Below, piece by piece: positions 1 through 64,000 of a DNA stretch of 64,000 bases. Source of the stretch: Phocaeicola coprophilus DSM 18228 = JCM 13818 (lineage in GTDB: Bacteria; Bacteroidota; Bacteroidia; Bacteroidales; Bacteroidaceae); contig NZ_EQ973643.1 of assembly GCF_000157915.1 (NCBI RefSeq), forward strand, positions 83,078 through 147,077. Direction: 5' to 3'. Each line of letters starts with the position of its first letter. Positions within the stretch are counted from its first letter, which is position 1. A program made the position numbers and the translations under genes. The notes below the pieces were generated by a model. That model was not told where the DNA came from and did not search any database. It saw only the letters and a list, made by a program, of their open reading frames with translations.

Positions 1-112
1 CCCCGACGACCGCACGATGCCGGAAGACGGAGAAAAAAGATGATCCGGGCTGGCAGAACACCTCCCGGAAGGTCCTTAATAAAAGAAAGAAATAGAGCTA
101 AAAACCTGTGGA

Positions 113-1156
113 TCAATCCATCATCAGATTCATAAACGGATGCAGTCCGGCAAACAGGAATGCCGGCAATTGACGGATGTCATATACCCTGTCAACATTC
201 GGGGTAACAGCCTGAATCCGGCAACAGGAACCTTCTTCTACCCTGAAATCTCCATTGTTTTCCGGGAAAGTATCGTCGCCGGTCACCCGGATATTCAGCG
301 GCTGCGGATGCAGGCGTGACCATAAGGCAAGTAAAGACTGGACATGAATGACGCGAGCCATCCCCCGGAATTCCCCATTTCCTCCGGAAGGAAATCTCCG
401 CAAAAGGCGGTCTGCCCCATAATGCCTCAGCAAAAAGACTTCCAGCTGATTTTCTGTCTGCGGATCCGAAGCCAGCAGTTCACGGACTTGCAAATCTTCA
501 CCCGTCCCCAGGCAGAAAGCTACTCCCACCGGAGTTTCTACCGAAAAGGCAGCCCACACCTGTCCGCCGCTCATGATCCAGTCGGCCAGAACCGCCTGCA
601 TGTCTTCACGTGTATGCAATAATGCACAGGGACGCTTCCTCTGCTGTTCATAAAAGAAGTTCCACACCTCATCAGAAAGGAACTTATCTGAATCTATTTC
701 ACTGAATCTCAAGAAAGAAGAATACTTATCAACAAACAGACATTTACCTGTTAATAACTTTTCATCCTGTTGAAAACAGAGTGCATAGCCGGAGCGGTCA
801 TAATACAGCCGCAGGCTTTCTTCCGCAGGAATCAGGGTACTGAGAACGACACCTTCACGATACATCTGCCGATGTGCCTCAGCCAGCAAACTTCGCATCA
901 CTCCCTTTCCCCGGAAATCCGGATGCGTACAGGCTCCGGAAATATAGGCTGTCGGTACAACATCACCGGCGAAGGTCATCGGATAGGGAATCCGCTGCAA
1001 AGCAGCTATCACCTTTCCGTCTTCAACAACCGCCGAATTGATCTGCTCCGTATAGCGCATACGGAAATACAAATCCACGAATTCCTCCGAGTCTGCCGAA
1101 AAACACAACCTCCACAAGTCCCTGACCTGTGCTTTCATTTCCTCCTGCCCGATCAT
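113..1156 (-). CDS. GNAT-family N-acetyltransferase (Eis-like layout)
   Basis: 347 aa. The N-terminal half carries a GNAT acetyl-CoA-binding motif A: the strand ending GACTHPDF is followed by the pyrophosphate loop FRGKGV (residues 81-86). A second half of about 190 residues has no motif I recognise. A GNAT domain plus a long C-terminal part resembles Eis-type acetyltransferases, which acetylate amines; the substrate cannot be read from the sequence. It is the last gene of a four-gene minus-strand run (lrgA, lrgB, DUF2156, this gene) and starts 20 nt after the DUF2156 stop, so it is probably co-transcribed. The ATG at 1156 is the natural start. No clear terminator is visible in bases 1-112, only a weak palindrome near 62-75. 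Confidence 0.85.
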   Translation of the reverse strand: MIGQEEMKAQVRDLWRLCFSADSEEFVDLYFRMRYTEQINSAVVEDGKVIAALQRIPYPMTFAGDVVPTAYISGACTHPDFRGKGVMRSLLAEAHRQMYREGVVLSTLIPAEESLRLYYDRSGYALCFQQDEKLLTGKCLFVDKYSSFLRFSEIDSDKFLSDEVWNFFYEQQRKRPCALLHTREDMQAVLADWIMSGGQVWAAFSVETPVGVAFCLGTGEDLQVRELLASDPQTENQLEVFLLRHYGADRLLRRFPSGGNGEFRGMARVIHVQSLLALWSRLHPQPLNIRVTGDDTFPENNGDFRVEEGSCCRIQAVTPNVDRVYDIRQLPAFLFAGLHPFMNLMMD

Positions 1157-1176
1157 ACGTTTCGTCTCCTTCCGTT

Positions 1177-2106
1177 TTAACCTTCGTGAGAGGAGCAGGC
1201 GGTTCCTGCCGGTTCATCCTTCAGTCCGACAATGAACTTCTCCAGAAGCGTGTGCGGCTGATAAGAAAGTTTCGCCTTACGGAGTCCTTCAAGGCCCAGA
1301 TCTTCTTCCCGGTTGATATAGACATACTGCTCCGGAATATGGTTGGCAAACTCATAATTGATCATGGCATAAGCTCCCTCGATTTCCGTATCGGCCTTTT
1401 CCACACAGGTATCAAAAGTTTCATGGTTGACAGGAGCCCCGAACGTAAAGGCTACAATCTTCCCGCCTACACGCAGAATACCACCTGTCACATCCAGTTC
1501 GTCCATAGACTTCAACGCGGCATTCATAGACCGGCGTTCATTCTGCAAGGCTTCATTCTCGGCACAGTCATTGGCCTTGCACCACTGACTCTCCAGCCGC
1601 AGACATTCCGGAATCAGTTCCGGGGTAAGCGGCTGATACTCGTAATCCGGATACAGACTGCGGAAACGGTTGATATGATTACGTTTAGCCTGGAATTTCT
1701 TGCCGCGCAAGGTAGCCAGGTCAGAGCGGAGGTAGATGTAATCGGAATAATCCCGGTCGGAAACAAACGTGAAGCGTCCCGGGAAAGCCTGTTCCAGTTC
1801 GTCGTACATATCTGCACAGACTCCGAGCAGCCGGAACGGAGCCCCCTGACGGTCGGCATCGGCCATCAGGTCTTCCACAATGGCCTTCATGTCTCCCTGA
1901 CCCACCGGCATCAGGTAAGCCAGCTCGTTGTCCACATAAAAACGTACCAGCAGAAAGCCGTCTTTCTCGGCCAGTTGAGTGAGATACAAAAAGCGCCAGC
2001 TATACAAATTGACAAACGACAGGTCACAGTTTCTCCGCGCACTGTCCAAAGTATACCTTTGCACCCGCGCCTTATCTTCCAGCTCAATCGGTCTAAACGT
2101 AATCAT
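1177..2106 (-). CDS. DUF2156 protein (phosphatidylglycerol lysyltransferase C-terminal-like)
   Basis: 309 aa, soluble, no signal peptide or membrane segment. The opening (MITFRPIELEDKARV) and the following CDLSFVNLYSW are characteristic of the DUF2156 family. This family has a tandem GNAT-like fold related to the aminoacyl-transferase domain of MprF, but stand-alone members have no established substrate. It starts 13 nt after lrgB and ends 20 nt before the GNAT gene. Two adjacent acyltransferase-fold proteins behind a membrane LrgAB pair suggest a shared envelope or small-molecule modification role, which is inference. Length is normal for stand-alone members. Confidence 0.85.
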   Translation of the reverse strand: MITFRPIELEDKARVQRYTLDSARRNCDLSFVNLYSWRFLYLTQLAEKDGFLLVRFYVDNELAYLMPVGQGDMKAIVEDLMADADRQGAPFRLLGVCADMYDELEQAFPGRFTFVSDRDYSDYIYLRSDLATLRGKKFQAKRNHINRFRSLYPDYEYQPLTPELIPECLRLESQWCKANDCAENEALQNERRSMNAALKSMDELDVTGGILRVGGKIVAFTFGAPVNHETFDTCVEKADTEIEGAYAMINYEFANHIPEQYVYINREEDLGLEGLRKAKLSYQPHTLLEKFIVGLKDEPAGTACSSHEG

Positions 2107-2119
2107 ATATATACCTTAT

Positions 2120-2815
2120 TTAATATAATCCCAGTAAATGCAGAATGGTCGGAGTCAGCAAAGCGGTCAGAATACCGTTCAACGTCAGTCCCAGACTGGC
2201 ATAAGCTCCATACTTTCCACTCACTTCCATGGCCCGTGATGTTCCCACCGCATGGCTGGCAGTTCCCATGGAAAGGCCTTGTGCAATCGGACTTCCGACG
2301 TGTCCTACCTGCAGAATCTTGAAACCGCAGATCGCTCCAAACAGTCCGACAACAACCACAACGGCAGCCGTCAGAGAAGGAATACCGCCTGCAGCTTTTG
2401 ATACTTCCATCGCAATCGGAGTAGTTACCGACTTAGGAGCCAGTGACATGATTACGGCCGGAGAAGCCCCCATCAGCTTGGCAATGATGGTCACAGACAC
2501 CAGACCGACAATGCATCCTACTAATTGAGAAACAAGTATCGGCATCAATTGTTTTTTAATCATTCGCAATTGCAGATACAAAGGTACTCCCAAAGCCACG
2601 ACAGCCGGCTTCAGCCAGAACTCCACCAGCGAACCGGCTTCGTTATAGGTTTCATACGAAACTCCTGTAAACTTCAGGAAACAAATCAGCAAAGCTATTG
2701 CCAGAAGGATCGGATTCAAGACTACCCATCCTGTCTTTTTCTGCAACAGCTTGGAAAAGAAAAAGAAGCCAAACGTAATGGCCAGCAGAAAAAACTTATT
2801 TTCGAAAAACTCCAT
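2120..2815 (-). CDS. lrgB: LrgB-family membrane protein
   Basis: 231 aa, strongly hydrophobic, with about six or seven membrane segments. The LAPKSVTTPIA segment and the GTASHAVGTSRA segment near the C-terminus are hallmarks of the LrgB/CidB (YohK) family. LrgAB proteins were first described as modulators of murein hydrolase activity and autolysis; some homologues in other organisms export pyruvate or glycolate. Because pta-ackA lies next to it in divergent orientation, a role in overflow-carbon transport is a reasonable alternative to the antiholin label, but this is inference. Its start overlaps the end of lrgA by 20 nt, implying translational coupling. Confidence 0.9.
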   Translation of the reverse strand: MEFFENKFFLLAITFGFFFFSKLLQKKTGWVVLNPILLAIALLICFLKFTGVSYETYNEAGSLVEFWLKPAVVALGVPLYLQLRMIKKQLMPILVSQLVGCIVGLVSVTIIAKLMGASPAVIMSLAPKSVTTPIAMEVSKAAGGIPSLTAAVVVVVGLFGAICGFKILQVGHVGSPIAQGLSMGTASHAVGTSRAMEVSGKYGAYASLGLTLNGILTALLTPTILHLLGLY

Positions 2816-3146
2816 ACTTGCGAACTAATTGATGAACCCAACCTGTAGTAACTAATACCAGAATCGTACTGATGAGTGTGGCGATGACAATCGGCCAGAA
2901 CTCTGCTGCGATAATATCAAAATACAGCATCAGTGCCACACCAGGCGGTACAAAGAAAAAGCCTAAGTTAGCAACCAGGAAATTGGACAAGCCTTGTACC
3001 CATTCCAGCTTAATCCAACCCAATTTCAGAAAAAGGGTGAGCAGCAGCATCCCGATGATGCTGGACGGAAGTTTTATCTCTGTCAGAAAAACAATCAATT
3101 CACCCAATGCCAGACATCCGAAAAGGATGGAACATTGACGTATCAT
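2796..3146 (-). CDS. lrgA: LrgA/CidA-family membrane protein
   Basis: 116 aa when started at the ATG at 3146 (MIRQCSILFGC). A longer frame can be opened with TTG at 3179, but that codon lies inside the likely -7 promoter element, so I reject it. Four hydrophobic segments are visible and the order (CLALGELIVFL, then SSIIGMLLL, then LFFVPPGVALM-like) fits the LrgA/CidA family of small holin-like membrane proteins that act with LrgB. First gene of the lrgAB-DUF2156-GNAT run. It is divergent from pta with about 200 nt between the starts. Confidence 0.88.
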   Translation of the reverse strand: MIRQCSILFGCLALGELIVFLTEIKLPSSIIGMLLLTLFLKLGWIKLEWVQGLSNFLVANLGFFFVPPGVALMLYFDIIAAEFWPIVIATLISTILVLVTTGWVHQLVRKYGVFRK

Positions 3147-3176
3147 ACCTATTATTTTATTTATTGAAAATCGGTG

Positions 3177-3184
3177 CAAAATTA
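3177..3184 (-). promoter_or_regulatory. Bacteroides -7 promoter element for the lrgA operon
   Basis: On the minus strand the sequence is TAATTTTG, matching the Bacteroides sigma-ABfr -7 consensus TAnnTTTG. It sits 30 nt upstream of the lrgA ATG at 3146. A TTTG occurs 23 nt further upstream, a little farther than the usual -33 box spacing. Confidence 0.55.
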
Positions 3185-3310
3185 CACATTCACGAACAAC
3201 ACGGATGCAAAATGAGGGATTTTTGAGTTAGAGATTCTAAAACAGATACTTTTTACATAGTTTAATTAGAAAAAAAAGAAGTTTTGCAAACTACATATTA
3301 CAAAATTCCC

Positions 3311-3318
3311 TACTTTTG
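3311..3318 (+). promoter_or_regulatory. Bacteroides -7 promoter element for pta-ackA
   Basis: TACTTTTG matches TAnnTTTG and lies 31 nt before the pta start. A TTTG at 3283-3286 may serve as the -33 box, although the 24-nt gap is longer than typical. The short AT-rich leader has no obvious hairpin. Confidence 0.6.
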
Positions 3319-3349
3319 CAGAAAGAAAACAACCTAACAAGAAATCAAC

Positions 3350-4369
3350 ATGGATTTAATTTCTCAAATCGTTGAGCGCGCTAAGTCAAACAAACAGCGC
3401 ATTGTCCTTCCGGAAGGAACGGAGGAACGTACTTTGAAAGCTGCCAACCAGGTGTTGACAGACGGTGTGGCAGACCTTATCCTTTTGGGTAACCCTTCAG
3501 AAATCATGGATCTGGCCCGCGAATGGGGACTTGGAAACATTTCCCGCGCAACCATCATCGATCCGGAGAACCACCCCAAGCAAGAGGAATATGCTCAGTT
3601 GCTTTGCCAGCTCCGCCAGAAAAAAGGCATGACAATTGAAGAAGCACGTAAACTGGTACGCAACCCTCTTTATCTGGGTTGTTTGATCATCAAGGCTGGT
3701 GATGCTGACGGACAGTTGGCAGGTGCCCGCAATACTACCGGAGATGTGTTGCGTCCTGCACTGCAAATCATCAAGACTGAACCGGGAATCACCTGCGTTT
3801 CCGGAGCCATGCTGATGCTTACTCACGCTCCTGAATGCGGAGACAACGGTGTAATCGTCATGGGTGACGTAGCCGTAACTCCTGTACCTGATGCCGGACA
3901 ATTGGCACAGATCGCTGTATGTACAGCCCGCACAGCAAAAGCTGTTGCCGGTATCGATCCCCGTGTCGCTATGCTTAGCTTCTCAACCAAGGGATCTGCC
4001 AAGCATGAAGTCGTAGACAAAGTGGTAGAAGCACTGAAACTGGCTCGTGAACTTGATCCTGAAATGAAGATCGACGGCGAAATGCAGGCTGATGCTGCAC
4101 TCGTTCCGCGCGTAGGTCAAAGTAAGGCTCCCGGATCAGAAATTGCCGGACGCGCCAACGTATTGGTCGTTCCTTGTCTGGAAGTTGGTAACATCTCTTA
4201 CAAACTCGTTGAACGTCTGGGACACGCAACTGCCATCGGTCCGATCCTGCAGGGTATCGCACGTCCTGTAAACGACCTGTCCAGAGGATGCAGCGTAGAC
4301 GATGTTTACAAGATGATCGCCATCACAGCTAACCAGGCTATTGCAGCTAAGGAACAAGAAAACAAATAA
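3350..4369 (+). CDS. pta: phosphate acetyltransferase
   Basis: 339 aa, the length of the short catalytic-domain-only Pta (not the long DRTGG/AAA-containing enterobacterial form). The sequence opens MDLISQIVERAKSNKQRIVLPEGTE, typical of this family, and contains GARNTTGDVLRPALQ and SFSTKGSAKH. It converts acetyl-CoA and phosphate to acetyl phosphate in the cytoplasm. The ackA gene follows 29 nt downstream on the same strand, so the two form the usual acetate-producing, ATP-yielding operon, a main fermentation exit in Bacteroides. Codon use looks like that of a highly expressed gene. Identification is very secure. Confidence 0.97.
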   Translation: MDLISQIVERAKSNKQRIVLPEGTEERTLKAANQVLTDGVADLILLGNPSEIMDLAREWGLGNISRATIIDPENHPKQEEYAQLLCQLRQKKGMTIEEARKLVRNPLYLGCLIIKAGDADGQLAGARNTTGDVLRPALQIIKTEPGITCVSGAMLMLTHAPECGDNGVIVMGDVAVTPVPDAGQLAQIAVCTARTAKAVAGIDPRVAMLSFSTKGSAKHEVVDKVVEALKLARELDPEMKIDGEMQADAALVPRVGQSKAPGSEIAGRANVLVVPCLEVGNISYKLVERLGHATAIGPILQGIARPVNDLSRGCSVDDVYKMIAITANQAIAAKEQENK

Positions 4370-4398
4370 AATTCTTATTTATCAGAATACACTTACGT

Positions 4399-5601
4399 AT
4401 GAAAATATTAGTACTCAACTGCGGAAGCTCGTCCATCAAATATAAATTGTTTGAAATGGAATCACGTCAGGTACTCGCACAGGGAGGCCTGGAGAAAATC
4501 AACTTGCCCGGTTCATTCCTTAAGATTACTTTGCCCAACGGAGAAAAGAAAATCCTGGAGCGTGAGATTAAGGAACACACTGCCGGCGTACAGTTCATTT
4601 TCGAAACCCTTACTCATCCGGAATACGGAGCAGTAAAATCACTCGATGAAATCAATGCAGTAGGACACCGCGTACTTCACGGAGGAACTAAATTCAGCGG
4701 ATCTGTACTTATCAACGATGATGTAATCCGTGCCGTTGAAGAATGTTGTGACCTCGGCCCGCTTCACAATCCTGCCAACCTGAAGGGTATCTATGCCGTA
4801 CAGCAGCTTCTGCCTAATGTTCCTCAGGTAGCCGTATTTGATACAGCTTTCCACCAGACAATGCCGGAACATGCATATCTTTACCCGATTCCGTACGAAT
4901 ACTACGAGAAATATGGTATCCGCCGCTATGGTTTCCACGGAACTTCTCACCGCTACGTTTCCAAACGTGTCTGCGAATTCCTGGGAATTCCTGTAGAAGG
5001 TTCACGCATCATTACCTGCCACATCGGTAACGGTGGATCTATCGCAGCCGTAAAAGACGGAAAATGTATCGATACAACCATGGGATTGACTCCGCTGGAA
5101 GGTCTGATGATGGGTACCCGTTGTGGTGATATCGACGGTGGAGCGATTCTGTACCTGATGAAAAAAGAAGGTCTGACTCCCGACCAGATGTCTGACATCC
5201 TCAACAAGAAGAGTGGTGTACTCGGTATCTTCAAACGCTCCAGCGACATGCGCGAACTGGAAGATGCATCTGCACGCGGTGAAGAACTGGCTAAACGTAC
5301 TGAAGCGATGTATTTCTACCGCATCACCAAATATATCGGAGCCTACGCAGCAGCTATGGGCGGAGTAGACGTAATCCTCTTCACCGGAGGTGTTGGTGAA
5401 AACCAGGCTACAGCCCGTTGGGGAGCTTGCGAAACACTGGGATTCTTAGGTGTTAAACTTGATCCGGAACGCAACAAGGTTCGTAGCAAAGAAGCTATCA
5501 TTTCAACTGACGATTCTAAAGTAAAAGTCGTTGTTATTCCTACCGACGAAGAGCTGATGATTGCAACTGACACCATGGATATCCTGAACGGAAAACTCTA
5601 A
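4399..5601 (+). CDS. ackA: acetate kinase
   Basis: 400 aa, full length for the acetate and sugar kinase (ASKHA) fold. The N-terminal NCGSSSIKY (N7) phosphate-binding loop, the HRVLHGGTKF signature, the RRYGFHGTSH motif and the FTGGVGEN adenosine-binding motif are all present. It transfers the phosphate of acetyl phosphate to ADP, yielding ATP and acetate. It is the second gene of the pta-ackA operon and is followed after 32 nt by a long hairpin. Confidence 0.98.
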   Translation: MKILVLNCGSSSIKYKLFEMESRQVLAQGGLEKINLPGSFLKITLPNGEKKILEREIKEHTAGVQFIFETLTHPEYGAVKSLDEINAVGHRVLHGGTKFSGSVLINDDVIRAVEECCDLGPLHNPANLKGIYAVQQLLPNVPQVAVFDTAFHQTMPEHAYLYPIPYEYYEKYGIRRYGFHGTSHRYVSKRVCEFLGIPVEGSRIITCHIGNGGSIAAVKDGKCIDTTMGLTPLEGLMMGTRCGDIDGGAILYLMKKEGLTPDQMSDILNKKSGVLGIFKRSSDMRELEDASARGEELAKRTEAMYFYRITKYIGAYAAAMGGVDVILFTGGVGENQATARWGACETLGFLGVKLDPERNKVRSKEAIISTDDSKVKVVVIPTDEELMIATDTMDILNGKL

Positions 5602-5633
5602 TCAATCCGATTCACACGAATAACCATTTATAG

Positions 5634-5696
5634 CGGCACGAAACCCTTAAGATCTTCCCGATTACCCGGAAGACTTGCCAATAGGGTTTCGTGCCG
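5634..5696 (+). terminator. Long nested hairpin after ackA
   Basis: A perfect 14-bp inverted repeat, CGGCACGAAACCCT (5634-5647) with AGGGTTTCGTGCCG (5683-5696), encloses a second smaller stem (TCTTCC 5653-5658 with GGAAGA 5668-5673). It is followed by TTCCTTTAT rather than a full T-tract. Best read as the pta-ackA transcription terminator. Confidence 0.75.
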
Positions 5697-5986
5697 TTCC
5701 TTTATATCCTTACATAATCTCCACAGGATTCTCCGCTTCCCTGCTTTGAGAAATCCCGCAAGTGCTGTCCTTCATTACAGAGTTCTCACTCCAGCCAATC
5801 CATACAATACGGACTGACGGCAAAGGCTATCTGCTGTCTTCCCGTTTCTGAACAGGCAGTGTCGTTGAAAAACAATCCTCCTGCCCCGTCCAGCTTGTTT
5901 CAAGTTGGACAAAGGCAGAAGGATTATCTACTGAACATCCGACGGCAAGACCTGCTATACGCCAGAGAATTCAGTGTTATCTATAT
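5697..5986. other. Intergenic region between ackA and the lipoprotein cluster
   Basis: About 290 nt between two convergent transcription units. No supportable reading frame, RNA gene or repeat was found except the minus-strand terminator hairpin at 5869-5925. The rest looks like ordinary spacer, possibly a decayed gene that I cannot identify. Confidence 0.5.
5869..5925 (-). terminator. Rho-independent terminator of the surface-lipoprotein cluster
   Basis: Imperfect long stem between 5874 and 5925: AATCCT, CTGCC, GTCC and CTTG pair with CAAG, GGAC, GGCAG and AGGATT, with small internal mismatches. Read on the minus strand it is followed directly by GTTTTTC. It lies about 60 nt past the stop of the 5987-7399 gene. 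Confidence 0.75.
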
Positions 5987-7399
5987 TTAGTATATGTATT
6001 CCACCGGAGATTTAATAAAACGTATAATGCGGCTGTTTTCCTTTCCAATAGACTGACGTCTCAATCCGGGAGCATGGAACCAGCCGTTATTTTCAGGTGA
6101 ATAACAGGCTATCACAATCTTGTTATGGTTCACACCTCCTGATCCCCATTGTGCGCCAGGACCATAGAAAGTAACACATTCATCCTTTACTCCATTTGTT
6201 TTATTATACACCTCTGCATGGAACAGTTCCGGAAGTTGTACGTCCCCAACAAACAAATCTGTACGGCTTCCCGAAAGGGTATATACATGAGCGCGTCCTT
6301 CCCAGGGCGACTGTACCGTATAATAACCATCCGTCCGGTCAAAGCGCATTCCCCATCCTCCATTAAAGATACGGTCATAATATTCAATGGCAGGCATTTC
6401 ATACCCATCAGGAGCCAGAGCTTTAGCGTCGAGCTGGCCCATATTTACCGAGGGATTCTTCCAGCCACTCAGTTTCACCGTCCCGCCTTCTGCCACAGCC
6501 TCCATACCGATACCTGTATCTCCAATGTAGGCCGACCGGTTCCATAAACGCATATATTCATCGGGAGTACATGTGTTCAGATATTCCAGAACGGTCTTTC
6601 CGGCTTTCGCTGCAGGATCTTGAGGAACCAAGATCTGATCATCAAAGCTGCGGGAGTTTCCGATTGCATTGTATTTGCACCACCACACCCCATTCATTTT
6701 TGTAACAGGCAAGCCATAGTTTCTGCGCTTAATCTGATAGGATTCCGTTTCGTTACCGTCAGAAATACGGCGTACAACCAGTGTAGCCATCTGTTCCCGG
6801 CCGTCAGCTTTCGGGTCATTGGGACGCCATCCGCCGACAACACGATAAGTATTCGAACGGGCCGATACTTGTTCAACCTTTATCCAGGCATCTTCATTCT
6901 GAAAACGTGCAAGCAATTCATAACCCTCAGGAAGTGTCATACGCCCCAGTTCGTTATCTACATACCGGGCAAAGTCACACAAATAATCATCCTTTCCAAA
7001 TACAAGTTCACCTTCCAGCTGAATCGGATTGGCAAGTAACACGATTTTCAGGCTATCCTCATCGTATACACCCTGAAGTCCTTTCCGACGGAAGCGGACA
7101 AGCGCTTCTTCTTCGGGATATCCCGGAGGCAGCAAGGGCTTACGCAGACGGAAACGGTTGGCATCCTGCCAGGTAGTTTCTACAGGTTCTACGACAAAAG
7201 GCAATGAAGGGTCATTTATCCATTCCAGTTCGTTGTCACAATCAATCTGCAACTCAAAATCCAGGGCTGAAGCCGGAAGTGTCATTACATCCCGTCCACC
7301 ATTTACAGATACACCCTCAGGCAAAACCAGTGATTCTACATCAAAATGAATAGCACTATTCAGATCAGGTGTCAGCGCGATATCCCTTCTTTGTTCCAT
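5987..7399 (-). CDS. C-terminal adhesin-like domain (FISUMP-like), probably the 3' part of a frameshifted gene
   Basis: 470 aa with no signal peptide. It is clearly related along its whole length to residues about 300-755 of the neighbouring fused lipoprotein (9372-11639). Shared landmarks include SLVLPEGVS/GSVLPEGAR, GGWRPNDPKADGR/GGWKPNDPLADGR, IKRRNYGLPV/VKRRNWGLPV, GVWWCKYN/GTWWCKYN, SFDDQI/SFEDQV, APDGYEMP/APAGYEIP and the C-terminal IRFIKSPVEYIY/IRCIKTPVRYMY. The WW...N, GY.(I/M)P and terminal IRCIK blocks recall the Fibrobacter major paralogous (FISUMP) domain, a suggestion I cannot confirm. Its ATG lies inside the end of the upstream gene, 28 nt overlapping, in the -1 frame. Adding one G in the GGG run (CCC at 7384-7386 on the plus strand) joins both frames into one protein of about 755 aa. 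Translation as a separate cytosolic protein is possible but would leave an apparent surface domain unexported. Confidence 0.75.
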   Translation of the reverse strand: MEQRRDIALTPDLNSAIHFDVESLVLPEGVSVNGGRDVMTLPASALDFELQIDCDNELEWINDPSLPFVVEPVETTWQDANRFRLRKPLLPPGYPEEEALVRFRRKGLQGVYDEDSLKIVLLANPIQLEGELVFGKDDYLCDFARYVDNELGRMTLPEGYELLARFQNEDAWIKVEQVSARSNTYRVVGGWRPNDPKADGREQMATLVVRRISDGNETESYQIKRRNYGLPVTKMNGVWWCKYNAIGNSRSFDDQILVPQDPAAKAGKTVLEYLNTCTPDEYMRLWNRSAYIGDTGIGMEAVAEGGTVKLSGWKNPSVNMGQLDAKALAPDGYEMPAIEYYDRIFNGGWGMRFDRTDGYYTVQSPWEGRAHVYTLSGSRTDLFVGDVQLPELFHAEVYNKTNGVKDECVTFYGPGAQWGSGGVNHNKIVIACYSPENNGWFHAPGLRRQSIGKENSRIIRFIKSPVEYIY

Positions 7400-8241
7400 T
7401 CCTCAATTTCCAGACGAAGTTCTTCTGTCAGCAGTTCCTTTCTGACAGTCAGCGTATAAACCGTGTTGCGCTTCACGTCTTCCATCAGATATTCTTCCAA
7501 TGTATAGGAACGTCCCGCAATGGAAACATCTACACTTACCATCAGTTCGGGATTCTTCTGTTCATAGACATAAGCAACTCCCACGGAGTCTTTTTGAAGA
7601 GGAGCGGCAAACTCACAAACCCGGTCGTCCGAAGTAACATCTTCCGGAGAAGAAACTGCATTCTGCTCAAAAAGATATCCCTGTTGTCTGACATTCTTCA
7701 GAGTCAGGCGATGCACTGAAATTGCAGTTCCCCGAACCAATAGGTCAAAACGGGCAACGCCGCGTTTCATGTTCACCGAAAGAGTCTGTTTTCCCGATGT
7801 CAAAGAATCGAGTGAAACTTTTCCCGTCCAGAAAGGATGTGGCTGTCCGTTTTCTGAGGAAGCTGTCATCTGCAGCCACTCTTCTTCTGTTACCGACTGT
7901 GGCTGCAGATTATTCCAGTCAATTAACTGTTCTGTATCAGCCAGCATATATAGAGTCCCCGACAAACGATTTACCCCAAGAGAATATTCCAGATTGTCCG
8001 TTGTCTTCAAATCTTTGTAAACCTTCGTCAACAAACCGTTTTGAAACAAACAGGCTTTCATCTCTGAAACACCTTCTCCCGCACCGGCAGCTGATCCAGC
8101 TGAAGCAAAATCAGAAAAAACGCCACGCACCTTCAGTAAGGAAGTATCACCCTGTGACATGTCTTCTAAATGTTCAGCACAGGAAACCATCCCCAAAAGT
8201 ATCAATAAAAGTCCTATTTTAACAGAAAAGTATCTATACAT
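7372..8241 (-). CDS. FimB/Mfa2-like lipoprotein, probably the 5' part of a frameshifted gene
   Basis: 289 aa. A lipoprotein signal peptide ends in lipobox GMVSC (Cys21). The body shows the pattern of Bacteroidales fimbrial anchor/minor subunits: ACLFQNGLLTKVYKDL, LYMLADTEQLIDW, MKRGVARFDL and the terminal DVKRNTVYTLTVRKE strand. It is closely similar to the 8337-9248 protein and to the first 300 residues of the 9372-11639 protein. It ends at EEWNKEGISR, where the frame is lost; in the fused paralogue the corresponding W is followed by a linker into the C-terminal domain. The reading frame of that domain continues immediately (5987-7399) in another frame. It could also be a genuine short subunit like its 303-aa neighbour. 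Confidence 0.8.
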   Translation of the reverse strand: MYRYFSVKIGLLLILLGMVSCAEHLEDMSQGDTSLLKVRGVFSDFASAGSAAGAGEGVSEMKACLFQNGLLTKVYKDLKTTDNLEYSLGVNRLSGTLYMLADTEQLIDWNNLQPQSVTEEEWLQMTASSENGQPHPFWTGKVSLDSLTSGKQTLSVNMKRGVARFDLLVRGTAISVHRLTLKNVRQQGYLFEQNAVSSPEDVTSDDRVCEFAAPLQKDSVGVAYVYEQKNPELMVSVDVSIAGRSYTLEEYLMEDVKRNTVYTLTVRKELLTEELRLEIEEWNKEGISR

Positions 8242-8336
8242 ATTATCTGAGAATCATACAATAATTTTACCTTATTCAAGGGAGAAAAGTCATTTTACCG
8301 GTCAATTCTCCCCCAAAGTCAATCGATATATACTAT

Positions 8337-9248
8337 TTATAGCGGAACAAGTTCCGTATCAGATCCCTGCTCCCATTCATCCAGAACAGGACGGGTTACG
8401 ATATCAATGTCATCTTTACGGATAGTAACAGTATAAATCGTATTACGTTTCAAGTCTCCTTCTATCAATTTACGCAAACGACGGGGAGATTCACCATCGA
8501 AACTGACAACAACTTCTACCTGTATTCCCTGATTTTCCTGCTCACCTAAATAAAGGACACCGGAAGCATCCTGGCTCAAAGGCTCATCGAATACCAAAGT
8601 TGTATCTGCACGCAAGGCACCTTCTGGAGTCTTTACTCCCTCTGATTGCGGGAAAAGATATGCAGAACGGGCAATACCTGACAGTGTTAAACTACTTAAA
8701 GATGCTGTACCTGCCACATTAAATTTCAAGTCCAGACGAGTCATTCCTCGTTTCAGATTTAATGGAAGTGCTCCGCCATTATCTGCATAGGTCTCTAAAG
8801 CTACTGATCCGACAGCATATCCGGCAGACTTTGAATCAGGCAATGCTACGACAGTCTTCAGCCACTCTTCCTCGGTCATTCCAGAATCCTGCAAATGATC
8901 CCAGTCTACCAATGCAGACGTATTTGCCAACATATACAAGTTACCTTCAGTCCGGTCTACTTGTAACGTACACTCATCGCCTGATACAGACAAGCCCCTA
9001 TAGACCTTTGTCAGAACTCCATCTTCAAACAGACATGCCTGCATGTCAAAGATCTCCGAATCACTTTCTACCGCTTGTCCCCCTCCATCAAATGCAACCC
9101 AACGAGCTGTTACAACCCGGGAAGCTATCTCTTCACCAGGCGACTGAGGTCCATTTGAATCGCTGGAGCAAGCCATAAACATTTGTGACAATAAAGCCAC
9201 AGAACCAATCATTAAACCTTTCTTAAAAACAAATCCCTTCAATTCCAT
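8337..9248 (-). CDS. FimB/Mfa2-like surface lipoprotein
   Basis: 303 aa. The signal peptide has lipobox FMAC (Cys27), followed by a Ser/Asp-rich tether. Family-like blocks: MQACLFEDGVLTKVYRGL, GNLYMLANTSALVDW, LKRGMTRLDLKF, ARSAYLFPQSEG and the C-terminal LKRNTIYTVTIRKD strand, ending at DEWEQGSDTELVPL. It is a stand-alone version of the N-terminal module seen in both neighbours, without the large C-terminal domain. Proteins of this kind sit in the outer membrane and anchor or cap type V (Mfa/Fim) fimbriae in Porphyromonas and Bacteroides; whether a fimbria is made here is unclear because no obvious major fimbrillin is present. AT-rich spacers of 95 nt and 123 nt separate it from its neighbours. 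Confidence 0.82.
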   Translation of the reverse strand: MELKGFVFKKGLMIGSVALLSQMFMACSSDSNGPQSPGEEIASRVVTARWVAFDGGGQAVESDSEIFDMQACLFEDGVLTKVYRGLSVSGDECTLQVDRTEGNLYMLANTSALVDWDHLQDSGMTEEEWLKTVVALPDSKSAGYAVGSVALETYADNGGALPLNLKRGMTRLDLKFNVAGTASLSSLTLSGIARSAYLFPQSEGVKTPEGALRADTTLVFDEPLSQDASGVLYLGEQENQGIQVEVVVSFDGESPRRLRKLIEGDLKRNTIYTVTIRKDDIDIVTRPVLDEWEQGSDTELVPL

Positions 9249-9371
9249 TTCTCTTACTTAATTTAACCTTACAACTAAATCTGCTTATTTTCTACAATAT
9301 AAAAATCTTATAACCCTTTTTGTTTATCATTATTTATAAGCAATCATACTTATCTAAGTCTATCATGCTTT

Positions 9372-11639
9372 TTATTCATACATATACCGCACTGGAGTCT
9401 TAATGCAACGAATCGTACGAGTCTTGGACGAATTATTTGCAGCATATTTAATCCAGGACCTTCTTCCTCCTGAAGAATTAGCCGGATAACCTTCAATACC
9501 CCATGTCATGCCTTTTCGTCCACTGGTTGCAAACAAGGCTACCATACGAGATACAGATCCTTCTGAAGCATCCCACTGATGCCCCAAAGAAGCCATCACC
9601 CAATGGGAACCATCCGCTTCATGATAAAAGTCATAAACATTTACCGGTCCATATTCTTTTCCGTTTACAGTTAATATCCGTTCAGTGATCGTATACGACA
9701 AACGCTGTCCCAAGCCATTATCAAATGCATCAGAACCATATCCCAACGCACAGTCATTACCCCAGGCAAAGAAACGGAAATCATCATAATCCGGGATTTC
9801 ATAGCCTGCAGGTGCCATCGCACTTGCATCCATTGCACCAAAATCCTGAGCAGAGACAGAGAATCCTTCATACCAGAATCCATTATCACCTGACTGCAAT
9901 TTCAATCCCTGCAAATTTCCACCTTGATACTGATCGCCCAATAACTCCAGGAAACGTTCATTGCTACAAGTCAACAGATATTCTCCTAGCTGGTCTGCCG
10001 AAACCGGATCATCAGCAATTGTTACCTGATCCTCAAAACTCCGAACATTTCCACGCAGATTATACTTGCACCACCATGTACCATTTACACAGACGACAGG
10101 CAATCCCCAGTTACGCCGTTTCACTACATACGAATCCAGTTCTGAACCATCCGAGCCATAAATGACCAGTTCTACCTGTTGTGCACGACCGTCAGCCAAT
10201 GGATCATTGGGCTTCCATCCTCCTTCCAGAACAAATTCACTATCGGTTTCACCCGGGAATAACTTTGCCCAAGGATCTTCTCCTTCAGGTAAACGTAAAC
10301 GAAGTTCATAATCACCATCCAGCTCCAGATGAGCCAGTGTACCATCTGCATAAGTACCCAGGTCACATATTCCATCAGCACCGAATGATACACGCCCCTC
10401 TGTCACCTGCAAAGGATTACGATCAAAAGCCACGACAATGCGTCCTTCCTGTACCTCATCTGCCGAGAAATTCAGGTGAATAAATCCGCGTTTCTCCCCC
10501 GGCATACATTTCACCGATTCAATTTCAGCCATCGCGATGCGCTCCATTCCTTTTTGACGTTGATCTGCTTCAGTATCCAGTTCAACCCGGACTCCATCTA
10601 CATAACCATCTATCGAAGCTTGCAATCCGGATGTTCCGGCAATGGCTAGACGTATGACATTATTTTGGAAGGGTACAAACACCGTATCTGCATGCAGACT
10701 AAGGCGTGCTCCTTCAGGCAAAACCGAGCCACTTGCATCAACGTATACTTTCTGGGATACTTCCGGAGTTACCGGATCCGTTTCAATCCAGTCACTGGCT
10801 ACGACATCAAGAAAAGCCTGAGCTCCCATACCAAGTACCCGTAAGGTATACACCGTATTACTTTTCAGAGCCGGGACTTGTGTCCGTACCCAATGACGGT
10901 TACCATTGACCAGCAAAAGTGCTTCGATCTCTACAGGAGCCTCCAAGGGAGCTACAGGAAGATAGCGAAGTACACCACCTCCTTCAGGTAATGGCTCATC
11001 CGTCAGCTGACGTGTCCATGTCATTGTTTCACCAGGAGTTCCCACAGGTACTCCGTCTGAAGGGAAAAGCAAACCGTCTGCCGGTATTCCCCGCATCGTC
11101 ACACTCATCACTTCCACACCCTCAACAGGCATCATGAGATCCACTCTCGCCACACTGCGTCGAAGTTCCATGTTCAAGGTTTCCCCATGTCCGGCATCTT
11201 TCAGATCCACCTGTCCTCCCATCACAAAAGCTTCGGAGGTCAGCCCTTTCTCTCCCAAAGGCAGACTCAGGAACTCCTCCAGTGTAGTTACATCTTCTAC
11301 GGGATTCCGTCCGGCAAGTGTCTCTTCCCCATTGGCCAACAGGTAAAGCATTCCTCGCATCTGTCTTGGAGACAAAGAAGTCATACCCTCACCATCCGGC
11401 AACGAAAGATTCAGTACTTCACGCAGAGTTCCATCTTCAAACCGATAAGCTGTCAGTTCCTTCAGTTGTATGTTTTCTCCTGCATCCGAACTTCCGTCAG
11501 GAGTACGTGTAATCAGTGCCAGCCGTACTGTACCATCCGGCACAGCATTCATATCTCCTGCCTCATCTGTACAACTTACTCCAAGCAGAGTAACCATTGC
11601 TATTATTATCAGTTTTATCTCTTCAACCAGTCTTCTCAT
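9372..11639 (-). CDS. FimB/Mfa2-like lipoprotein fused to a large FISUMP-like domain
   Basis: 755 aa from the ATG at 11639 (MRRLVEEIKL..., preceded by AAGG). ATGs at 11660 and 11687 give 762 and 771 aa. The lipobox is LGVSC. The N-terminal module (about 300 aa) has LTAYRFEDGTLREV, RGMLYLLANGEETL, LRRSVARVDLMMPV and LKSNTVYTLRVLG. After the W at the module end comes a linker, then a domain with VLPEGARLSLHADT, GGWKPNDPLADGR, VKRRNWGLPV, NGTWWCKYNLRGN, APAGYEIPDYDDF and a terminal RTIRCIKTPVRYMY. Such architecture suggests an outer-membrane-anchored adhesin or fimbrial tip protein. It begins about 60 nt after the stop of the metzincin gene (11700), so the two are likely co-transcribed. This intact copy is the reference showing that the 7372-8241 / 5987-7399 pair is split. 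Confidence 0.82.
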   Translation of the reverse strand: MRRLVEEIKLIIIAMVTLLGVSCTDEAGDMNAVPDGTVRLALITRTPDGSSDAGENIQLKELTAYRFEDGTLREVLNLSLPDGEGMTSLSPRQMRGMLYLLANGEETLAGRNPVEDVTTLEEFLSLPLGEKGLTSEAFVMGGQVDLKDAGHGETLNMELRRSVARVDLMMPVEGVEVMSVTMRGIPADGLLFPSDGVPVGTPGETMTWTRQLTDEPLPEGGGVLRYLPVAPLEAPVEIEALLLVNGNRHWVRTQVPALKSNTVYTLRVLGMGAQAFLDVVASDWIETDPVTPEVSQKVYVDASGSVLPEGARLSLHADTVFVPFQNNVIRLAIAGTSGLQASIDGYVDGVRVELDTEADQRQKGMERIAMAEIESVKCMPGEKRGFIHLNFSADEVQEGRIVVAFDRNPLQVTEGRVSFGADGICDLGTYADGTLAHLELDGDYELRLRLPEGEDPWAKLFPGETDSEFVLEGGWKPNDPLADGRAQQVELVIYGSDGSELDSYVVKRRNWGLPVVCVNGTWWCKYNLRGNVRSFEDQVTIADDPVSADQLGEYLLTCSNERFLELLGDQYQGGNLQGLKLQSGDNGFWYEGFSVSAQDFGAMDASAMAPAGYEIPDYDDFRFFAWGNDCALGYGSDAFDNGLGQRLSYTITERILTVNGKEYGPVNVYDFYHEADGSHWVMASLGHQWDASEGSVSRMVALFATSGRKGMTWGIEGYPANSSGGRRSWIKYAANNSSKTRTIRCIKTPVRYMYE

Positions 11640-11699
11640 ATACCTTACATTCTTATTCATATAATACACCATCCATATCAGATCCATACAGACATCACT

Positions 11700-13559
11700 T
11701 TAACGATAGAGGGTCGCATTTGAGCTACTTTCCAGATATCGAGGTGAGTCTATCGGAAAATCTTTCAGATGAGTCACATAAAAATTATTCATCAATTGCT
11801 GCGCCCATGGTCCGTAAGTGAACGAACTGCTATGTGAATATCCCATCACATGGCCCAGTTCATGAAACATAATTTCGCAGGAATAAGTATTCCAATAATG
11901 CTGCAGCCATGCCTGCTGGTATGCACCGAAAGTAGATCCTCCTCCCAAACCGAGCACTCCATTTCCTGAATATACCAGTCCTACACAGAGTGTACGGCTC
12001 TGACGCATCTGTGCAAGTACTTTGTCAGCCGTTACCCGGTCTGTAGGTCCTCCGTTTCCATAAAGGATATCTTCATTTTCACGCAAAATCTGTTCATGTT
12101 CCGGCGTATCAATCATATAAGTAAAATTGAGGAACAATGCAATTGACTCCCTGCAATGGACAGGTCGAATTCCCATCCAGTTTCCTACAGGTCCTCCATC
12201 CGGACGGGTAGGATCACCGCCATAAAGTCCCCAATAAATGGTCCAGCCGTGACGAATGGCTCCCAGCTTTTCCCAATAAGGATCATCACTGTGCAGGCTG
12301 ATCTGAGCCTGTGCCATTTCTTCCGGATTCATACGTTCCCACTCAACCAATCTGCCACTGGCTGTACGGCACAGAGCAGAACGTTCAGCCAACGGCAATT
12401 CACGCTCCAGATCTACAAAAGGAGGAACAGTATCAAGATATGCTACATCAACAGCTTCCTCCTTTCCGGGGAAAAGAGCACGCACCGTTACCTTTCCCAA
12501 ACCACGGGGTGAATAGAAACGCATATGCAGTTTTCCTTCCGAAGTAATCTGTGTCTGCAAAGGATTTGAAGTATTAAAACTTCTTTGGGAACGATCTGTA
12601 TATACCTGCCAAGGCTCATCGTCTGCCAGAATCCGGGAAGTATGTACTTCACTGAAATCCGCTGAAGCAATATAAACTGCAGCCTGACGGTCATCCGGAT
12701 GCACCACCTTTGTCATTACCGGCACACTTACTCCGGCTTTCAATGACTCAAGGACAAAAGGATATTCCAGACAGGTACGTACTCCTAAAAAATGACGGGT
12801 TTCCACATCCACCGTACCTTCAGCATGAACAGCCGGATTCAAAGGAGGAAGTCGAAAAGCCGCTACACTATCAAGTGACAGTTCCAGATCCGAAGCTTCT
12901 CCATATCCACTCCATTCTCCGGAAGCAGACAAAGACGATGCCAGACTTAATCCTTGCAACTGAACCTTACGGGCCACTGCCATCCGTTCCACATCAGTCG
13001 AAGCAAAAGCAAATCCGAAAGACAATCTGCTACAAATCGGATACTGAACGATTTCTTCACTTGTAGTCACTTGTTCCTGTCCTCCACTGACCGTTACTTC
13101 CAGCGGGGTTGATGAATAATAATATTCAGCTTCCAGCGGAGCTACTTTTGCAGGGAAAGAAAACCATTCTTCATCTGCCCGTGACAAAGAATTCACCCGT
13201 ACACCATCACGGGAAATATCACCACGAACTCCCATTACCGACAGACGATAGCTTCCTTCATGAAGACCTTCCAGACGGAGTGATGAAGTATTGCAGTCGT
13301 AATTCCATTTTACCGAAGAAAGCACCAGACCACTTTCATCACAAACAGAAACAAAAAGAGTATCATAACCACCTCCGGCACGAGAAGCATTTTCCACATC
13401 TTCGGACAAACCTTCATAATTCATTGAACGCAACTGAAGTTTCACTCCCCCGTAGCCTGTCATGGAAGACATTGCAGTTTCTTCTTTACAGCCAGAAAGA
13501 ACAAGAATCAATAAAAATACAAAAACATGGATTTTCGACATAAATATCGGTTTCTTCAT
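11700..13559 (-). CDS. Lipoprotein with C-terminal metzincin-type zinc protease motif
   Basis: 619 aa. The signal peptide ends in lipobox LSGC (Cys24). Residues about 30-330 are beta-rich and resemble FimB/Mfa2-like modules (LRLEGLHEGSYRLSVMGV, SVPVMTKVVHPDDRQAAVYI). From about residue 340 a second region begins, with WTIYWGLYGGDP and the catalytic-looking MFHELGHVMGYSH: H566, E567, H570, G573 and H576 form a complete HExxHxxGxxH zinc site as in metzincins. A downstream Met (QQLMNN) could form the Met-turn. Only 43 residues follow H576, short but enough for a minimal metzincin C-lobe. First gene of the minus-strand cluster. Predicted location is the outer membrane, facing out or in. The peptidase assignment rests on the motif; the fusion with a fimbrial-type module is inferred from pattern. 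Confidence 0.8.
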   Translation of the reverse strand: MKKPIFMSKIHVFVFLLILVLSGCKEETAMSSMTGYGGVKLQLRSMNYEGLSEDVENASRAGGGYDTLFVSVCDESGLVLSSVKWNYDCNTSSLRLEGLHEGSYRLSVMGVRGDISRDGVRVNSLSRADEEWFSFPAKVAPLEAEYYYSSTPLEVTVSGGQEQVTTSEEIVQYPICSRLSFGFAFASTDVERMAVARKVQLQGLSLASSLSASGEWSGYGEASDLELSLDSVAAFRLPPLNPAVHAEGTVDVETRHFLGVRTCLEYPFVLESLKAGVSVPVMTKVVHPDDRQAAVYIASADFSEVHTSRILADDEPWQVYTDRSQRSFNTSNPLQTQITSEGKLHMRFYSPRGLGKVTVRALFPGKEEAVDVAYLDTVPPFVDLERELPLAERSALCRTASGRLVEWERMNPEEMAQAQISLHSDDPYWEKLGAIRHGWTIYWGLYGGDPTRPDGGPVGNWMGIRPVHCRESIALFLNFTYMIDTPEHEQILRENEDILYGNGGPTDRVTADKVLAQMRQSRTLCVGLVYSGNGVLGLGGGSTFGAYQQAWLQHYWNTYSCEIMFHELGHVMGYSHSSSFTYGPWAQQLMNNFYVTHLKDFPIDSPRYLESSSNATLYR

Positions 13560-13929
13560 TTTTAACTAAACAATACACTTACACAAACATTCTTTGGAAC
13601 TAAACCCAACCTGTAAATACTCCTCCAGAGTATTTCATTCACATCTCTCTCTTATTCATATTTTCTTTTTACCTCTCTGAAAAAATCACATTCTTTAAAC
13701 AAGAAGACCCACCTTTTGCTCAAAAAAGGTCGGTTCATTAATATCTATTAACTATAATAACAGTTTTTAGAAGAAGATTTTTCATTTTTATACAAAAAAG
13801 AAGAAGATAACCGTTCTTCTTTACTCTTCTCTTTTTTACAGAAAAGAAGAACACAGACGTTCCAGTTTCCATTTTATTTCATTATTTTTGGAGCAAGAAC
13901 AAATCACAAAACTAATACCTAAGAAAACC
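13560..13929. other. Divergent intergenic region between the surface-protein cluster and malQ
   Basis: About 370 nt containing the starts of two divergent units. It holds the inverted repeat at 13615-13635 and, near 13795-13825, an AAAGAAGAA...TTCTTCTTT stem with an 8-nt loop, followed by further runs of AGAAGAA/TTCTTC and a T-rich stretch. No convincing TAnnTTTG element and no gene were seen. The purine/pyrimidine asymmetry is marked. Confidence 0.5.
13615..13635. repeat. Perfect inverted repeat in the leader of the surface-protein cluster
   Basis: AAATACTC (13615-13622) and GAGTATTT (13628-13635) with a 5-nt spacer, 56 nt upstream of the 13559 start. It could be a regulator-binding site or a leader hairpin. 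Confidence 0.5.
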
Positions 13930-16608
13930 ATGAAACTGACTTTTCGTATTCGTTATCGTACCGTCTGGGGAGAAAATCTCCGAATTATCCTGAACGAAGA
14001 GGAAAACAACAGCATTCCTCTGACGACACGGGACGGTGTGATCTGGCAAAACAGTTATGAATATTTTACCACAGATATAGAAAAAGTAATCACCTACCGA
14101 TATGGCGTTTTCCGTGGAGAAACTTGTGTCCGGAAAGAGTTCGGAGCCATTCCTCATTCATTCTATTTAGGCAATGCCCAGCAAACGCACTATATTCTGG
14201 ATGATTGCTGGCGGGAACTTCCTGCAGACTTTCACCGTTACAGCTCTGCATTCAACCTTCCTCATCCTCTTTCCCGTCCCAACAAACTGCCGGACGGAGT
14301 AGGAAGCTGTGTCACTTTCCGGGCTCTTTGTCCGGGCCTGTCGCATAAGAAACAGGCCCTGGCCATCAGCGGAAGTTGCAATGCTTTGGGTAACTGGGAC
14401 TGGTTCCGGCCTATCCGTATGCAGGAAGTCGCCCCGAATGTATGGCATCTGACACTGGATGCTTCAAGCCTTCCTCCATCCTTTGAATACAAATTCGTAG
14501 CTGTCAATGCCGAAACCGGAGCCGTTGAAGAATGGGAAGGCCGCCCGAACCGGACCTTCCACATCCAGCCTCTGATGAGGGGAGAAACATATCTGCCGAT
14601 GGAAACGGAAGTATTCTTCAACCTTCCTCCCCGGAAGATTGCCGGATGTGCAATTCCATTGTTCTCCATCCGTTCGGAAGGAAGCTGTGGCACCGGAGAC
14701 TTCGGAGACTTGAAATCATTTATCGACTGGGCTGCCGACACCGGACAACAAGCCGTGCAATTATTGCCGATCAATGATACCTCCGGTAACGGAGGATGGA
14801 TGGATTCTTATCCGTACAGTGCTATTTCCATTTATGCCTTCCATCCCATGTACATTGACCTCCGGCAACTTCCCGAACCGGAAGATAAAGAGGAAGCACA
14901 GCTTTTTGAAACAGAAAGGCGCAAACTGAATGCCCAGCCTTTACTGGACTACGAAGCTGTGAACAAACTGAAACTGGCTTATCTGAGAACAGCCTTTCGG
15001 CAGGAAGGAGACGAAGTTCTGTCATCTGAAGAATTCCTGAGTTTCTTCGCGCACAATGAATCATGGCTGCAACCTTATGCTGCTTTCTGCTACCTGCGTG
15101 ATCTGAACCATACACCCGACTTCCACCAATGGAGCAAGTATCAGACCTACGATGCTGCTGAGATTGCCAAACTATGCAATCCGGAAAACGAAGTCTATCC
15201 AAAGATTGCATTCCATTATTATATACAATACCAACTCCACAAGCAATTGCTGGACGCTGCCAGCCATGCCCGCCAACGGGGAGTCATTCTCAAGGGCGAC
15301 ATTCCCATCGGCATCAGCCGGTGCAGTGTGGAAGCATGGACGGAACCCTATTATTTCAACATGAACGGACAGGCGGGAGCACCGCCCGATGCATTCTCCA
15401 CAAACGGACAAAACTGGGGATTCCCTACTTACAACTGGGAAGTTATGGAGAAAGACAACTACCTGTGGTGGCGGAAACGCTTTGCCAAGATGGCAGAATA
15501 CTTCACGGCTTACCGCATTGACCACATTCTGGGATTCTTCCGTATCTGGGAAATCCCGACTCACTCCGTACATGGTCTGCTGGGACATTTCGTCCCTGCC
15601 CTGCCCATGAGCGAAGAAGAAATCCGAAGTTTCGGGCTTAATTTCCGGAAAGACTTCATGACCCGGCCCTTCATCTGTGACTACATGCTGAATACCATGT
15701 TCGGCGACCGGAGCGATGAAGTTCGCCAGACTTTTGTCCGCCATCTGCATCATGACCTTTATGCCATGCGTCCGGAATTCGATACCCAACGAAAGGTAGA
15801 AGCTTATTTTGCCGGCAAGAATGACGAAGAAAGTCTGAAAATGAAAGAAGGACTGTACAGCCTCATCAGTGATGTTCTGTTTGTATCAGACCGGGATCAT
15901 CCCGAACTATATCATCCCCGTATCTGTGTGCAGAATGATTTTATCTTCAAACAACTGAGCGGAAAAGAACAAGAAGCTTTCAATCATCTGTACAATCACT
16001 ATTATTATCAGCGCCACAATGAGTTCTGGTATCAGGAAGCAATGAAGAAACTGCCGGTTCTTACCCAGTCCACTCCTATGCTGGTCTGCGGAGAAGACCT
16101 CGGCATGGTTCCGGAATGTGTCGCATGGGTCATGGAACGTCTCCAGATCCTTTCACTCGAGATTCAACGCATGCCTAAGGCTTTCGGGCAGGAGTTCGGC
16201 CGTCTCTGCGATTACCCCTTCCATTCCGTATGCTCTACCGGAACACACGACATGTCCACACTCCGGGGATGGTGGGAAGAAGATCCGGCAGTTACCGAAC
16301 GCTTTTACCGTCAGGAACTGGGATGCTGGGGTGAAGTTCCCCGACAGGCTTCGGGATGGATCTGCAAAGAGATTATACGCCGGCATCTGAACAGTCCTTC
16401 CCTGCTGTGCATTCTTCCATGGCAGGACTGGATGGCTATCGACGAAAAGCTGCGCAATCTGGACGCTGCCGCCGAACGGATCAATATTCCTGCCAACCCA
16501 CACCATTACTGGCGCTGGAGAATGCATCTTACTTTGGAAGAACTGGCAGAGCATAAAGATCTTTCTTCAGAAATCCGAACATTGATTCAGGAAGCAGGAA
16601 GAGAATAA
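13930..16608 (+). CDS. malQ: 4-alpha-glucanotransferase (GH77) with N-terminal starch-binding domains
   Basis: 892 aa from the ATG at 13930 (MKLTFRIRYRTVWGENL). A TTG at 13888 would add 14 unlikely residues. Two CBM20-type starch-binding modules precede the catalytic domain (roughly residues 1-115 and 125-235; the second shows GSCNALGNWDW and FEYKFVAV). The GH77 barrel follows, with RIDHILGFFRIW (nucleophile Asp in RIDH), CGEDLGMVP (acid/base Glu) and STGTHDMSTLRGWW. Bacteroidetes MalQ proteins usually have this long CBM20-CBM20-GH77 layout. It disproportionates malto-oligosaccharides in the cytoplasm, feeding products of the adjacent Sus locus into metabolism. No signal peptide. It is convergent with susR. 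Confidence 0.95.
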   Translation: MKLTFRIRYRTVWGENLRIILNEEENNSIPLTTRDGVIWQNSYEYFTTDIEKVITYRYGVFRGETCVRKEFGAIPHSFYLGNAQQTHYILDDCWRELPADFHRYSSAFNLPHPLSRPNKLPDGVGSCVTFRALCPGLSHKKQALAISGSCNALGNWDWFRPIRMQEVAPNVWHLTLDASSLPPSFEYKFVAVNAETGAVEEWEGRPNRTFHIQPLMRGETYLPMETEVFFNLPPRKIAGCAIPLFSIRSEGSCGTGDFGDLKSFIDWAADTGQQAVQLLPINDTSGNGGWMDSYPYSAISIYAFHPMYIDLRQLPEPEDKEEAQLFETERRKLNAQPLLDYEAVNKLKLAYLRTAFRQEGDEVLSSEEFLSFFAHNESWLQPYAAFCYLRDLNHTPDFHQWSKYQTYDAAEIAKLCNPENEVYPKIAFHYYIQYQLHKQLLDAASHARQRGVILKGDIPIGISRCSVEAWTEPYYFNMNGQAGAPPDAFSTNGQNWGFPTYNWEVMEKDNYLWWRKRFAKMAEYFTAYRIDHILGFFRIWEIPTHSVHGLLGHFVPALPMSEEEIRSFGLNFRKDFMTRPFICDYMLNTMFGDRSDEVRQTFVRHLHHDLYAMRPEFDTQRKVEAYFAGKNDEESLKMKEGLYSLISDVLFVSDRDHPELYHPRICVQNDFIFKQLSGKEQEAFNHLYNHYYYQRHNEFWYQEAMKKLPVLTQSTPMLVCGEDLGMVPECVAWVMERLQILSLEIQRMPKAFGQEFGRLCDYPFHSVCSTGTHDMSTLRGWWEEDPAVTERFYRQELGCWGEVPRQASGWICKEIIRRHLNSPSLLCILPWQDWMAIDEKLRNLDAAAERINIPANPHHYWRWRMHLTLEELAEHKDLSSEIRTLIQEAGRE

Positions 16609-16648
16609 CCGCCAGCCGACTTTTCTTCCGGCTCATTCAAAAGAAACA

Positions 16649-16703
16649 TCCGCCGACAGACTGCAAAGCCCCTGGCTGAACAGGCTGCCGGCGGACTTTT
16701 TAT
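16649..16703 (+). terminator. Rho-independent terminator of malQ
   Basis: TCCGCCGACAG (16649-16659) pairs with CTGCCGGCGGA (16685-16695), 11 bp including one G-U wobble, followed by CTTTTTAT. Confidence 0.8.
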
Positions 16704-16721
16704 CGCATGGAGAAGCACGCC

Positions 16722-16833
16722 ACAACGAGTAGTATGATGGGGCAGAAACGTGCGGTCGATGGAGTCGCAGCGAGTAGTACGATGAGGCGGAAACGTGCGG
16801 TCGATGAAGCCGCAATGTACGGTCAATAAAACC
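16722..16833. repeat. 45-bp tandem repeat, two full copies plus a partial
   Basis: 16722-16766 and 16767-16811 are 45-bp copies differing at only a few positions. Both contain CGAGTAGTA and GAAACGTGCGGTCGATG. A partial, degenerate continuation runs to about 16833. It lies between the malQ terminator and the susR stop. Its length is a multiple of three, so the minus strand reads as a 15-residue repeat inside a 79-codon frame that I do not regard as a gene. Confidence 0.75.
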
Positions 16834-16906
16834 GCAACGGATAATATGATGAAAAAGAACAGATACAGACTGAGGCGGAGGATAGTTCCCTCCTTCCTCC
16901 CTTGAA

Positions 16907-18511
16907 TTAAAGCTTCATCACATCCTGTTCAAAATGATCTTTGTCGCCTTTAGCCCGATTCCGCATTTTACTCCGGTAACTGTAAACGGTTGCCAGGGAA
17001 TATCCCAGAAAATGAGCGATCTGTGTCGTATCAGTTACTCCCAGTCTAATCAATGCAAATATACGAAGTTCGGTATTCAACAACTCATGAGGTTTTGGAT
17101 AGATTCTTCCGTCTTCTACCAGCAAGAGATTGAAATCCTCCACAAAATTAGGAAACAAGTCCAAGAATGATTTATCAAATTCCCCATAGAATTTTTTCCG
17201 TTCATCGCGTAAGAACTGTTCCGAACGGATCATCTTAAACAATTCATCAATTTTGGAAGCCATTGCCAGCTTTTCCAGCAAACGACGATAGTGTTCCAGC
17301 TTCTCCAGATAGCTGACGCAACGTTCCAGATAACGCACGATATACACTTCTTTAATCTTGCCGGTCTGTTCCAACTGATCATTGACTACCTGCAGTTCCC
17401 GGTTAGCTGTATAAAGTTCCTTTCGCATGGCAGAAAGCTTTCTCATCCAGATCCATAGCCAACTCAACAGCACGATCAGCATAACGGCAAGCACACTCAC
17501 CAGCAATAACATCCGGTGCATCATCAGTCGCTCACGGTTTTCCTTGGCCACATAAGCCCGGTCTATAATCGGATAAAATTCGGTAACCTCCAGGAAACGA
17601 AGGCGTGCATTACAGGCCACGGCATCTTCCATCGAACAGTTCAGATAACGATAAGCCCTTTCCAGGTCTCCCTGTTCATAAAGCAGACGAGCCAGACGTT
17701 GCAAGGCTGCATATTCACGGACTGCAGTTTTCAAATCCAGAATAGCAGTCTGAGCCAGCCAATATATCCGGTTCTCTACATCTCCCAAAGCATCATAAGC
17801 ATCCGATAAGGTATAATATACATAAATCTTCTGCTGTTTAGCCGGCGATTTTTCCAGGCATCCGGTCAACAGACGGACTGCACTGTCTGCCTGATGATGA
17901 AGAATAAGCCGTTCAGCCTTCATGATAGTCTGATCAATCTCTGAATCCATCATCTTCAATACAGAGTCACGATATAAATCTGTCCGGTCCAGATACTTCT
18001 TCTTGCCTTCTGCTTCGGGGGTATAATCGGCCATCCAGCCTTCAATCCGCTTACACACACCATAATAATATGCCAGTACTGGTTCTTCCAGTTCCTGTAC
18101 ATTCACATTATGCAGTTCCTGTAAAGCTTCAAAATACATTCCCATCACTCCAAGAACTTCTGAACGGTTGATCAGGATTCCTGCTTTTGATCCAAGAGCC
18201 GGATCGGCAGCCAGACAAGCCGCCTTTTCATTCAAATAATGCAAGGATGAATCAGCCTGATAATGCAGATATTCTATAAACAAGGAATCACACAAAAGAT
18301 ATTTCCGGCCAGGATCCATCGTTTTGTGCAACCGGTTTTTCAGCATCCGGATGCGAGTTTCCCTCTCTCCCTGCCAGACAGCCTTCTGTGAAATCGTCTG
18401 ATCCAGCTCTGACAGAATACGAAGATTCCGTTCCGACATAGCCGGAAGAAAAGACGGACAAAAAGACAAAACTGCCAATATCAGAATATATAAGTGTTTT
18501 CTACCTTCCAT
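16907..18511 (-). CDS. susR: SusR-like membrane-spanning transcriptional activator of the starch locus
   Basis: 534 aa from the ATG at 18511; the longer frame begins with TTG at 18553. A signal-like segment (LYILILAVLSFCPSFLPA) leads into a periplasmic region of about 300 residues with TPR-like helical repeats. A single membrane helix follows (LLLVSVLAVMLIVLLSWLW, roughly residue 335-355), then a coiled-coil stretch and a C-terminal cytoplasmic helix-turn-helix (LIRLGVTDTTQIAHFLGYS, then YSYRSKMRNRAKG). This is the arrangement of SusR of B. thetaiotaomicron, which senses maltose-type sugars in the periplasm and activates sus genes. Its position divergent from susA supports the name. It is expected to activate the susA promoter just across the 230-nt gap. 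Confidence 0.9.
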   Translation of the reverse strand: MEGRKHLYILILAVLSFCPSFLPAMSERNLRILSELDQTISQKAVWQGERETRIRMLKNRLHKTMDPGRKYLLCDSLFIEYLHYQADSSLHYLNEKAACLAADPALGSKAGILINRSEVLGVMGMYFEALQELHNVNVQELEEPVLAYYYGVCKRIEGWMADYTPEAEGKKKYLDRTDLYRDSVLKMMDSEIDQTIMKAERLILHHQADSAVRLLTGCLEKSPAKQQKIYVYYTLSDAYDALGDVENRIYWLAQTAILDLKTAVREYAALQRLARLLYEQGDLERAYRYLNCSMEDAVACNARLRFLEVTEFYPIIDRAYVAKENRERLMMHRMLLLVSVLAVMLIVLLSWLWIWMRKLSAMRKELYTANRELQVVNDQLEQTGKIKEVYIVRYLERCVSYLEKLEHYRRLLEKLAMASKIDELFKMIRSEQFLRDERKKFYGEFDKSFLDLFPNFVEDFNLLLVEDGRIYPKPHELLNTELRIFALIRLGVTDTTQIAHFLGYSLATVYSYRSKMRNRAKGDKDHFEQDVMKL

Positions 18512-18656
18512 TATCTTTAAGATTTTCTTTACAAATATAAAGAATAAATCCAAAAGGCTCTTTTCAGATCTTCAAAAACTTTAGATTTCATTTATATAAT
18601 CGCATGCTATAAAAAGTGGTAATCATTTATTAAACAACATGTTAACAAATTTATAA

Positions 18657-20618
<1,962 letters not shown>

Positions 20619-20713
20619 ACAGGAACAATCACTTTATTCATTAACCCAGCAACGATACAGACATCTCTTTCATTCTGTAACTCCCAGAAGAAAGAGTATC
20701 TGCCGCTGCATAA

Positions 20714-22909
<2,196 letters not shown>

Positions 22910-22958
22910 AAACAGTAAAAGACAGGGTAACCTGTATCAATTTTAAAATCAACATGCC

Positions 22959-25900
22959 ATGAATAAAAGAACAAAATACACATCCGGAAAACGAACAATG
23001 GTCTGGATGGCCGGAATGCTTCTTTCCGCTCAGGTCTTTGCACAAGACCTGACCGTGAAGGGCCATGTAAAAGATGAAACCGGAGAACCCGTCATTGGTG
23101 CCAACATCCTGATAAAAGGAACAACCGAAGGTACCATTTCCGATCTTGACGGAAACTTTATACTTCCCGGTGTAAACCCGGGCGATACCCTTGTCATCTC
23201 TTTTGTCGGTTATCAGCCTCAGGAAATACCAGCAGCCCCGACTCTTCAGATCCTGCTTAAAGAGGACTCCGAACTTTTAAATGAAGTGGTAGTCATCGGT
23301 TATGGTTCCGTAAAAAAGAACGATGCCACCGGTTCCGTTACAGCCTTGAAACCGGATGAACTCAGCAAAGGAATCACGACCAATGCCCAGGATATGCTTG
23401 CAGGAAAGATTGCGGGTGTCAGTGTAATCAGCAACGACGGAACTCCGGGCGGAGGTGCTCAGATCCGTATCCGCGGCGGATCTTCATTAAATGCCAGCAA
23501 TGACCCGCTGATCGTCATCGACGGACTGGCCATCGACAATAGCGGAATCAAAGGGATGTCCAACGGACTTTCCATGGTCAACCCGGAAGACATTGAAACC
23601 TTTACGGTGCTGAAAGATGCATCGGCTACAGCCATCTACGGATCACGTGCCTCCAACGGTGTCATCATCATCACTACCAAAAAAGGAAAGAGCGGACAGG
23701 CACCGAAAGTAAGCTATAGCGGTTCTGTCTCCGTATCAACCACCCAGAAGCGTTATGACGTACTTGGAGGTGATGCTTATCGTGAGTACGCCAGTCAGTT
23801 ATGGGGCAACTCCCTGCCTGCAACTTTAGGAACCGCCGACACAGACTGGCAGGACGAAATTTTCCGTACAGCAGTCAGCACCGACCATCATGTGTCCATC
23901 AACGGTGGCTTCAAGAATCTGCCCTACCGTCTGTCACTGGGATACAGCAACAATAACGGTATCATCCAGACATCCAATTTCCAGCGATTCACTACGTCTC
24001 TCAACCTGGCTCCGTCTTTCTTTGATGATCATTTGAAAGTCAACCTGACGGCCAAATATATGAACGGGAAAAACCGTTATGCCAACGGCGATGCTTTAGG
24101 CGCTACCCTTTCTATGGATCCGACCCGACCGGTATACGGAGAAGGAGATATGTATAATTCCTTCGGCGGATATTACCAGAATGCACAGGCTACTTCAGAC
24201 TTTGCCGATCCGGACTGGAGATATACTTCGAACAAAAATACGGCACAGAACCCTGTAGCCGCTCTTTATCAGAAAGATGACCGTGCCAACAGCAACGACT
24301 TTACGGGTAACCTGGAAGTGGACTATAAATTCCATTTCCTGCCGGATCTCCGACTGCACGCCAGCATCGGCGGAGAATATGCAGAAGGAACCCAGACTAC
24401 CCTATTCTCGCCTTATTCCTTTGCATACAATTACTATGGCAATACATCTGCAACCTCAGAATACAAGTATAACCTTTCCTATAATGTATATGGCCAGTAT
24501 ATCAAAACACTGGGTGACCATACGATTGATATCATGGCCGGTGGAGAAGAACAGCACTTCCACAGAAACGGTTTCACTGTAGGAAACGGAGTAGACAGCT
24601 ATACCGGAGAGATCCATGATGCCGTACTAAAAGAACAGACAGCTTATGCAACACGCAATACACTTGTTTCCTATTTCGGACGTCTCAATTACTCTTTGCT
24701 TGACCGCTATCTGCTGACATTCACCATGCGTTGGGACGGATCTTCACGCTTTGCTGACGGCAACCGATGGGGTACTTTCCCTTCACTGGCTTTGGGGTGG
24801 AAACTCAAAGAAGAAAAATTCCTGAAAGACGTTCATGCCCTTTCCGATCTGAAACTGCGTCTGGGCTGGGGTATCACCGGACAACAGGACATCTCTTCCG
24901 ACTTCGCTTATATGCCGCTCTACATTGTCAGCGATGACTATGCACAATATCCATTTGGCGATGAATATTACCATACCTCGCGTCCGAACGCTTTCAATAC
25001 GAACCTGAAGTGGGAGGAAACAACGACTTATAATGCCGGTCTGGACTTCGGATTTCTGAACGGCCGGATCAGTGGAAGCTTCGACGGATACTACCGGAAC
25101 ACGGACGACTTGCTGAACAGTGTCAAAATTCCTGTAGGAACCAACTTCAATGCACAGATGCTTCAGAATATCGGTTCACTGAAGAACTACGGAGTGGAAT
25201 TTTCCATCAATGCAACTCCTGTTGTTACCCGTGACTTTTCCTGGGAACTGACCTACAACTTCACATGGAATCACAATGAGATCACCAAGTTGACAGGAGG
25301 CAATGATACAGATTATTATGTAGAAACAGGAGATAAGATCTCACGAGGTAACAACACAAAAGTGCAAGTGAACAAAGTGGGATACCCTGCCAACTCATTC
25401 TATGTCTACCAACAGGTATACGATGAAAACGGCAAACCCATTGAAAACGAATTTGTAGACCGTAACGGTGACGGAATCATCAACAGTTCCGACAAATACA
25501 TCTACCAGAAACCTGCCGCAGATTTTCTGATGGGACTTACCTCCAAAATGACCTGGAAAGCATGGGACTTCAGCTTCTCACTTCGCAGCAGTCTGAACAA
25601 CTATGTCTACTATGACTTCCTGGCCGGAAAAGCAAACTCCAGCACTTCAGGCCTGTTCTCAAACATGGCTTATACGAACACAACTCCGGAAGCCATTGAA
25701 CTGGGCTTTACCGGAAAAGGAGATTACTACATGAGTGATTACTTTGTACGCAATGCTTCATTCTTACGCTGCGACAACATTACTTTGGGATATTCTTTCA
25801 AGAATGTATTGAAGGGTCAGACCTACAACGGATTCAACGGACGTATCTACGCGACCTGCCAGAACCCGTTCATCATATCCGGCTATGAGGGACTGGATCC

Positions 25901-25979
25901 TGAAGTGAAAAGCGGTATTGACAGTAATCCTTACCCGCGTGCCGTAACCTTCCTGCTGGGAGTCTCCCTGCAATTCTGA
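22959..25979 (+). CDS. susC: SusC-type TonB-dependent outer-membrane starch transporter
   Basis: 1006 aa. Signal peptide through ...SAQVFAQ, then a carboxypeptidase-regulatory-like domain (LTVKGHVKDETGEPVIGANI), a TonB-box region NEVVVIGYG, the plug (SVTALKPDELSKG, IRIRGGSS, DASATAIYGSRASNGVI) and a 22-stranded barrel ending in a terminal Phe (LLGVSLQF). It imports malto-oligosaccharides with SusD as lid. It is 49 nt after susB and 31 nt before susD. The specific name rests on the susR-A-B context. Confidence 0.93.
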   Translation: MNKRTKYTSGKRTMVWMAGMLLSAQVFAQDLTVKGHVKDETGEPVIGANILIKGTTEGTISDLDGNFILPGVNPGDTLVISFVGYQPQEIPAAPTLQILLKEDSELLNEVVVIGYGSVKKNDATGSVTALKPDELSKGITTNAQDMLAGKIAGVSVISNDGTPGGGAQIRIRGGSSLNASNDPLIVIDGLAIDNSGIKGMSNGLSMVNPEDIETFTVLKDASATAIYGSRASNGVIIITTKKGKSGQAPKVSYSGSVSVSTTQKRYDVLGGDAYREYASQLWGNSLPATLGTADTDWQDEIFRTAVSTDHHVSINGGFKNLPYRLSLGYSNNNGIIQTSNFQRFTTSLNLAPSFFDDHLKVNLTAKYMNGKNRYANGDALGATLSMDPTRPVYGEGDMYNSFGGYYQNAQATSDFADPDWRYTSNKNTAQNPVAALYQKDDRANSNDFTGNLEVDYKFHFLPDLRLHASIGGEYAEGTQTTLFSPYSFAYNYYGNTSATSEYKYNLSYNVYGQYIKTLGDHTIDIMAGGEEQHFHRNGFTVGNGVDSYTGEIHDAVLKEQTAYATRNTLVSYFGRLNYSLLDRYLLTFTMRWDGSSRFADGNRWGTFPSLALGWKLKEEKFLKDVHALSDLKLRLGWGITGQQDISSDFAYMPLYIVSDDYAQYPFGDEYYHTSRPNAFNTNLKWEETTTYNAGLDFGFLNGRISGSFDGYYRNTDDLLNSVKIPVGTNFNAQMLQNIGSLKNYGVEFSINATPVVTRDFSWELTYNFTWNHNEITKLTGGNDTDYYVETGDKISRGNNTKVQVNKVGYPANSFYVYQQVYDENGKPIENEFVDRNGDGIINSSDKYIYQKPAADFLMGLTSKMTWKAWDFSFSLRSSLNNYVYYDFLAGKANSSTSGLFSNMAYTNTTPEAIELGFTGKGDYYMSDYFVRNASFLRCDNITLGYSFKNVLKGQTYNGFNGRIYATCQNPFIISGYEGLDPEVKSGIDSNPYPRAVTFLLGVSLQF

Positions 25980-26010
25980 TTCAAACAAACCTCAAAAACA
26001 GCATTTCAAT

Positions 26011-27678
26011 ATGAAAAAGACATATCTGACACCCATCTTGTCCGCTGTTCTGCTTACGGCAACGGCAATTACAGCTCCCTCCTGTATCAATGACTTAGAC
26101 ATCAGCTCCATTGATCCGCAAAGCTCTTCAAGCTTTGACCAACAGGGAACTTTCGTAAAACAATATGCCCTTCTCGGCCTGACCGGACAGAAAGGACTGG
26201 CCGGGACTCCGGACCTGGACGGACAGGATGAAGGAGAATCCGGTTTCTACCGAACGGTCTTCAACTGTAACGAACTTCCTACTGACGAATGCGTATGGGT
26301 ATGGCAAGACAATGTAGATATCCCTCAGTTTACCAGCATCGCATGGAACTCATCCAGCCAGCGAACTGAATGGGCTTATGTCCGCCTGGGCTACAACATA
26401 ACCCAGATGAACTTCTTTCTTGATCAGATAGCCGACAAGACAGATGAAGAAAGCCTCCGCCAACGGGCCGAAGTAAGATTCCTGCGTGCTCTTCACTACT
26501 GGTATTTCCTGGATCTTTTCGGAAAAGCACCGTTTAAGGAACACTTTGACAACGAACTCCCGACGGAGAAAAACGGACAGGAACTTTACAATTATATTGC
26601 TCAAGAGCTCGAAGCTTCTGAAGATGATCTTTATGAACCGGGACAGGCTCCCTTCGGACGTGCCGACAAAGCAGCCAACTGGCTTCTTCATGCCCGTCTG
26701 TGCCTGAATGCAGAAGTCTATACAGGAACTCCTGACTGGGAGAATGCCAGAGCTTATGCCAATAAGGTCATTCAGTCAGGAGCCTACGAACTTTGTAACG
26801 ACTACCGGCTGATGTTTATGGCCGACAACGACCAGAATCCGGATGCCATGAAAGAAATCATCTTCCCTATTCGCCAGGATGGTATGAAAACCCGCAATTA
26901 TGGTGGAGCAACCTATCTGATATGCGGAACACGTACAGGAGGCATGCCCCACATGGGAACGACCAACGGATGGTCTTGTCTGGTGGCCCGCAAAGCTCTG
27001 ATCGATAAATTTTTCCCGGAAGGAAACGTGCCCATGATTCCAGAGAATGTCCAGATTCCCGGACAGGAAGAATTTGCAGATGACGAAGCAATCGATGCAT
27101 GGGATGAACAGTACGGCGTACGTACCATTGACCTTATTGCCGCAGCCGGCGATGACAGAGCCATGTTCTACTCGGGAGCCGGAGGTGGAAGAAGAACCCT
27201 GTTTCCGGAAGCCATCACAGGATTTCAAAGCGGACTTTCCATTGTGAAATGGCAAAACATTCGCTCTGACGGGGCTGCTACCAGTCATACAGAATATCCG
27301 GATACCGACATTCCACTTCTCCGTCTGGCCGAAGCCTATCTGACCAGAGCCGAAGCATCTTATCGGCTGAATGACACCGAAAGTGCCTGGCAAGACATCT
27401 GCACACTGAGAAACAGCCGCCAATGTAGCGTCATGCCAGCTCCCGGAGAGATTACGGAAGACTATCTCATTGACGAATGGGCACGTGAATTTTATCTGGA
27501 AGGCCGCCGTCGCAGTGATCTTGTACGATTCGGGCGATTCACCTCCGGCACTTATCTCTGGGACTGGAAAGGAGGTACTCGCGAAGGCAAGGCCGTCAGT
27601 GAAATCTATAACCGCTTCCCGATTCCGGATACCGACCTCAACAATAATCCCAATTTGACCCAGAACGAAGGGTATTAG
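26011..27678 (+). CDS. susD: SusD-type starch-binding outer-membrane lipoprotein
   Basis: 555 aa. Lipobox APSC in MKKTYLTPILSAVLLTATAITAPSC, then the SusD fold: tetratricopeptide-like helices (AEVRFLRALHYWYFLDLFGKAP is the strongly conserved RagB/SusD stretch) and a C-terminal LIDEWAREFYLEGRRRSDLVRFGRF block. It binds starch at the surface and closes over SusC. The locus ends here: a strong terminator lies 32 nt after the stop, and no susE, susF or susG follows. Confidence 0.94.
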   Translation: MKKTYLTPILSAVLLTATAITAPSCINDLDISSIDPQSSSSFDQQGTFVKQYALLGLTGQKGLAGTPDLDGQDEGESGFYRTVFNCNELPTDECVWVWQDNVDIPQFTSIAWNSSSQRTEWAYVRLGYNITQMNFFLDQIADKTDEESLRQRAEVRFLRALHYWYFLDLFGKAPFKEHFDNELPTEKNGQELYNYIAQELEASEDDLYEPGQAPFGRADKAANWLLHARLCLNAEVYTGTPDWENARAYANKVIQSGAYELCNDYRLMFMADNDQNPDAMKEIIFPIRQDGMKTRNYGGATYLICGTRTGGMPHMGTTNGWSCLVARKALIDKFFPEGNVPMIPENVQIPGQEEFADDEAIDAWDEQYGVRTIDLIAAAGDDRAMFYSGAGGGRRTLFPEAITGFQSGLSIVKWQNIRSDGAATSHTEYPDTDIPLLRLAEAYLTRAEASYRLNDTESAWQDICTLRNSRQCSVMPAPGEITEDYLIDEWAREFYLEGRRRSDLVRFGRFTSGTYLWDWKGGTREGKAVSEIYNRFPIPDTDLNNNPNLTQNEGY

Positions 27679-27710
27679 AATTTTTCTCAGGTATATTTCC
27701 TATTCAGGAC

Positions 27711-27754
27711 AAATCTCCCCGGCTTTGAAAAAACAAAGACAGCCGGGGAGATTT
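27711..27754 (+). terminator. Strong terminator closing the susABCD unit
   Basis: Perfect 14-bp stem: AAATCTCCCCGGCT (27711-27724) with AGCCGGGGAGATTT (27741-27754), followed by CTTTCTCTCT. Confidence 0.85.
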
Positions 27755-27818
27755 CTTTCTCTCTCATGGTACATTCCCCCAAGAAGCAGGTACACATTCC
27801 GGCAGCAGTGCGTTTATG

Positions 27819-27835
27819 TGATAAAACCTTTATCA
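27819..27835. repeat. Inverted repeat just upstream of the 27848 gene
   Basis: TGATAAA (27819-27825), ACC, TTTATCA (27829-27835), ending 12 nt before the ATG. Its position overlaps where ribosomes or polymerase would bind, so an operator or a start-masking hairpin are both possible. Confidence 0.5.
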
Positions 27836-27847
27836 TTACAGATACAC

Positions 27848-29191
27848 ATGAAAAGACTAGCGTTACCCTGCTTATTCTCTGTCTTCCTCATCCTGTTGTC
27901 TGCTGCGTGCAGCGGCTATATGCCGGACGAAGATGAGGAAACATCTGCAACCGAAACCTCGGAATGTCACCTGCAACTGGCCGTCAGAAGTACTGACGAA
28001 GTAAAAATCAACTATCCGCTTTCCGTATTCCTGTTTGATGACACGGGCGAACTGGTGCTTCAGACCGAAGTATCTGATGCAGAAACTCCTTTCACTCACA
28101 GTCTCAATAAAGGAGAATACATCCTCTCAGCCTTTTCCGGCCTGAGCGAAGATGACTTCACGCTGCCGCTGGAACCGTTATCCACCAGCTATCTCTCCAT
28201 TAAGGAACCCATGAACAGCCGGCTCCCACTGATGAGCGGACAAAGCCGGATCCAGCTGAAACAGCCTACGGAAGTCACACTCACTCTAAGTTATGTCGTG
28301 TCAGCCCTGCAATTCTCTTTCACAGGTATTCCGGCCGATGCTACGGAAGTCAGTCTTCAGGTCTCTCCCGTAAGTACAGGATATTCCTTCGATGGCAATT
28401 ACAAAGAAGATACAGATGCCTGTTCCGTAAGTTGCTCATTGAAAGAAAATGTATGGACAGCAGGTCCTGTCTACGTACTTCCTTCCACCTGGTCAAAAGC
28501 CCACCTGTCCATCACCGTAACCCGTCCCGGCAAGAACGAAACCTACAGCTATACCTATGCTGAATCGCTCAGCCCCGGCCAACCTTACAACTTCAGTGGC
28601 AGTTATTCCGAAGGAGTCAGTCTGGAAGGAAACTTCGAGATAGAAGGATGGAAACCGGCTGTCGATATAGAATTTGATTTCAGTACAGGGGACGACAGTG
28701 ATACGGAACAGCCGGAGGAACCGGAAGAAGGAGAAAATCCTCCTCTGTCTGGTGACGGAGTACTTTATGCTTCTTCACTGCCGGAAGCCAACTCGATCTG
28801 GGAGGACTACTATGTATGGAAAACAGAGCCGGCAGGAAACAATGCGGTCAATGCCATTCTGATAGCACCCGAGCAATGGTATGAACTGGCTATTGACGGA
28901 ATGGAGCGACTCGAAACGTATGAAATCAACGGACTGACCGACTGGCGTGTGTTTACGGAGACAGAGGCTAGAGAATTAATTCAATTTCTGCAAGGAGCTA
29001 CCATTGAAAGCTTAAATGAACTGTTAAGTCAGGCTAGTATGGATCAAATCCTTTATACCAAAGAAGAACGTTATCTATGTGCCGAAGGAAACAAATCATT
29101 TTGCCTTAAAACCAAGACCTGTACCAACATCGGAACTAAAACAAACTACTATCTCCGCCCAGTAAAAACCGTTTGCATCAAGCTAAAATAA
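27848..29191 (+). CDS. FimB/Mfa2-like surface lipoprotein next to the sus locus
   Basis: 447 aa from the ATG at 27848 (MKRLALPCLFSVFLILLSAACSG, lipobox SAAC). A TTG-initiated frame from 27725 would run across the terminator arm and is rejected. The N-terminal 300 residues are beta-rich with fimbrial-anchor-like features (LSVFLFDDTGELVL, LNKGEYILSAFSG, FNFSGSY-like end, IEGWKP). A Glu/Pro-rich linker (EQPEEPEEGE) leads to a Cys-containing C-terminal part ending YYLRPVKTVCIKLK, which faintly recalls the ends of the 9372-11639 protein. It occupies the place where susE would be in B. thetaiotaomicron but does not look like SusE (no starch-binding module recognised). It is separated from susD by a terminator. 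Confidence 0.7.
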   Translation: MKRLALPCLFSVFLILLSAACSGYMPDEDEETSATETSECHLQLAVRSTDEVKINYPLSVFLFDDTGELVLQTEVSDAETPFTHSLNKGEYILSAFSGLSEDDFTLPLEPLSTSYLSIKEPMNSRLPLMSGQSRIQLKQPTEVTLTLSYVVSALQFSFTGIPADATEVSLQVSPVSTGYSFDGNYKEDTDACSVSCSLKENVWTAGPVYVLPSTWSKAHLSITVTRPGKNETYSYTYAESLSPGQPYNFSGSYSEGVSLEGNFEIEGWKPAVDIEFDFSTGDDSDTEQPEEPEEGENPPLSGDGVLYASSLPEANSIWEDYYVWKTEPAGNNAVNAILIAPEQWYELAIDGMERLETYEINGLTDWRVFTETEARELIQFLQGATIESLNELLSQASMDQILYTKEERYLCAEGNKSFCLKTKTCTNIGTKTNYYLRPVKTVCIKLK

Positions 29192-29235
29192 AAGGCTCCT
29201 TACAGCGCATTAAATCAACAGGTTAGGGATACATT

Positions 29236-29301
29236 AAAAACGTTTCGGCGTTTGAAGTAAAAGAACGAATTCTTTTGTTTCAAACGCCGAAACGTTTTTT
29301 T
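29236..29301. terminator. Very long bidirectional terminator hairpin
   Basis: AAAAACGTTTCGGCGTTTGAA (29236-29256) is a perfect 21-bp match to its inverse at 29279-29299. The stem extends inward through AAAAGAA/TTCTTTT with two G-U pairs, giving about 30 bp and a 4-nt loop. T-runs on both sides let it serve the plus-strand 27848 gene and the minus-strand DUF3109 gene. Confidence 0.9.
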
Positions 29302-29329
29302 AAAAGGCCGAAGCCTTTTTCCCGGTTTC

Positions 29330-29911
29330 TCAAAGCATACCTTGCTTTTTCAGCTCATCTACTGCAATCTCCAGTTCACGATACCAGTCTTCACCAAATT
29401 TACGGATCAGAGGTTCGCGAAGGAACTTATAGACAGGAACATTTTCCTTTTCGCCCAACAGGACAGCAGCCTTACAGACATCCCAGCGATGATAGTTCAC
29501 AGCCTTATAGGGACCATAATCTCCCACACGAACCGGATAAAGATGACAGGAAACAGGTTTGTAGAAATCCGTCTTTCCGGCCCGGAAAGCTTTCTCTATG
29601 GCGCAATAACAGTAACCACGTTCATCGTAACAGGTAAAGACACAATCCTTACCGCCGACAATCGACGTAACCAGATCACCTTCGCTATCCGTATAAACCA
29701 CTCCCTGACGGTCAATAACTTCCCGCGCTTCGGGACTCAGTTCCTCCCAGATTACGGGAAGGACTTCCTCAAGCTTTTCCACTTCTTCCAGTTCTACCGG
29801 TGCTCCGGCATCACCTTCTATGCAACATTCTCCCTTACAGGCATCCAGATCGCAGAGAAATTTCTCACGCAGGACGTCAAGACTCACCACTACATCATCT
29901 ATCTGTATCAT
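29330..29911 (-). CDS. DUF3109 family cysteine-rich protein
   Basis: 193 aa, cytosolic. Cysteine pattern: CDLDACKGECC near the N-terminus, then CVFTCYDERGYCYC, a later SCHLYPVRV and DVCKAAV. The first cluster and SCHLYP are typical of DUF3109, related to YkgJ-type putative metal or Fe-S binding proteins. Function is unknown. It lies downstream of gpmI, but a terminator and a separate promoter between them suggest independent expression. Widely conserved in Bacteroidetes. Confidence 0.88.
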   Translation of the reverse strand: MIQIDDVVVSLDVLREKFLCDLDACKGECCIEGDAGAPVELEEVEKLEEVLPVIWEELSPEAREVIDRQGVVYTDSEGDLVTSIVGGKDCVFTCYDERGYCYCAIEKAFRAGKTDFYKPVSCHLYPVRVGDYGPYKAVNYHRWDVCKAAVLLGEKENVPVYKFLREPLIRKFGEDWYRELEIAVDELKKQGML

Positions 29912-29946
29912 ATTCTGTTCGTTATCGGTTAGATTGAAACACCTTG

Positions 29947-29954
29947 CAAAAGTA
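29947..29954 (-). promoter_or_regulatory. -7 promoter element for the DUF3109 gene
   Basis: Minus strand TACTTTTG matches TAnnTTTG, 35 nt before the ATG at 29911 and immediately beyond the gpmI terminator. Confidence 0.5.
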
Positions 29955-29973
29955 CAAAAAATCCAAGAGACAA

Positions 29974-30015
29974 CAAGCCCTCCGGCAGAAAGTAAATTCC
30001 GGGCCGGAGGGCTTG
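29974..30015 (-). terminator. Terminator of gpmI
   Basis: Perfect 13-bp stem CAAGCCCTCCGGC (29974-29986) with GCCGGAGGGCTTG (30003-30015). Read on the minus strand it is followed by TTGTCTCTTGGATTTTTTG. Confidence 0.8.
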
Positions 30016-30046
30016 CGATAAATTATGTAGAACCGTCAGAGGCGGT

Positions 30047-31564
30047 TTACTTAATCAGATCCTTACCTGTCATTTCAGCAGGCTGAGGCATGCCGAGGAT
30101 GTGCAGGATAGACGGTGCAACGTCAGCCAGTACACCATTCTCAACTTTTGCATCCTTGTTGTCTGTTACATAAACAAAAGGCACAGGATTCAGAGAGTGA
30201 GCAGTGTTCGGAGTTCCGTCTGCATTCAGTGCATGATCAGCGTTACCGTGGTCAGCGATGATGATCACTTCGTAACCGTTAGCTTTTGCTGCTTCTACTG
30301 TATCTTTCACACAGTTGTCGATTGCAACCACAGCCTTTTCGATAGCTTCATAAATACCGGTATGACCCACCATGTCACCATTTGCATAGTTCACAACGAT
30401 GAAGTCATATTTCTGGGTTCCGATAGCTTCAACCAGTTTATCCTTCACTTCGTAAGCACTCATTTCAGGTTTCAGGTCATAAGTAGCTACTTTCGGAGAA
30501 GGAACCAGGATACGGTCTTCCTGATCATACGGAGTTTCACGTCCACCATTGAAGAAGAAGGTTACGTGTGCGTATTTTTCAGTTTCTGCAATATGCAGCT
30601 GAGTCTTTCCGTTATTTGCCAGATATTCTCCCAGAGTATTCTGAACGTTTTCCTTGTCGAACAAGATATGTACGCCCTTGAAAGAAGCATCATACGGAGT
30701 CATGCAATAGTACTGCAAACCCGGAATTGTATGCATGCCCTGTTCCGGCATATCCTGCTGAGTCAGAACGATAGTCAGCTCTTTCGCACGGTCGTTACGA
30801 TAGTTGAAGAAGATCACTACATCGCCTTCCTTGATGGTTCCGTCGAAACCGCCGTTTACAATCGGCTTGATGAATTCGTCGGTTACACCTTCATCGTAAG
30901 ATTCCTGCATGGCCTGTACCATGTCGGTAGCAACCTTACCCTGACCGTTAACCAGCAGATCGTAAGCTTCCTTCACACGTTCCCAACGTTTGTCGCGGTC
31001 CATTGCATAGAAACGTCCTACGATAGAAGCGATACGTCCGGCAGACTGTGCACAGTGAGCAGTCAGCTGTTCGATGAAGCCTTTTCCGCTCTTCGGGTCT
31101 GTATCACGTCCGTCCATGAAACAGTGGATGAAAGTAGTGTCCTGCAAACCGTATTCCTTAGCAATGTCGCAAAGTTTGAACAGATGATCAAATGAAGAGT
31201 GAACACCTCCATTAGAAGTCAATCCCATGAAGTGGATGTTCTTTCCGTTTTCTTTAGCGTATGAGAAGGCTGAAACGATTTCCTTGTTCTGCAGGATGCT
31301 GCCGTCAGCGCAGGCACGATTGATCTTTACCAGGTCCTGATAAACAATACGTCCGGCACCGATATTCAAGTGACCCACTTCTGAGTTACCCATCTGTCCG
31401 TCAGGCAAACCAACATTTTCACCGCTTGCCTGAAGCTGTGAGTGAGGATAGTTGGCCAGCAGACTGTCCCAGTAAGGAGTGGGAGTATTGAAAATCACAT
31501 CGTCCTTCTGATGGTCGCCACAACCCCAACCATCCAGAATCATTAAAAGAGCTTTCTTAGCCAT
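30047..31564 (-). CDS. gpmI: 2,3-bisphosphoglycerate-independent phosphoglycerate mutase
   Basis: 505 aa, full length. Alkaline-phosphatase-superfamily metal site and phosphoserine are visible: DGWGCG (D11), [10 protein letters not shown] with S61, the GRDTDP block, and [10 protein letters not shown] late in the protein. It interconverts 3- and 2-phosphoglycerate in glycolysis using two Mn ions. Single-gene unit: its own promoter element upstream and a terminator downstream. Confidence 0.97.
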
Positions 31565-31609
31565 AATCTTATGTTTTTAAGTTGATAATGTTCCTTTGTT
31601 TACAACGTG

Positions 31610-31617
31610 CAAAGGTA
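31610..31617 (-). promoter_or_regulatory. -7 promoter element for gpmI
   Basis: Minus strand TACCTTTG matches TAnnTTTG, 45 nt before the gpmI start. Confidence 0.5.
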
Positions 31618-31721
31618 CAAAAATCCGAAGCACCTGCGAAACTTTTTACCATTATTATCATTTTCCGGCCAGCTTCCCGAACGAGAAGAACCCGAAAGTG
31701 AACACATTGAAAAATAAATCG

Positions 31722-31729
31722 TAATTTTG
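31722..31729 (+). promoter_or_regulatory. -7 promoter element for the CobW-family gene
   Basis: TAATTTTG matches TAnnTTTG, 22 nt before the ATG at 31752. No clear -33 TTTG at normal spacing. Confidence 0.55.
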
Positions 31730-31751
31730 CAGCGTTTATTATCCAACTACA

Positions 31752-32987
31752 ATGAATACAAAAGAAATACCCGTACTGCTCCTGACCGGTTATCTGGGCA
31801 GTGGAAAAACAACTCTGGTAAACCATATCCTTTCCAACCAAAAGGGAATCCGCTTTGCGGTTATTGTCAACGATATCGGTGAAGTAAACATTGATGCCGA
31901 CCTGATTCAAAAAGGGGGCGTCGTAGGCAAAAAAGACGAAAGTCTAGTCTCCCTGCAGAACGGCTGTATCTGCTGTACGCTGAAGGCTGACCTGATCGAG
32001 CAAATTCTGGAACTCATGAAGCAGCAGTGTTTCGACTATATCGTCATCGAAGCCAGCGGTATCTGTGAGCCGGAACCTATTGCCAATACAATCTGTTCCA
32101 TTCCCCGACTGGGAGGGGCTTATACCAAATACGGCATCTGCCGTCTCGACAGCATCGTAACTGTCGTGGATGCCTTGCGTCTGCAGGATGAATTTGCCTG
32201 CGGCGATAACCTTACCCGCCCGAACATCGGAGAGGAAGACATCGAGAATCTGATTGTCCAGCAAATAGAATTCTGTAACATCATTTTGCTGAACAAAGCT
32301 TCGGAAATCAGTCCGGAAGAATTGAAACGGATTTGTCAGATCATCCGTACGCTGCAACCTCGCGCAGAGATCATCGAATGTGATTACTCGAATGTGGAAC
32401 TGGAAAAGATTCTTCATACGCATCTGTTCAATTTTGAACAGGTCGCAACTTCTGCCGGATGGATCCGGGGCATCGAACGTCCTGCAACGGAAGAAGAAGA
32501 ACTGCAGGCTTATCCGGGACATCACCATCATGAAGAGGAACATCATCACCATGAGGAAGGTCATCATCACGAAGAAGGGCACCACCATGAACACCACCAC
32601 GAGGGAGGAGAAGTGGAGGAATACGGTATCAGCACATTTGTGTACTACCGGCGTCCCGCCTTCGATATCCACAAGTTCGACCATTTCATTGCCACCCGCT
32701 GGCCCAAGAATGTAATCCGTACCAAAGGCGTGTGCTACTTCAAGCACAATCCTGACATGTCTTTCCTGTTTGAACAGGCCGGAAGACAGAAAAAGCTGAC
32801 GGAAGCAGGCTTGTGGTATGCCACAGCGCCTGAGGAAGACCTGATTGCACTTATGCAGCAGGAACCCGGACTGATGCGTGACTGGGATGAACATTACGGA
32901 GACCGCATGGAAAAACTGGTTTTCATCGGACAAAATCTGGATAAAGAACAACTGACACGCGATCTGGACGCTTGTCTGGACGAGTAA
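31752..32987 (+). CDS. CobW/COG0523-family GTPase (metal chaperone) with polyhistidine stretch
   Basis: 411 aa. Walker A GYLGSGKTT (13-21), the family-defining CxCC motif as CICC (72-75), the switch residues EASGICEP and the NKAS G4-like motif are in place, followed by a C-terminal CobW domain (FDIHKFDHFIATRWP). Residues 257-283 (bases 32520-32600) hold 17 His in 27 residues, interspersed with Glu, placed between the G domain and the C-terminal domain. COG0523 GTPases deliver Zn, Co, Ni or other metals to target proteins, and His-rich loops often mark Zn or Ni handling. The metal here is unknown and no metal-regulated site was recognised upstream. Monocistronic: own promoter, shared terminator downstream. 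Confidence 0.9.
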   Translation: MNTKEIPVLLLTGYLGSGKTTLVNHILSNQKGIRFAVIVNDIGEVNIDADLIQKGGVVGKKDESLVSLQNGCICCTLKADLIEQILELMKQQCFDYIVIEASGICEPEPIANTICSIPRLGGAYTKYGICRLDSIVTVVDALRLQDEFACGDNLTRPNIGEEDIENLIVQQIEFCNIILLNKASEISPEELKRICQIIRTLQPRAEIIECDYSNVELEKILHTHLFNFEQVATSAGWIRGIERPATEEEELQAYPGHHHHEEEHHHHEEGHHHEEGHHHEHHHEGGEVEEYGISTFVYYRRPAFDIHKFDHFIATRWPKNVIRTKGVCYFKHNPDMSFLFEQAGRQKKLTEAGLWYATAPEEDLIALMQQEPGLMRDWDEHYGDRMEKLVFIGQNLDKEQLTRDLDACLDE

Positions 32988-33006
32988 GCATTTACAAGAT
33001 ATGAAC

Positions 33007-33044
33007 AGCCCCTGTTAATAACTTTGCGGCTATTAACAGGGGCT
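33007..33044. terminator. Bidirectional terminator between the CobW-family gene and rnhB
   Basis: Perfect 14-bp stem AGCCCCTGTTAATA (33007-33020) with TATTAACAGGGGCT (33031-33044), followed by TGTTTATT. It lies between convergent genes. Confidence 0.8.
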
Positions 33045-33075
33045 TGTTTATTGGGTAATATAGCATTTACCGAAT

Positions 33076-33678
33076 TCAGAAATCAAAGGAAAGCTGTCCG
33101 TCACCAGTCAGATTGAAACTCATGCGGTGATAGGGCGTTACACCCCATTTTTTGATCGCCTCCCGATGCTTGACGGTCGGATATCCTTTATTGCTCTTCC
33201 AGTCGTATGCAGGATATTCCTCAGCCAGACGGTTCATATAGTCGTCACGATAAGTCTTGGCCAGAATAGATGCCGCTGCAATTGAAAGATACTTTCCGTC
33301 TCCTTTGACAATGGTCGTATGGGGAATATCCGCATACTTGTTGAAACGGTTGCCGTCAATCAGCAGATGCTGCGGACGGATCTTCAACTGATCAATGGCC
33401 CGGTGCATGGCCAGAAACGAAGCATTCAGAATATTAATCCGGTCTATCTCCTCCGGAGTCACCACACCGACAGCCCAGGCCAAAGCCTCACGCTCAATCA
33501 CTTCACGCAAGGCATAACGCTGTTTTTCGGTCAGCTTTTTGGAATCATTCAGCAGTTCGTTCCTGAAATCATGGGGAAGAATGACGGCAGCCGCATAAAC
33601 AGCCCCCGCCAGACATCCTCTTCCGGCCTCATCACAGCCGGCCTCTGTCAGTTCCTGATGTAAATAAGGTAATAACAT
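33076..33678 (-). CDS. rnhB: Ribonuclease HII
   Basis: 200 aa from the ATG at 33678 (MLLPYLHQ); an upstream extension to 33789 would overlap sufS and is rejected. [12 protein letters not shown] carries the first catalytic D16-E17 pair, and the [11 protein letters not shown] block and the HREAIKKWG segment are RNase HII signatures. It removes ribonucleotides and RNA from RNA-DNA hybrids. It starts 28 nt after the sufS stop, so it is probably read from the suf transcript. Confidence 0.95.
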
Positions 33679-33706
33679 AATCCCTCTCTTTAACAGCGAA
33701 TCAGGC

Positions 33707-34948
33707 TCAGAACATCTTCGCAACCCGCTGAATACCTTCAACCAGGTAATCAATTTCCGCTTTCGTATTATACAGGCCAAAGGAAGCACGGGCTGTTCCT
33801 TCTACTCCCAGGCGGTGCATCAGCGGCTCGGCACAATGGTGTCCTGTACGGATGGCAATGCCCAGCCGGTCGAGTAAAGTACCCAGATCCAACGGGTGAA
33901 TATTACCGACCTGGAAAGAAATGACACCTTCCCGATGCGACGGATTTCCGAAGATATGCATATCCGGAATTTCGCTTAAACGCTGGAGGGCATACTGTGT
34001 CAGTTCATGCTCATAAGCAGCAATACGATCCATTCCGATGGTACTTACATAATCAAGAGCACGTGCCAAAGCGGTTGTTCCTACATAATCGGGAGTACCG
34101 GCTTCAAACTTCAGAGGAAGTTCCGCAAAGGTTGTACCGGAGAAGCTGACCGTATGGATCATTTCTCCTCCACCCTGATAGGGCGGCAGACGGTCAAGCC
34201 ATTCTTCTTTCCCATAGAGTACACCGATTCCTGTCGGACCATATACCTTGTGTCCGCTGAACACATAAAAGTCAGCATCCAGTTTCTGAACGTCCACCGG
34301 CTGATGAGGGACCGCCTGGGCTCCGTCCACTAGTACCGGAACACCATGGGCATGTGCGCGGGCTACAATCCGTTCTACCGGATTAACCGTTCCCAACACA
34401 TTCGAAACATGTGCTACCGAAACCAGTTTGGTACGCGGAGTAAACAGCTGTTCCAGCGCATCTTCCATCAGTTCTCCACGATCATCGATCGGAATCACCC
34501 GAATCACAATGCCGGAGCGCTCTGCCTGCAATTGCCAGGGAACAATATTGCTGTGATGTTCCATCTGCGAAACAATGACCTCGTCACCCGGTTTCATCTG
34601 GCCGGCCACAAAACTGGAAGCCACCAGATTGATACTCTCTGTCGTTCCACGGGTGAAAACAATTTCACGGGTAGAACGAGCATTGATGAAACGACGTACC
34701 GTCTCGCGTGCAGCTTCATGCAACTCTGTAGCCTGCTGAGACAAGAAATGCACTCCGCGATGTACATTGGCATTCACGGAATAATATTCATTCACAATGG
34801 CATCCACCACACAACGTGGCTTCTGGGTCGTAGCCCCGTTGTCCAAATACACCAGGGGCTTGCCGTATACATCCCGGGAAAGGATCGGAAAGTCTTCCCG
34901 GATACGGGCTACATCATATTGCATGGAAATGGATTTTTCCTGAGTCAT
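33707..34948 (-). CDS. sufS: Cysteine desulfurase SufS
   Basis: 413 aa, class V PLP enzyme. [22 protein letters not shown], the PLP lysine in [11 protein letters not shown] and the active-site Cys in RTGHHCAEP (around residue 365) are all present. It takes sulfur from cysteine and passes it to the SufBCD scaffold for Fe-S cluster assembly. It is the last suf gene, 18 nt after sufD. No SufE or SufU partner is seen in the window, so the sulfur carrier must be encoded elsewhere or be dispensable. Confidence 0.97.
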
Positions 34949-34966
34949 GATCTATCTATTTCAAAA

Positions 34967-36319
34967 TTACTTACATAATGCACATCCGCGGCACTTGCTC
35001 AGCTCACCCCGGAAACGTTTTTCCACCAGCTGGTGCAAACGGTCACGCAAAGCTTCCATCCGGATGCGGTCGGTCACTTCGTTGACAAAGGCAAACATCA
35101 GCAAGAGACGAGCTTCACGCAGGCTTACACCACGCTGCTGCATATAGAACAGTGCATTCTCATCCAGCTGTCCTACCGTAGCACCATGAGAACATTTTAC
35201 ATCGTCTGCATAAATTTCCAGCTGAGGCTGTGTGTACATACGTGCTTCACGGGTCACGCACAAATTCCGGTTGGTCTGAAGCGAAGAAGTACGTTCTGCG
35301 CCCGGACGAACCAATACCTTACCGGCAAATGCTCCAACGGCACGTTCATCAAGTACATACTTGAATAACTCATTGCTGGTACAAGCCGGTGCACGATGAT
35401 CAATAAAGGTATGATTATCTACCTGCTCGTCACGGTCAGCAATTGCCATACCACAAAGATCAACTTCTGCTCCCGGACCATCCAGAACTACATGTACTCT
35501 GTTACGTGTCGTTCCGTTATGCAAGGTAACGCCATTCAGCAATACCCGGCTTCCAGCAGACTGATGTACATACAGGTTACTGAAACGAACGGTACTGTAA
35601 TGCGTTTCCTCCAGCTCGTAAAGATCCAGTGATGCATTTTCACCGACAAAGACTTCTGCCACCTGGGTAGAAAGGAAATTCACTTCATCCATTGCGTGAT
35701 CACAGATCAGCAGTTTGGCCTGAGCTCCTTCCTCCAAAATTATCAGCAAGCGGCGGTTGACCAAAGTAGCCACATCCGCACGCAAGATATTCACCAGCTG
35801 GATCGGCCGTTCTACAACCACGCCTTTGGGGACATACATCACAACACCATCCTGAGCAAATAAAGTATTGAAAGCTGCCAGTGCATCTTCCGAAGTATCT
35901 GCCAGATGTGCATAATATTTTTTTATCAGCTCCGGACGACGAGTGGCTATTTCGCACAGACTGCCGAATTCCACACCTTCCGGAAGAGAAGCTGTCGGAG
36001 AGTCATGGCGGTCGAATGCATCATTCACAACAAAATAAAGTGAAGTACTCATGTTCGGTACATCACACTTGAACACCTCATACGGATTAACCGGAATCTC
36101 CAGACGATTCAGGTTCAACCCATAATCGGGAGCAAAATACCGTCCTACATCCGTATACTTGTAATCCTCCTGCTTACGGGTCGGGAAACCCAGACGCTCA
36201 AAATCAGCAAAAGCTTTCGAACGCGGAGCATTCAGTACCTCGGCACTATGACGGCAAATCATGGCCTCATACTGAGTAAAAAGGTCTATGTATTGCTGTT
36301 CGGGTCTTTCCATAATCAT
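34967..36319 (-). CDS. sufD: Fe-S cluster assembly protein SufD
   Basis: 450 aa. The right-handed beta-helix SufB/SufD core ([29 protein letters not shown], then [22 protein letters not shown]) identifies it. It forms the SufBC2D scaffold with SufB and SufC. The ATG overlaps the sufC stop by 4 nt (ATGA), a sign of tight translational coupling. The C-terminus ends in CRGCALCK, a Cys-rich tail seen in Bacteroidetes SufD. Confidence 0.95.
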
Positions 36320-37068
36320 TCTCCTAATTCTTTCTTGATCCAGTCATAACCTCTTTCTTCCAGTTCCAGAGCCAGTTCAGGACCGGCAGTCTTCACAATG
36401 CGTCCTTTGTAAAGCACATGAACAATATCCGGTTTGATATAATCCAGCAGGCGCTGGTAGTGAGTAATAACGATACAACTGGTTTGAGGAGTTTTCAGTT
36501 TATTGACTCCTTCGGCCACAATACGCAAAGCGTCAATATCCAGACCAGAGTCTGTTTCATCCAGAATACTCAGTTTCGGTTCCAGCATGGCCATCTGGAA
36601 AATCTCGTTACGTTTCTTCTCTCCACCTGAGAAACCTTCATTGACGGAACGGTTTGCCAGTTTGCTGTCCAGTTCCACAATTTCCCGTTTCTGGCGCATC
36701 AGTTTCAGAAACTCACTGGCTGTCAGTGCGGGAAGGCCTTTATATTTACGCTGTTCATTCACAGCAGCACGCATAAAGTTCACCATGCTTACTCCCGGAA
36801 TTTCCACCGGATACTGGAAAGAAAGGAACAAACCTTCATGGCTGCGGTCTTCAGGCGACAAGGCCAACAAATCCTTTCCACCAAAAGTTACAGAACCTTT
36901 TGTTACTTCGTAAGCAGGATGTCCTACCAGCACATTGCTCAATGTACTCTTTCCGGAACCGTTGGGTCCCATGATTGCATGTACTTCACCTTCCTTGACT
37001 GTCAGGTTGATACCTTTCAATATTTCTTTGCCGTTGATGCTGGCATGCAAATCTTTTATCTCTAACAT
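36316..37068 (-). CDS. sufC: Fe-S cluster assembly ATPase SufC
   Basis: 250 aa ABC-type ATPase. Walker [10 protein letters not shown], signature SGGEKKRNE, Walker [13 protein letters not shown] (with the Suf-specific DETDSGLD) and the switch His in IVITHYQ are present. It powers the SufBC2D complex; it has no membrane partner. It starts 38 nt after sufB. Confidence 0.97.
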
Positions 37069-37106
37069 ATACTAATCTATCTAATTAAGAATATCTTCTT
37101 CTTTTC

Positions 37107-38558
37107 CTAACCCACACTTCCTTCCAGAGAAACAGACAACAATTTCTGTGCCTCAACAGCAAACTCCATAGGCAATTTGTTGAGCACTTCCTTGGCATAT
37201 CCGTTTACAATCAGCCCGATTGCATCTTCTGTGTTAATTCCACGCTGATTACAATAGAACAGCTGATCCTCTGAAATCTTGGACGTCGTAGCTTCATGTT
37301 CAACAATAGCTGTCTCGTTATGGATATCCATATACGGGAAAGTATGTGCACCACACTGGCTGCCCAACAGCAAAGAATCACACTGGCTATAGTTACGTGC
37401 ATTATCTGCGCGTTCAGACACTCTTACCAGACCCCGGTAGGAATTCTGGCTTTTTCCTGCACTGATACCCTTGCTGACAATAGTCGAACGCGTATTCTTA
37501 CCTAAATGAATCATCTTGGTACCTGTATCAGCCTGCTGGAAATTATTCGTAACAGCAACGGAATAGAATTCAGCCGTTGAGTTATCTCCACTCAAGATAC
37601 AGCTGGGATATTTCCAGGTAATTGCAGATCCGGTCTCTACCTGTGTCCATGACAGCTTGCTGTCCACACCCTTGCAATTTCCTCGTTTCGTCACAAAGTT
37701 ATAGACACCTCCCTTTCCTTCTGCATCTCCCGGATACCAGTTCTGCACAGTCGAATATTTCACTTCCGCACGATCCAGCACCACGATCTCTACAATGGCC
37801 GCATGCAACTGGTTCTCATCACGCATCGGAGCCGTACATCCTTCCAGATAAGAAACATAGCTGTCATCATCTGCAACGATCAGGGTACGTTCAAACTGAC
37901 CAGTATTAGCAGCATTGATTCGGAAATACGTGGACAACTCCATCGGGCAACGTACGCCTTTAGGTATGTACACAAAAGATCCGTCACTAAACACAGCCGA
38001 GTTCAGGGCAGCAAAGAAATTGTCCCGATAGCCTACCACTGATCCCAGATATTTCCGTACCAGATCCGGGTGTTCGCGTACAGCCTCACTCATGGAACAA
38101 AAGATAATTCCTTTCTCCATCAAAGTTTCCTTGAAAGTTGTCTTGACAGAAACCGAGTCCATGACCGCATCTACAGCCATTCCGCTCAAAGCCATCTGTT
38201 CTTCCAAAGGAATACCCAACTTATTAAACGTCTTCAAAAGTTCAGGATCCACCTCATCCAGACTCTTGGGACCTTCCTTCTTCTGGGTAGGATCTGCATA
38301 ATATGAGATAGCTTGATAATCAATTTCGGGGATATTCAGATGTGCCCATGTAGGCATTTCCATCGTCAGCCAGTGACGGTATGCCTTCAGACGGAACTCC
38401 AACAGCCATTCCGGTTCTCCCTTCTTGGCAGAGATCAGCCGTACCACATCTTCATTCAACCCTTTCTCGATAATATCAGTATGAACATCCGTCGTAAAGC
38501 CGTATTTATACTTCTCTTGCGTCAGTTCTTTTACATATTTATTGGGTTCTTGTTGCAT
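37107..38558 (-). CDS. sufB: Fe-S cluster assembly protein SufB
   Basis: 483 aa, full length. Typical blocks: [18 protein letters not shown]-like region, [44 protein letters not shown] and the C-terminal [20 protein letters not shown]. Main scaffold on which Fe-S clusters form. Its ATG lies 28 nt inside the end of cvpA, so cvpA and sufBCDS are one unit. Confidence 0.97.
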
Positions 38559-39064
38559 ATATCAGTATCTATTAATTGTTTAGTCGCATCCTTGATTACA
38601 GGAATAAAAACTCCGGAGAGACTCTCCATCGAATAATATAACACGGATTCCTTCTTTTTTGTTGACTGAATCAGGCTGTCTTCCGAATCTATGTATTCAA
38701 TCAGAGCAATCACCAGACTGATCAACAGAATGTATTTCAAGGCTCCCAGTCCGGCTCCCAACCATCGGTTTACAAATCCCAGATGAATTGAATCAACAGC
38801 CTTTGTCAGCAAAGTTGCAGCCAGAGATAATCCGACAGGCACAACCAGCCAGATAAGCAGGAAAGCCAGTCCACGGGCAAAAGTCAATGAAGTTCCCGTT
38901 TCCATAGCGAGTTTCTCTCCCACTGAAGCATACAGTGCCCGTGCAACCAACAAGCCTGCCACCAGTCCAACTACCGAAGCCAGCTGACGGATAAACCCTT
39001 TGGAAAATCCGACAACGGCCCCCAGGCCTACAATGGCTATCATAATCCAATCGATGGTTTGCAT
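38531..39064 (-). CDS. cvpA: CvpA-family membrane protein
   Basis: 177 aa from the ATG at 39064 ([23 protein letters not shown]). An upstream in-frame ATG at 39133 is inside the infB terminator stem and is rejected. Four membrane segments; the [22 protein letters not shown] block is diagnostic of CvpA/colicin V production proteins, now thought to act in envelope homeostasis. It is the first gene after the infB terminator and overlaps sufB by 28 nt. Confidence 0.88.
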
Positions 39065-39076
39065 ATCCCTCCACAT

Positions 39077-39149
39077 GAAAAAATGGGAACCGGAAACTGA
39101 AGACCGGACAGGCATTCCGCCAGACCCTTCCATTCAAGTTCCAGTTCCC
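39077..39149 (-). terminator. Strong terminator after infB, just before cvpA
   Basis: 17-position stem: plus-strand 39085-39101 pairs with 39133-39149 with a single mismatch when read as minus-strand RNA (some G-U). The minus strand then continues directly into ATTTTTTC (39077-39084). It separates rimP-nusA-infB from cvpA-sufBCDS-rnhB, though read-through is possible. Confidence 0.8.
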
Positions 39150-39172
39150 ACCTTATATATTATAGCAACCGC

Positions 39173-42145
39173 TTAGAGCGTCTGCTTAACTTCAACTTCT
39201 TCGTAGGTTTCGATCACGTCTCCCACTTTCAGATCGTTACATCCTGCCAGGCTGATACCGCATTCGAAGTTCGTTCCAACTTCTTTCACGTCATCCTTAA
39301 AGCGTTTCAATGCATTGATATTTCCTGTAAAGACTACAATACCATCACGAATCAGACGAGCCTTATCCGTACGTTTCACCTTACCGGTCTTAACCATCGC
39401 ACCGGCAACCATTCCGACCTTGCTGATGTTAAATACTTCACGCACTTCGATAGTAGCAGTCACCTGTTCCTTCAATGTCGGAGCCAACATACCTTCCATT
39501 GCAGACTTCACTTCCTCTATCGCATCGTAAATGATAGAATATTTACGGATATCTACACCTTCCTGTTCAGCCAGTTTCGCTGCATTGGAAGAAGGACGTA
39601 CCTGGAAACCGACGATAATTGCATCAGATGCAGCAGCCAGAGATACATCAGACTCTGAAATCTGTCCAACACCCTTGTGGATTACATTTACCTGAATCTG
39701 TTCTGTTGACAACTTGATCAGAGAGTCGCTCAAAGCCTCAACTGAACCATCCACGTCACCTTTCACAATTACATTCAGTTCATGGAAATCACCCAGAGCC
39801 AGACGGCGGCCCACTTCATCCAGCGTAAGCATCTTCTGCGTACGCAAGCCCTGTTCACGCTGCAACTGCTCACGCTTATTTGCAATTTCACGAGCTTCCT
39901 GATCTGTATCAAATACATGGAAAGTATCACCAGCCGCAGGAGCACCGTTCAATCCCAGGATCAGAACCGGTTCTGAAGGTCCTGCTTCTTTCAAACGCTG
40001 GTTACGTTCGTTAAACATCGCCTTAACCTTTCCGTACGAAGTTCCGGCCAGTACGATATCACCGACATGCAGTGTACCGTTGGAGATCAATACAGTTGCC
40101 ACATAACCACGTCCCTTGTCCAGAGATGATTCGATAATGGAACCGGTAGCCTTACGGTTCGGGTTTGCCTTGAGGTCAAGCATTTCAGCTTCCAGCAATA
40201 CCTTTTCCAGCAATTCCTTGACACCGGTACCTTTCTTGGCTGAAATATCCTGAGACTGGTATTTACCACCCCATTCTTCCACCAGGAAGTTCATGGCAGC
40301 CAGTTCTTCCTTGATCTTATCCGGATTGGCATTCGGTTTATCCACCTTATTGATTGCAAAAACAATAGGTACACCAGCAGCCATTGCATGGTTGATCGCT
40401 TCTTTGGTCTGCGGCATCACATTGTCATCGGCAGCAACAATAATAATTACCACGTCAGTTACTTTCGCACCACGTGCACGCATGGCAGTAAATGCTTCGT
40501 GTCCCGGAGTATCCAGGAAAGTAATACGGCGGCCATCCTCCAGCTTCACATTATATGCACCGATATGCTGAGTAATACCTCCGGCCTCTCCGGCAATTAC
40601 GTTGGCTTTACGGATATAGTCCAGCAAAGAAGTCTTTCCGTGGTCGACATGTCCCATCACTGTTACAATCGGAGCACGCGGCTGCAGATCTTCTTCCGCA
40701 TCAGCCTCTTCTTCAATAGCCTGTGCAACTTCTGCACTGACATATTCTGTCTTATAGCCAAATTCCTCAGCCACCAGATTAATAGTCTCGGCATCCAGAC
40801 GCTGGTTGATTGAAACCATGATACCCACACTCATACACGTAGAGATAATCTGAGTAACAGGGACATCCATCATGTTTGCGAGCTCATTTGCTGTCACAAA
40901 CTCTGTCAGCTTCAGAACTTTGCTTTCTTCCAGTTCCAGTTCTTCCTGTTCGAGCTGACGGTTCTGTATGTTTTCGCGCTTTTCTTTTCTATACTTAGAA
41001 GCCTTGCTCTTCGTCTTACCGGTAAGACGTGCCAAAGTTTCTTTTACCTGGCGAGCTACATCCTCATCACTCACTTCAGTCTTAACCACCGGTTTTCTGA
41101 AGCGATCCTTAGCATGTTTGCCACTGCCTTGTTTTGCGTCCGACTTACCTGCAGCATTTTTATCTGCACGTGAAACCGGAGACGCTCCCATATTACCAGT
41201 AGCATTTATATCTACCCGTTCCTTGTTGATCCGGTTTCTTTTTTTCTTTTTGGTTCCGTCATCAGCCATCATCTTACCCGTCTTTTCATCTGTTTTCCGG
41301 ATTTCGCGAATGATGGCATCCTTCATTTGCTTACGCTGTTCCTGACGTTGTTTGTCTTTCTCCTCCCGTTCCTTTCTCTTTTCTTCTTTCGACTTTTTCT
41401 TCGGTCGGGTGGACTGGTTCAAAGCCGCCAAATCAATTTGGCCTACTACATTAATCTTTGACTTAAATTCAGTAGGACGAATTTTAAACACTTCGTCTCC
41501 ATTGTCCTGCTGAGCGGTCTGCTCTGCTTTCAGGTTATCTTTCTTTTCTTCTTCCATCCGCTCTGGTTTCAATTCTTCAGCCTTATTTTCGTTTTTCTCT
41601 TTTGGTTCTTTATCTGCTGTAATCGGGGAGTCTGCAATGCTTTCAGCAGCATTTACCTTCGGCTCCTCGGTTGTTGTCGGTTCAGAAACAACTTTCTCTA
41701 CTTCTTCTTTCGGAGAACTGAAAGTCTGTTTGGTTTCTTCTGCGGACAAGGTCTGTTCCGGTGCAGGAACAGCTGTTGCCTTTCCACTCTTTCGGTTCAA
41801 TGCATCCAGGTCAATTTTCCCGACAGGCTTAAACTTCGGACGCACATCTTCGGGCACCAAAGTCTGGGTAGTCTGTTCCGCAGACGAGTCCTTAGCCTGC
41901 GACTCTTCTGACAAACGGGCATTTCGGTTCCGGTCCTTTCCCTGCCGTTGTTGGATTATCTTTTCCGACTTCATTTTCAAATCTTTATCCTTACTGAACT
42001 CCTTCACGAGCGCAGCATACTGTTCTTCGGTGATCTTCGCGTTCGGACTTGCTTCAATCGAATAACCCTTTTTCTGCAAAAAATCCACTACGGTTGTGAT
42101 CCCTACATTTAAATCTCTTGTTACTTTATTCAGTCTAATCGTCAT
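39173..42145 (-). CDS. infB: Translation initiation factor IF-2
   Basis: 990 aa. An IF2_N helical domain ([22 protein letters not shown]) is followed by a long, low-complexity Lys/Glu-rich region (about 60-400), a second IF2_N-like segment ([17 protein letters not shown]), then the GTPase core with [17 protein letters not shown] and NKVDKP, and domains II-IV. It places initiator tRNA on the 30S subunit. Third gene of rimP-nusA-infB, 102 nt after nusA with a hairpin in the gap. Confidence 0.97.
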
Positions 42146-42206
42146 ACGCTTTTAAAAAAATTGATAATTGAGAATTGAAAACTCGGGGCCGATCATCCAT
42201 ACGGCA

Positions 42207-42237
42207 AAGAAAGGGAGAAGCAATCTTCCCCTTTCTT
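42207..42237 (-). other. Hairpin between nusA and infB
   Basis: AAGAAAGGG/GAAG (42207-42220, one bulged A) pairs with CTTC/CCCTTTCTT (42225-42237), a 13-bp stem with a 4-nt loop. There is no T-tract after it on the minus strand, so it looks like an attenuator, processing or stabilising hairpin, not a full terminator. Confidence 0.6.
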
Positions 42238-42247
42238 GACTTTATAC

Positions 42248-43504
42248 TTAGGCTTCGAACTCGGCTTTCAGGATTCTCAATACGTCATCTACCGTATTTT
42301 CTTCCAAGTCAGCCTTCTCTATCAGCATCTCACGCGGAGCGTTGAGTACACCCTTGGCAGTATCGATGCCGATGCCTTTGATTGCATTAATGACCCACTC
42401 GTCAATTTCATCTTTAAATTCATCGAGATAGATATCTTCGTCAGTGGCGCTTTCATCCAGTTCACGATAGACATCAATGGTATATTCTGTCAGCATACTG
42501 GCAAGCTTGATATTCATACCGCCCTTACCGATAGCCAAAGACACTTCTTCCGGTTTGAGATAAACCTCTGCTTTCTTCTCATCTTCGTGCATCACGATAG
42601 AAGAGATCTTTGCAGGGCTCAATGCACGCTGGATAAACAACTGGATATTGGATGTATAGTTGATCACATCAATATTCTCGTTGCGAAGTTCGCGTACGAT
42701 ACCATGAATACGAGAGCCTTTCACACCCACACATGCTCCTACCGGATCAATACGGTCATCATACGACTCTACTGCAATCTTGGCACGTTCACCGGGGATA
42801 CGGGCAATGCGGCGGATGGTAATCAGTCCGTCTGCAATTTCCGGAACTTCCTGTTCAAACAAACGCTGCAGGAACATCGGAGACGTACGGCTCAGGATAA
42901 TCTTCGGATTGTTACCCGGATTGTCTACACGAGCAACTACGGCACGCGCTGTTTCTCCCTTACGGTAGAAATCTCCGGGGATCTGTTCGGTCTTCGGAAG
43001 AAGAAGTTCATTACCTTCATCATCCAGCAACAGGATTTCTTTCTTCCAGATCTGATAAACCTCAGCACTGATCACTGTACCGACTTTGTCAATATACTTG
43101 TTATACAGACTGTCCTTTTCCAGCTCCAGAATCTTGGATGCCAGTGTCTGTCTCAGGTTCAGGATGGCCCGACGTCCGAACTTTTCGAAGATCACTTCAT
43201 CCGTTACCTCTTCACCAATCTCATACGAAGCATCGATCTGACGTGCCTGAGAAAGCGAGATCTGACTGTTGGGATTCGTCAAATCTTCATCTGCCACTAC
43301 CTCACGATTGCGCCATATTTCAAAATCGCCTTTATCGGGATTCACGATCACATCGTAATTTTCGTCAGTGCCAAACATTTTCGCAATTACACTGCGAAAA
43401 GACTCTTCCAACACGCTCACTAACGTAGTGCGGTCGATATTTTTCAATTCCTTAAACTCCGAAAATGTGTCAATCAGGCTGACTGTTTCCTCTTTTTTGG
43501 CCAT
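42248..43504 (-). CDS. nusA: Transcription termination/antitermination factor NusA
   Basis: 418 aa. N-terminal polymerase-binding domain (LIDTFSEFKELKNIDRTTLVSVLEESF), S1 domain, and KH domains with RIPGERAKIAV and VGVKGSRIHGIVRELRNENIDVI. The C-terminus is short and acidic, as in Bacteroidetes, without the extra acidic repeats of E. coli NusA. It binds polymerase and RNA to control pausing. It starts 3 nt after the rimP stop. Confidence 0.97.
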   Translation of the reverse strand: MAKKEETVSLIDTFSEFKELKNIDRTTLVSVLEESFRSVIAKMFGTDENYDVIVNPDKGDFEIWRNREVVADEDLTNPNSQISLSQARQIDASYEIGEEVTDEVIFEKFGRRAILNLRQTLASKILELEKDSLYNKYIDKVGTVISAEVYQIWKKEILLLDDEGNELLLPKTEQIPGDFYRKGETARAVVARVDNPGNNPKIILSRTSPMFLQRLFEQEVPEIADGLITIRRIARIPGERAKIAVESYDDRIDPVGACVGVKGSRIHGIVRELRNENIDVINYTSNIQLFIQRALSPAKISSIVMHEDEKKAEVYLKPEEVSLAIGKGGMNIKLASMLTEYTIDVYRELDESATDEDIYLDEFKDEIDEWVINAIKGIGIDTAKGVLNAPREMLIEKADLEENTVDDVLRILKAEFEA

Positions 43505-43507
43505 AAC

Positions 43508-43975
43508 TTATTTAAAACTTATTAAATATTTGGTGTATTTTATCTCATCATAAGTGAAATGTAACTCATGTTCAACCCAACGGGGACGTTTGGCTCCTTC
43601 CGGGCGTTCACGTACTTCCGTGAGCAATGTAAAACCTTCTTCCGAGGCAGACTGCAGTACTCCATGCAGTTTTCGTCCGTCTTTCGTGCAAACTTCGACT
43701 GAACTTCCGACATGGGCTTCATACTGACGCAGGACTTTGAATGGCTGACCAAGACCGGCAGAACCGACTTCCAATTCATAATCTCCCAAACGTTCTCCCA
43801 GAGTCTCTTCCAGATAACGACTCAAGTTTACACAGTCATCGATCCAGACACCATCGCGGTGATCGATTTCCACCACGATACGTGAATCTGCACTAATTTG
43901 AACATCAACCAGAAAATATTCTTTATCTTCCAGCCACTTATTCACAACATCCGTTATTTCCTGTTTTTCTATCAT
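43508..43975 (-). CDS. rimP: Ribosome maturation factor RimP
   Basis: 155 aa, two-domain RimP. VDVQISADSRIVVEIDHRDGVWIDDCVNLSRYLE and YELEVGSAGLGQPFKVLRQY are the family core. It helps assemble the 30S subunit. First gene of the rimP-nusA-infB unit, with a strong promoter upstream. Confidence 0.95.
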   Translation of the reverse strand: MIEKQEITDVVNKWLEDKEYFLVDVQISADSRIVVEIDHRDGVWIDDCVNLSRYLEETLGERLGDYELEVGSAGLGQPFKVLRQYEAHVGSSVEVCTKDGRKLHGVLQSASEEGFTLLTEVRERPEGAKRPRWVEHELHFTYDEIKYTKYLISFK

Positions 43976-44039
43976 TGTTATGAGTTTACAACAAAAAAAG
44001 GAGCTTTATTGCCCCTCCACCATTCATCCATCTCGCTTG

Positions 44040-44080
44040 CAAAGATACAAATAATATAATGTACTACAAAATATTGTAGT
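44040..44080 (-). promoter_or_regulatory. Promoter of rimP-nusA-infB overlapping an inverted repeat
   Basis: On the minus strand TTTG (44067-44070), 19 nt, then TATCTTTG (44040-44047): the best match to the Bacteroides -33/-7 consensus in the window. The -33 box lies inside a perfect inverted repeat, ACTACAA (44063-44069) and TTGTAGT (44074-44080), followed on the plus strand by eight T. Confidence 0.7.
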
Positions 44081-44144
44081 TTTTTTTATGTTATTAAGAG
44101 TATGCCGAATAAATTCGGGCAAATCTTTAACCAGTCCGAAAGAG

Positions 44145-44179
44145 TTTGTGCCAGTTCAAAGATTATTTTTTTAACTTTG
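44145..44179 (+). promoter_or_regulatory. Promoter of the GT51 gene
   Basis: TTTG (44145-44148), 23 nt, TAACTTTG (44172-44179), 20 nt before the ATG at 44200. Confidence 0.55.
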
Positions 44180-44199
44180 CAACGGAAAAAAGGAACAAT

Positions 44200-46131
44200 A
44201 TGAAACGGAAACTTATCGGAGCAGGAGGCGGATTACTGGTGGTGCTCGGCTTAAGCCTGTTCCTTTTATGGGGGTTCCGCAACCCTGTCATCAACAGCAT
44301 GGCCGAGCGGAAAATCCTTGCCATGAAGGAACGATACGGACTGGATATTCACTACGACTATCTGGAGTTCACGAAAACCGGACGGATCCTGTTCGGAGGC
44401 CTGTCTGTGGTTCCCGAACAAAGAGATACGCTGCTTACCATCCATTCGGCGGAAATAACTCCGGGCCTGTGGCAACTGCTCAGAGGCAATCTTGAAATCC
44501 GCCGGATCAGTATGGAACAGCCGGAATTGCGTTTTGTCAAGAAAGGCACGCAGGCCAACTATGATTTTATGTTCCTGGGCGACCGCACTTCCCGGCCAGA
44601 AACTTCCCGGCCCGATAAATCTTCAGCCGAATACGACAGACGGGCAGGTCTCCTGCTGAAAACGATATTCCGCCTGTTGCCTTCTGAAGGAAAGCTGACC
44701 CGCCTGCGGATCAGTGAAAAGAAAGACAATAATTCCGTCAGCCTGTACATCCCGGAATTCCGTATCAAAGACCGGCATTTTCAAAGTCATATTCAATTCG
44801 TTGAGGACGGAAAGGAACAACACTGGCAGACAAGCGGAGAAATTGATCCGTCCGAACATCTGCTGTCCCTGCACATACAGGCACCAGATGTGGCTGTCCC
44901 CTATCTCAAACGGAGACTGGGAGCTAAAATTCATTTCGATGAACTGATGCTTTCCTTCATACAAAAAGACGGAAGCCCCATGCAATTGCAGGGGAAAGCC
45001 GAAGTCAGAGGATTGAGCCTTTTCCATCACCGGCTTTCTCCGGAAGTGATCAACCTGAATCATGGAGAAGTTGACTTCCATCTGAACATCGGTTCACAAA
45101 GCATCGAACTGGACAGTTGCAGTACGGTGCGCTTCAACCAGCTTCAGCTGAATCCTTACCTTAAACTCGAAAGTCCCGGCCATCTCATTGCGAAACTTCA
45201 CAAATCATGGTTTCCTGCATCAGAACTGTTCAGCTCTCTGCCTCAGGGACTGTTCGAACATCTGGAAGGTATCCGGGTAGACGGCCAGCTGGCATACGAT
45301 TTTCTGCTGGATGCAGACCTTGCCCTTCCGGACAGTCTGAAGTTTCATTCCGACCTGCTCGCCCGAAATTTCCGGATCATCCAATACGGGAATACCAATC
45401 TCAGCAAAATGTCTTCCGAATTTAAATATACGGCCTACGAAGACGGAATCCCGGTCCGGACTTTCCCGGTCGGCCCGTCGTGGGAGCATTTTCTTCCGCT
45501 CGACAGCATTCCCCTTGTCATGCAGACGGCTGTACTGCAAAGTGAAGACGGAGGATTCTTCTACCATCAGGGATTTCTGCCCGATGCCATTCAGGAGGCA
45601 ATGGCCTACGATCTGAAGAAGCGGCGCTTTGCCCGCGGAGGAAGTACCATCTCCATGCAGCTGGTCAAGAATGTCTTTCTGAACCGCAACAAGAATATAG
45701 CCCGCAAACTGGAAGAAGCCCTGATTGTCTGGCTGATCGAAACCAACCGGCTGACTTCGAAAGCACGTATGTTTGAGGTTTACCTGAACATTGCCGAATG
45801 GGGACCTATGGTCTACGGAATCCGGGAAGCCGCAGACTTCTATTTCAGCAAGCGCCCTTCACAGCTTACGCTGGAAGAATGCATCTATCTGGCTTCCATC
45901 ATCCCCAAGCCCAAGCATTTCATGACTTCCTTCACAAACAGCGGACAGCTCAGGGAAAGCCAGGAAAATCACTTCCGCATTGTTGCCGGAAGAATTGCAG
46001 CCAAAGGTGTCATCTCCGAAGAAGCGGCAAAAAATGTGGATATTTCCCGGGTACAGCTAAAAGGAAAGGCCGCCGGTTACTTCACCGACAGCCTTTCCGT
46101 TCCACGGGAAAACCCTCTTACTCCCCAATAA
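44200..46131 (+). CDS. GT51 transglycosylase-domain membrane protein
   Basis: 643 aa from the ATG at 44200; the earlier GTG frame start at 44146 lies upstream of the promoter's -7 box. An N-terminal membrane anchor (LLVVLGLSLFLLWGF) is followed by about 400 residues with AsmA-like repeats of beta strands. A GT51 domain occupies roughly residues 435-600: LQSEDGGFFYHQGF (catalytic Glu), ARGGSTISMQLVKNVFLNRNKN, EVYLNIAEWGPMVYGI and EAADFYFSKRPSQLTLEECIYLASIIPKP. GT51 enzymes polymerise glycan strands from lipid II. No transpeptidase domain is present, so this is a monofunctional, MtgA-like enzyme with an unusual long periplasmic N-terminal part. It overlaps the convergent yjbQ gene by 14 nt. Confidence 0.88.
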   Translation: MKRKLIGAGGGLLVVLGLSLFLLWGFRNPVINSMAERKILAMKERYGLDIHYDYLEFTKTGRILFGGLSVVPEQRDTLLTIHSAEITPGLWQLLRGNLEIRRISMEQPELRFVKKGTQANYDFMFLGDRTSRPETSRPDKSSAEYDRRAGLLLKTIFRLLPSEGKLTRLRISEKKDNNSVSLYIPEFRIKDRHFQSHIQFVEDGKEQHWQTSGEIDPSEHLLSLHIQAPDVAVPYLKRRLGAKIHFDELMLSFIQKDGSPMQLQGKAEVRGLSLFHHRLSPEVINLNHGEVDFHLNIGSQSIELDSCSTVRFNQLQLNPYLKLESPGHLIAKLHKSWFPASELFSSLPQGLFEHLEGIRVDGQLAYDFLLDADLALPDSLKFHSDLLARNFRIIQYGNTNLSKMSSEFKYTAYEDGIPVRTFPVGPSWEHFLPLDSIPLVMQTAVLQSEDGGFFYHQGFLPDAIQEAMAYDLKKRRFARGGSTISMQLVKNVFLNRNKNIARKLEEALIVWLIETNRLTSKARMFEVYLNIAEWGPMVYGIREAADFYFSKRPSQLTLEECIYLASIIPKPKHFMTSFTNSGQLRESQENHFRIVAGRIAAKGVISEEAAKNVDISRVQLKGKAAGYFTDSLSVPRENPLTPQ

Positions 46132-46531
46132 TTGTCGCGACAATGCGTCTGGGACCTCCATGATTGCGGAACTCGCAAAGATAAATGCCCTGCCAGGTCC
46201 CCAGATTCAGCTGCCCGCGAGTAACCGGAACTGACAGGCTTACCCCGATCATTGTTGACTTTGCATGAGCCGGCATGTCATCCCATCCTTCCAGCGTATG
46301 GGTGTACCACGATTCGCGCTCGCGGATCAGACGGTTAAAAATCTGTTCCATGTCATCCCGTACGTCCGGATCACAATTTTCATTAATGGACAAGGCGGCA
46401 CTGGTATGCTGGATAAAAAGGTTCAGCAAACCCGTCTGAGGCAAGGGAGGAAGCTGACGTACAATTTCCTCCGTTACCAGATGAAAGCCACGTGCATGTG
46501 GCCGTAAAGTGATCTCAACCTGTTGTATCAT
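46118..46531 (-). CDS. YjbQ/UPF0047 family protein
   Basis: 137 aa. FIQHTSAALSINENCDPDVRDDM, WYTHTLEGWDDMPAHAKSTMIG and GTWQGIYLCEFRNHGGPR are the three conserved blocks of the family, holding the His/Asp/Arg residues thought to bind metal. Some members show thiamine-phosphate synthase activity in vitro; the physiological role is unsettled. The 3' end overlaps the GT51 gene tail to tail. Confidence 0.92.
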   Translation of the reverse strand: MIQQVEITLRPHARGFHLVTEEIVRQLPPLPQTGLLNLFIQHTSAALSINENCDPDVRDDMEQIFNRLIRERESWYTHTLEGWDDMPAHAKSTMIGVSLSVPVTRGQLNLGTWQGIYLCEFRNHGGPRRIVATIIGE

Positions 46532-46611
46532 AAATTATGGTTCAAACTTAATTTTTCTCTCATCATTCTCCGGCTCATCGGATGATTTATACCGGGAGCT
46601 GCCGGCCTTCC

Positions 46612-48909
46612 TTACTGAATGCCGGTCAGCTCTACGACAACTTCCTTGTCAACTGCAAAGGTGCGTGTAGAAATCACCAGTCCCTGCAAAGATCCGTCAA
46701 AAGAAGCACGGACACGTTTTCCGTTCACACGCACCTCTCTCCCGGCTTTTACGCCCGGCAATTCAACAACGTAAGCGCGTTTCCGCGGCTGGCCTTCGTA
46801 AGAACCTTTTGAACCGGCCATACGGATAACCAACTTGTCTCCCTGATTCTCGTATGAAAGATCCGTCGTTGCAAACCGGCCTGCCTGATAATCCAGCGTC
46901 TGTCCGTCGTCTTCATACAACGTATAATGATTCTCAATACCTTTCTCGCCCGGATAACATCTTACGACCAGTGTATCAAGCGGAGCCGAAGCCATCCGTT
47001 CCCGATAAGGCTGCATAGGCAGAGGATATCCGCCCTTCACGAAAACCGGAGATGTTTCAAGCGTGCTGACAACTTCCAGAGTCTGGCCGCCCTCATACTT
47101 TTTCCCGTCAAACAGACTATACCAGTTCGCACCTTCCGGGAACCAGACCTTCTGTACAACCGTCTTGTCTTCGCCCTTTCCGGGTTCCGTAACCGGAGCT
47201 CCCAGAATCAGATCACCGAAATAGAATTCACCGGGATGTTTGTAAGCTTCTTCAGTTTCAGGGTGTTCAATGTAAAGTCCCCGGTTCAGAGGAAGCATGT
47301 CGTCATAGCACTGTCTGACAGAAGAATAAATGTAAGGCATCAGACGGGAACGCAAATGATAAACCTCCCGCATGGCCGCTTCTTCACGTTCTCCCCACAA
47401 CCATGGCCGCCGGTCGCTCTTCTCACCTACGACGGAATGTATACGAAGCGAAGAGTTCAACAGGCCGAACTGAGTCCAGCGTGTATAAAGTTCCGGATCA
47501 AGCCCGTCATAGAACCCGCCGATATCGTGAGCCCAGAAGAAGCATCCGGCATTTCCGCTCGTCGTGGTCAGATCAACTTCAAAACGCAGCATTTCCCAGT
47601 TTCCCACGGCATCACCGGAGAACTGAATCGGATGACGGTGGTCACCCCATCCTCCCCAACGGCTGAATCCGGCTCCGCGGAGCACCCGCTTTCCTACCCC
47701 GTCGTCAGACAGAGGACGCATCGAATAATTATAATAGATTTCATTCAACCAGGGAAGATGCTTCGTGCTTGTACCACGTACCAGCGGATAAGCATAGTCC
47801 TGTTGCCAGTCCAGCCACCAGAAAGCAATTCCCATTGAGTCTGCTTCCTGATGGGCATACTTCATGAAATGCTTCATGTAGAAAGGATCTCCGGCATCAA
47901 ATACAGGAACTCCCTCGCTGGTATAGGATGCACCCAGTGCACGGGCAAAGGCAGGATAAGCATCATCTTCGGGACGAAGTCCGTCATGCGGATGTTCATT
48001 CAATACCACATAGACATCCTTATCCTTAAATTCCCGGATCAGTCCGGCCGGATCCGGGATCAGTTCACGATTCCAGCTGTAGCCGCTCCATCCGCGGGTA
48101 AAGGCATGCCCCGTTCCCTGATCATACACTTTTTTATGCCAGTCCATGTCAAATACCATGATATCCAGCGGGAAATTATGTTCATGATACCCGGCTACCA
48201 GCTCCCTGTAATCATCAGCCGTGTATGGCCACCAGCGACAATACCAGGCTCCATGCACATACTTCCGGGTCATCGGAGCCGGACCGCTGACTGCTGCCAG
48301 TGATTTCAATGCCGCCTTATAGTCCGTTCCATAAACGAACAGATAAAAGTCCTGTACATGATTCCGGTCTCTGAATGACAGTTTTCCGTTCTTATAGACA
48401 TCCTTTCCTGTGTCATTGATCAGGAACCATCCGTCACGGCTCAGCAGACCTTCTTCCCGTTCCACCGGGCCACCAATCCCGTCGACCGTACACAAAGCTC
48501 CTTTCAGATTGCCGCTCTGACCATCCGTCAGGCACCAGCCTTTCTCCTTTCCATGCATCGAGAACGTTACCCGAAGATTATTCTGTCCGAAAGGAAAACC
48601 GTCATGATCAAATTCCAGGCGCATCGCTTTCGTGGAGAAAACGTGCTTCCTTCCTTTCTGTTCGTGGCGGACTCCAAGCTGACGGTCTGTCCGGACAACG
48701 GCAAACAGCGTGGAATCATTCAAGAATTGCTGATGACGGGCATATTCGAGGCGAACCAGATTCTCCGTAATAAATGTAATGCGGTTATTCCCTATCACAA
48801 ACGTATCGGCATAGCCAGTCTGGGCAAACAAGGCCATTACTCCCCCCAGGCAACACCCGAAGAGCCGGTTGACCAGCCGGCTGCGGGATTTACCAAAATG
48901 ATGTTTCAT
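46612..48909 (-). CDS. Secreted GH31 family glycoside hydrolase
   Basis: 765 aa with signal peptide (through ...AQTGYA). N-terminal beta-sandwich, then the GH31 barrel: DIMVFDMDWH (about 249-258), GWSGYSWNRELIPDP, nucleophile Asp in WWLDWQQ (D367), acid/base Asp in FSGD (D433), and a C-terminal beta domain with ETSPVFVKGGYPLPM. The nucleophile context is not the WxDMNE of classical alpha-glucosidases, so specificity other than maltose-type is likely (GH31 also has alpha-xylosidase, alpha-galactosaminidase and other activities). It lies downstream of a cysteine-rich small gene and the GH125 and GH20 genes on the same strand, which points to glycoprotein glycans. The 336-nt gap upstream suggests separate transcription. 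Confidence 0.88.
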   Translation of the reverse strand: MKHHFGKSRSRLVNRLFGCCLGGVMALFAQTGYADTFVIGNNRITFITENLVRLEYARHQQFLNDSTLFAVVRTDRQLGVRHEQKGRKHVFSTKAMRLEFDHDGFPFGQNNLRVTFSMHGKEKGWCLTDGQSGNLKGALCTVDGIGGPVEREEGLLSRDGWFLINDTGKDVYKNGKLSFRDRNHVQDFYLFVYGTDYKAALKSLAAVSGPAPMTRKYVHGAWYCRWWPYTADDYRELVAGYHEHNFPLDIMVFDMDWHKKVYDQGTGHAFTRGWSGYSWNRELIPDPAGLIREFKDKDVYVVLNEHPHDGLRPEDDAYPAFARALGASYTSEGVPVFDAGDPFYMKHFMKYAHQEADSMGIAFWWLDWQQDYAYPLVRGTSTKHLPWLNEIYYNYSMRPLSDDGVGKRVLRGAGFSRWGGWGDHRHPIQFSGDAVGNWEMLRFEVDLTTTSGNAGCFFWAHDIGGFYDGLDPELYTRWTQFGLLNSSLRIHSVVGEKSDRRPWLWGEREEAAMREVYHLRSRLMPYIYSSVRQCYDDMLPLNRGLYIEHPETEEAYKHPGEFYFGDLILGAPVTEPGKGEDKTVVQKVWFPEGANWYSLFDGKKYEGGQTLEVVSTLETSPVFVKGGYPLPMQPYRERMASAPLDTLVVRCYPGEKGIENHYTLYEDDGQTLDYQAGRFATTDLSYENQGDKLVIRMAGSKGSYEGQPRKRAYVVELPGVKAGREVRVNGKRVRASFDGSLQGLVISTRTFAVDKEVVVELTGIQ

Positions 48910-49245
48910 AGTTACGTATATTTTATTCGATAATAAGTTCTATAAAATTTCTCCGGATTCTGCCCGCAATTCATCAGAAACGAGCAGCCGGTTTCCCCGG
49001 TTTTTCCAGTCGGTTTATCTGTTTTTACCGGAAGAAAAAGCAGTTCCACTTAGTGAAACTTTTTGTTCCAGCCAGTGGAATTTTTTGTTCCACCGGGTGA
49101 AAATTGTTGTTTCACCTAGTGGAACTTTTTTTACGGGCTGAAGAAACTCTTGTTTTGACAAGGCAAAACAACTGTTTCGGACTGACAAAACTGCTCCTTC
49201 AAACAGGCGGTTCCTGCTGATCAACAGGTCAGACACGGGCAGGTC
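48910..49245. other. Intergenic region upstream of the GH31 gene with a palindrome array
   Basis: 336 nt without a credible gene. It holds the four-unit palindrome array at 49044-49131 and a further perfect stem TTGTTTTG (49150-49157) with CAAAACAA (49164-49171). A 73-codon minus-strand frame across the array is repeat-derived and not counted as a gene. Confidence 0.6.
49044..49131. repeat. Four 15-bp palindromes at exact 22-bp spacing
   Basis: Units start at 49044, 49066, 49088 and 49110: TTCCACTTAGTGAAA, TTCCAGCCAGTGGAA, TTCCACCGGGTGAAA and TTTCACCTAGTGGAA. Each is followed by a 7-nt T-rich spacer. Consensus half-sites are TT(C/T)CAC and GTG(G/A)AA. Confidence 0.85.
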
Positions 49246-49686
49246 TCAGCGCCCTTCCCAGTCGTATTCCTCCCGATATTCATCGAATGCCGGAGTGCCT
49301 TTCACTCCATAACGCTGCAATACTGATTTCACGTAGTCCTGTTCAGCCGGCGGGAAACTGCGTTCCTTCCGTTTCAGACGATAATAATTCGTACGTCCGT
49401 AATGATTTATCAGTTCTTCCCTCACACTCTTTACCTTTCCGAATGGCAGTTCATCAAACAGATGCGATATGCCATAGGCAAACTTCTTGGTCTTGGACGA
49501 CAGGTAATACGGGCATTTTCCATCAGGAACTACCAGATGGGGATTGATCATCTTGACCGTCACCTCCGTATCCGGAACATACGACAAGGTAAGATTACGC
49601 AGACACTGGTCGGCCTTCCGGCAGTTGTTGCAAAAGCAATGTACAAATCCGAACGGCAGCATTGAATATTCAAAATTCTTGAGCAT
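49246..49686 (-). CDS. Small cysteine-rich protein of unknown function (DUF6078-like)
   Basis: 146 aa, no signal peptide. N-terminal CFCNNCRKADQC cluster and a fourth Cys in GKCPYYL suggest a metal-binding site. The rest is basic and helical (YGRTNYYRLKRKERSF). I recall Bacteroides proteins of this type under DUF6078, but that label is from memory and function is unknown. It lies between the GH125 and GH31 genes; nothing in its sequence ties it to glycan breakdown. Confidence 0.75.
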   Translation of the reverse strand: MLKNFEYSMLPFGFVHCFCNNCRKADQCLRNLTLSYVPDTEVTVKMINPHLVVPDGKCPYYLSSKTKKFAYGISHLFDELPFGKVKSVREELINHYGRTNYYRLKRKERSFPPAEQDYVKSVLQRYGVKGTPAFDEYREEYDWEGR

Positions 49687-49736
49687 AATTGAAAAAGTAT
49701 TAGATTATTGAAACAAAGCAGAATACAAGAGTCAAT

Positions 49737-49775
49737 CGGTTTCCGGGCCTCAGCCAGTCTGAAGCCCGGAAACGG
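49737..49775 (-). terminator. Hairpin after the GH125 gene
   Basis: GTTTCCGGGC (49739-49748) pairs with GCCCGGAAAC (49764-49773), 10 bp, directly beyond the stop. The T-tract is weak (GATTGACTCTTG on the minus strand). Confidence 0.6.
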
Positions 49776-51236
49776 TTATTGAATGGTAATACTGTTCAGA
49801 AGTTCTGTCTTTCCTTCGTTCACCAGTTTCAGGATCAGTTCGCCGAACAGGGTATTCTGCCAGGCAAACCATGCACGGGTAAACTTCTGGGGATTGTCCT
49901 TATGAAAGGATTCATGCATGAATCCGGTACCGGCATCCGTACGCATCAGCATCTCAATGCACGACTTGATTTCCTGATCGTCCCGGCTGGTGAAAGCCTT
50001 CATCATGATACTCATCGGCCATACCATATCGTAGCCGATATGCGGTCCGCCGATTCCTTCTCCGGCTGTTCCGCGAAAGAAATAAGGATTGTCTTCGCTC
50101 CACACAAAACGGCGGGTGTTCTGATAAACCGGGTCATTGACATCTACATCTCCCAGATAAGGCATAGCCAGCAGACTGGGTACATTGGCATCATCCATCA
50201 GGATGTGGTTGCCGAATCCGTCCACCTCGAATGCATAAATCGGTCCATACTTGGGATGGGTATAGACGGCATGTTCCTTCAAAGCCTTTTCAACTTCATC
50301 AGCCAGACGGATGCACTGAGAAGACAACTCCTCATCATGGTTGACTTTTTTCAGAATCTCGGCTGCTTTCCGCAAGGAAGAAACGGCAAAGAAATTAGAC
50401 GGAATCAGGAAGGAAAGAGTCGTTGCGTCATCTGACGGACGGAAACTGGAGGCTATCAGGCCCACCGGTTTCACGGGATTGCCCAGTCCGTCACACGGCA
50501 ACGTATCGGTTGCACGTTCCGTCCTGCGCTGAAATTTATAGGGGCCGTTTCCGTCTTTGCGCTGCTGTTCACGGAAAGTTTTCAGAATGTTGGTAATGGC
50601 CGCCAGCCAATCGTCTCCAAATACGGACGTATCTCCCGTCACCTGCCAGTAATGATAAGCCAGGCGAAGCGGATAGCAAAGAGAATCAATCTCCCATTTA
50701 CGCTCATGGAGTTCCGGCTTCATGTCTGTCAGATCCGACTTCCATTCGCTGCCTGTCGGACCGTCATTGAAGGCGTTGGCATAGGGATCAATATTAATGC
50801 ACATCCACTGACGGTTGATAACACCTGCCAGCATTTCTTTCAGTGCCGGGTCTTCATTGGCCAGCTGTACATAAGGCCATACCTGTGCTCCGGAGTCACG
50901 CAGCCACATGGCATGAATATCTCCCGTATACACAAAGGTATCCGGACGTCCGTCTTCAAAATGCCGGAAGTGAACCGTTGTATCCAGCGTATTGGGAAAA
51001 CAGTTCGTAAACATCCAGACCAGACGCGAATTGGTCAGCAGACTCTGTACCCGCCGGATCTGTGCTTCCACTGCCTTTGAATGGAACAGGCGGTCTTTCT
51101 CTGCCGGACGGCAGTCTTTCCGGATGGCATCAGCGGGACATACATGCGCTGTCTCCGTCAGTTCTCCGGCCTGTGCGCAAGGCGCACAAGCCAGCACTGA
51201 AAGTAAACAGACGCTTTTCAACATTCTGTTTTTCAT
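49776..51236 (-). CDS. GH125 exo-alpha-1,6-mannosidase
   Basis: 486 aa from the ATG at 51236 (MKNRMLKSVCLLSVLACAPCAQA, signal peptide). The upstream extension uses a TTG. Conserved GH125 blocks: TGDIHAMWLRDSGAQVWPY, NAFNDGPTGSEWKSDLTDM, WEIDSLCYPLRLAYHYW, IASSFRPSDDAT and TGFMHESFHKDNP. Characterised members remove alpha-1,6-linked mannose from N-glycans or yeast mannan with inversion. It starts 17 nt after the GH20 stop, so the two are co-transcribed and likely act on the same glycans in the periplasm. Confidence 0.93.
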   Translation of the reverse strand: MKNRMLKSVCLLSVLACAPCAQAGELTETAHVCPADAIRKDCRPAEKDRLFHSKAVEAQIRRVQSLLTNSRLVWMFTNCFPNTLDTTVHFRHFEDGRPDTFVYTGDIHAMWLRDSGAQVWPYVQLANEDPALKEMLAGVINRQWMCINIDPYANAFNDGPTGSEWKSDLTDMKPELHERKWEIDSLCYPLRLAYHYWQVTGDTSVFGDDWLAAITNILKTFREQQRKDGNGPYKFQRRTERATDTLPCDGLGNPVKPVGLIASSFRPSDDATTLSFLIPSNFFAVSSLRKAAEILKKVNHDEELSSQCIRLADEVEKALKEHAVYTHPKYGPIYAFEVDGFGNHILMDDANVPSLLAMPYLGDVDVNDPVYQNTRRFVWSEDNPYFFRGTAGEGIGGPHIGYDMVWPMSIMMKAFTSRDDQEIKSCIEMLMRTDAGTGFMHESFHKDNPQKFTRAWFAWQNTLFGELILKLVNEGKTELLNSITIQ

Positions 51237-51253
51237 AATTATTTCAGTTTGAT

Positions 51254-53473
51254 TCAATCTTCAACTTTCTTGATAAATACCAGACCGGAAGTCTCATTTC
51301 CTCCTTCTCCACAAGCCTGTACTTCTACAAAGAAAGGAGTTCCGGCTTCGAAAGCATCTACCTTGAAGCGATAGGTTACAGCAGGAGCAGCTTCACTGGC
51401 TGTTCCGCTCTGTACGACTTCTGCCAGTTTTTCTTCTCGCTTCAACAGCTGCAGAGTACCCAGCTTCAGGTTATTCTGTCCTTTGGTACGGATGAAAGTC
51501 ACTTCGTAGGTTCCGTTTCCGGAGATCTTTCCGGTACATTCAAAACGCCACGGAGTCATCACCGTCTGTATCTGCAAAGGTTTCCATTCAGCCGTGAAGG
51601 TTCCATATTGCTTGTAGGCAGAATAGTCAGGTGCGAAATAAATCGGAAGCGAATAATGACGGTCAGTCACCAGCGTCATGGCATGAAAATCACTCTTGTT
51701 ATCCACCGTTACCGGTCCGGTATAACGTGGAGAATGAATGTTCGGATAACGTCCGTCTGTGGTGTACACAATTTCGGCTCCGGCTACGCTGGGAGCCAGT
51801 GTGAATTCCAGCTTTCCGTCTGCCTGTTCCTTCATGGAAACAATCTGAGGTTCAGGAACCCGGTAATTGCATCCTTTATAGTCCAGACGGGCATAATGAT
51901 GGCTCAGACGGTTGGAGAAGTCCTTGTAGTCACGCCGGGACATCTTGCTCCATGCCACTTCAGAAACAGCCAGCAAACGAGGGAAGGTCAGATATTCGGC
52001 ATAGTTTTCAGAACGGTTTTCATTCAGCAGGGGCAATTCCTGCAATACAGTTCCATGAATAAACTGGTCACTCCAGAAGCATCCCTGTACACCCAGAACC
52101 GTAGATTCCGGTGAATAGTCATTAACCTCCATGGAATAACATTTCTCCACAGAAATAGGCGGCATCCAGCCGGCAGCCTTTATTTCACCGGGAGTTCCGC
52201 TTTCAGGGAAGTCAAGATACATGTGAGTGGCCGGTGTCAGGATTGCCTTGTGACCGGTCTTGGTGGCCTGAATCGTATCTCCAACATTGTGCCACATCAG
52301 AGCCACTACCGGGTGGTTGACCTTTCCACGCTGAATAATCTCTTCCCAGCCGACTACGGTGCGGTCTTTCTTCTTCATCATATCGGCTACGACATTTGTC
52401 AGATATCCCTGCAGATCAGAAGCCTTGGTCAGTCCTTCCCGCTTCATGACTTCCTGACATTTCGGACATTCCTTCCAACGGTCATACACGGCTTCATCTC
52501 CACCGATATTGATATAATGAGAAGGGAACAGGCTGACTGTTTCGTCCAATACATCACTCAGGAACTGATAAGAACTTTCTTTTCCGACACAAAGCAAATC
52601 GCGGCTGATGAAATGCTGCACCGGCACTTCATGCTGCAGACCGGTACATGAAAGCCAGGGATAAGCAGCCACTGCTGAAAGCATGTGGGCCGGGAACTCG
52701 ATTTCAGGAATAATTTCCACATTACGCAACTGGCCATAAGCAATCAGTTCCTTAATATCTTCCTGTGTATAATATCCTCCCAAACGATGAGTATCCGGTC
52801 CGGCCCAGGCACCAATCTCCGTCAGGCGGGGATATTTCTTGATCTCCAGACGCCATCCGGAGTCATCAATCAAATGAAACTGCAGTTTGTTCAGCTTATA
52901 CATGGCCATCATGTCAATGTATTTCTTCACAAACTCCTTATCAAAGAAATAGCGTGCCACATCGAGCATCATTCCTCGCCAGGGACGTTCCGGCGCATCA
53001 AAGACAGACACAGCAGGAGCAGTCCAGTCTACTCCTTTCTGACGCTGGCTGCTATAAATCTCAGCAGGGAACAGCTGAAGCAGGGTCTGTATGCCATAAA
53101 AGACTCCGCCCTTGTCGGTTCCGTACAATACAATGCGACCGGGCTTTACATCCAGCTGATAGCCTTCGGCCTTGCCTTGTGCCTTGTCGGGAGACAAAGC
53201 CAGACGGATATCGCCCTGATTCTTTCCTTCCACCAGACGGAAGTCCCATCCTGTGGACTGGCTCAAAACCTGCTGTAAATACTCGGCATGTTCCTTCAGA
53301 CCAGCCTGATAACCGATTACGGCAGAAGACGTCAACCGGAAACTGCCAGCCTGCTGCTCCAGACGAACAGGCTGGGGAATGATGTTTATACCTTCTGCCA
53401 GGGCTGAAGACAGGCTGCAAGCCATCAGACAGGAAAGTAATGTTTTCTTAAGTAAAGACTTTCTTTTTTTCAT
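51254..53473 (-). CDS. GH20 beta-N-acetylhexosaminidase
   Basis: 739 aa with signal peptide (MKKRKSLLKKTLLSCLMACSLSSALA). GH20b N-terminal domain (about 28-150), then the catalytic barrel: RGMMLDVARYFF, LQFHLIDDSGWRLEI, EIEFPAHM and INIGGDEA with the catalytic D326-E327 pair, later WSDQFIHG. C-terminal FN3-like (IVYTTDGRYPNIHSPRYTGP) and beta-sandwich parts complete it. It removes terminal GlcNAc or GalNAc by substrate-assisted catalysis. First gene of the GH20-GH125 pair. No SusC/D partner is adjacent. Confidence 0.95.
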   Translation of the reverse strand: MKKRKSLLKKTLLSCLMACSLSSALAEGINIIPQPVRLEQQAGSFRLTSSAVIGYQAGLKEHAEYLQQVLSQSTGWDFRLVEGKNQGDIRLALSPDKAQGKAEGYQLDVKPGRIVLYGTDKGGVFYGIQTLLQLFPAEIYSSQRQKGVDWTAPAVSVFDAPERPWRGMMLDVARYFFDKEFVKKYIDMMAMYKLNKLQFHLIDDSGWRLEIKKYPRLTEIGAWAGPDTHRLGGYYTQEDIKELIAYGQLRNVEIIPEIEFPAHMLSAVAAYPWLSCTGLQHEVPVQHFISRDLLCVGKESSYQFLSDVLDETVSLFPSHYINIGGDEAVYDRWKECPKCQEVMKREGLTKASDLQGYLTNVVADMMKKKDRTVVGWEEIIQRGKVNHPVVALMWHNVGDTIQATKTGHKAILTPATHMYLDFPESGTPGEIKAAGWMPPISVEKCYSMEVNDYSPESTVLGVQGCFWSDQFIHGTVLQELPLLNENRSENYAEYLTFPRLLAVSEVAWSKMSRRDYKDFSNRLSHHYARLDYKGCNYRVPEPQIVSMKEQADGKLEFTLAPSVAGAEIVYTTDGRYPNIHSPRYTGPVTVDNKSDFHAMTLVTDRHYSLPIYFAPDYSAYKQYGTFTAEWKPLQIQTVMTPWRFECTGKISGNGTYEVTFIRTKGQNNLKLGTLQLLKREEKLAEVVQSGTASEAAPAVTYRFKVDAFEAGTPFFVEVQACGEGGNETSGLVFIKKVED

Positions 53474-53605
53474 GGTTATTTAATCTATATAATTTGATGC
53501 TTATGAGTTAATCCACGTTAATACAAAATTCACCCCACGAATTTATGCACAAAATAAGCAAAAATTCATTTTCTTTGCAACAAATAAAACAATATACCCT
53601 TATCT

Positions 53606-54022
53606 ATGAGCAAAAGTATCGACAGCAACAAGCAATTTATGATTGGTAACGGCCTTTTGGCATTCGGCGTATTTTTCATCGTATTTCTGTTTCTCTATTT
53701 AGGATTCCGTTCCCAGCGCAAGGAGGGACAGGCCGAAGCCTTTTCCGACAAATATATTCTGACCCTCGACAACAGCCTGGCCGGAGACAGCCTGTCTGTC
53801 TATATCAACGACAGCCTGTTGCTGAACCAGACCATGAAAGAGTCTTCAGTCCGGCTGCTGATCAACCGTTTTGCTGAAGAAAGTATGCTGATGGTTGTGG
53901 ATAATCATACCGAAGAAATAACCCCGTTCAATCTTAATCCGAAAGGAAGCGAGGTTTCTGTGGAAAAGAAAAACGGGAAAATCTTTATTCTGGAAACCGA
54001 AGGAGACGGCAAGTCCAAATGA
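53606..54022 (+). CDS. Small single-pass membrane protein, unknown function
   Basis: 138 aa. One N-terminal membrane helix (about residues 13-33, LLAFGVFFIVFLFLYLGF), then a soluble part of about 100 residues, probably beta-rich (YILTLDNSLAGDSLSVYINDSLLL). I recognise no family. It stands alone, divergent from the GH20 gene, and is followed by its own terminator. ATG at 53606 is the only sensible start. Confidence 0.75.
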   Translation: MSKSIDSNKQFMIGNGLLAFGVFFIVFLFLYLGFRSQRKEGQAEAFSDKYILTLDNSLAGDSLSVYINDSLLLNQTMKESSVRLLINRFAEESMLMVVDNHTEEITPFNLNPKGSEVSVEKKNGKIFILETEGDGKSK

Positions 54023-54047
54023 TCTTCCTGCTCCGTCCGTTCATTCT

Positions 54048-54072
54048 TCCGGCTCAACAAGCCGGATTTTTT
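54048..54072 (+). terminator. Rho-independent terminator of the 53606 gene
   Basis: TCCGGCT (54048-54054), CAACA loop, AGCCGGA (54060-54066), then six T. It overlaps the stop codon of the convergent 54071 gene by two bases. Confidence 0.85.
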
Positions 54073-54463
54073 ATTCTCCATGATCCAGCATGCGGATCAG
54101 CATTTCCCGTTGCAAAGAGTAAGTATTGCTGGACGCATGTACCCGCTTCAACAGCCGGAGGCCGTCCTGCCGCAACTTGCTTTTGAACACGATACTACCT
54201 TCTGTCTCTTCTGAAAGGCGCAACAGATACAGAGAAGCCAGTTCCATTTTCTCAATTCCTGACTCTTCGCCTGCATAGCGGTCCGCCAGTTCATCCACAT
54301 CTACAGTCTGCAACTGACTAAGGGGCAAGCCCAACAGCTGGGAGGCCATCGCATCATATTCACTCCAGTCCTCCTGACGGATGCGCTTGCGACGCAACAA
54401 GGCATTCACCAGCAAGGCCACAATCTCCTGGATCATCCGTATCAAATAATCTTGCTTAATCAT
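54071..54463 (-). CDS. Small helical protein, unknown function
   Basis: 130 aa from the ATG at 54463 (MIKQDYLIRMIQEIVALLVNALL); the frame opens further upstream but without homologous-looking sequence. Mostly alpha-helical with Leu-rich heptads, no signal peptide. The opening resembles short proteins grouped as DUF6483, from memory and unverified. Convergent with 53606. Confidence 0.65.
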   Translation of the reverse strand: MIKQDYLIRMIQEIVALLVNALLRRKRIRQEDWSEYDAMASQLLGLPLSQLQTVDVDELADRYAGEESGIEKMELASLYLLRLSEETEGSIVFKSKLRQDGLRLLKRVHASSNTYSLQREMLIRMLDHGE

Positions 54464-54589
54464 TGAATTCGTATTTTCTGTCTGTGCAAAGTTCGGATTT
54501 TTCCTGAGAAAAACAATCTGTCCGGAAGAGTAAATGAATGTATTTTCCGGGACCACACGTTCAGACAAAGGTGGAATCTGAAGAAATCA

Positions 54590-55294
54590 TCAGAATGCAG
54601 GGCGATAGTTCCGCAGTTCAGCCCGAAGTGACAACGCCTTTCCTTCAGTCAGACTGTCCAGCAATTCCCAGAAACGAGGACCATGATTCATCTCTTTCGT
54701 ATGTGACAATTCATGCAACAATACGTAATCCATCAAATGAGGAGGAAGCAGCATCAGATAACATGACAGGCTGATGGTTCCGGCAGCAGAACAACTTCCC
54801 CAACGTGAACGGGCTCCTGTAATCTTTACTTTCCGGTAGGAAAAACCGTAACGTTCAGCCAGAGCTTCCAGCAACGGAGGCAAATAACTTCCGGCTGATT
54901 TCTTCAATGCACGAAGAATGGCAGCACGTACCAGTTTCTGCACCTGCTCACATGAGAAATCAACATCTGCAGGACAGCAGATACAGATCCCTTCTCCGGT
55001 CTGTTTCAGTGTAAAGCATTTCAGGGGACTGGGCTCCAGCCAAAGCCGGAAACATGCTGTACGGATGGCATAAGAAAAATCAATCGGCCGGATCTCCACC
55101 TTACGGTACTGCTCCAGCAAACGTTCACGGAAGGTTTCCAGTGTTGCCATCACTTTCTCCGTTTTGCTATATGGTGGAACCGTTACATGGAGACCGTCAG
55201 GTCTGACACGCATGGTTATGTTACGCGCCGTCCTGCGGGTACCGATCACAATCTGTCCAAAATCTTTGTCCTTGATGATTCTTCGAGTTGCCAT
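54590..55294 (-). CDS. YgjP-family M48-like metallopeptidase
   Basis: 234 aa. The zinc motif HELSH (194-198) with a third His in MNHGPRFW (H204) and the preceding KVKITGARSRWGSCSAAGTISLS block match the YgjP/DUF45 family (WLM-like zinc peptidases). The substrate is unknown. No signal peptide, so likely cytosolic. It lies downstream of the sigma/anti-sigma pair but is separated from it by a hairpin. Confidence 0.88.
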   Translation of the reverse strand: MATRRIIKDKDFGQIVIGTRRTARNITMRVRPDGLHVTVPPYSKTEKVMATLETFRERLLEQYRKVEIRPIDFSYAIRTACFRLWLEPSPLKCFTLKQTGEGICICCPADVDFSCEQVQKLVRAAILRALKKSAGSYLPPLLEALAERYGFSYRKVKITGARSRWGSCSAAGTISLSCYLMLLPPHLMDYVLLHELSHTKEMNHGPRFWELLDSLTEGKALSLRAELRNYRPAF

Positions 55295-55337
55295 ACTCCT
55301 GCTGAAATTAAAAACTTAATCCGGGAACATAAGCAAA

Positions 55338-55363
55338 AGGATTACTGCTCACGCAGTAATCCT
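55338..55363. terminator. Hairpin between the sigma-factor operon and the YgjP gene
   Basis: AGGATTACTGC (55338-55348), TCAC loop, GCAGTAATCCT (55353-55363): perfect 11-bp stem with T-rich flanks in both directions. Likely ends the sigma/anti-sigma transcript. Confidence 0.75.
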
Positions 55364-55481
55364 CTTTTCTTATCTTTAGTTAGTCAATAAATTTGAGAGA
55401 ATTGAAACTTCACAGCCTCGTTGTTCTTGTACTAATAAGCACTAACTATTATTTATATAAAAGCAAATGAAAATGTTCTTT

Positions 55482-55946
55482 TTACTCTTTTTCAACCTGC
55501 GGCTTTTCCTGTGACTTCAACATCACTTTCACCGTATCGGTTTCATAAGCCACTTCTGCATCATGTCTGCCCGGGGAGTACTGATCATACACATACACAA
55601 CCCCTGCCTTGCCATCACCCATCGTGTGCTGTACCACACCGCCTACCGTAAACAGCAAAGTCATCATTGCGGCAGCCTTGAACAATGGCATAAATCGCGT
55701 ATGCAAGGCTATATGTCTTGCTTTTACTACCGGATGTTCAACCTTTGCCAATACCCGCTCGTCAAAATCTTTGTCCAGGCTGATGTGCCGGGCAACTTCC
55801 TGATAGGCGAACAAAGGCTTATAGCGAAGCAGATGTGCAGGAACTTCTTTCTGACGGAAGAAAGTCCGAAGAATCTGCTCTTCCTCTACCGAGGTTTCAC
55901 AATTCCAGTAACGCTCCAACAATTGTTCAATGTACTTATAATCCAT
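55482..55946 (-). CDS. Probable anti-sigma partner (single membrane helix)
   Basis: 154 aa. A cytosolic N-terminal part of about 85 residues (YIEQLLERYWNCETSVEEEQIL, typical of proteins downstream of Bacteroidetes ECF sigma factors) is followed by one membrane helix (FKAAAMMTLLFTVGGVV, about 88-105) and a short external tail. Its start overlaps the sigma factor stop by 11 nt. Function as sigma regulator is inferred from context and topology; I see no zinc-binding ASD motif. Confidence 0.75.
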   Translation of the reverse strand: MDYKYIEQLLERYWNCETSVEEEQILRTFFRQKEVPAHLLRYKPLFAYQEVARHISLDKDFDERVLAKVEHPVVKARHIALHTRFMPLFKAAAMMTLLFTVGGVVQHTMGDGKAGVVYVYDQYSPGRHDAEVAYETDTVKVMLKSQEKPQVEKE

Positions 55947-56445
55947 AAGTGTCTATTTCATCATATTTTGACCGGATCTGCCTTCGGGCCCGGAAGAGGT
56001 TTACTTTTACCTGTTCCTCGGTCAGATGCATGATCTCAGCAATTTCCTTATAACTTTTACCTTCTACATCCCTCAGTTGCATAACTGTACGCTGCTTCTC
56101 CGGAAGTTCGTTCACCAAACGGTGAATCAGCTTAAGTTGTTCATCCTGCTCAATCTGTCTGTCAGGAGTCAATGCATCAGGAAGTTCAGTTGCCTCCTCC
56201 ATGAGCGGAATATTCTGTGTTTCCAGTTTCTCGCTCCGGTCTATGGCCAGATTACGGGCAATTGTCGTACAATAAGCTTCAATAGAATCTAATTGTGACC
56301 ACTCGTCCCGTTTATTCCAAATCTTGATCAGTGTATCCTGTACAATATCCTCTGCTTCTGTCCGGTTGAACGTTATTCGCAGCGCCAACCTGTAAAGCTT
56401 ATCTTTCAAAGGCAGAATATCGTCTCGAAAACTGATCTTTCGCAT
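55936..56445 (-). CDS. ECF-type RNA polymerase sigma factor
   Basis: 169 aa. Region 2 (YRLALRITFNRTEAEDIVQDTLIKIW) and region 4 (LPEKQRTVMQLRDVEGKSYKEIAEIMHLTEEQVKVNLFRARRQI) are complete; region 3 is missing, as in ECF factors. It directs polymerase to a small regulon, probably of envelope or stress genes. A candidate self-recognised promoter lies just upstream. Translationally coupled to the downstream partner. Confidence 0.93.
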   Translation of the reverse strand: MRKISFRDDILPLKDKLYRLALRITFNRTEAEDIVQDTLIKIWNKRDEWSQLDSIEAYCTTIARNLAIDRSEKLETQNIPLMEEATELPDALTPDRQIEQDEQLKLIHRLVNELPEKQRTVMQLRDVEGKSYKEIAEIMHLTEEQVKVNLFRARRQIRSKYDEIDTYGL

Positions 56446-56461
56446 TGCTTTCTATATTAAT

Positions 56462-56487
56462 GACGGATAAGGGTTCAAAAAGTTACA
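56462..56487 (-). promoter_or_regulatory. Candidate ECF-type autoregulatory promoter
   Basis: Minus strand TGTAAC (56482-56487), 16 nt, CGTC (56462-56465), ending 16 nt before the ATG. An AAC-type -35 and CGTC-type -10 are the usual ECF promoter form. Confidence 0.45.
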
Positions 56488-56515
56488 CGATTACTTGATT
56501 TTTTTCGAAAAAAAA

Positions 56516-57292
56516 TTATTTTTCAATCCGAATTACAGTACCGGAAAGGCCATCAATAGCTGATGCCTGCGTGATAATTACCTGGCGTACACCTGCTTCC
56601 ACTGCAGAGAAAGCATTCTCCAGCTTCGGAATCATACCGCCCTGAATCACCCCTTCGGCTACATACTGACGGAACAAATCGGGAGTAATGACCGGAATCA
56701 CGCTGTTGTCATCGTTTTCATCCTTCAAGACTCCTTTTTTCTCAAAGCAATAAACCAGTGTCACATCGAATGCATCGGCCAGTGCCTTGGCTGTTTCTCC
56801 GGCAATCGTATCAGCATTGGTATTCAGGATATGTCCTTCTCCATCGTGAGTCAGAGGAGCCATCACCGGAACAGCTCCACGGCAGATCAATGACACCAGA
56901 ACTTCGGCGTCCACCTGTTTCACGTCACCGACAAAACCATAGTCAACCTCTTTCACGGGGCGTTTCACAGAACGGATTACATTCATGTCTGCACCCGTGA
57001 GTCCAATGGCATTCACTCCTTTAGCCTGAAGTCCTGCTACAATATTTTTATTCACCAGACCTCCATAAACCATGGTTACGACTTTCAATGTTTCAGCATC
57101 CGTAATACGTCTTCCGTTCACCATGCGACTTTCAATGCCCAATGACTCGGCTATGCGTGTAGCAGAACGTCCGCCGCCATGTACCAACAGCTTATAACCG
57201 GGAATCTTTGAAAAATCGGCCAGCAACTGGTTCAGTGTATCCGATTCTTCCACAATCTTTCCCCCGACTTTTATGATTGTCAGTTTTTCCAT
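56516..57292 (-). CDS. argB: Acetylglutamate (or succinylglutamate) kinase
   Basis: 258 aa, amino-acid kinase fold. IIKVGGKIV, LLVHGGGRSAT, GAVPVMAPLTHDGEGHILNTNADTIAGE and KLENAFSAVEAGV are the ArgB blocks. It phosphorylates the N-acylated glutamate in arginine synthesis. Bacteroides fragilis is known to use N-succinyl instead of N-acetyl intermediates, so the substrate here may be N-succinylglutamate. It lies 105 nt downstream of speA, with a terminator in the gap. Confidence 0.95.
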   Translation of the reverse strand: MEKLTIIKVGGKIVEESDTLNQLLADFSKIPGYKLLVHGGGRSATRIAESLGIESRMVNGRRITDAETLKVVTMVYGGLVNKNIVAGLQAKGVNAIGLTGADMNVIRSVKRPVKEVDYGFVGDVKQVDAEVLVSLICRGAVPVMAPLTHDGEGHILNTNADTIAGETAKALADAFDVTLVYCFEKKGVLKDENDDNSVIPVITPDLFRQYVAEGVIQGGMIPKLENAFSAVEAGVRQVIITQASAIDGLSGTVIRIEK

Positions 57293-57336
57293 CTTCGTTT
57301 ATTTTTGCTTTTTAATTGTCCTATCTATTAAAACAC

Positions 57337-57374
57337 ATTGTTTCCGGAACTAAATCTTTAGCTCCGGAAACAAT
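57337..57374 (-). terminator. Terminator of speA
   Basis: ATTGTTTCCGGA (57337-57348) pairs with TCCGGAAACAAT (57363-57374), 12 bp, extended inward by ACTAAA/TTTAGC with one mismatch. Downstream on the minus strand the sequence is T-rich. Confidence 0.75.
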
Positions 57375-57397
57375 TTCTTATCCCCAGACCTCTTTGC

Positions 57398-59290
57398 TTA
57401 TTCCAGGTAAGTATATCCGTACAATCCCGAACGGTAGTTGGACAGGAATTCCTTGCCCTCTTCCACTGAGATCCGTCCTTCTTTAACTGACTTGGTTACC
57501 CAGGTTTCCAATGTGCGTACCAGTTTCTTGGGATTATACTGCACATAATCCAATACCTCAGCAACCGTTTCTCCATCAATCACCTGATCGATCGTGTATC
57601 CCTTATCGTTCACACTCACATGCACGGCATTGGTATCACCGAAGAGGTTATGCATATCTCCCAGGATTTCCTGATAGGCTCCTACCAGGAATACTCCGAT
57701 ATAATAGGATTCCTTTGACTTGATCGTATGTACAGGCAAATCATGAGACACATTACGGGTAGAAACAAAATTGGCAATCTTTCCGTCTGAGTCACAAGTG
57801 ATATCCTGCAAGGTAGCCGTACGGTCAGGACGTTCATCCAGACGCTGGATCGGCATAATCGGGAATATCTGATCGATAGCCCAGGAATCCGGCAGGGACT
57901 GGAACAGAGAGAAGTTGCAGAAATATTTATCTGCCAGCAGTTTGTCCAGGTTACGGAATTCATCAGGAGCATGCTTCAGGCCTGAAGCAATCTGACAGAT
58001 TTCACGTGTTACAGACCAGTACATACGTTCGATCTGGGCTCTCGTTTTCAGGTCTACGATTCCATGGCTGAACAGATCCAGACTCTCTTCACGGATCTGC
58101 TGGGCATCATGCCAGGCCTCCAGCATCCGGCTCTGGTTCAGATTATCCCAGATCTGGTAAAGCTCCTGAACCAGTTCATGATCGTTAGGCCCTACCTCAA
58201 ATTCTTCGTCCATTGAAGGCAATGAAGCTGTTTCAAGCACTTCAAAAATCAGTACGGAATGATGGGCGGTCAACGAACGTCCGCTCTCCGTAATGATATT
58301 GGGATGAGGAATACCATTCTTGTTGCTGGCATCGACAAGAATTGAAATGGAGTCGTTTACGTATTCCTGAATGGAATAGTTCACACTGCTCTCGCTATAG
58401 GAAGAACGGGTTCCATCATAGTCCACTCCTAAACCGCCGCCTATATCAACAAATTCAACCGGGAAACCTAACTGATGCAACTGAACATAGAACTGGGAAG
58501 CCTCACGCAAGGCAGTCTTGATACGGCGTATTTTAGTTACCTGACTACCGATATGGAAATGGATCAGTTTCAGGCAATCCTTCATGTCCTTCTTTTCGAT
58601 AAAGTCAAGTGCCTCAAGCAATTCACTGGAAGTTAATCCAAACTTGCTGGCATCGCCTCCACTTTCTTCCCATTTTCCGCTTCCGGAAGAAGCCAACTTA
58701 ATGCGTATTCCAATATTGGGACGTACATTCAACTGTTTGGCTATGCGAGAAATCAGACGCAGTTCATTCAGCTTTTCGACAACCAGAAATATGCGTTTAC
58801 CCATTTTCTGGGCCAATAATGCCAGTTCGATATAACTTTCATCTTTATACCCGTTGCACACAATCAACGAATCAGAATCCGTGTTAATGGCTATCACGGC
58901 ATGCAGTTCCGGTTTGGATCCGGCCTCCAGTCCCAGATTAAATTTCTTTCCATGACTGATAATTTCCTCTACGACCGGACGCATCTGATTTACTTTAATC
59001 GGATAAATGATGAAGTTCTGAGCCTTATAGCCATACTCATCTGCCGCCTGTTGAAAACAATTGGAAATCTTTTCAATGCGGTTATCCAAGATATCAGGGA
59101 AACGCACCAACATCGGAGCCGTTACATCCCTAAGCTGAAGTTCGTCAACTAATTCTTTCAGGTCAACAGCCACTCCGTCTTTACGGGGAGTTACTGTTAC
59201 ATGCCCCTTTTCATTGATACTAAAGTACGAAACACCCCACCCCGTAATGTTGTAGAGTTCTTCTGAATCTTCAATACGCCATTTTCTCAT
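57398..59290 (-). CDS. speA: Biosynthetic arginine decarboxylase
   Basis: 630 aa, full length for the fold-III PLP enzyme. PLP lysine in IYPIKVNQ (K99), GLEAGSKPEL, VDIGGGLGVDYDG and the C-terminal NLFGDTNAVHV are clear. It makes agmatine from arginine, the first step to putrescine and spermidine. Its neighbours argB and aroK are also amino-acid genes. It starts 42 nt after aroK. Confidence 0.97.
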   Translation of the reverse strand: MRKWRIEDSEELYNITGWGVSYFSINEKGHVTVTPRKDGVAVDLKELVDELQLRDVTAPMLVRFPDILDNRIEKISNCFQQAADEYGYKAQNFIIYPIKVNQMRPVVEEIISHGKKFNLGLEAGSKPELHAVIAINTDSDSLIVCNGYKDESYIELALLAQKMGKRIFLVVEKLNELRLISRIAKQLNVRPNIGIRIKLASSGSGKWEESGGDASKFGLTSSELLEALDFIEKKDMKDCLKLIHFHIGSQVTKIRRIKTALREASQFYVQLHQLGFPVEFVDIGGGLGVDYDGTRSSYSESSVNYSIQEYVNDSISILVDASNKNGIPHPNIITESGRSLTAHHSVLIFEVLETASLPSMDEEFEVGPNDHELVQELYQIWDNLNQSRMLEAWHDAQQIREESLDLFSHGIVDLKTRAQIERMYWSVTREICQIASGLKHAPDEFRNLDKLLADKYFCNFSLFQSLPDSWAIDQIFPIMPIQRLDERPDRTATLQDITCDSDGKIANFVSTRNVSHDLPVHTIKSKESYYIGVFLVGAYQEILGDMHNLFGDTNAVHVSVNDKGYTIDQVIDGETVAEVLDYVQYNPKKLVRTLETWVTKSVKEGRISVEEGKEFLSNYRSGLYGYTYLE

Positions 59291-59332
59291 TAGTCAATAG
59301 TTGATAGTTGGTTGTTTATGTTTATTTATTCA

Positions 59333-59887
59333 TTAATGTATTTCATTTTCAATCTGTTTGTCTCCAGACAACAGAGCGCTTAACAGCCTTACGGATTCAT
59401 CGATCTGACTTCGGCTTTCCAGGCGTTCCCCGGACAGACAATACCGTGCCCGGCTATAAAAGGGAAGCCGTTTTTCCAGTCCACCGATGATGAACGCCAT
59501 CAGTTCCTGATCCGACTTTCCGGCCAGCAAAGGACGTTTGGTCTTGGCAATCTTCAGACGGCGGAACAACACTTCCGGAGAGACATCCAGAAAAACGGTG
59601 TCACCTGCCTGATTCATGTAATCCATATTATCAAAGAAACATGGAGTACCTCCTCCACAAGCGATCAGTACATCCTCAAAATCTCCAGCCTCATGAAGTA
59701 ACTTCCGCTCTACTTCCCTAAAACCGCTTTCTCCTTGTTCCGCAAAAATTTTGGATATGGTCTTATGCAAACGCTCTTCAATATACCAGTCCAGATCAAT
59801 AAACTCCAGACCGGCAGCTTTGGCAAAGGCTTTACCTAACGTCGTCTTTCCAGAGCCCATATATCCGATTAAAAAGATGCGTCTCAT
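59333..59887 (-). CDS. aroK: Shikimate kinase
   Basis: 184 aa. Walker A GYMGSGKTT (8-16), the shikimate-binding DLDWYIEERLHKTI and GESGFREVE, and CGGGTPCF. It phosphorylates shikimate on the chorismate pathway. ATG overlaps the topA stop by 4 nt, so it is translationally coupled to topA. Confidence 0.95.
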   Translation of the reverse strand: MRRIFLIGYMGSGKTTLGKAFAKAAGLEFIDLDWYIEERLHKTISKIFAEQGESGFREVERKLLHEAGDFEDVLIACGGGTPCFFDNMDYMNQAGDTVFLDVSPEVLFRRLKIAKTKRPLLAGKSDQELMAFIIGGLEKRLPFYSRARYCLSGERLESRSQIDESVRLLSALLSGDKQIENEIH

Positions 59888-62217
59888 TTCTTTTTCTTTA
59901 CAACAGAACGTGCTTTACGGTTTTCTCCTTTAGCCTTTTGCAGCTCAATCACCTTGAAACAAGTTTCCAGATTCAAGTCTGCCGGTTCTACGGTAGACGG
60001 TATTTTATAATTCTTCTTCTGATAAGCGATATAGGGGCCATAACGTCCGTTCAATATCTGCAAATCTGGTTCTTCAGCAAATGTCTTGATTACCTTCTGG
60101 GCTTCAACTTCCCGTTTGGCACGCAACATTTCTTCAGCTTCTTCCAATGTAATTGTCATCGGATCCATTGTCTTCGGTATGGAAACGAACGTATTGTCAT
60201 AACGGACATAAGGTCCGAAGCGTCCGGTCCCGACCGTCACGGTCTTATTATCCAGTTCTCCCAATGTACGGGGCAGTTTGAACAAATCCAAAGCCTGTTC
60301 AAGTGTCACGGTTTCCAGAGAATATTCTTTCTTAAGCTGGGCAAAACGGGGTTTCTCCTCATCTTCGGCCGATCCGATCTGTACAACCGGTCCAAAGCGT
60401 CCAATCTTAACGGATACGGGTTTTCCCGTAGCCGGGTCTGTACCCAACATTCGTTCACCGACTTTATGTTCGCTCTTCACAGCCAAAGAGGTTTCAACTA
60501 ACGGATGGAAGCCCTGATAGAATTCTTTCATCATTCCCGTCCAGGCTTCTTTTCCTTCAGCAACCTCATCAAACTCTTTTTCTACACTTGCTGTGAAATT
60601 GTAGTCCATGATCTGAGGGAAATATTCCATCAGGAAATCGTTGACAACTGAGCCTACATCTGTTGGAAGCAACTTGGATTTTTCACTTCCCGTCATTTCA
60701 GAACGGACAGTTACCGTTACCTGATTTCCTTTCAGCTTCAACACATCGTACTCACGTTTCGTTCCTTCACGGTTACCTTTTTCCACATAACCGCGCTGCT
60801 GAATCGTGGAAATAGTAGGAGCATAAGTAGAAGGACGTCCGATTCCCAGTTCTTCCAGTTTACGGACCAGGCTGGCTTCAGTGTATCTGGGAGGAGCCTG
60901 AGTGAAGCGCTGTACTGCCATTATCTCCTTCCGTTCCAGCTGCTGTCCCTTTTCCAGTGCAGGCAACAGGCGGCTTTCATCTTCCTGTTCCGATTCATCG
61001 TCATAGGATTCTTTATAAACCCGCAAGAAACCGTCGAACGTGACAACTTCACCTACAGCCGTGAACTTATCATCTGTACCACTGACTGAAATGGTAGCCG
61101 TCGTCTTTTCCAGTTCTGCATCTGCCATCTGAGAAGCCAGTGTACGTTTCCAGATCAGTTCATACAGACGCTGTTCCTGTGAAGTACCTTCAATCGTTTC
61201 ATTGGTCATATAGGTAGGACGGATTGCTTCGTGAGCTTCCTGCGCACCTTTGGTTTTGGTTGCGAACTGCCGTGTCTTTACATATTTGTCTCCCATCATG
61301 GAAGTAATGACCTCCCGGCTGGAAGACAATGCCAGTTCCGACAAGTTTACAGAGTCGGTACGCATATAGGTGATCAAACCTTCTTCATACAAACGCTGGG
61401 CAATCATCATGGTTTGGGCAACCGTATATCCCAGCTTCCGGGCTGCTTCCTGTTGCAAAGTAGAAGTCGTAAACGGAGCCGCAGGAGATTTACGCAGCGG
61501 ACGGGTTGTAATGTCCTCAATAGTGAACTCAGCCTGTGCACAACTTTCCAAGAAAGCCCGGGCCTCTTCCTTCGTTGCGAAACGGCGTCCCAGTTCAGCC
61601 TTTACTTCAGATCCCTTTCCGTCACTAAAAACTGCGGATACACGATAGAAAGTTTCACTGACAAAAGCATGGATTTCGCGCTCACGTTCCACGATCAGAC
61701 GGACAGCAACCGACTGTACACGTCCTGCAGAAAGAGAAGGTTTGATCTTACGCCATAATACAGGCGAAAGTTCAAAACCGACAATACGGTCCAATACCCG
61801 GCGAGCCTGCTGAGCGTTGACCAGATCAATGTTAATGTCGCGCGGATTCTCAATTGCCTTTAAAATAGCCGATTTGGTAATTTCATGGAATACAATACGC
61901 TTCGTCTTCGCAGGATCCAGATCCAACACTTCAAACAAATGCCAGGATATAGCTTCTCCTTCCCGGTCCTCATCGGATGCCAGCCAAACCATATCGGCCT
62001 TTTTCGCTTCTGCCTTTAATGTGCTTACAACACTCTTTTTATCTTCCGGAATCTCATAAATGGGCTTAAAATTATTTTCAATATCTATACTAAAAGCCTT
62101 CTGTTTCAAATCCCGGATATGGCCATAGCTGGAAAGCACTTTATAACCGCTTCCCAGAAACTTCTCTATCGTTTTAGCCTTAGCCGGAGACTCAACTATC
62201 ACTAGATTGTTCTGCAT
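59884..62217 (-). CDS. topA: DNA topoisomerase I
   Basis: 777 aa, type IA. TOPRIM domain from the start (LVIVESPAKAKTIEKFLG, metal-binding SDEDREGE with D82, D84 and E86) and active-site Tyr in TYMRTDSVNL (Y284). The C-terminal region contains repeated RFGP/RYGP units (KIGRFGPVVQIG, GTGRFGPYVRYD, LNGRYGPYIAY), the zinc-less C-terminal repeats found in many Bacteroidetes and cyanobacterial enzymes. It relaxes negative supercoils. First gene of topA-aroK. Confidence 0.97.
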   Translation of the reverse strand: MQNNLVIVESPAKAKTIEKFLGSGYKVLSSYGHIRDLKQKAFSIDIENNFKPIYEIPEDKKSVVSTLKAEAKKADMVWLASDEDREGEAISWHLFEVLDLDPAKTKRIVFHEITKSAILKAIENPRDINIDLVNAQQARRVLDRIVGFELSPVLWRKIKPSLSAGRVQSVAVRLIVEREREIHAFVSETFYRVSAVFSDGKGSEVKAELGRRFATKEEARAFLESCAQAEFTIEDITTRPLRKSPAAPFTTSTLQQEAARKLGYTVAQTMMIAQRLYEEGLITYMRTDSVNLSELALSSSREVITSMMGDKYVKTRQFATKTKGAQEAHEAIRPTYMTNETIEGTSQEQRLYELIWKRTLASQMADAELEKTTATISVSGTDDKFTAVGEVVTFDGFLRVYKESYDDESEQEDESRLLPALEKGQQLERKEIMAVQRFTQAPPRYTEASLVRKLEELGIGRPSTYAPTISTIQQRGYVEKGNREGTKREYDVLKLKGNQVTVTVRSEMTGSEKSKLLPTDVGSVVNDFLMEYFPQIMDYNFTASVEKEFDEVAEGKEAWTGMMKEFYQGFHPLVETSLAVKSEHKVGERMLGTDPATGKPVSVKIGRFGPVVQIGSAEDEEKPRFAQLKKEYSLETVTLEQALDLFKLPRTLGELDNKTVTVGTGRFGPYVRYDNTFVSIPKTMDPMTITLEEAEEMLRAKREVEAQKVIKTFAEEPDLQILNGRYGPYIAYQKKNYKIPSTVEPADLNLETCFKVIELQKAKGENRKARSVVKKKK

Positions 62218-62255
62218 AATTTCGTGTATTCCATTAATGTTTTGCTGGCAAATGT

Positions 62256-62308
62256 AAAAAAAAAAGCAGAACCCGACCTATATAATAAGGTTGGTTTCTG
62301 CTTTTTTT
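62256..62308. terminator. Bidirectional terminator between the receptor gene and topA
   Basis: AGCAGAA.CC.GACCT (62265-62279) pairs with AGGTTGG.TTCTGCT (62288-62302) with one mismatch and one G-U pair. Nine A precede it and seven T follow. On the minus strand it ends the receptor transcript before topA. Confidence 0.85.
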
Positions 62309-62407
62309 CTGTTTTTTTTATGTGTAACCTGCTTTTTTACCCCCGGAAGTCTCTTTTATATTTCCAAAAAATCAGAAAAGGTGCTTTCCGGAGTCAAAAC
62401 TTGCTAC

Positions 62408-64000
62408 TTAAAAGCTCCAACTGATTCCTCCCATGGCATAGAAGCCCTGTTCCGGATATCCGGTTTGAGTAATATAGTTCTTATTCAACAGGTTATTGAA
62501 GCGGACAAAGACATTCACGCCTTTCTTCCATCCATATTCAGCATTTAAGCAAAGATTATTTACCGGATCAGCCTTATAACCTTTCATGGCTTCTTTACGT
62601 CCTTCATACTGATAGTCAAGTCCGACATGCAAGCCTGCAAAGACACGGGCACGGACATGGAAATTCAGTGCCAGCTCAGGTTTATACATCAGCAGAGGAT
62701 ATTCGCTGCCGGATTCTGTATCCCAACTGTAATAAATTCCTTCCAATGAAAAATCAGCCCAGTCTTTATATCCGTATTCCAGTCTGGCACCTCCATATCC
62801 CACTTTGGCCTTATCCTGCATCATCCAGGGCAAAGCACATGCAAAATCCGGAAGAGGATAGCAGGTCAAGACTTCATCATCCGTAATGCGATAACCTCCA
62901 AACACCTTGAGTCCCAGTCCGGTTACGGGAGAAGCCTTAAAACCTAACTGCATATCGGCCAGTGTATAAGTAGAACGTAACTGCTCTTTCTGTCCCCAAT
63001 ATGGTGAGAGTTCATTCAAACGACGGAAATCATTCAGTTCACGTCCGCCCAGAGCCTGTACATAAATCACATAGCTGTCCGAAAACACATAATCAACCTT
63101 TACGTCCGGAGCGACATCTACCCCACTTCCGTTTGCACTCTGCCAGTCAACATGAACACCCAGACGAAGCTTCCAGTTATCTCCGTCATAGGCATAATAC
63201 GGATTTGCCTCCAGGGAAGTATAGTTCTTCATATTCTGACTGTCATAAGACAGATTATCCATGGTGATTCCGACACCGACCTGCTGTTCTTCATTCAGAT
63301 GCCCCCAGACATGAGCAGCCGTATGGATTTCATTCTCCGCTCCGTCTGTCAGGTTAGGCACGGCATACTTCCGGTTAAACCGGCGATAACCCGTCTGTAC
63401 ATCAAACTGTACCGGTAAGTCCTCCGTATTCGAGCGGAAACCAAGGAATCCTTCACCCAGGGTATAATGCTGATGTCCGGCAAAATCCGCTCCTTCCTGA
63501 GTTGCAGAACTTACTTCCAAAGGCATAGAATAATGGTTGAAGACCTGAGAGGCGAAACTACCTCCCAGACGGAAATCTACTTTACGGAAAGCATGCGTAT
63601 AGACAGCTGAAAGATCTGTCCGGTAGAAACGGGCCTTCCAGTCTGATGAAATACCATCTACGTGAACATCACCGCTGAATCCATACAGTGAAGCCATCAC
63701 GTCCAAACGGTCACGATCCGTCATATCCCATAAATAGGACGCCTTCAGATCTGCATTGTTCCGGCTTCCATAAGCTCCGCGAATATATCCCCGAGGAGCT
63801 TTTTTCCACTCCAGATCACGGGTAAAGGAATCCATCGGACGAACTGTCCAGGATGTAAGCGGACGAAGGGAAGTGGCATAATCAATATTCTTTTTCGCTA
63901 CAGCCGGTTCCTCCACTTTGGGAAGTACATTCACCTTAAACGCATCCATTACCTCCGGATTATACTGATTCTCCACCACAACCGTACGGTTCAAGGTTGA
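62408..64000 (-). CDS. Outer-membrane beta-barrel receptor (TonB-dependent type), 5' end outside the window
   Basis: At least 530 codons; the reading frame is still open at base 64000, and the apparent start near 63994 is only an internal Leu codon. Alternating strands ending in an aromatic-terminated barrel (YAMGGISWSF) and the C-terminal FVRFNNLLNKNYITQTGYPEQGF motif are typical of TonB-dependent receptors. No plug domain is visible in the part present; SSQ-like early sequence (VVVENQYNPEVMDAFKVNVLP) suggests a periplasmic N-terminal segment. Bacteroidetes encode such short barrel proteins without a SusD partner. The ligand is unknown. Confidence 0.8.
   Translation of the reverse strand, partial: STLNRTVVVENQYNPEVMDAFKVNVLPKVEEPAVAKKNIDYATSLRPLTSWTVRPMDSFTRDLEWKKAPRGYIRGAYGSRNNADLKASYLWDMTDRDRLDVMASLYGFSGDVHVDGISSDWKARFYRTDLSAVYTHAFRKVDFRLGGSFASQVFNHYSMPLEVSSATQEGADFAGHQHYTLGEGFLGFRSNTEDLPVQFDVQTGYRRFNRKYAVPNLTDGAENEIHTAAHVWGHLNEEQQVGVGITMDNLSYDSQNMKNYTSLEANPYYAYDGDNWKLRLGVHVDWQSANGSGVDVAPDVKVDYVFSDSYVIYVQALGGRELNDFRRLNELSPYWGQKEQLRSTYTLADMQLGFKASPVTGLGLKVFGGYRITDDEVLTCYPLPDFACALPWMMQDKAKVGYGGARLEYGYKDWADFSLEGIYYSWDTESGSEYPLLMYKPELALNFHVRARVFAGLHVGLDYQYEGRKEAMKGYKADPVNNLCLNAEYGWKKGVNVFVRFNNLLNKNYITQTGYPEQGFYAMGGISWSF

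Follow-up and report, generated by a model that had tools for sequence, protein, structure and literature searches.

Gene arrangement at the locus

The window (the whole stretch of DNA that was analysed, 64,000 nucleotides) carries on its minus strand, at 11700-13559, the focal gene P0001, which encodes a protein of 619 aa. The sequence-only reading had placed the gene correctly; it is read from the minus strand, and the plus-strand frame there is riddled with stops. We found P0001 in a single copy in the source genome (4.04 Mb). Downstream on the same strand lie P0002, P0003 and P0004/P0005, which are relatives of one another. The features are listed below; type I denotes relatives with the architecture of P0001, and types II and III are two other architectures of the protease family.

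11700..13559, minus strand: focal gene P0001, 619-aa lipoprotein (stop codon included; single copy)
13488..13559, minus strand: signal peptide and lipobox LSGC24, residues 1-24, followed by acidic K-E-E (from the sequence; partial likeness to the lipoprotein export signal)
12672..13487, minus strand: N-terminal module, residues 25-296, with a tentative FimB/Mfa2-type (type V fimbrial anchor) fold (Foldseek, VIA, hhalign)
13380..13382, minus strand: Arg60 (S-R-A), a possible processing site in the predicted beta1-beta2 loop (motif in type I proteins)
12240..12638, minus strand: beta-rich part, residues 308-440, common to the protease family including 9tpb, an Ig-like sandwich in the model (profile, model)
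11703..12239, minus strand: metzincin-like catalytic part, residues 441-619 (profile match; most conserved part)
11832..11864, minus strand: zinc-binding HELGHVMGYSH, residues 566-576 (sequence; family conservation)
11802..11831, minus strand: Met-turn region, residues 577-586, with Phe580 opposite the Met of 9tpb, HomA and type III relatives (alignment)
9372..11687, minus strand: partner 1, P0002, 771-aa lipoprotein lying 12 bp downstream of the focal gene, with an Mfa2/fimbrillin-like N-terminal part and a C-terminal part that may be akin to Fib_succ_major
8337..9248, minus strand: partner 2, P0003, 303-aa lipoprotein, fimbrillin-like (profile comparison)
7372..8241, minus strand: first piece of partner 3, P0004, 289 aa, with an Mfa2 domain over the Pfam cut-off
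5987..7399, minus strand: second piece of partner 3, P0005, 470 aa, in another frame with a 28-base overlap with P0004; one gene in most relatives

The lipobox that had been read at Cys24 is present as LSGC24, as expected of a surface-exposed Bacteroidota lipoprotein. Export consensus sequences described in passages of PMC5080379 are C-X-K-(D/E)2 in C. canimorsus and SDDDD in B. fragilis. The C-K-E-E of P0001 is acidic and matches neither of them exactly; its Lys stands one position early relative to C-X-K-(D/E)2, and the same passages state that the position of Lys within the consensus matters. Because acidic residues follow the lipobox Cys, export of P0001 to the cell surface is plausible, and surface exposure can be regarded as supported though not proven. 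Searches of P0001 against Pfam and NCBIfam returned sub-threshold matches only, all around the zinc site (Matrixin 0.025, Reprolysin_3 0.15, CpaA 0.089).

The C-terminal part is homologous to a deposited metzincin

Near the C-terminus, the HExxHxxGxxH site of the metzincin clan is intact, as had been claimed, and reads HELGHVMGYSH at residues 566-576; for a protein as long as P0001 and with its composition, such a motif has a chance expectation of 6e-5. It is invariant in 31/31 rows of the family alignment, P0001 included. This alignment covers the 34 genomes with a match in the window's family apart from four that had no locus there, with one further locus (L002) added. Among 35 gene calls of the family, again counting the window, 34 contain the motif. 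The 35th is a split type II gene (L062, 5999-8357), whose zinc motif lies on the second piece (L028).

The homology extends well beyond the motif. A single-sequence phmmer search aligned residues 313-582 of P0001 with the solved protein 9tpb (2.2e-10), and the profile of the C-terminal part (31 rows) matched 9tpb in the PDB at E 1.4e-30, followed by HomA at 3e-5. Serralysins, myroilysin and MMPs gave weak matches at the zinc site, from 0.0097 upwards. The homologous unit already begins at about residue 309, far ahead of the zinc site, and consists of a beta-rich part followed by the catalytic part. 9tpb and 9tpc (labelled 'metallopeptidase' and 'metzincin') and HomA (9tpy, 9tp2) are homologous to P0001 over residues ~309-591 and share its zinc site and beta part; by this homology over the protease unit, P0001 belongs with the 9tpb-like metallopeptidases, a family without a name. 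The 9tpb chain (356 residues) leaves no room for the N-terminal module of P0001. No paper on the P0001 family, HomA or 9tpb was found among the matches listed in searches of the literature on HomA, 9TPB and Bacteroides metzincins, as far as the parts of the sources at hand go.

These matches bear out the proposal of a metzincin-like C-terminal domain, and we infer that residues of about 308-619 form a metzincin-type zinc endopeptidase with predicted activity. Structural modelling of this part used a two-row alignment (the window and L002), and gave a mean pLDDT of 55, with the zinc region under 50. Foldseek with this model found nothing under E 0.001, and in VIA the matches lay chiefly over the Ig-like part, at Z no higher than 6.1. 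Metzincins were absent from the 50 matches listed by each of Foldseek and VIA, which is uninformative either way. The homology to 9tpb instead argues for His ligands that converge in a metzincin fold.

In metzincins the third His is followed by a Met in a tight turn (PMC12197655, PMC11266112). At the aligned position P0001 has Phe580, whereas 9tpb and HomA have Met. Across 34 family genes the residue is Phe in 28 and Met in six, so that the Met-turn Met appears to be replaced by Phe in P0001, which is unusual for this position. Met590, conserved at 90% or more, might serve as an alternative Met-turn residue.

Relatives, architectures and selection

We sampled 399 genomes of the window's family, and 34 of them gave a match to the protease family. 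Judged by query coverage and by gene calls, the latter made with a simple longest-ORF method, 23 of them are type I, seven type II and four type III. Type II proteins (~780-810 aa) carry Mfa_like_1-like and BACON-like parts, sub-threshold in the two proteins tested, ahead of the protease; one of the seven genes is split. Type III proteins (~690-700 aa) consist of the protease followed by a different tail, which looks propeller-like. Both have neighbours of their own: another same-strand partner in 7/7 type II loci (the one tested, in L057, is an Mfa2 protein over the cut-off, at 25.9 bits), and another small lipoprotein adjoining in 4/4 type III loci, absent beside a plasmid copy in Parabacteroides distasonis.

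This type III plasmid copy (L086, 7887-9947, on NZ_OY725756.1; WP_121956186.1, annotated as hypothetical protein) was the one record with a relative in the plasmid scan, and is flanked by genes for a glycosyltransferase and a shikimate kinase. The scan of viral contigs gave no relative of P0001, and that of genome contigs one confirmed locus, L002, in a Bacteroides MAG. L002 and the gene content together suggest that the window comes from a Bacteroides or a close relative. Among 395 genomes of the phylum 12 had a match, and ten of these fall in a different family within the same class (tag f6 g36), which we take to be Chryseobacterium-like bacteria. Four of these relatives were inspected; they are ~400-430 aa long with little beyond the homologous protease unit. 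At the Met-turn position the ten relatives from the class have Leu in nine cases and Phe in one (12 loci, two genes appearing twice).

Conservation of P0001 rises along the chain. Mean identity to 22 type I relatives is 29.5% in the N-terminal module, rising to 47% for the beta part and 71% for the catalytic part. With the signal peptide left out, dN/dS over seven close pairs, two of them with dS near or over 1, was 0.03-0.12 for the C-terminal part and 0.07-0.32 for the N-terminal part. The protease gene, its intact zinc motif included, is therefore under purifying selection, and together with the identity gradient these values indicate that the enzyme is kept while the stem varies, as expected for a surface-facing docking module.

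The N-terminal module has a tentative fimbrial-anchor fold

The N-terminal part had been described as beta-rich and similar to FimB/Mfa2 proteins. It is beta-rich in a model of low confidence, and the FimB/Mfa2 likeness holds tentatively as a fold, not as membership of the Pfam family. In the Pfam HMM check against Mfa2, P0001 gave no match, and thus did not reach the curated cut-off of PF08842; among 23 type I N-terminal modules a single one matched, at E 0.19. DUF6075 was matched by 4/23 of them (best 6e-4). By sequence, the N-module profile found no solved structure in the PDB up to E 5, and its comparison with the profiles of its own partners was negative or very weak (prob 0.3 and 3.4). 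With hhalign, it aligned to an Mfa2 profile at prob 55 and P 1.2e-4 over 50 columns. That profile was built from 19 Mfa2 proteins of the genus, the seven of 26 left out being the longer ones (424-448 aa); as controls, the protease part reached prob 0.1 and the partner profiles 91 and 94.

We used structural comparison as an additional line. The AlphaFold2 model of residues 25-303 was made from two sequences and has a mean pLDDT of 45, fair only in parts of the first sandwich (~residues 38-175). Against the whole PDB, Foldseek returned 3gf8 as the sole match under E 0.001 (E 2.1e-4, prob 1.00), at TM 0.36 and rmsd 11.5 over 248 columns. VIA was led by 4qdg (Z 8.4, 3.3 A over 126), 5nfi, which is Mfa2 (Z 7.9, 3.2 A over 122), 3gf8 (Z 7.8, 3.2 A over 118) and 3r4r (Z 7.2, 3.2 A over 116); FimA, 3pay and Mfa4 followed at Z 5.6-5.9, with unrelated proteins from Z 5.6 down. 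Even models without a true match usually have a top Z of ~7 to 8. The result nevertheless counts for an anchor fold, because the leading rows are all of one family: 3gf8, 4qdg and 3pay are putative Bacteroides anchors, and the leading rows 4qdg, 5nfi and 3gf8 are known or putative anchors (passages of PMC5789003).

Since several lines point the same way, each of them weak alone, a fimbrial-anchor-type fold is likely, tentatively, for the N-terminal module, as a relation of fold and not of Pfam membership; it is supported rather than proven. The type V anchors that are its best fold matches (5nfi, 3gf8, 4qdg; PF08842) are lipoproteins like P0001. P0001 differs from them in falling below the Pfam model, in being fused to a protease and in the conserved Arg between its predicted strands 1 and 2.

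A conserved Arg in the predicted beta1-beta2 loop

A motif of the form [STVGN]-R-[ASTQNL], formulated after inspection of the type I sequences, occurs 6-11 residues before predicted strand 2 in 23/23 type I proteins. In the alignment, the Arg column is occupied in 22/23; the exception is P0001 itself, where R60 is shifted by about four residues towards the C-terminus. No other Arg column within the N-terminal module reaches a conservation of at least 90%. In the partner proteins the best Arg columns of the N-terminal stretch reached only 7/10 and 7/28, and the best combined Arg/Lys columns 10/10 (column 15) and 16/28 (column 24), the latter two near the N-terminus and probably within the signal peptide.

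Arg residues at this place have a known role in P. gingivalis. Mfa1, Mfa3 and Mfa4 begin after Arg49, Arg43 and Arg54, respectively, the cut being at the start of the beta1-beta2 loop and, in Mfa3, directly after strand 1; known fimbrillin processing is by gingipains, after Arg, and the anchor Mfa2 has no processing Arg site and stays uncut (passages of PMC5789003). The conserved loop Arg of the type I proteins would be more in keeping with a processed fimbrillin of the tip or shaft than with a plain anchor.

Fimbrillin-like partners adjoin the protease gene

A same-strand partner gene adjoins the protease gene in 24/24 type I loci, directly downstream in 23 and directly upstream in one (L066). 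The suggestion that P0001 leads an adhesin-like operon was borne out by these adjoining fimbrillin-like partners. P0004 scores 22.8 bits against Pfam Mfa2 (cut-off 21.2). For the long partners, we aligned 28 of 41 sequences, hand-picked mostly by dropping close relatives, together with the P0005 piece; the short-partner alignment contains 10 of 11, the dropped one being a C-terminal piece. The long-partner profile matched the solved Bacteroides protein 3up6 at 5e-5. Within the 29-member alignment P_gingi_FimA was matched by 4/29 (best 4e-4) and Fib_succ_major by 2/29 (best 0.0053). Fib_succ_major is matched by two distant partners, those of L066 (3.9e-17) and L056 (0.0053). P0002 resembles the L066 partner over its fimbrial part (E 2e-20) and marginally over its C-terminal part (E 0.28). 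Because so few members reach Fib_succ_major and the match of P0002 to L066 is marginal there, the C-terminal parts of the partners can only tentatively be called Fib_succ_major-like (adhesin- or lectin-like).

Split partner genes recur in L002, L046 and L070, with the breaks at different positions, which with the window makes 4/24 type I loci. This recurrent breakage may reflect decay, on/off variation or assembly error.

In a survey with 38 candidates scored, fewer than some genomes had, the partner family was found in 11/11 type I genomes, most of which had also contributed rows to the query profile, in 2/11 protease-less members of the genus, as partial matches, and in 0/6 type II/III genomes. 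The partial partner genes of the two protease-less members (G112 C15:53528-54622 and G261 C63:16519-16914) look as if the operon had been lost. One type I genome has four more partner-like genes clustered on a separate contig (G149 C10:816235-822509), where no protease match was found. Beyond the partners, no flanking gene cluster was common to more than three type I loci.

Elsewhere in the window, outside the operon, an ORF at 27725-29191 on the plus strand contains a Pfam Mfa2 domain at 28004-28654 (62.5 bits, above P0004), and a SusR-type regulator lies near it at about 16907-18553. For the promoter motif TANNTTTG the window has 41 matches where 37.5 are expected, so the count is uninformative. 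Inverted repeats upstream of the focal gene are short (9-20 nt), and we claim no invertible promoter.

Interpretation and alternatives

The reading we prefer, to which we give about an even chance, is that P0001 is a surface lipoprotein whose anchor-fold module docks among the partners and whose metzincin part cuts an extracellular protein held by them. P0001 would sit as a lipoprotein at the surface of the outer membrane, its N-terminal module (25-296), with the fold of a type V fimbrial anchor, docking it among the co-encoded lipoproteins. These partners, with their fimbrillin-like N-terminal parts and tentatively lectin-like C-terminal parts, would bind an extracellular target and hold it near the cell, where the metzincin part (about 308-619) would cut it. 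The complex with the partners and the activity and substrate of the protease are all predictions. A mucosal glycoprotein is a fair guess for the substrate, since gut metzincins that cut O-glycoproteins exist (PMC9513282). We cite the O-glycopeptidases OgpA and AMUC_1438 of Akkermansia only for this plausibility; they were not among the PDB matches of the C-terminal part, and the passages of PMC9513282 on them describe no fimbrial linkage. Counting against the preferred reading are the negative Pfam and PDB sequence searches with the N-terminal module and its near-absent profile match to its own partners, the low pLDDT of the two models and the poor TM and rmsd of the 3gf8 match, as well as the Phe at the Met-turn, the loop Arg, unfit for a plain anchor, and the offset Lys in C-K-E-E.

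The loop Arg is the main reason for keeping another reading, in which the N-terminal module is a processed tip-type fimbrillin and the protease is borne on a filament. A trypsin-like protease would cut after the Arg, removing strand 1 and the lipid, and the metzincin would be built into a type V fimbria and carried to its tip, away from the outer membrane, among adhesin-like partners. The motif in every type I protein, its weaker counterparts in the partners and the starts of Mfa1, Mfa3 and Mfa4 after Arg, set against the uncut anchor Mfa2 (PMC5789003), all favour such processing. However, the closest folds of the module are anchors rather than tip proteins; the operon has no clear shaft subunit, the P_gingi_FimA matches of the partners being weak; passages of PMC5789003 report no trimming of the tip protein Mfa5; and the Arg lies deeper in the loop than in Mfa3. 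It may also be structural, the cleavage being putative, and we regard the filament-borne protease as rather unlikely. If the partners themselves were the substrates, P0001 would be a maturation protease that trims the lipoproteins encoded beside it, or fimbrillins from other loci of the genome, and so enables assembly. Their close linkage speaks for this. Against it, the partners have no well-conserved Arg in the expected stretch (a comparison of Arg only), known processing after Arg is by gingipains and not by metzincins (PMC5789003), and other partners accompany types II and III. We consider this role very unlikely.

The order of signal peptide, N-terminal part and metzincin also resembles that of fragilysin, the B. 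fragilis toxin (BFT), which has a signal at 1-18, a pro-domain at 19-211 and a cut at Arg211-Ala212 (PMC12197655). Like P0001, fragilysin is a Bacteroides metzincin-type zinc protease behind an N-terminal part (PMC12197655), and by analogy the module could be an inhibitory pro-domain, with a cut after Arg60 or between the modules freeing a soluble protease. We consider such a zymogen distinctly unlikely. The module is absent from type III and f6 g36 relatives, and type II has a different one (Mfa_like_1-/BACON-like), so that across the family as a whole the protease can do without it, both for folding and for restraint. Unlike fragilysin, P0001 has a conserved operon with fimbrillin-like partners, and no BFT chain appeared among the 51 PDB matches of the C-terminal profile at E up to 1. 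The Phe in 28/34 family genes could instead mark a pseudo-enzyme, in which catalysis is lost and the domain binds a ligand, and protease C with the Met-turn Met changed to His, Ser or Asn was indeed too unstable to isolate (PMC1266349). MMP-2 with Leu or Ser at this position showed minor effects, however, and protease C with Leu, Ala or Ile gave compromised yet isolable enzymes, Phe not being among the substitutions in the passages of PMC1266349 on these two proteins. The catalytic Glu and every zinc ligand are retained under purifying selection, and loss of catalysis is highly improbable.

Significance

Zinc proteases and fimbrial folds of these kinds are already known. What is new is the fusion of a protease to such a stem together with a conserved partner operon, the Phe at the Met-turn and the Arg in the stem. 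Bacteroides are known for the capture of glycans at their surface, and toxigenic B. fragilis for a metzincin toxin. If active, the P0001 family would be a class of proteases tethered at the cell surface, and the fusion may represent an unstudied means of holding and cutting proteins there. The fimbrial module and its Arg make a testable question of whether a type V fimbria can carry an enzyme.
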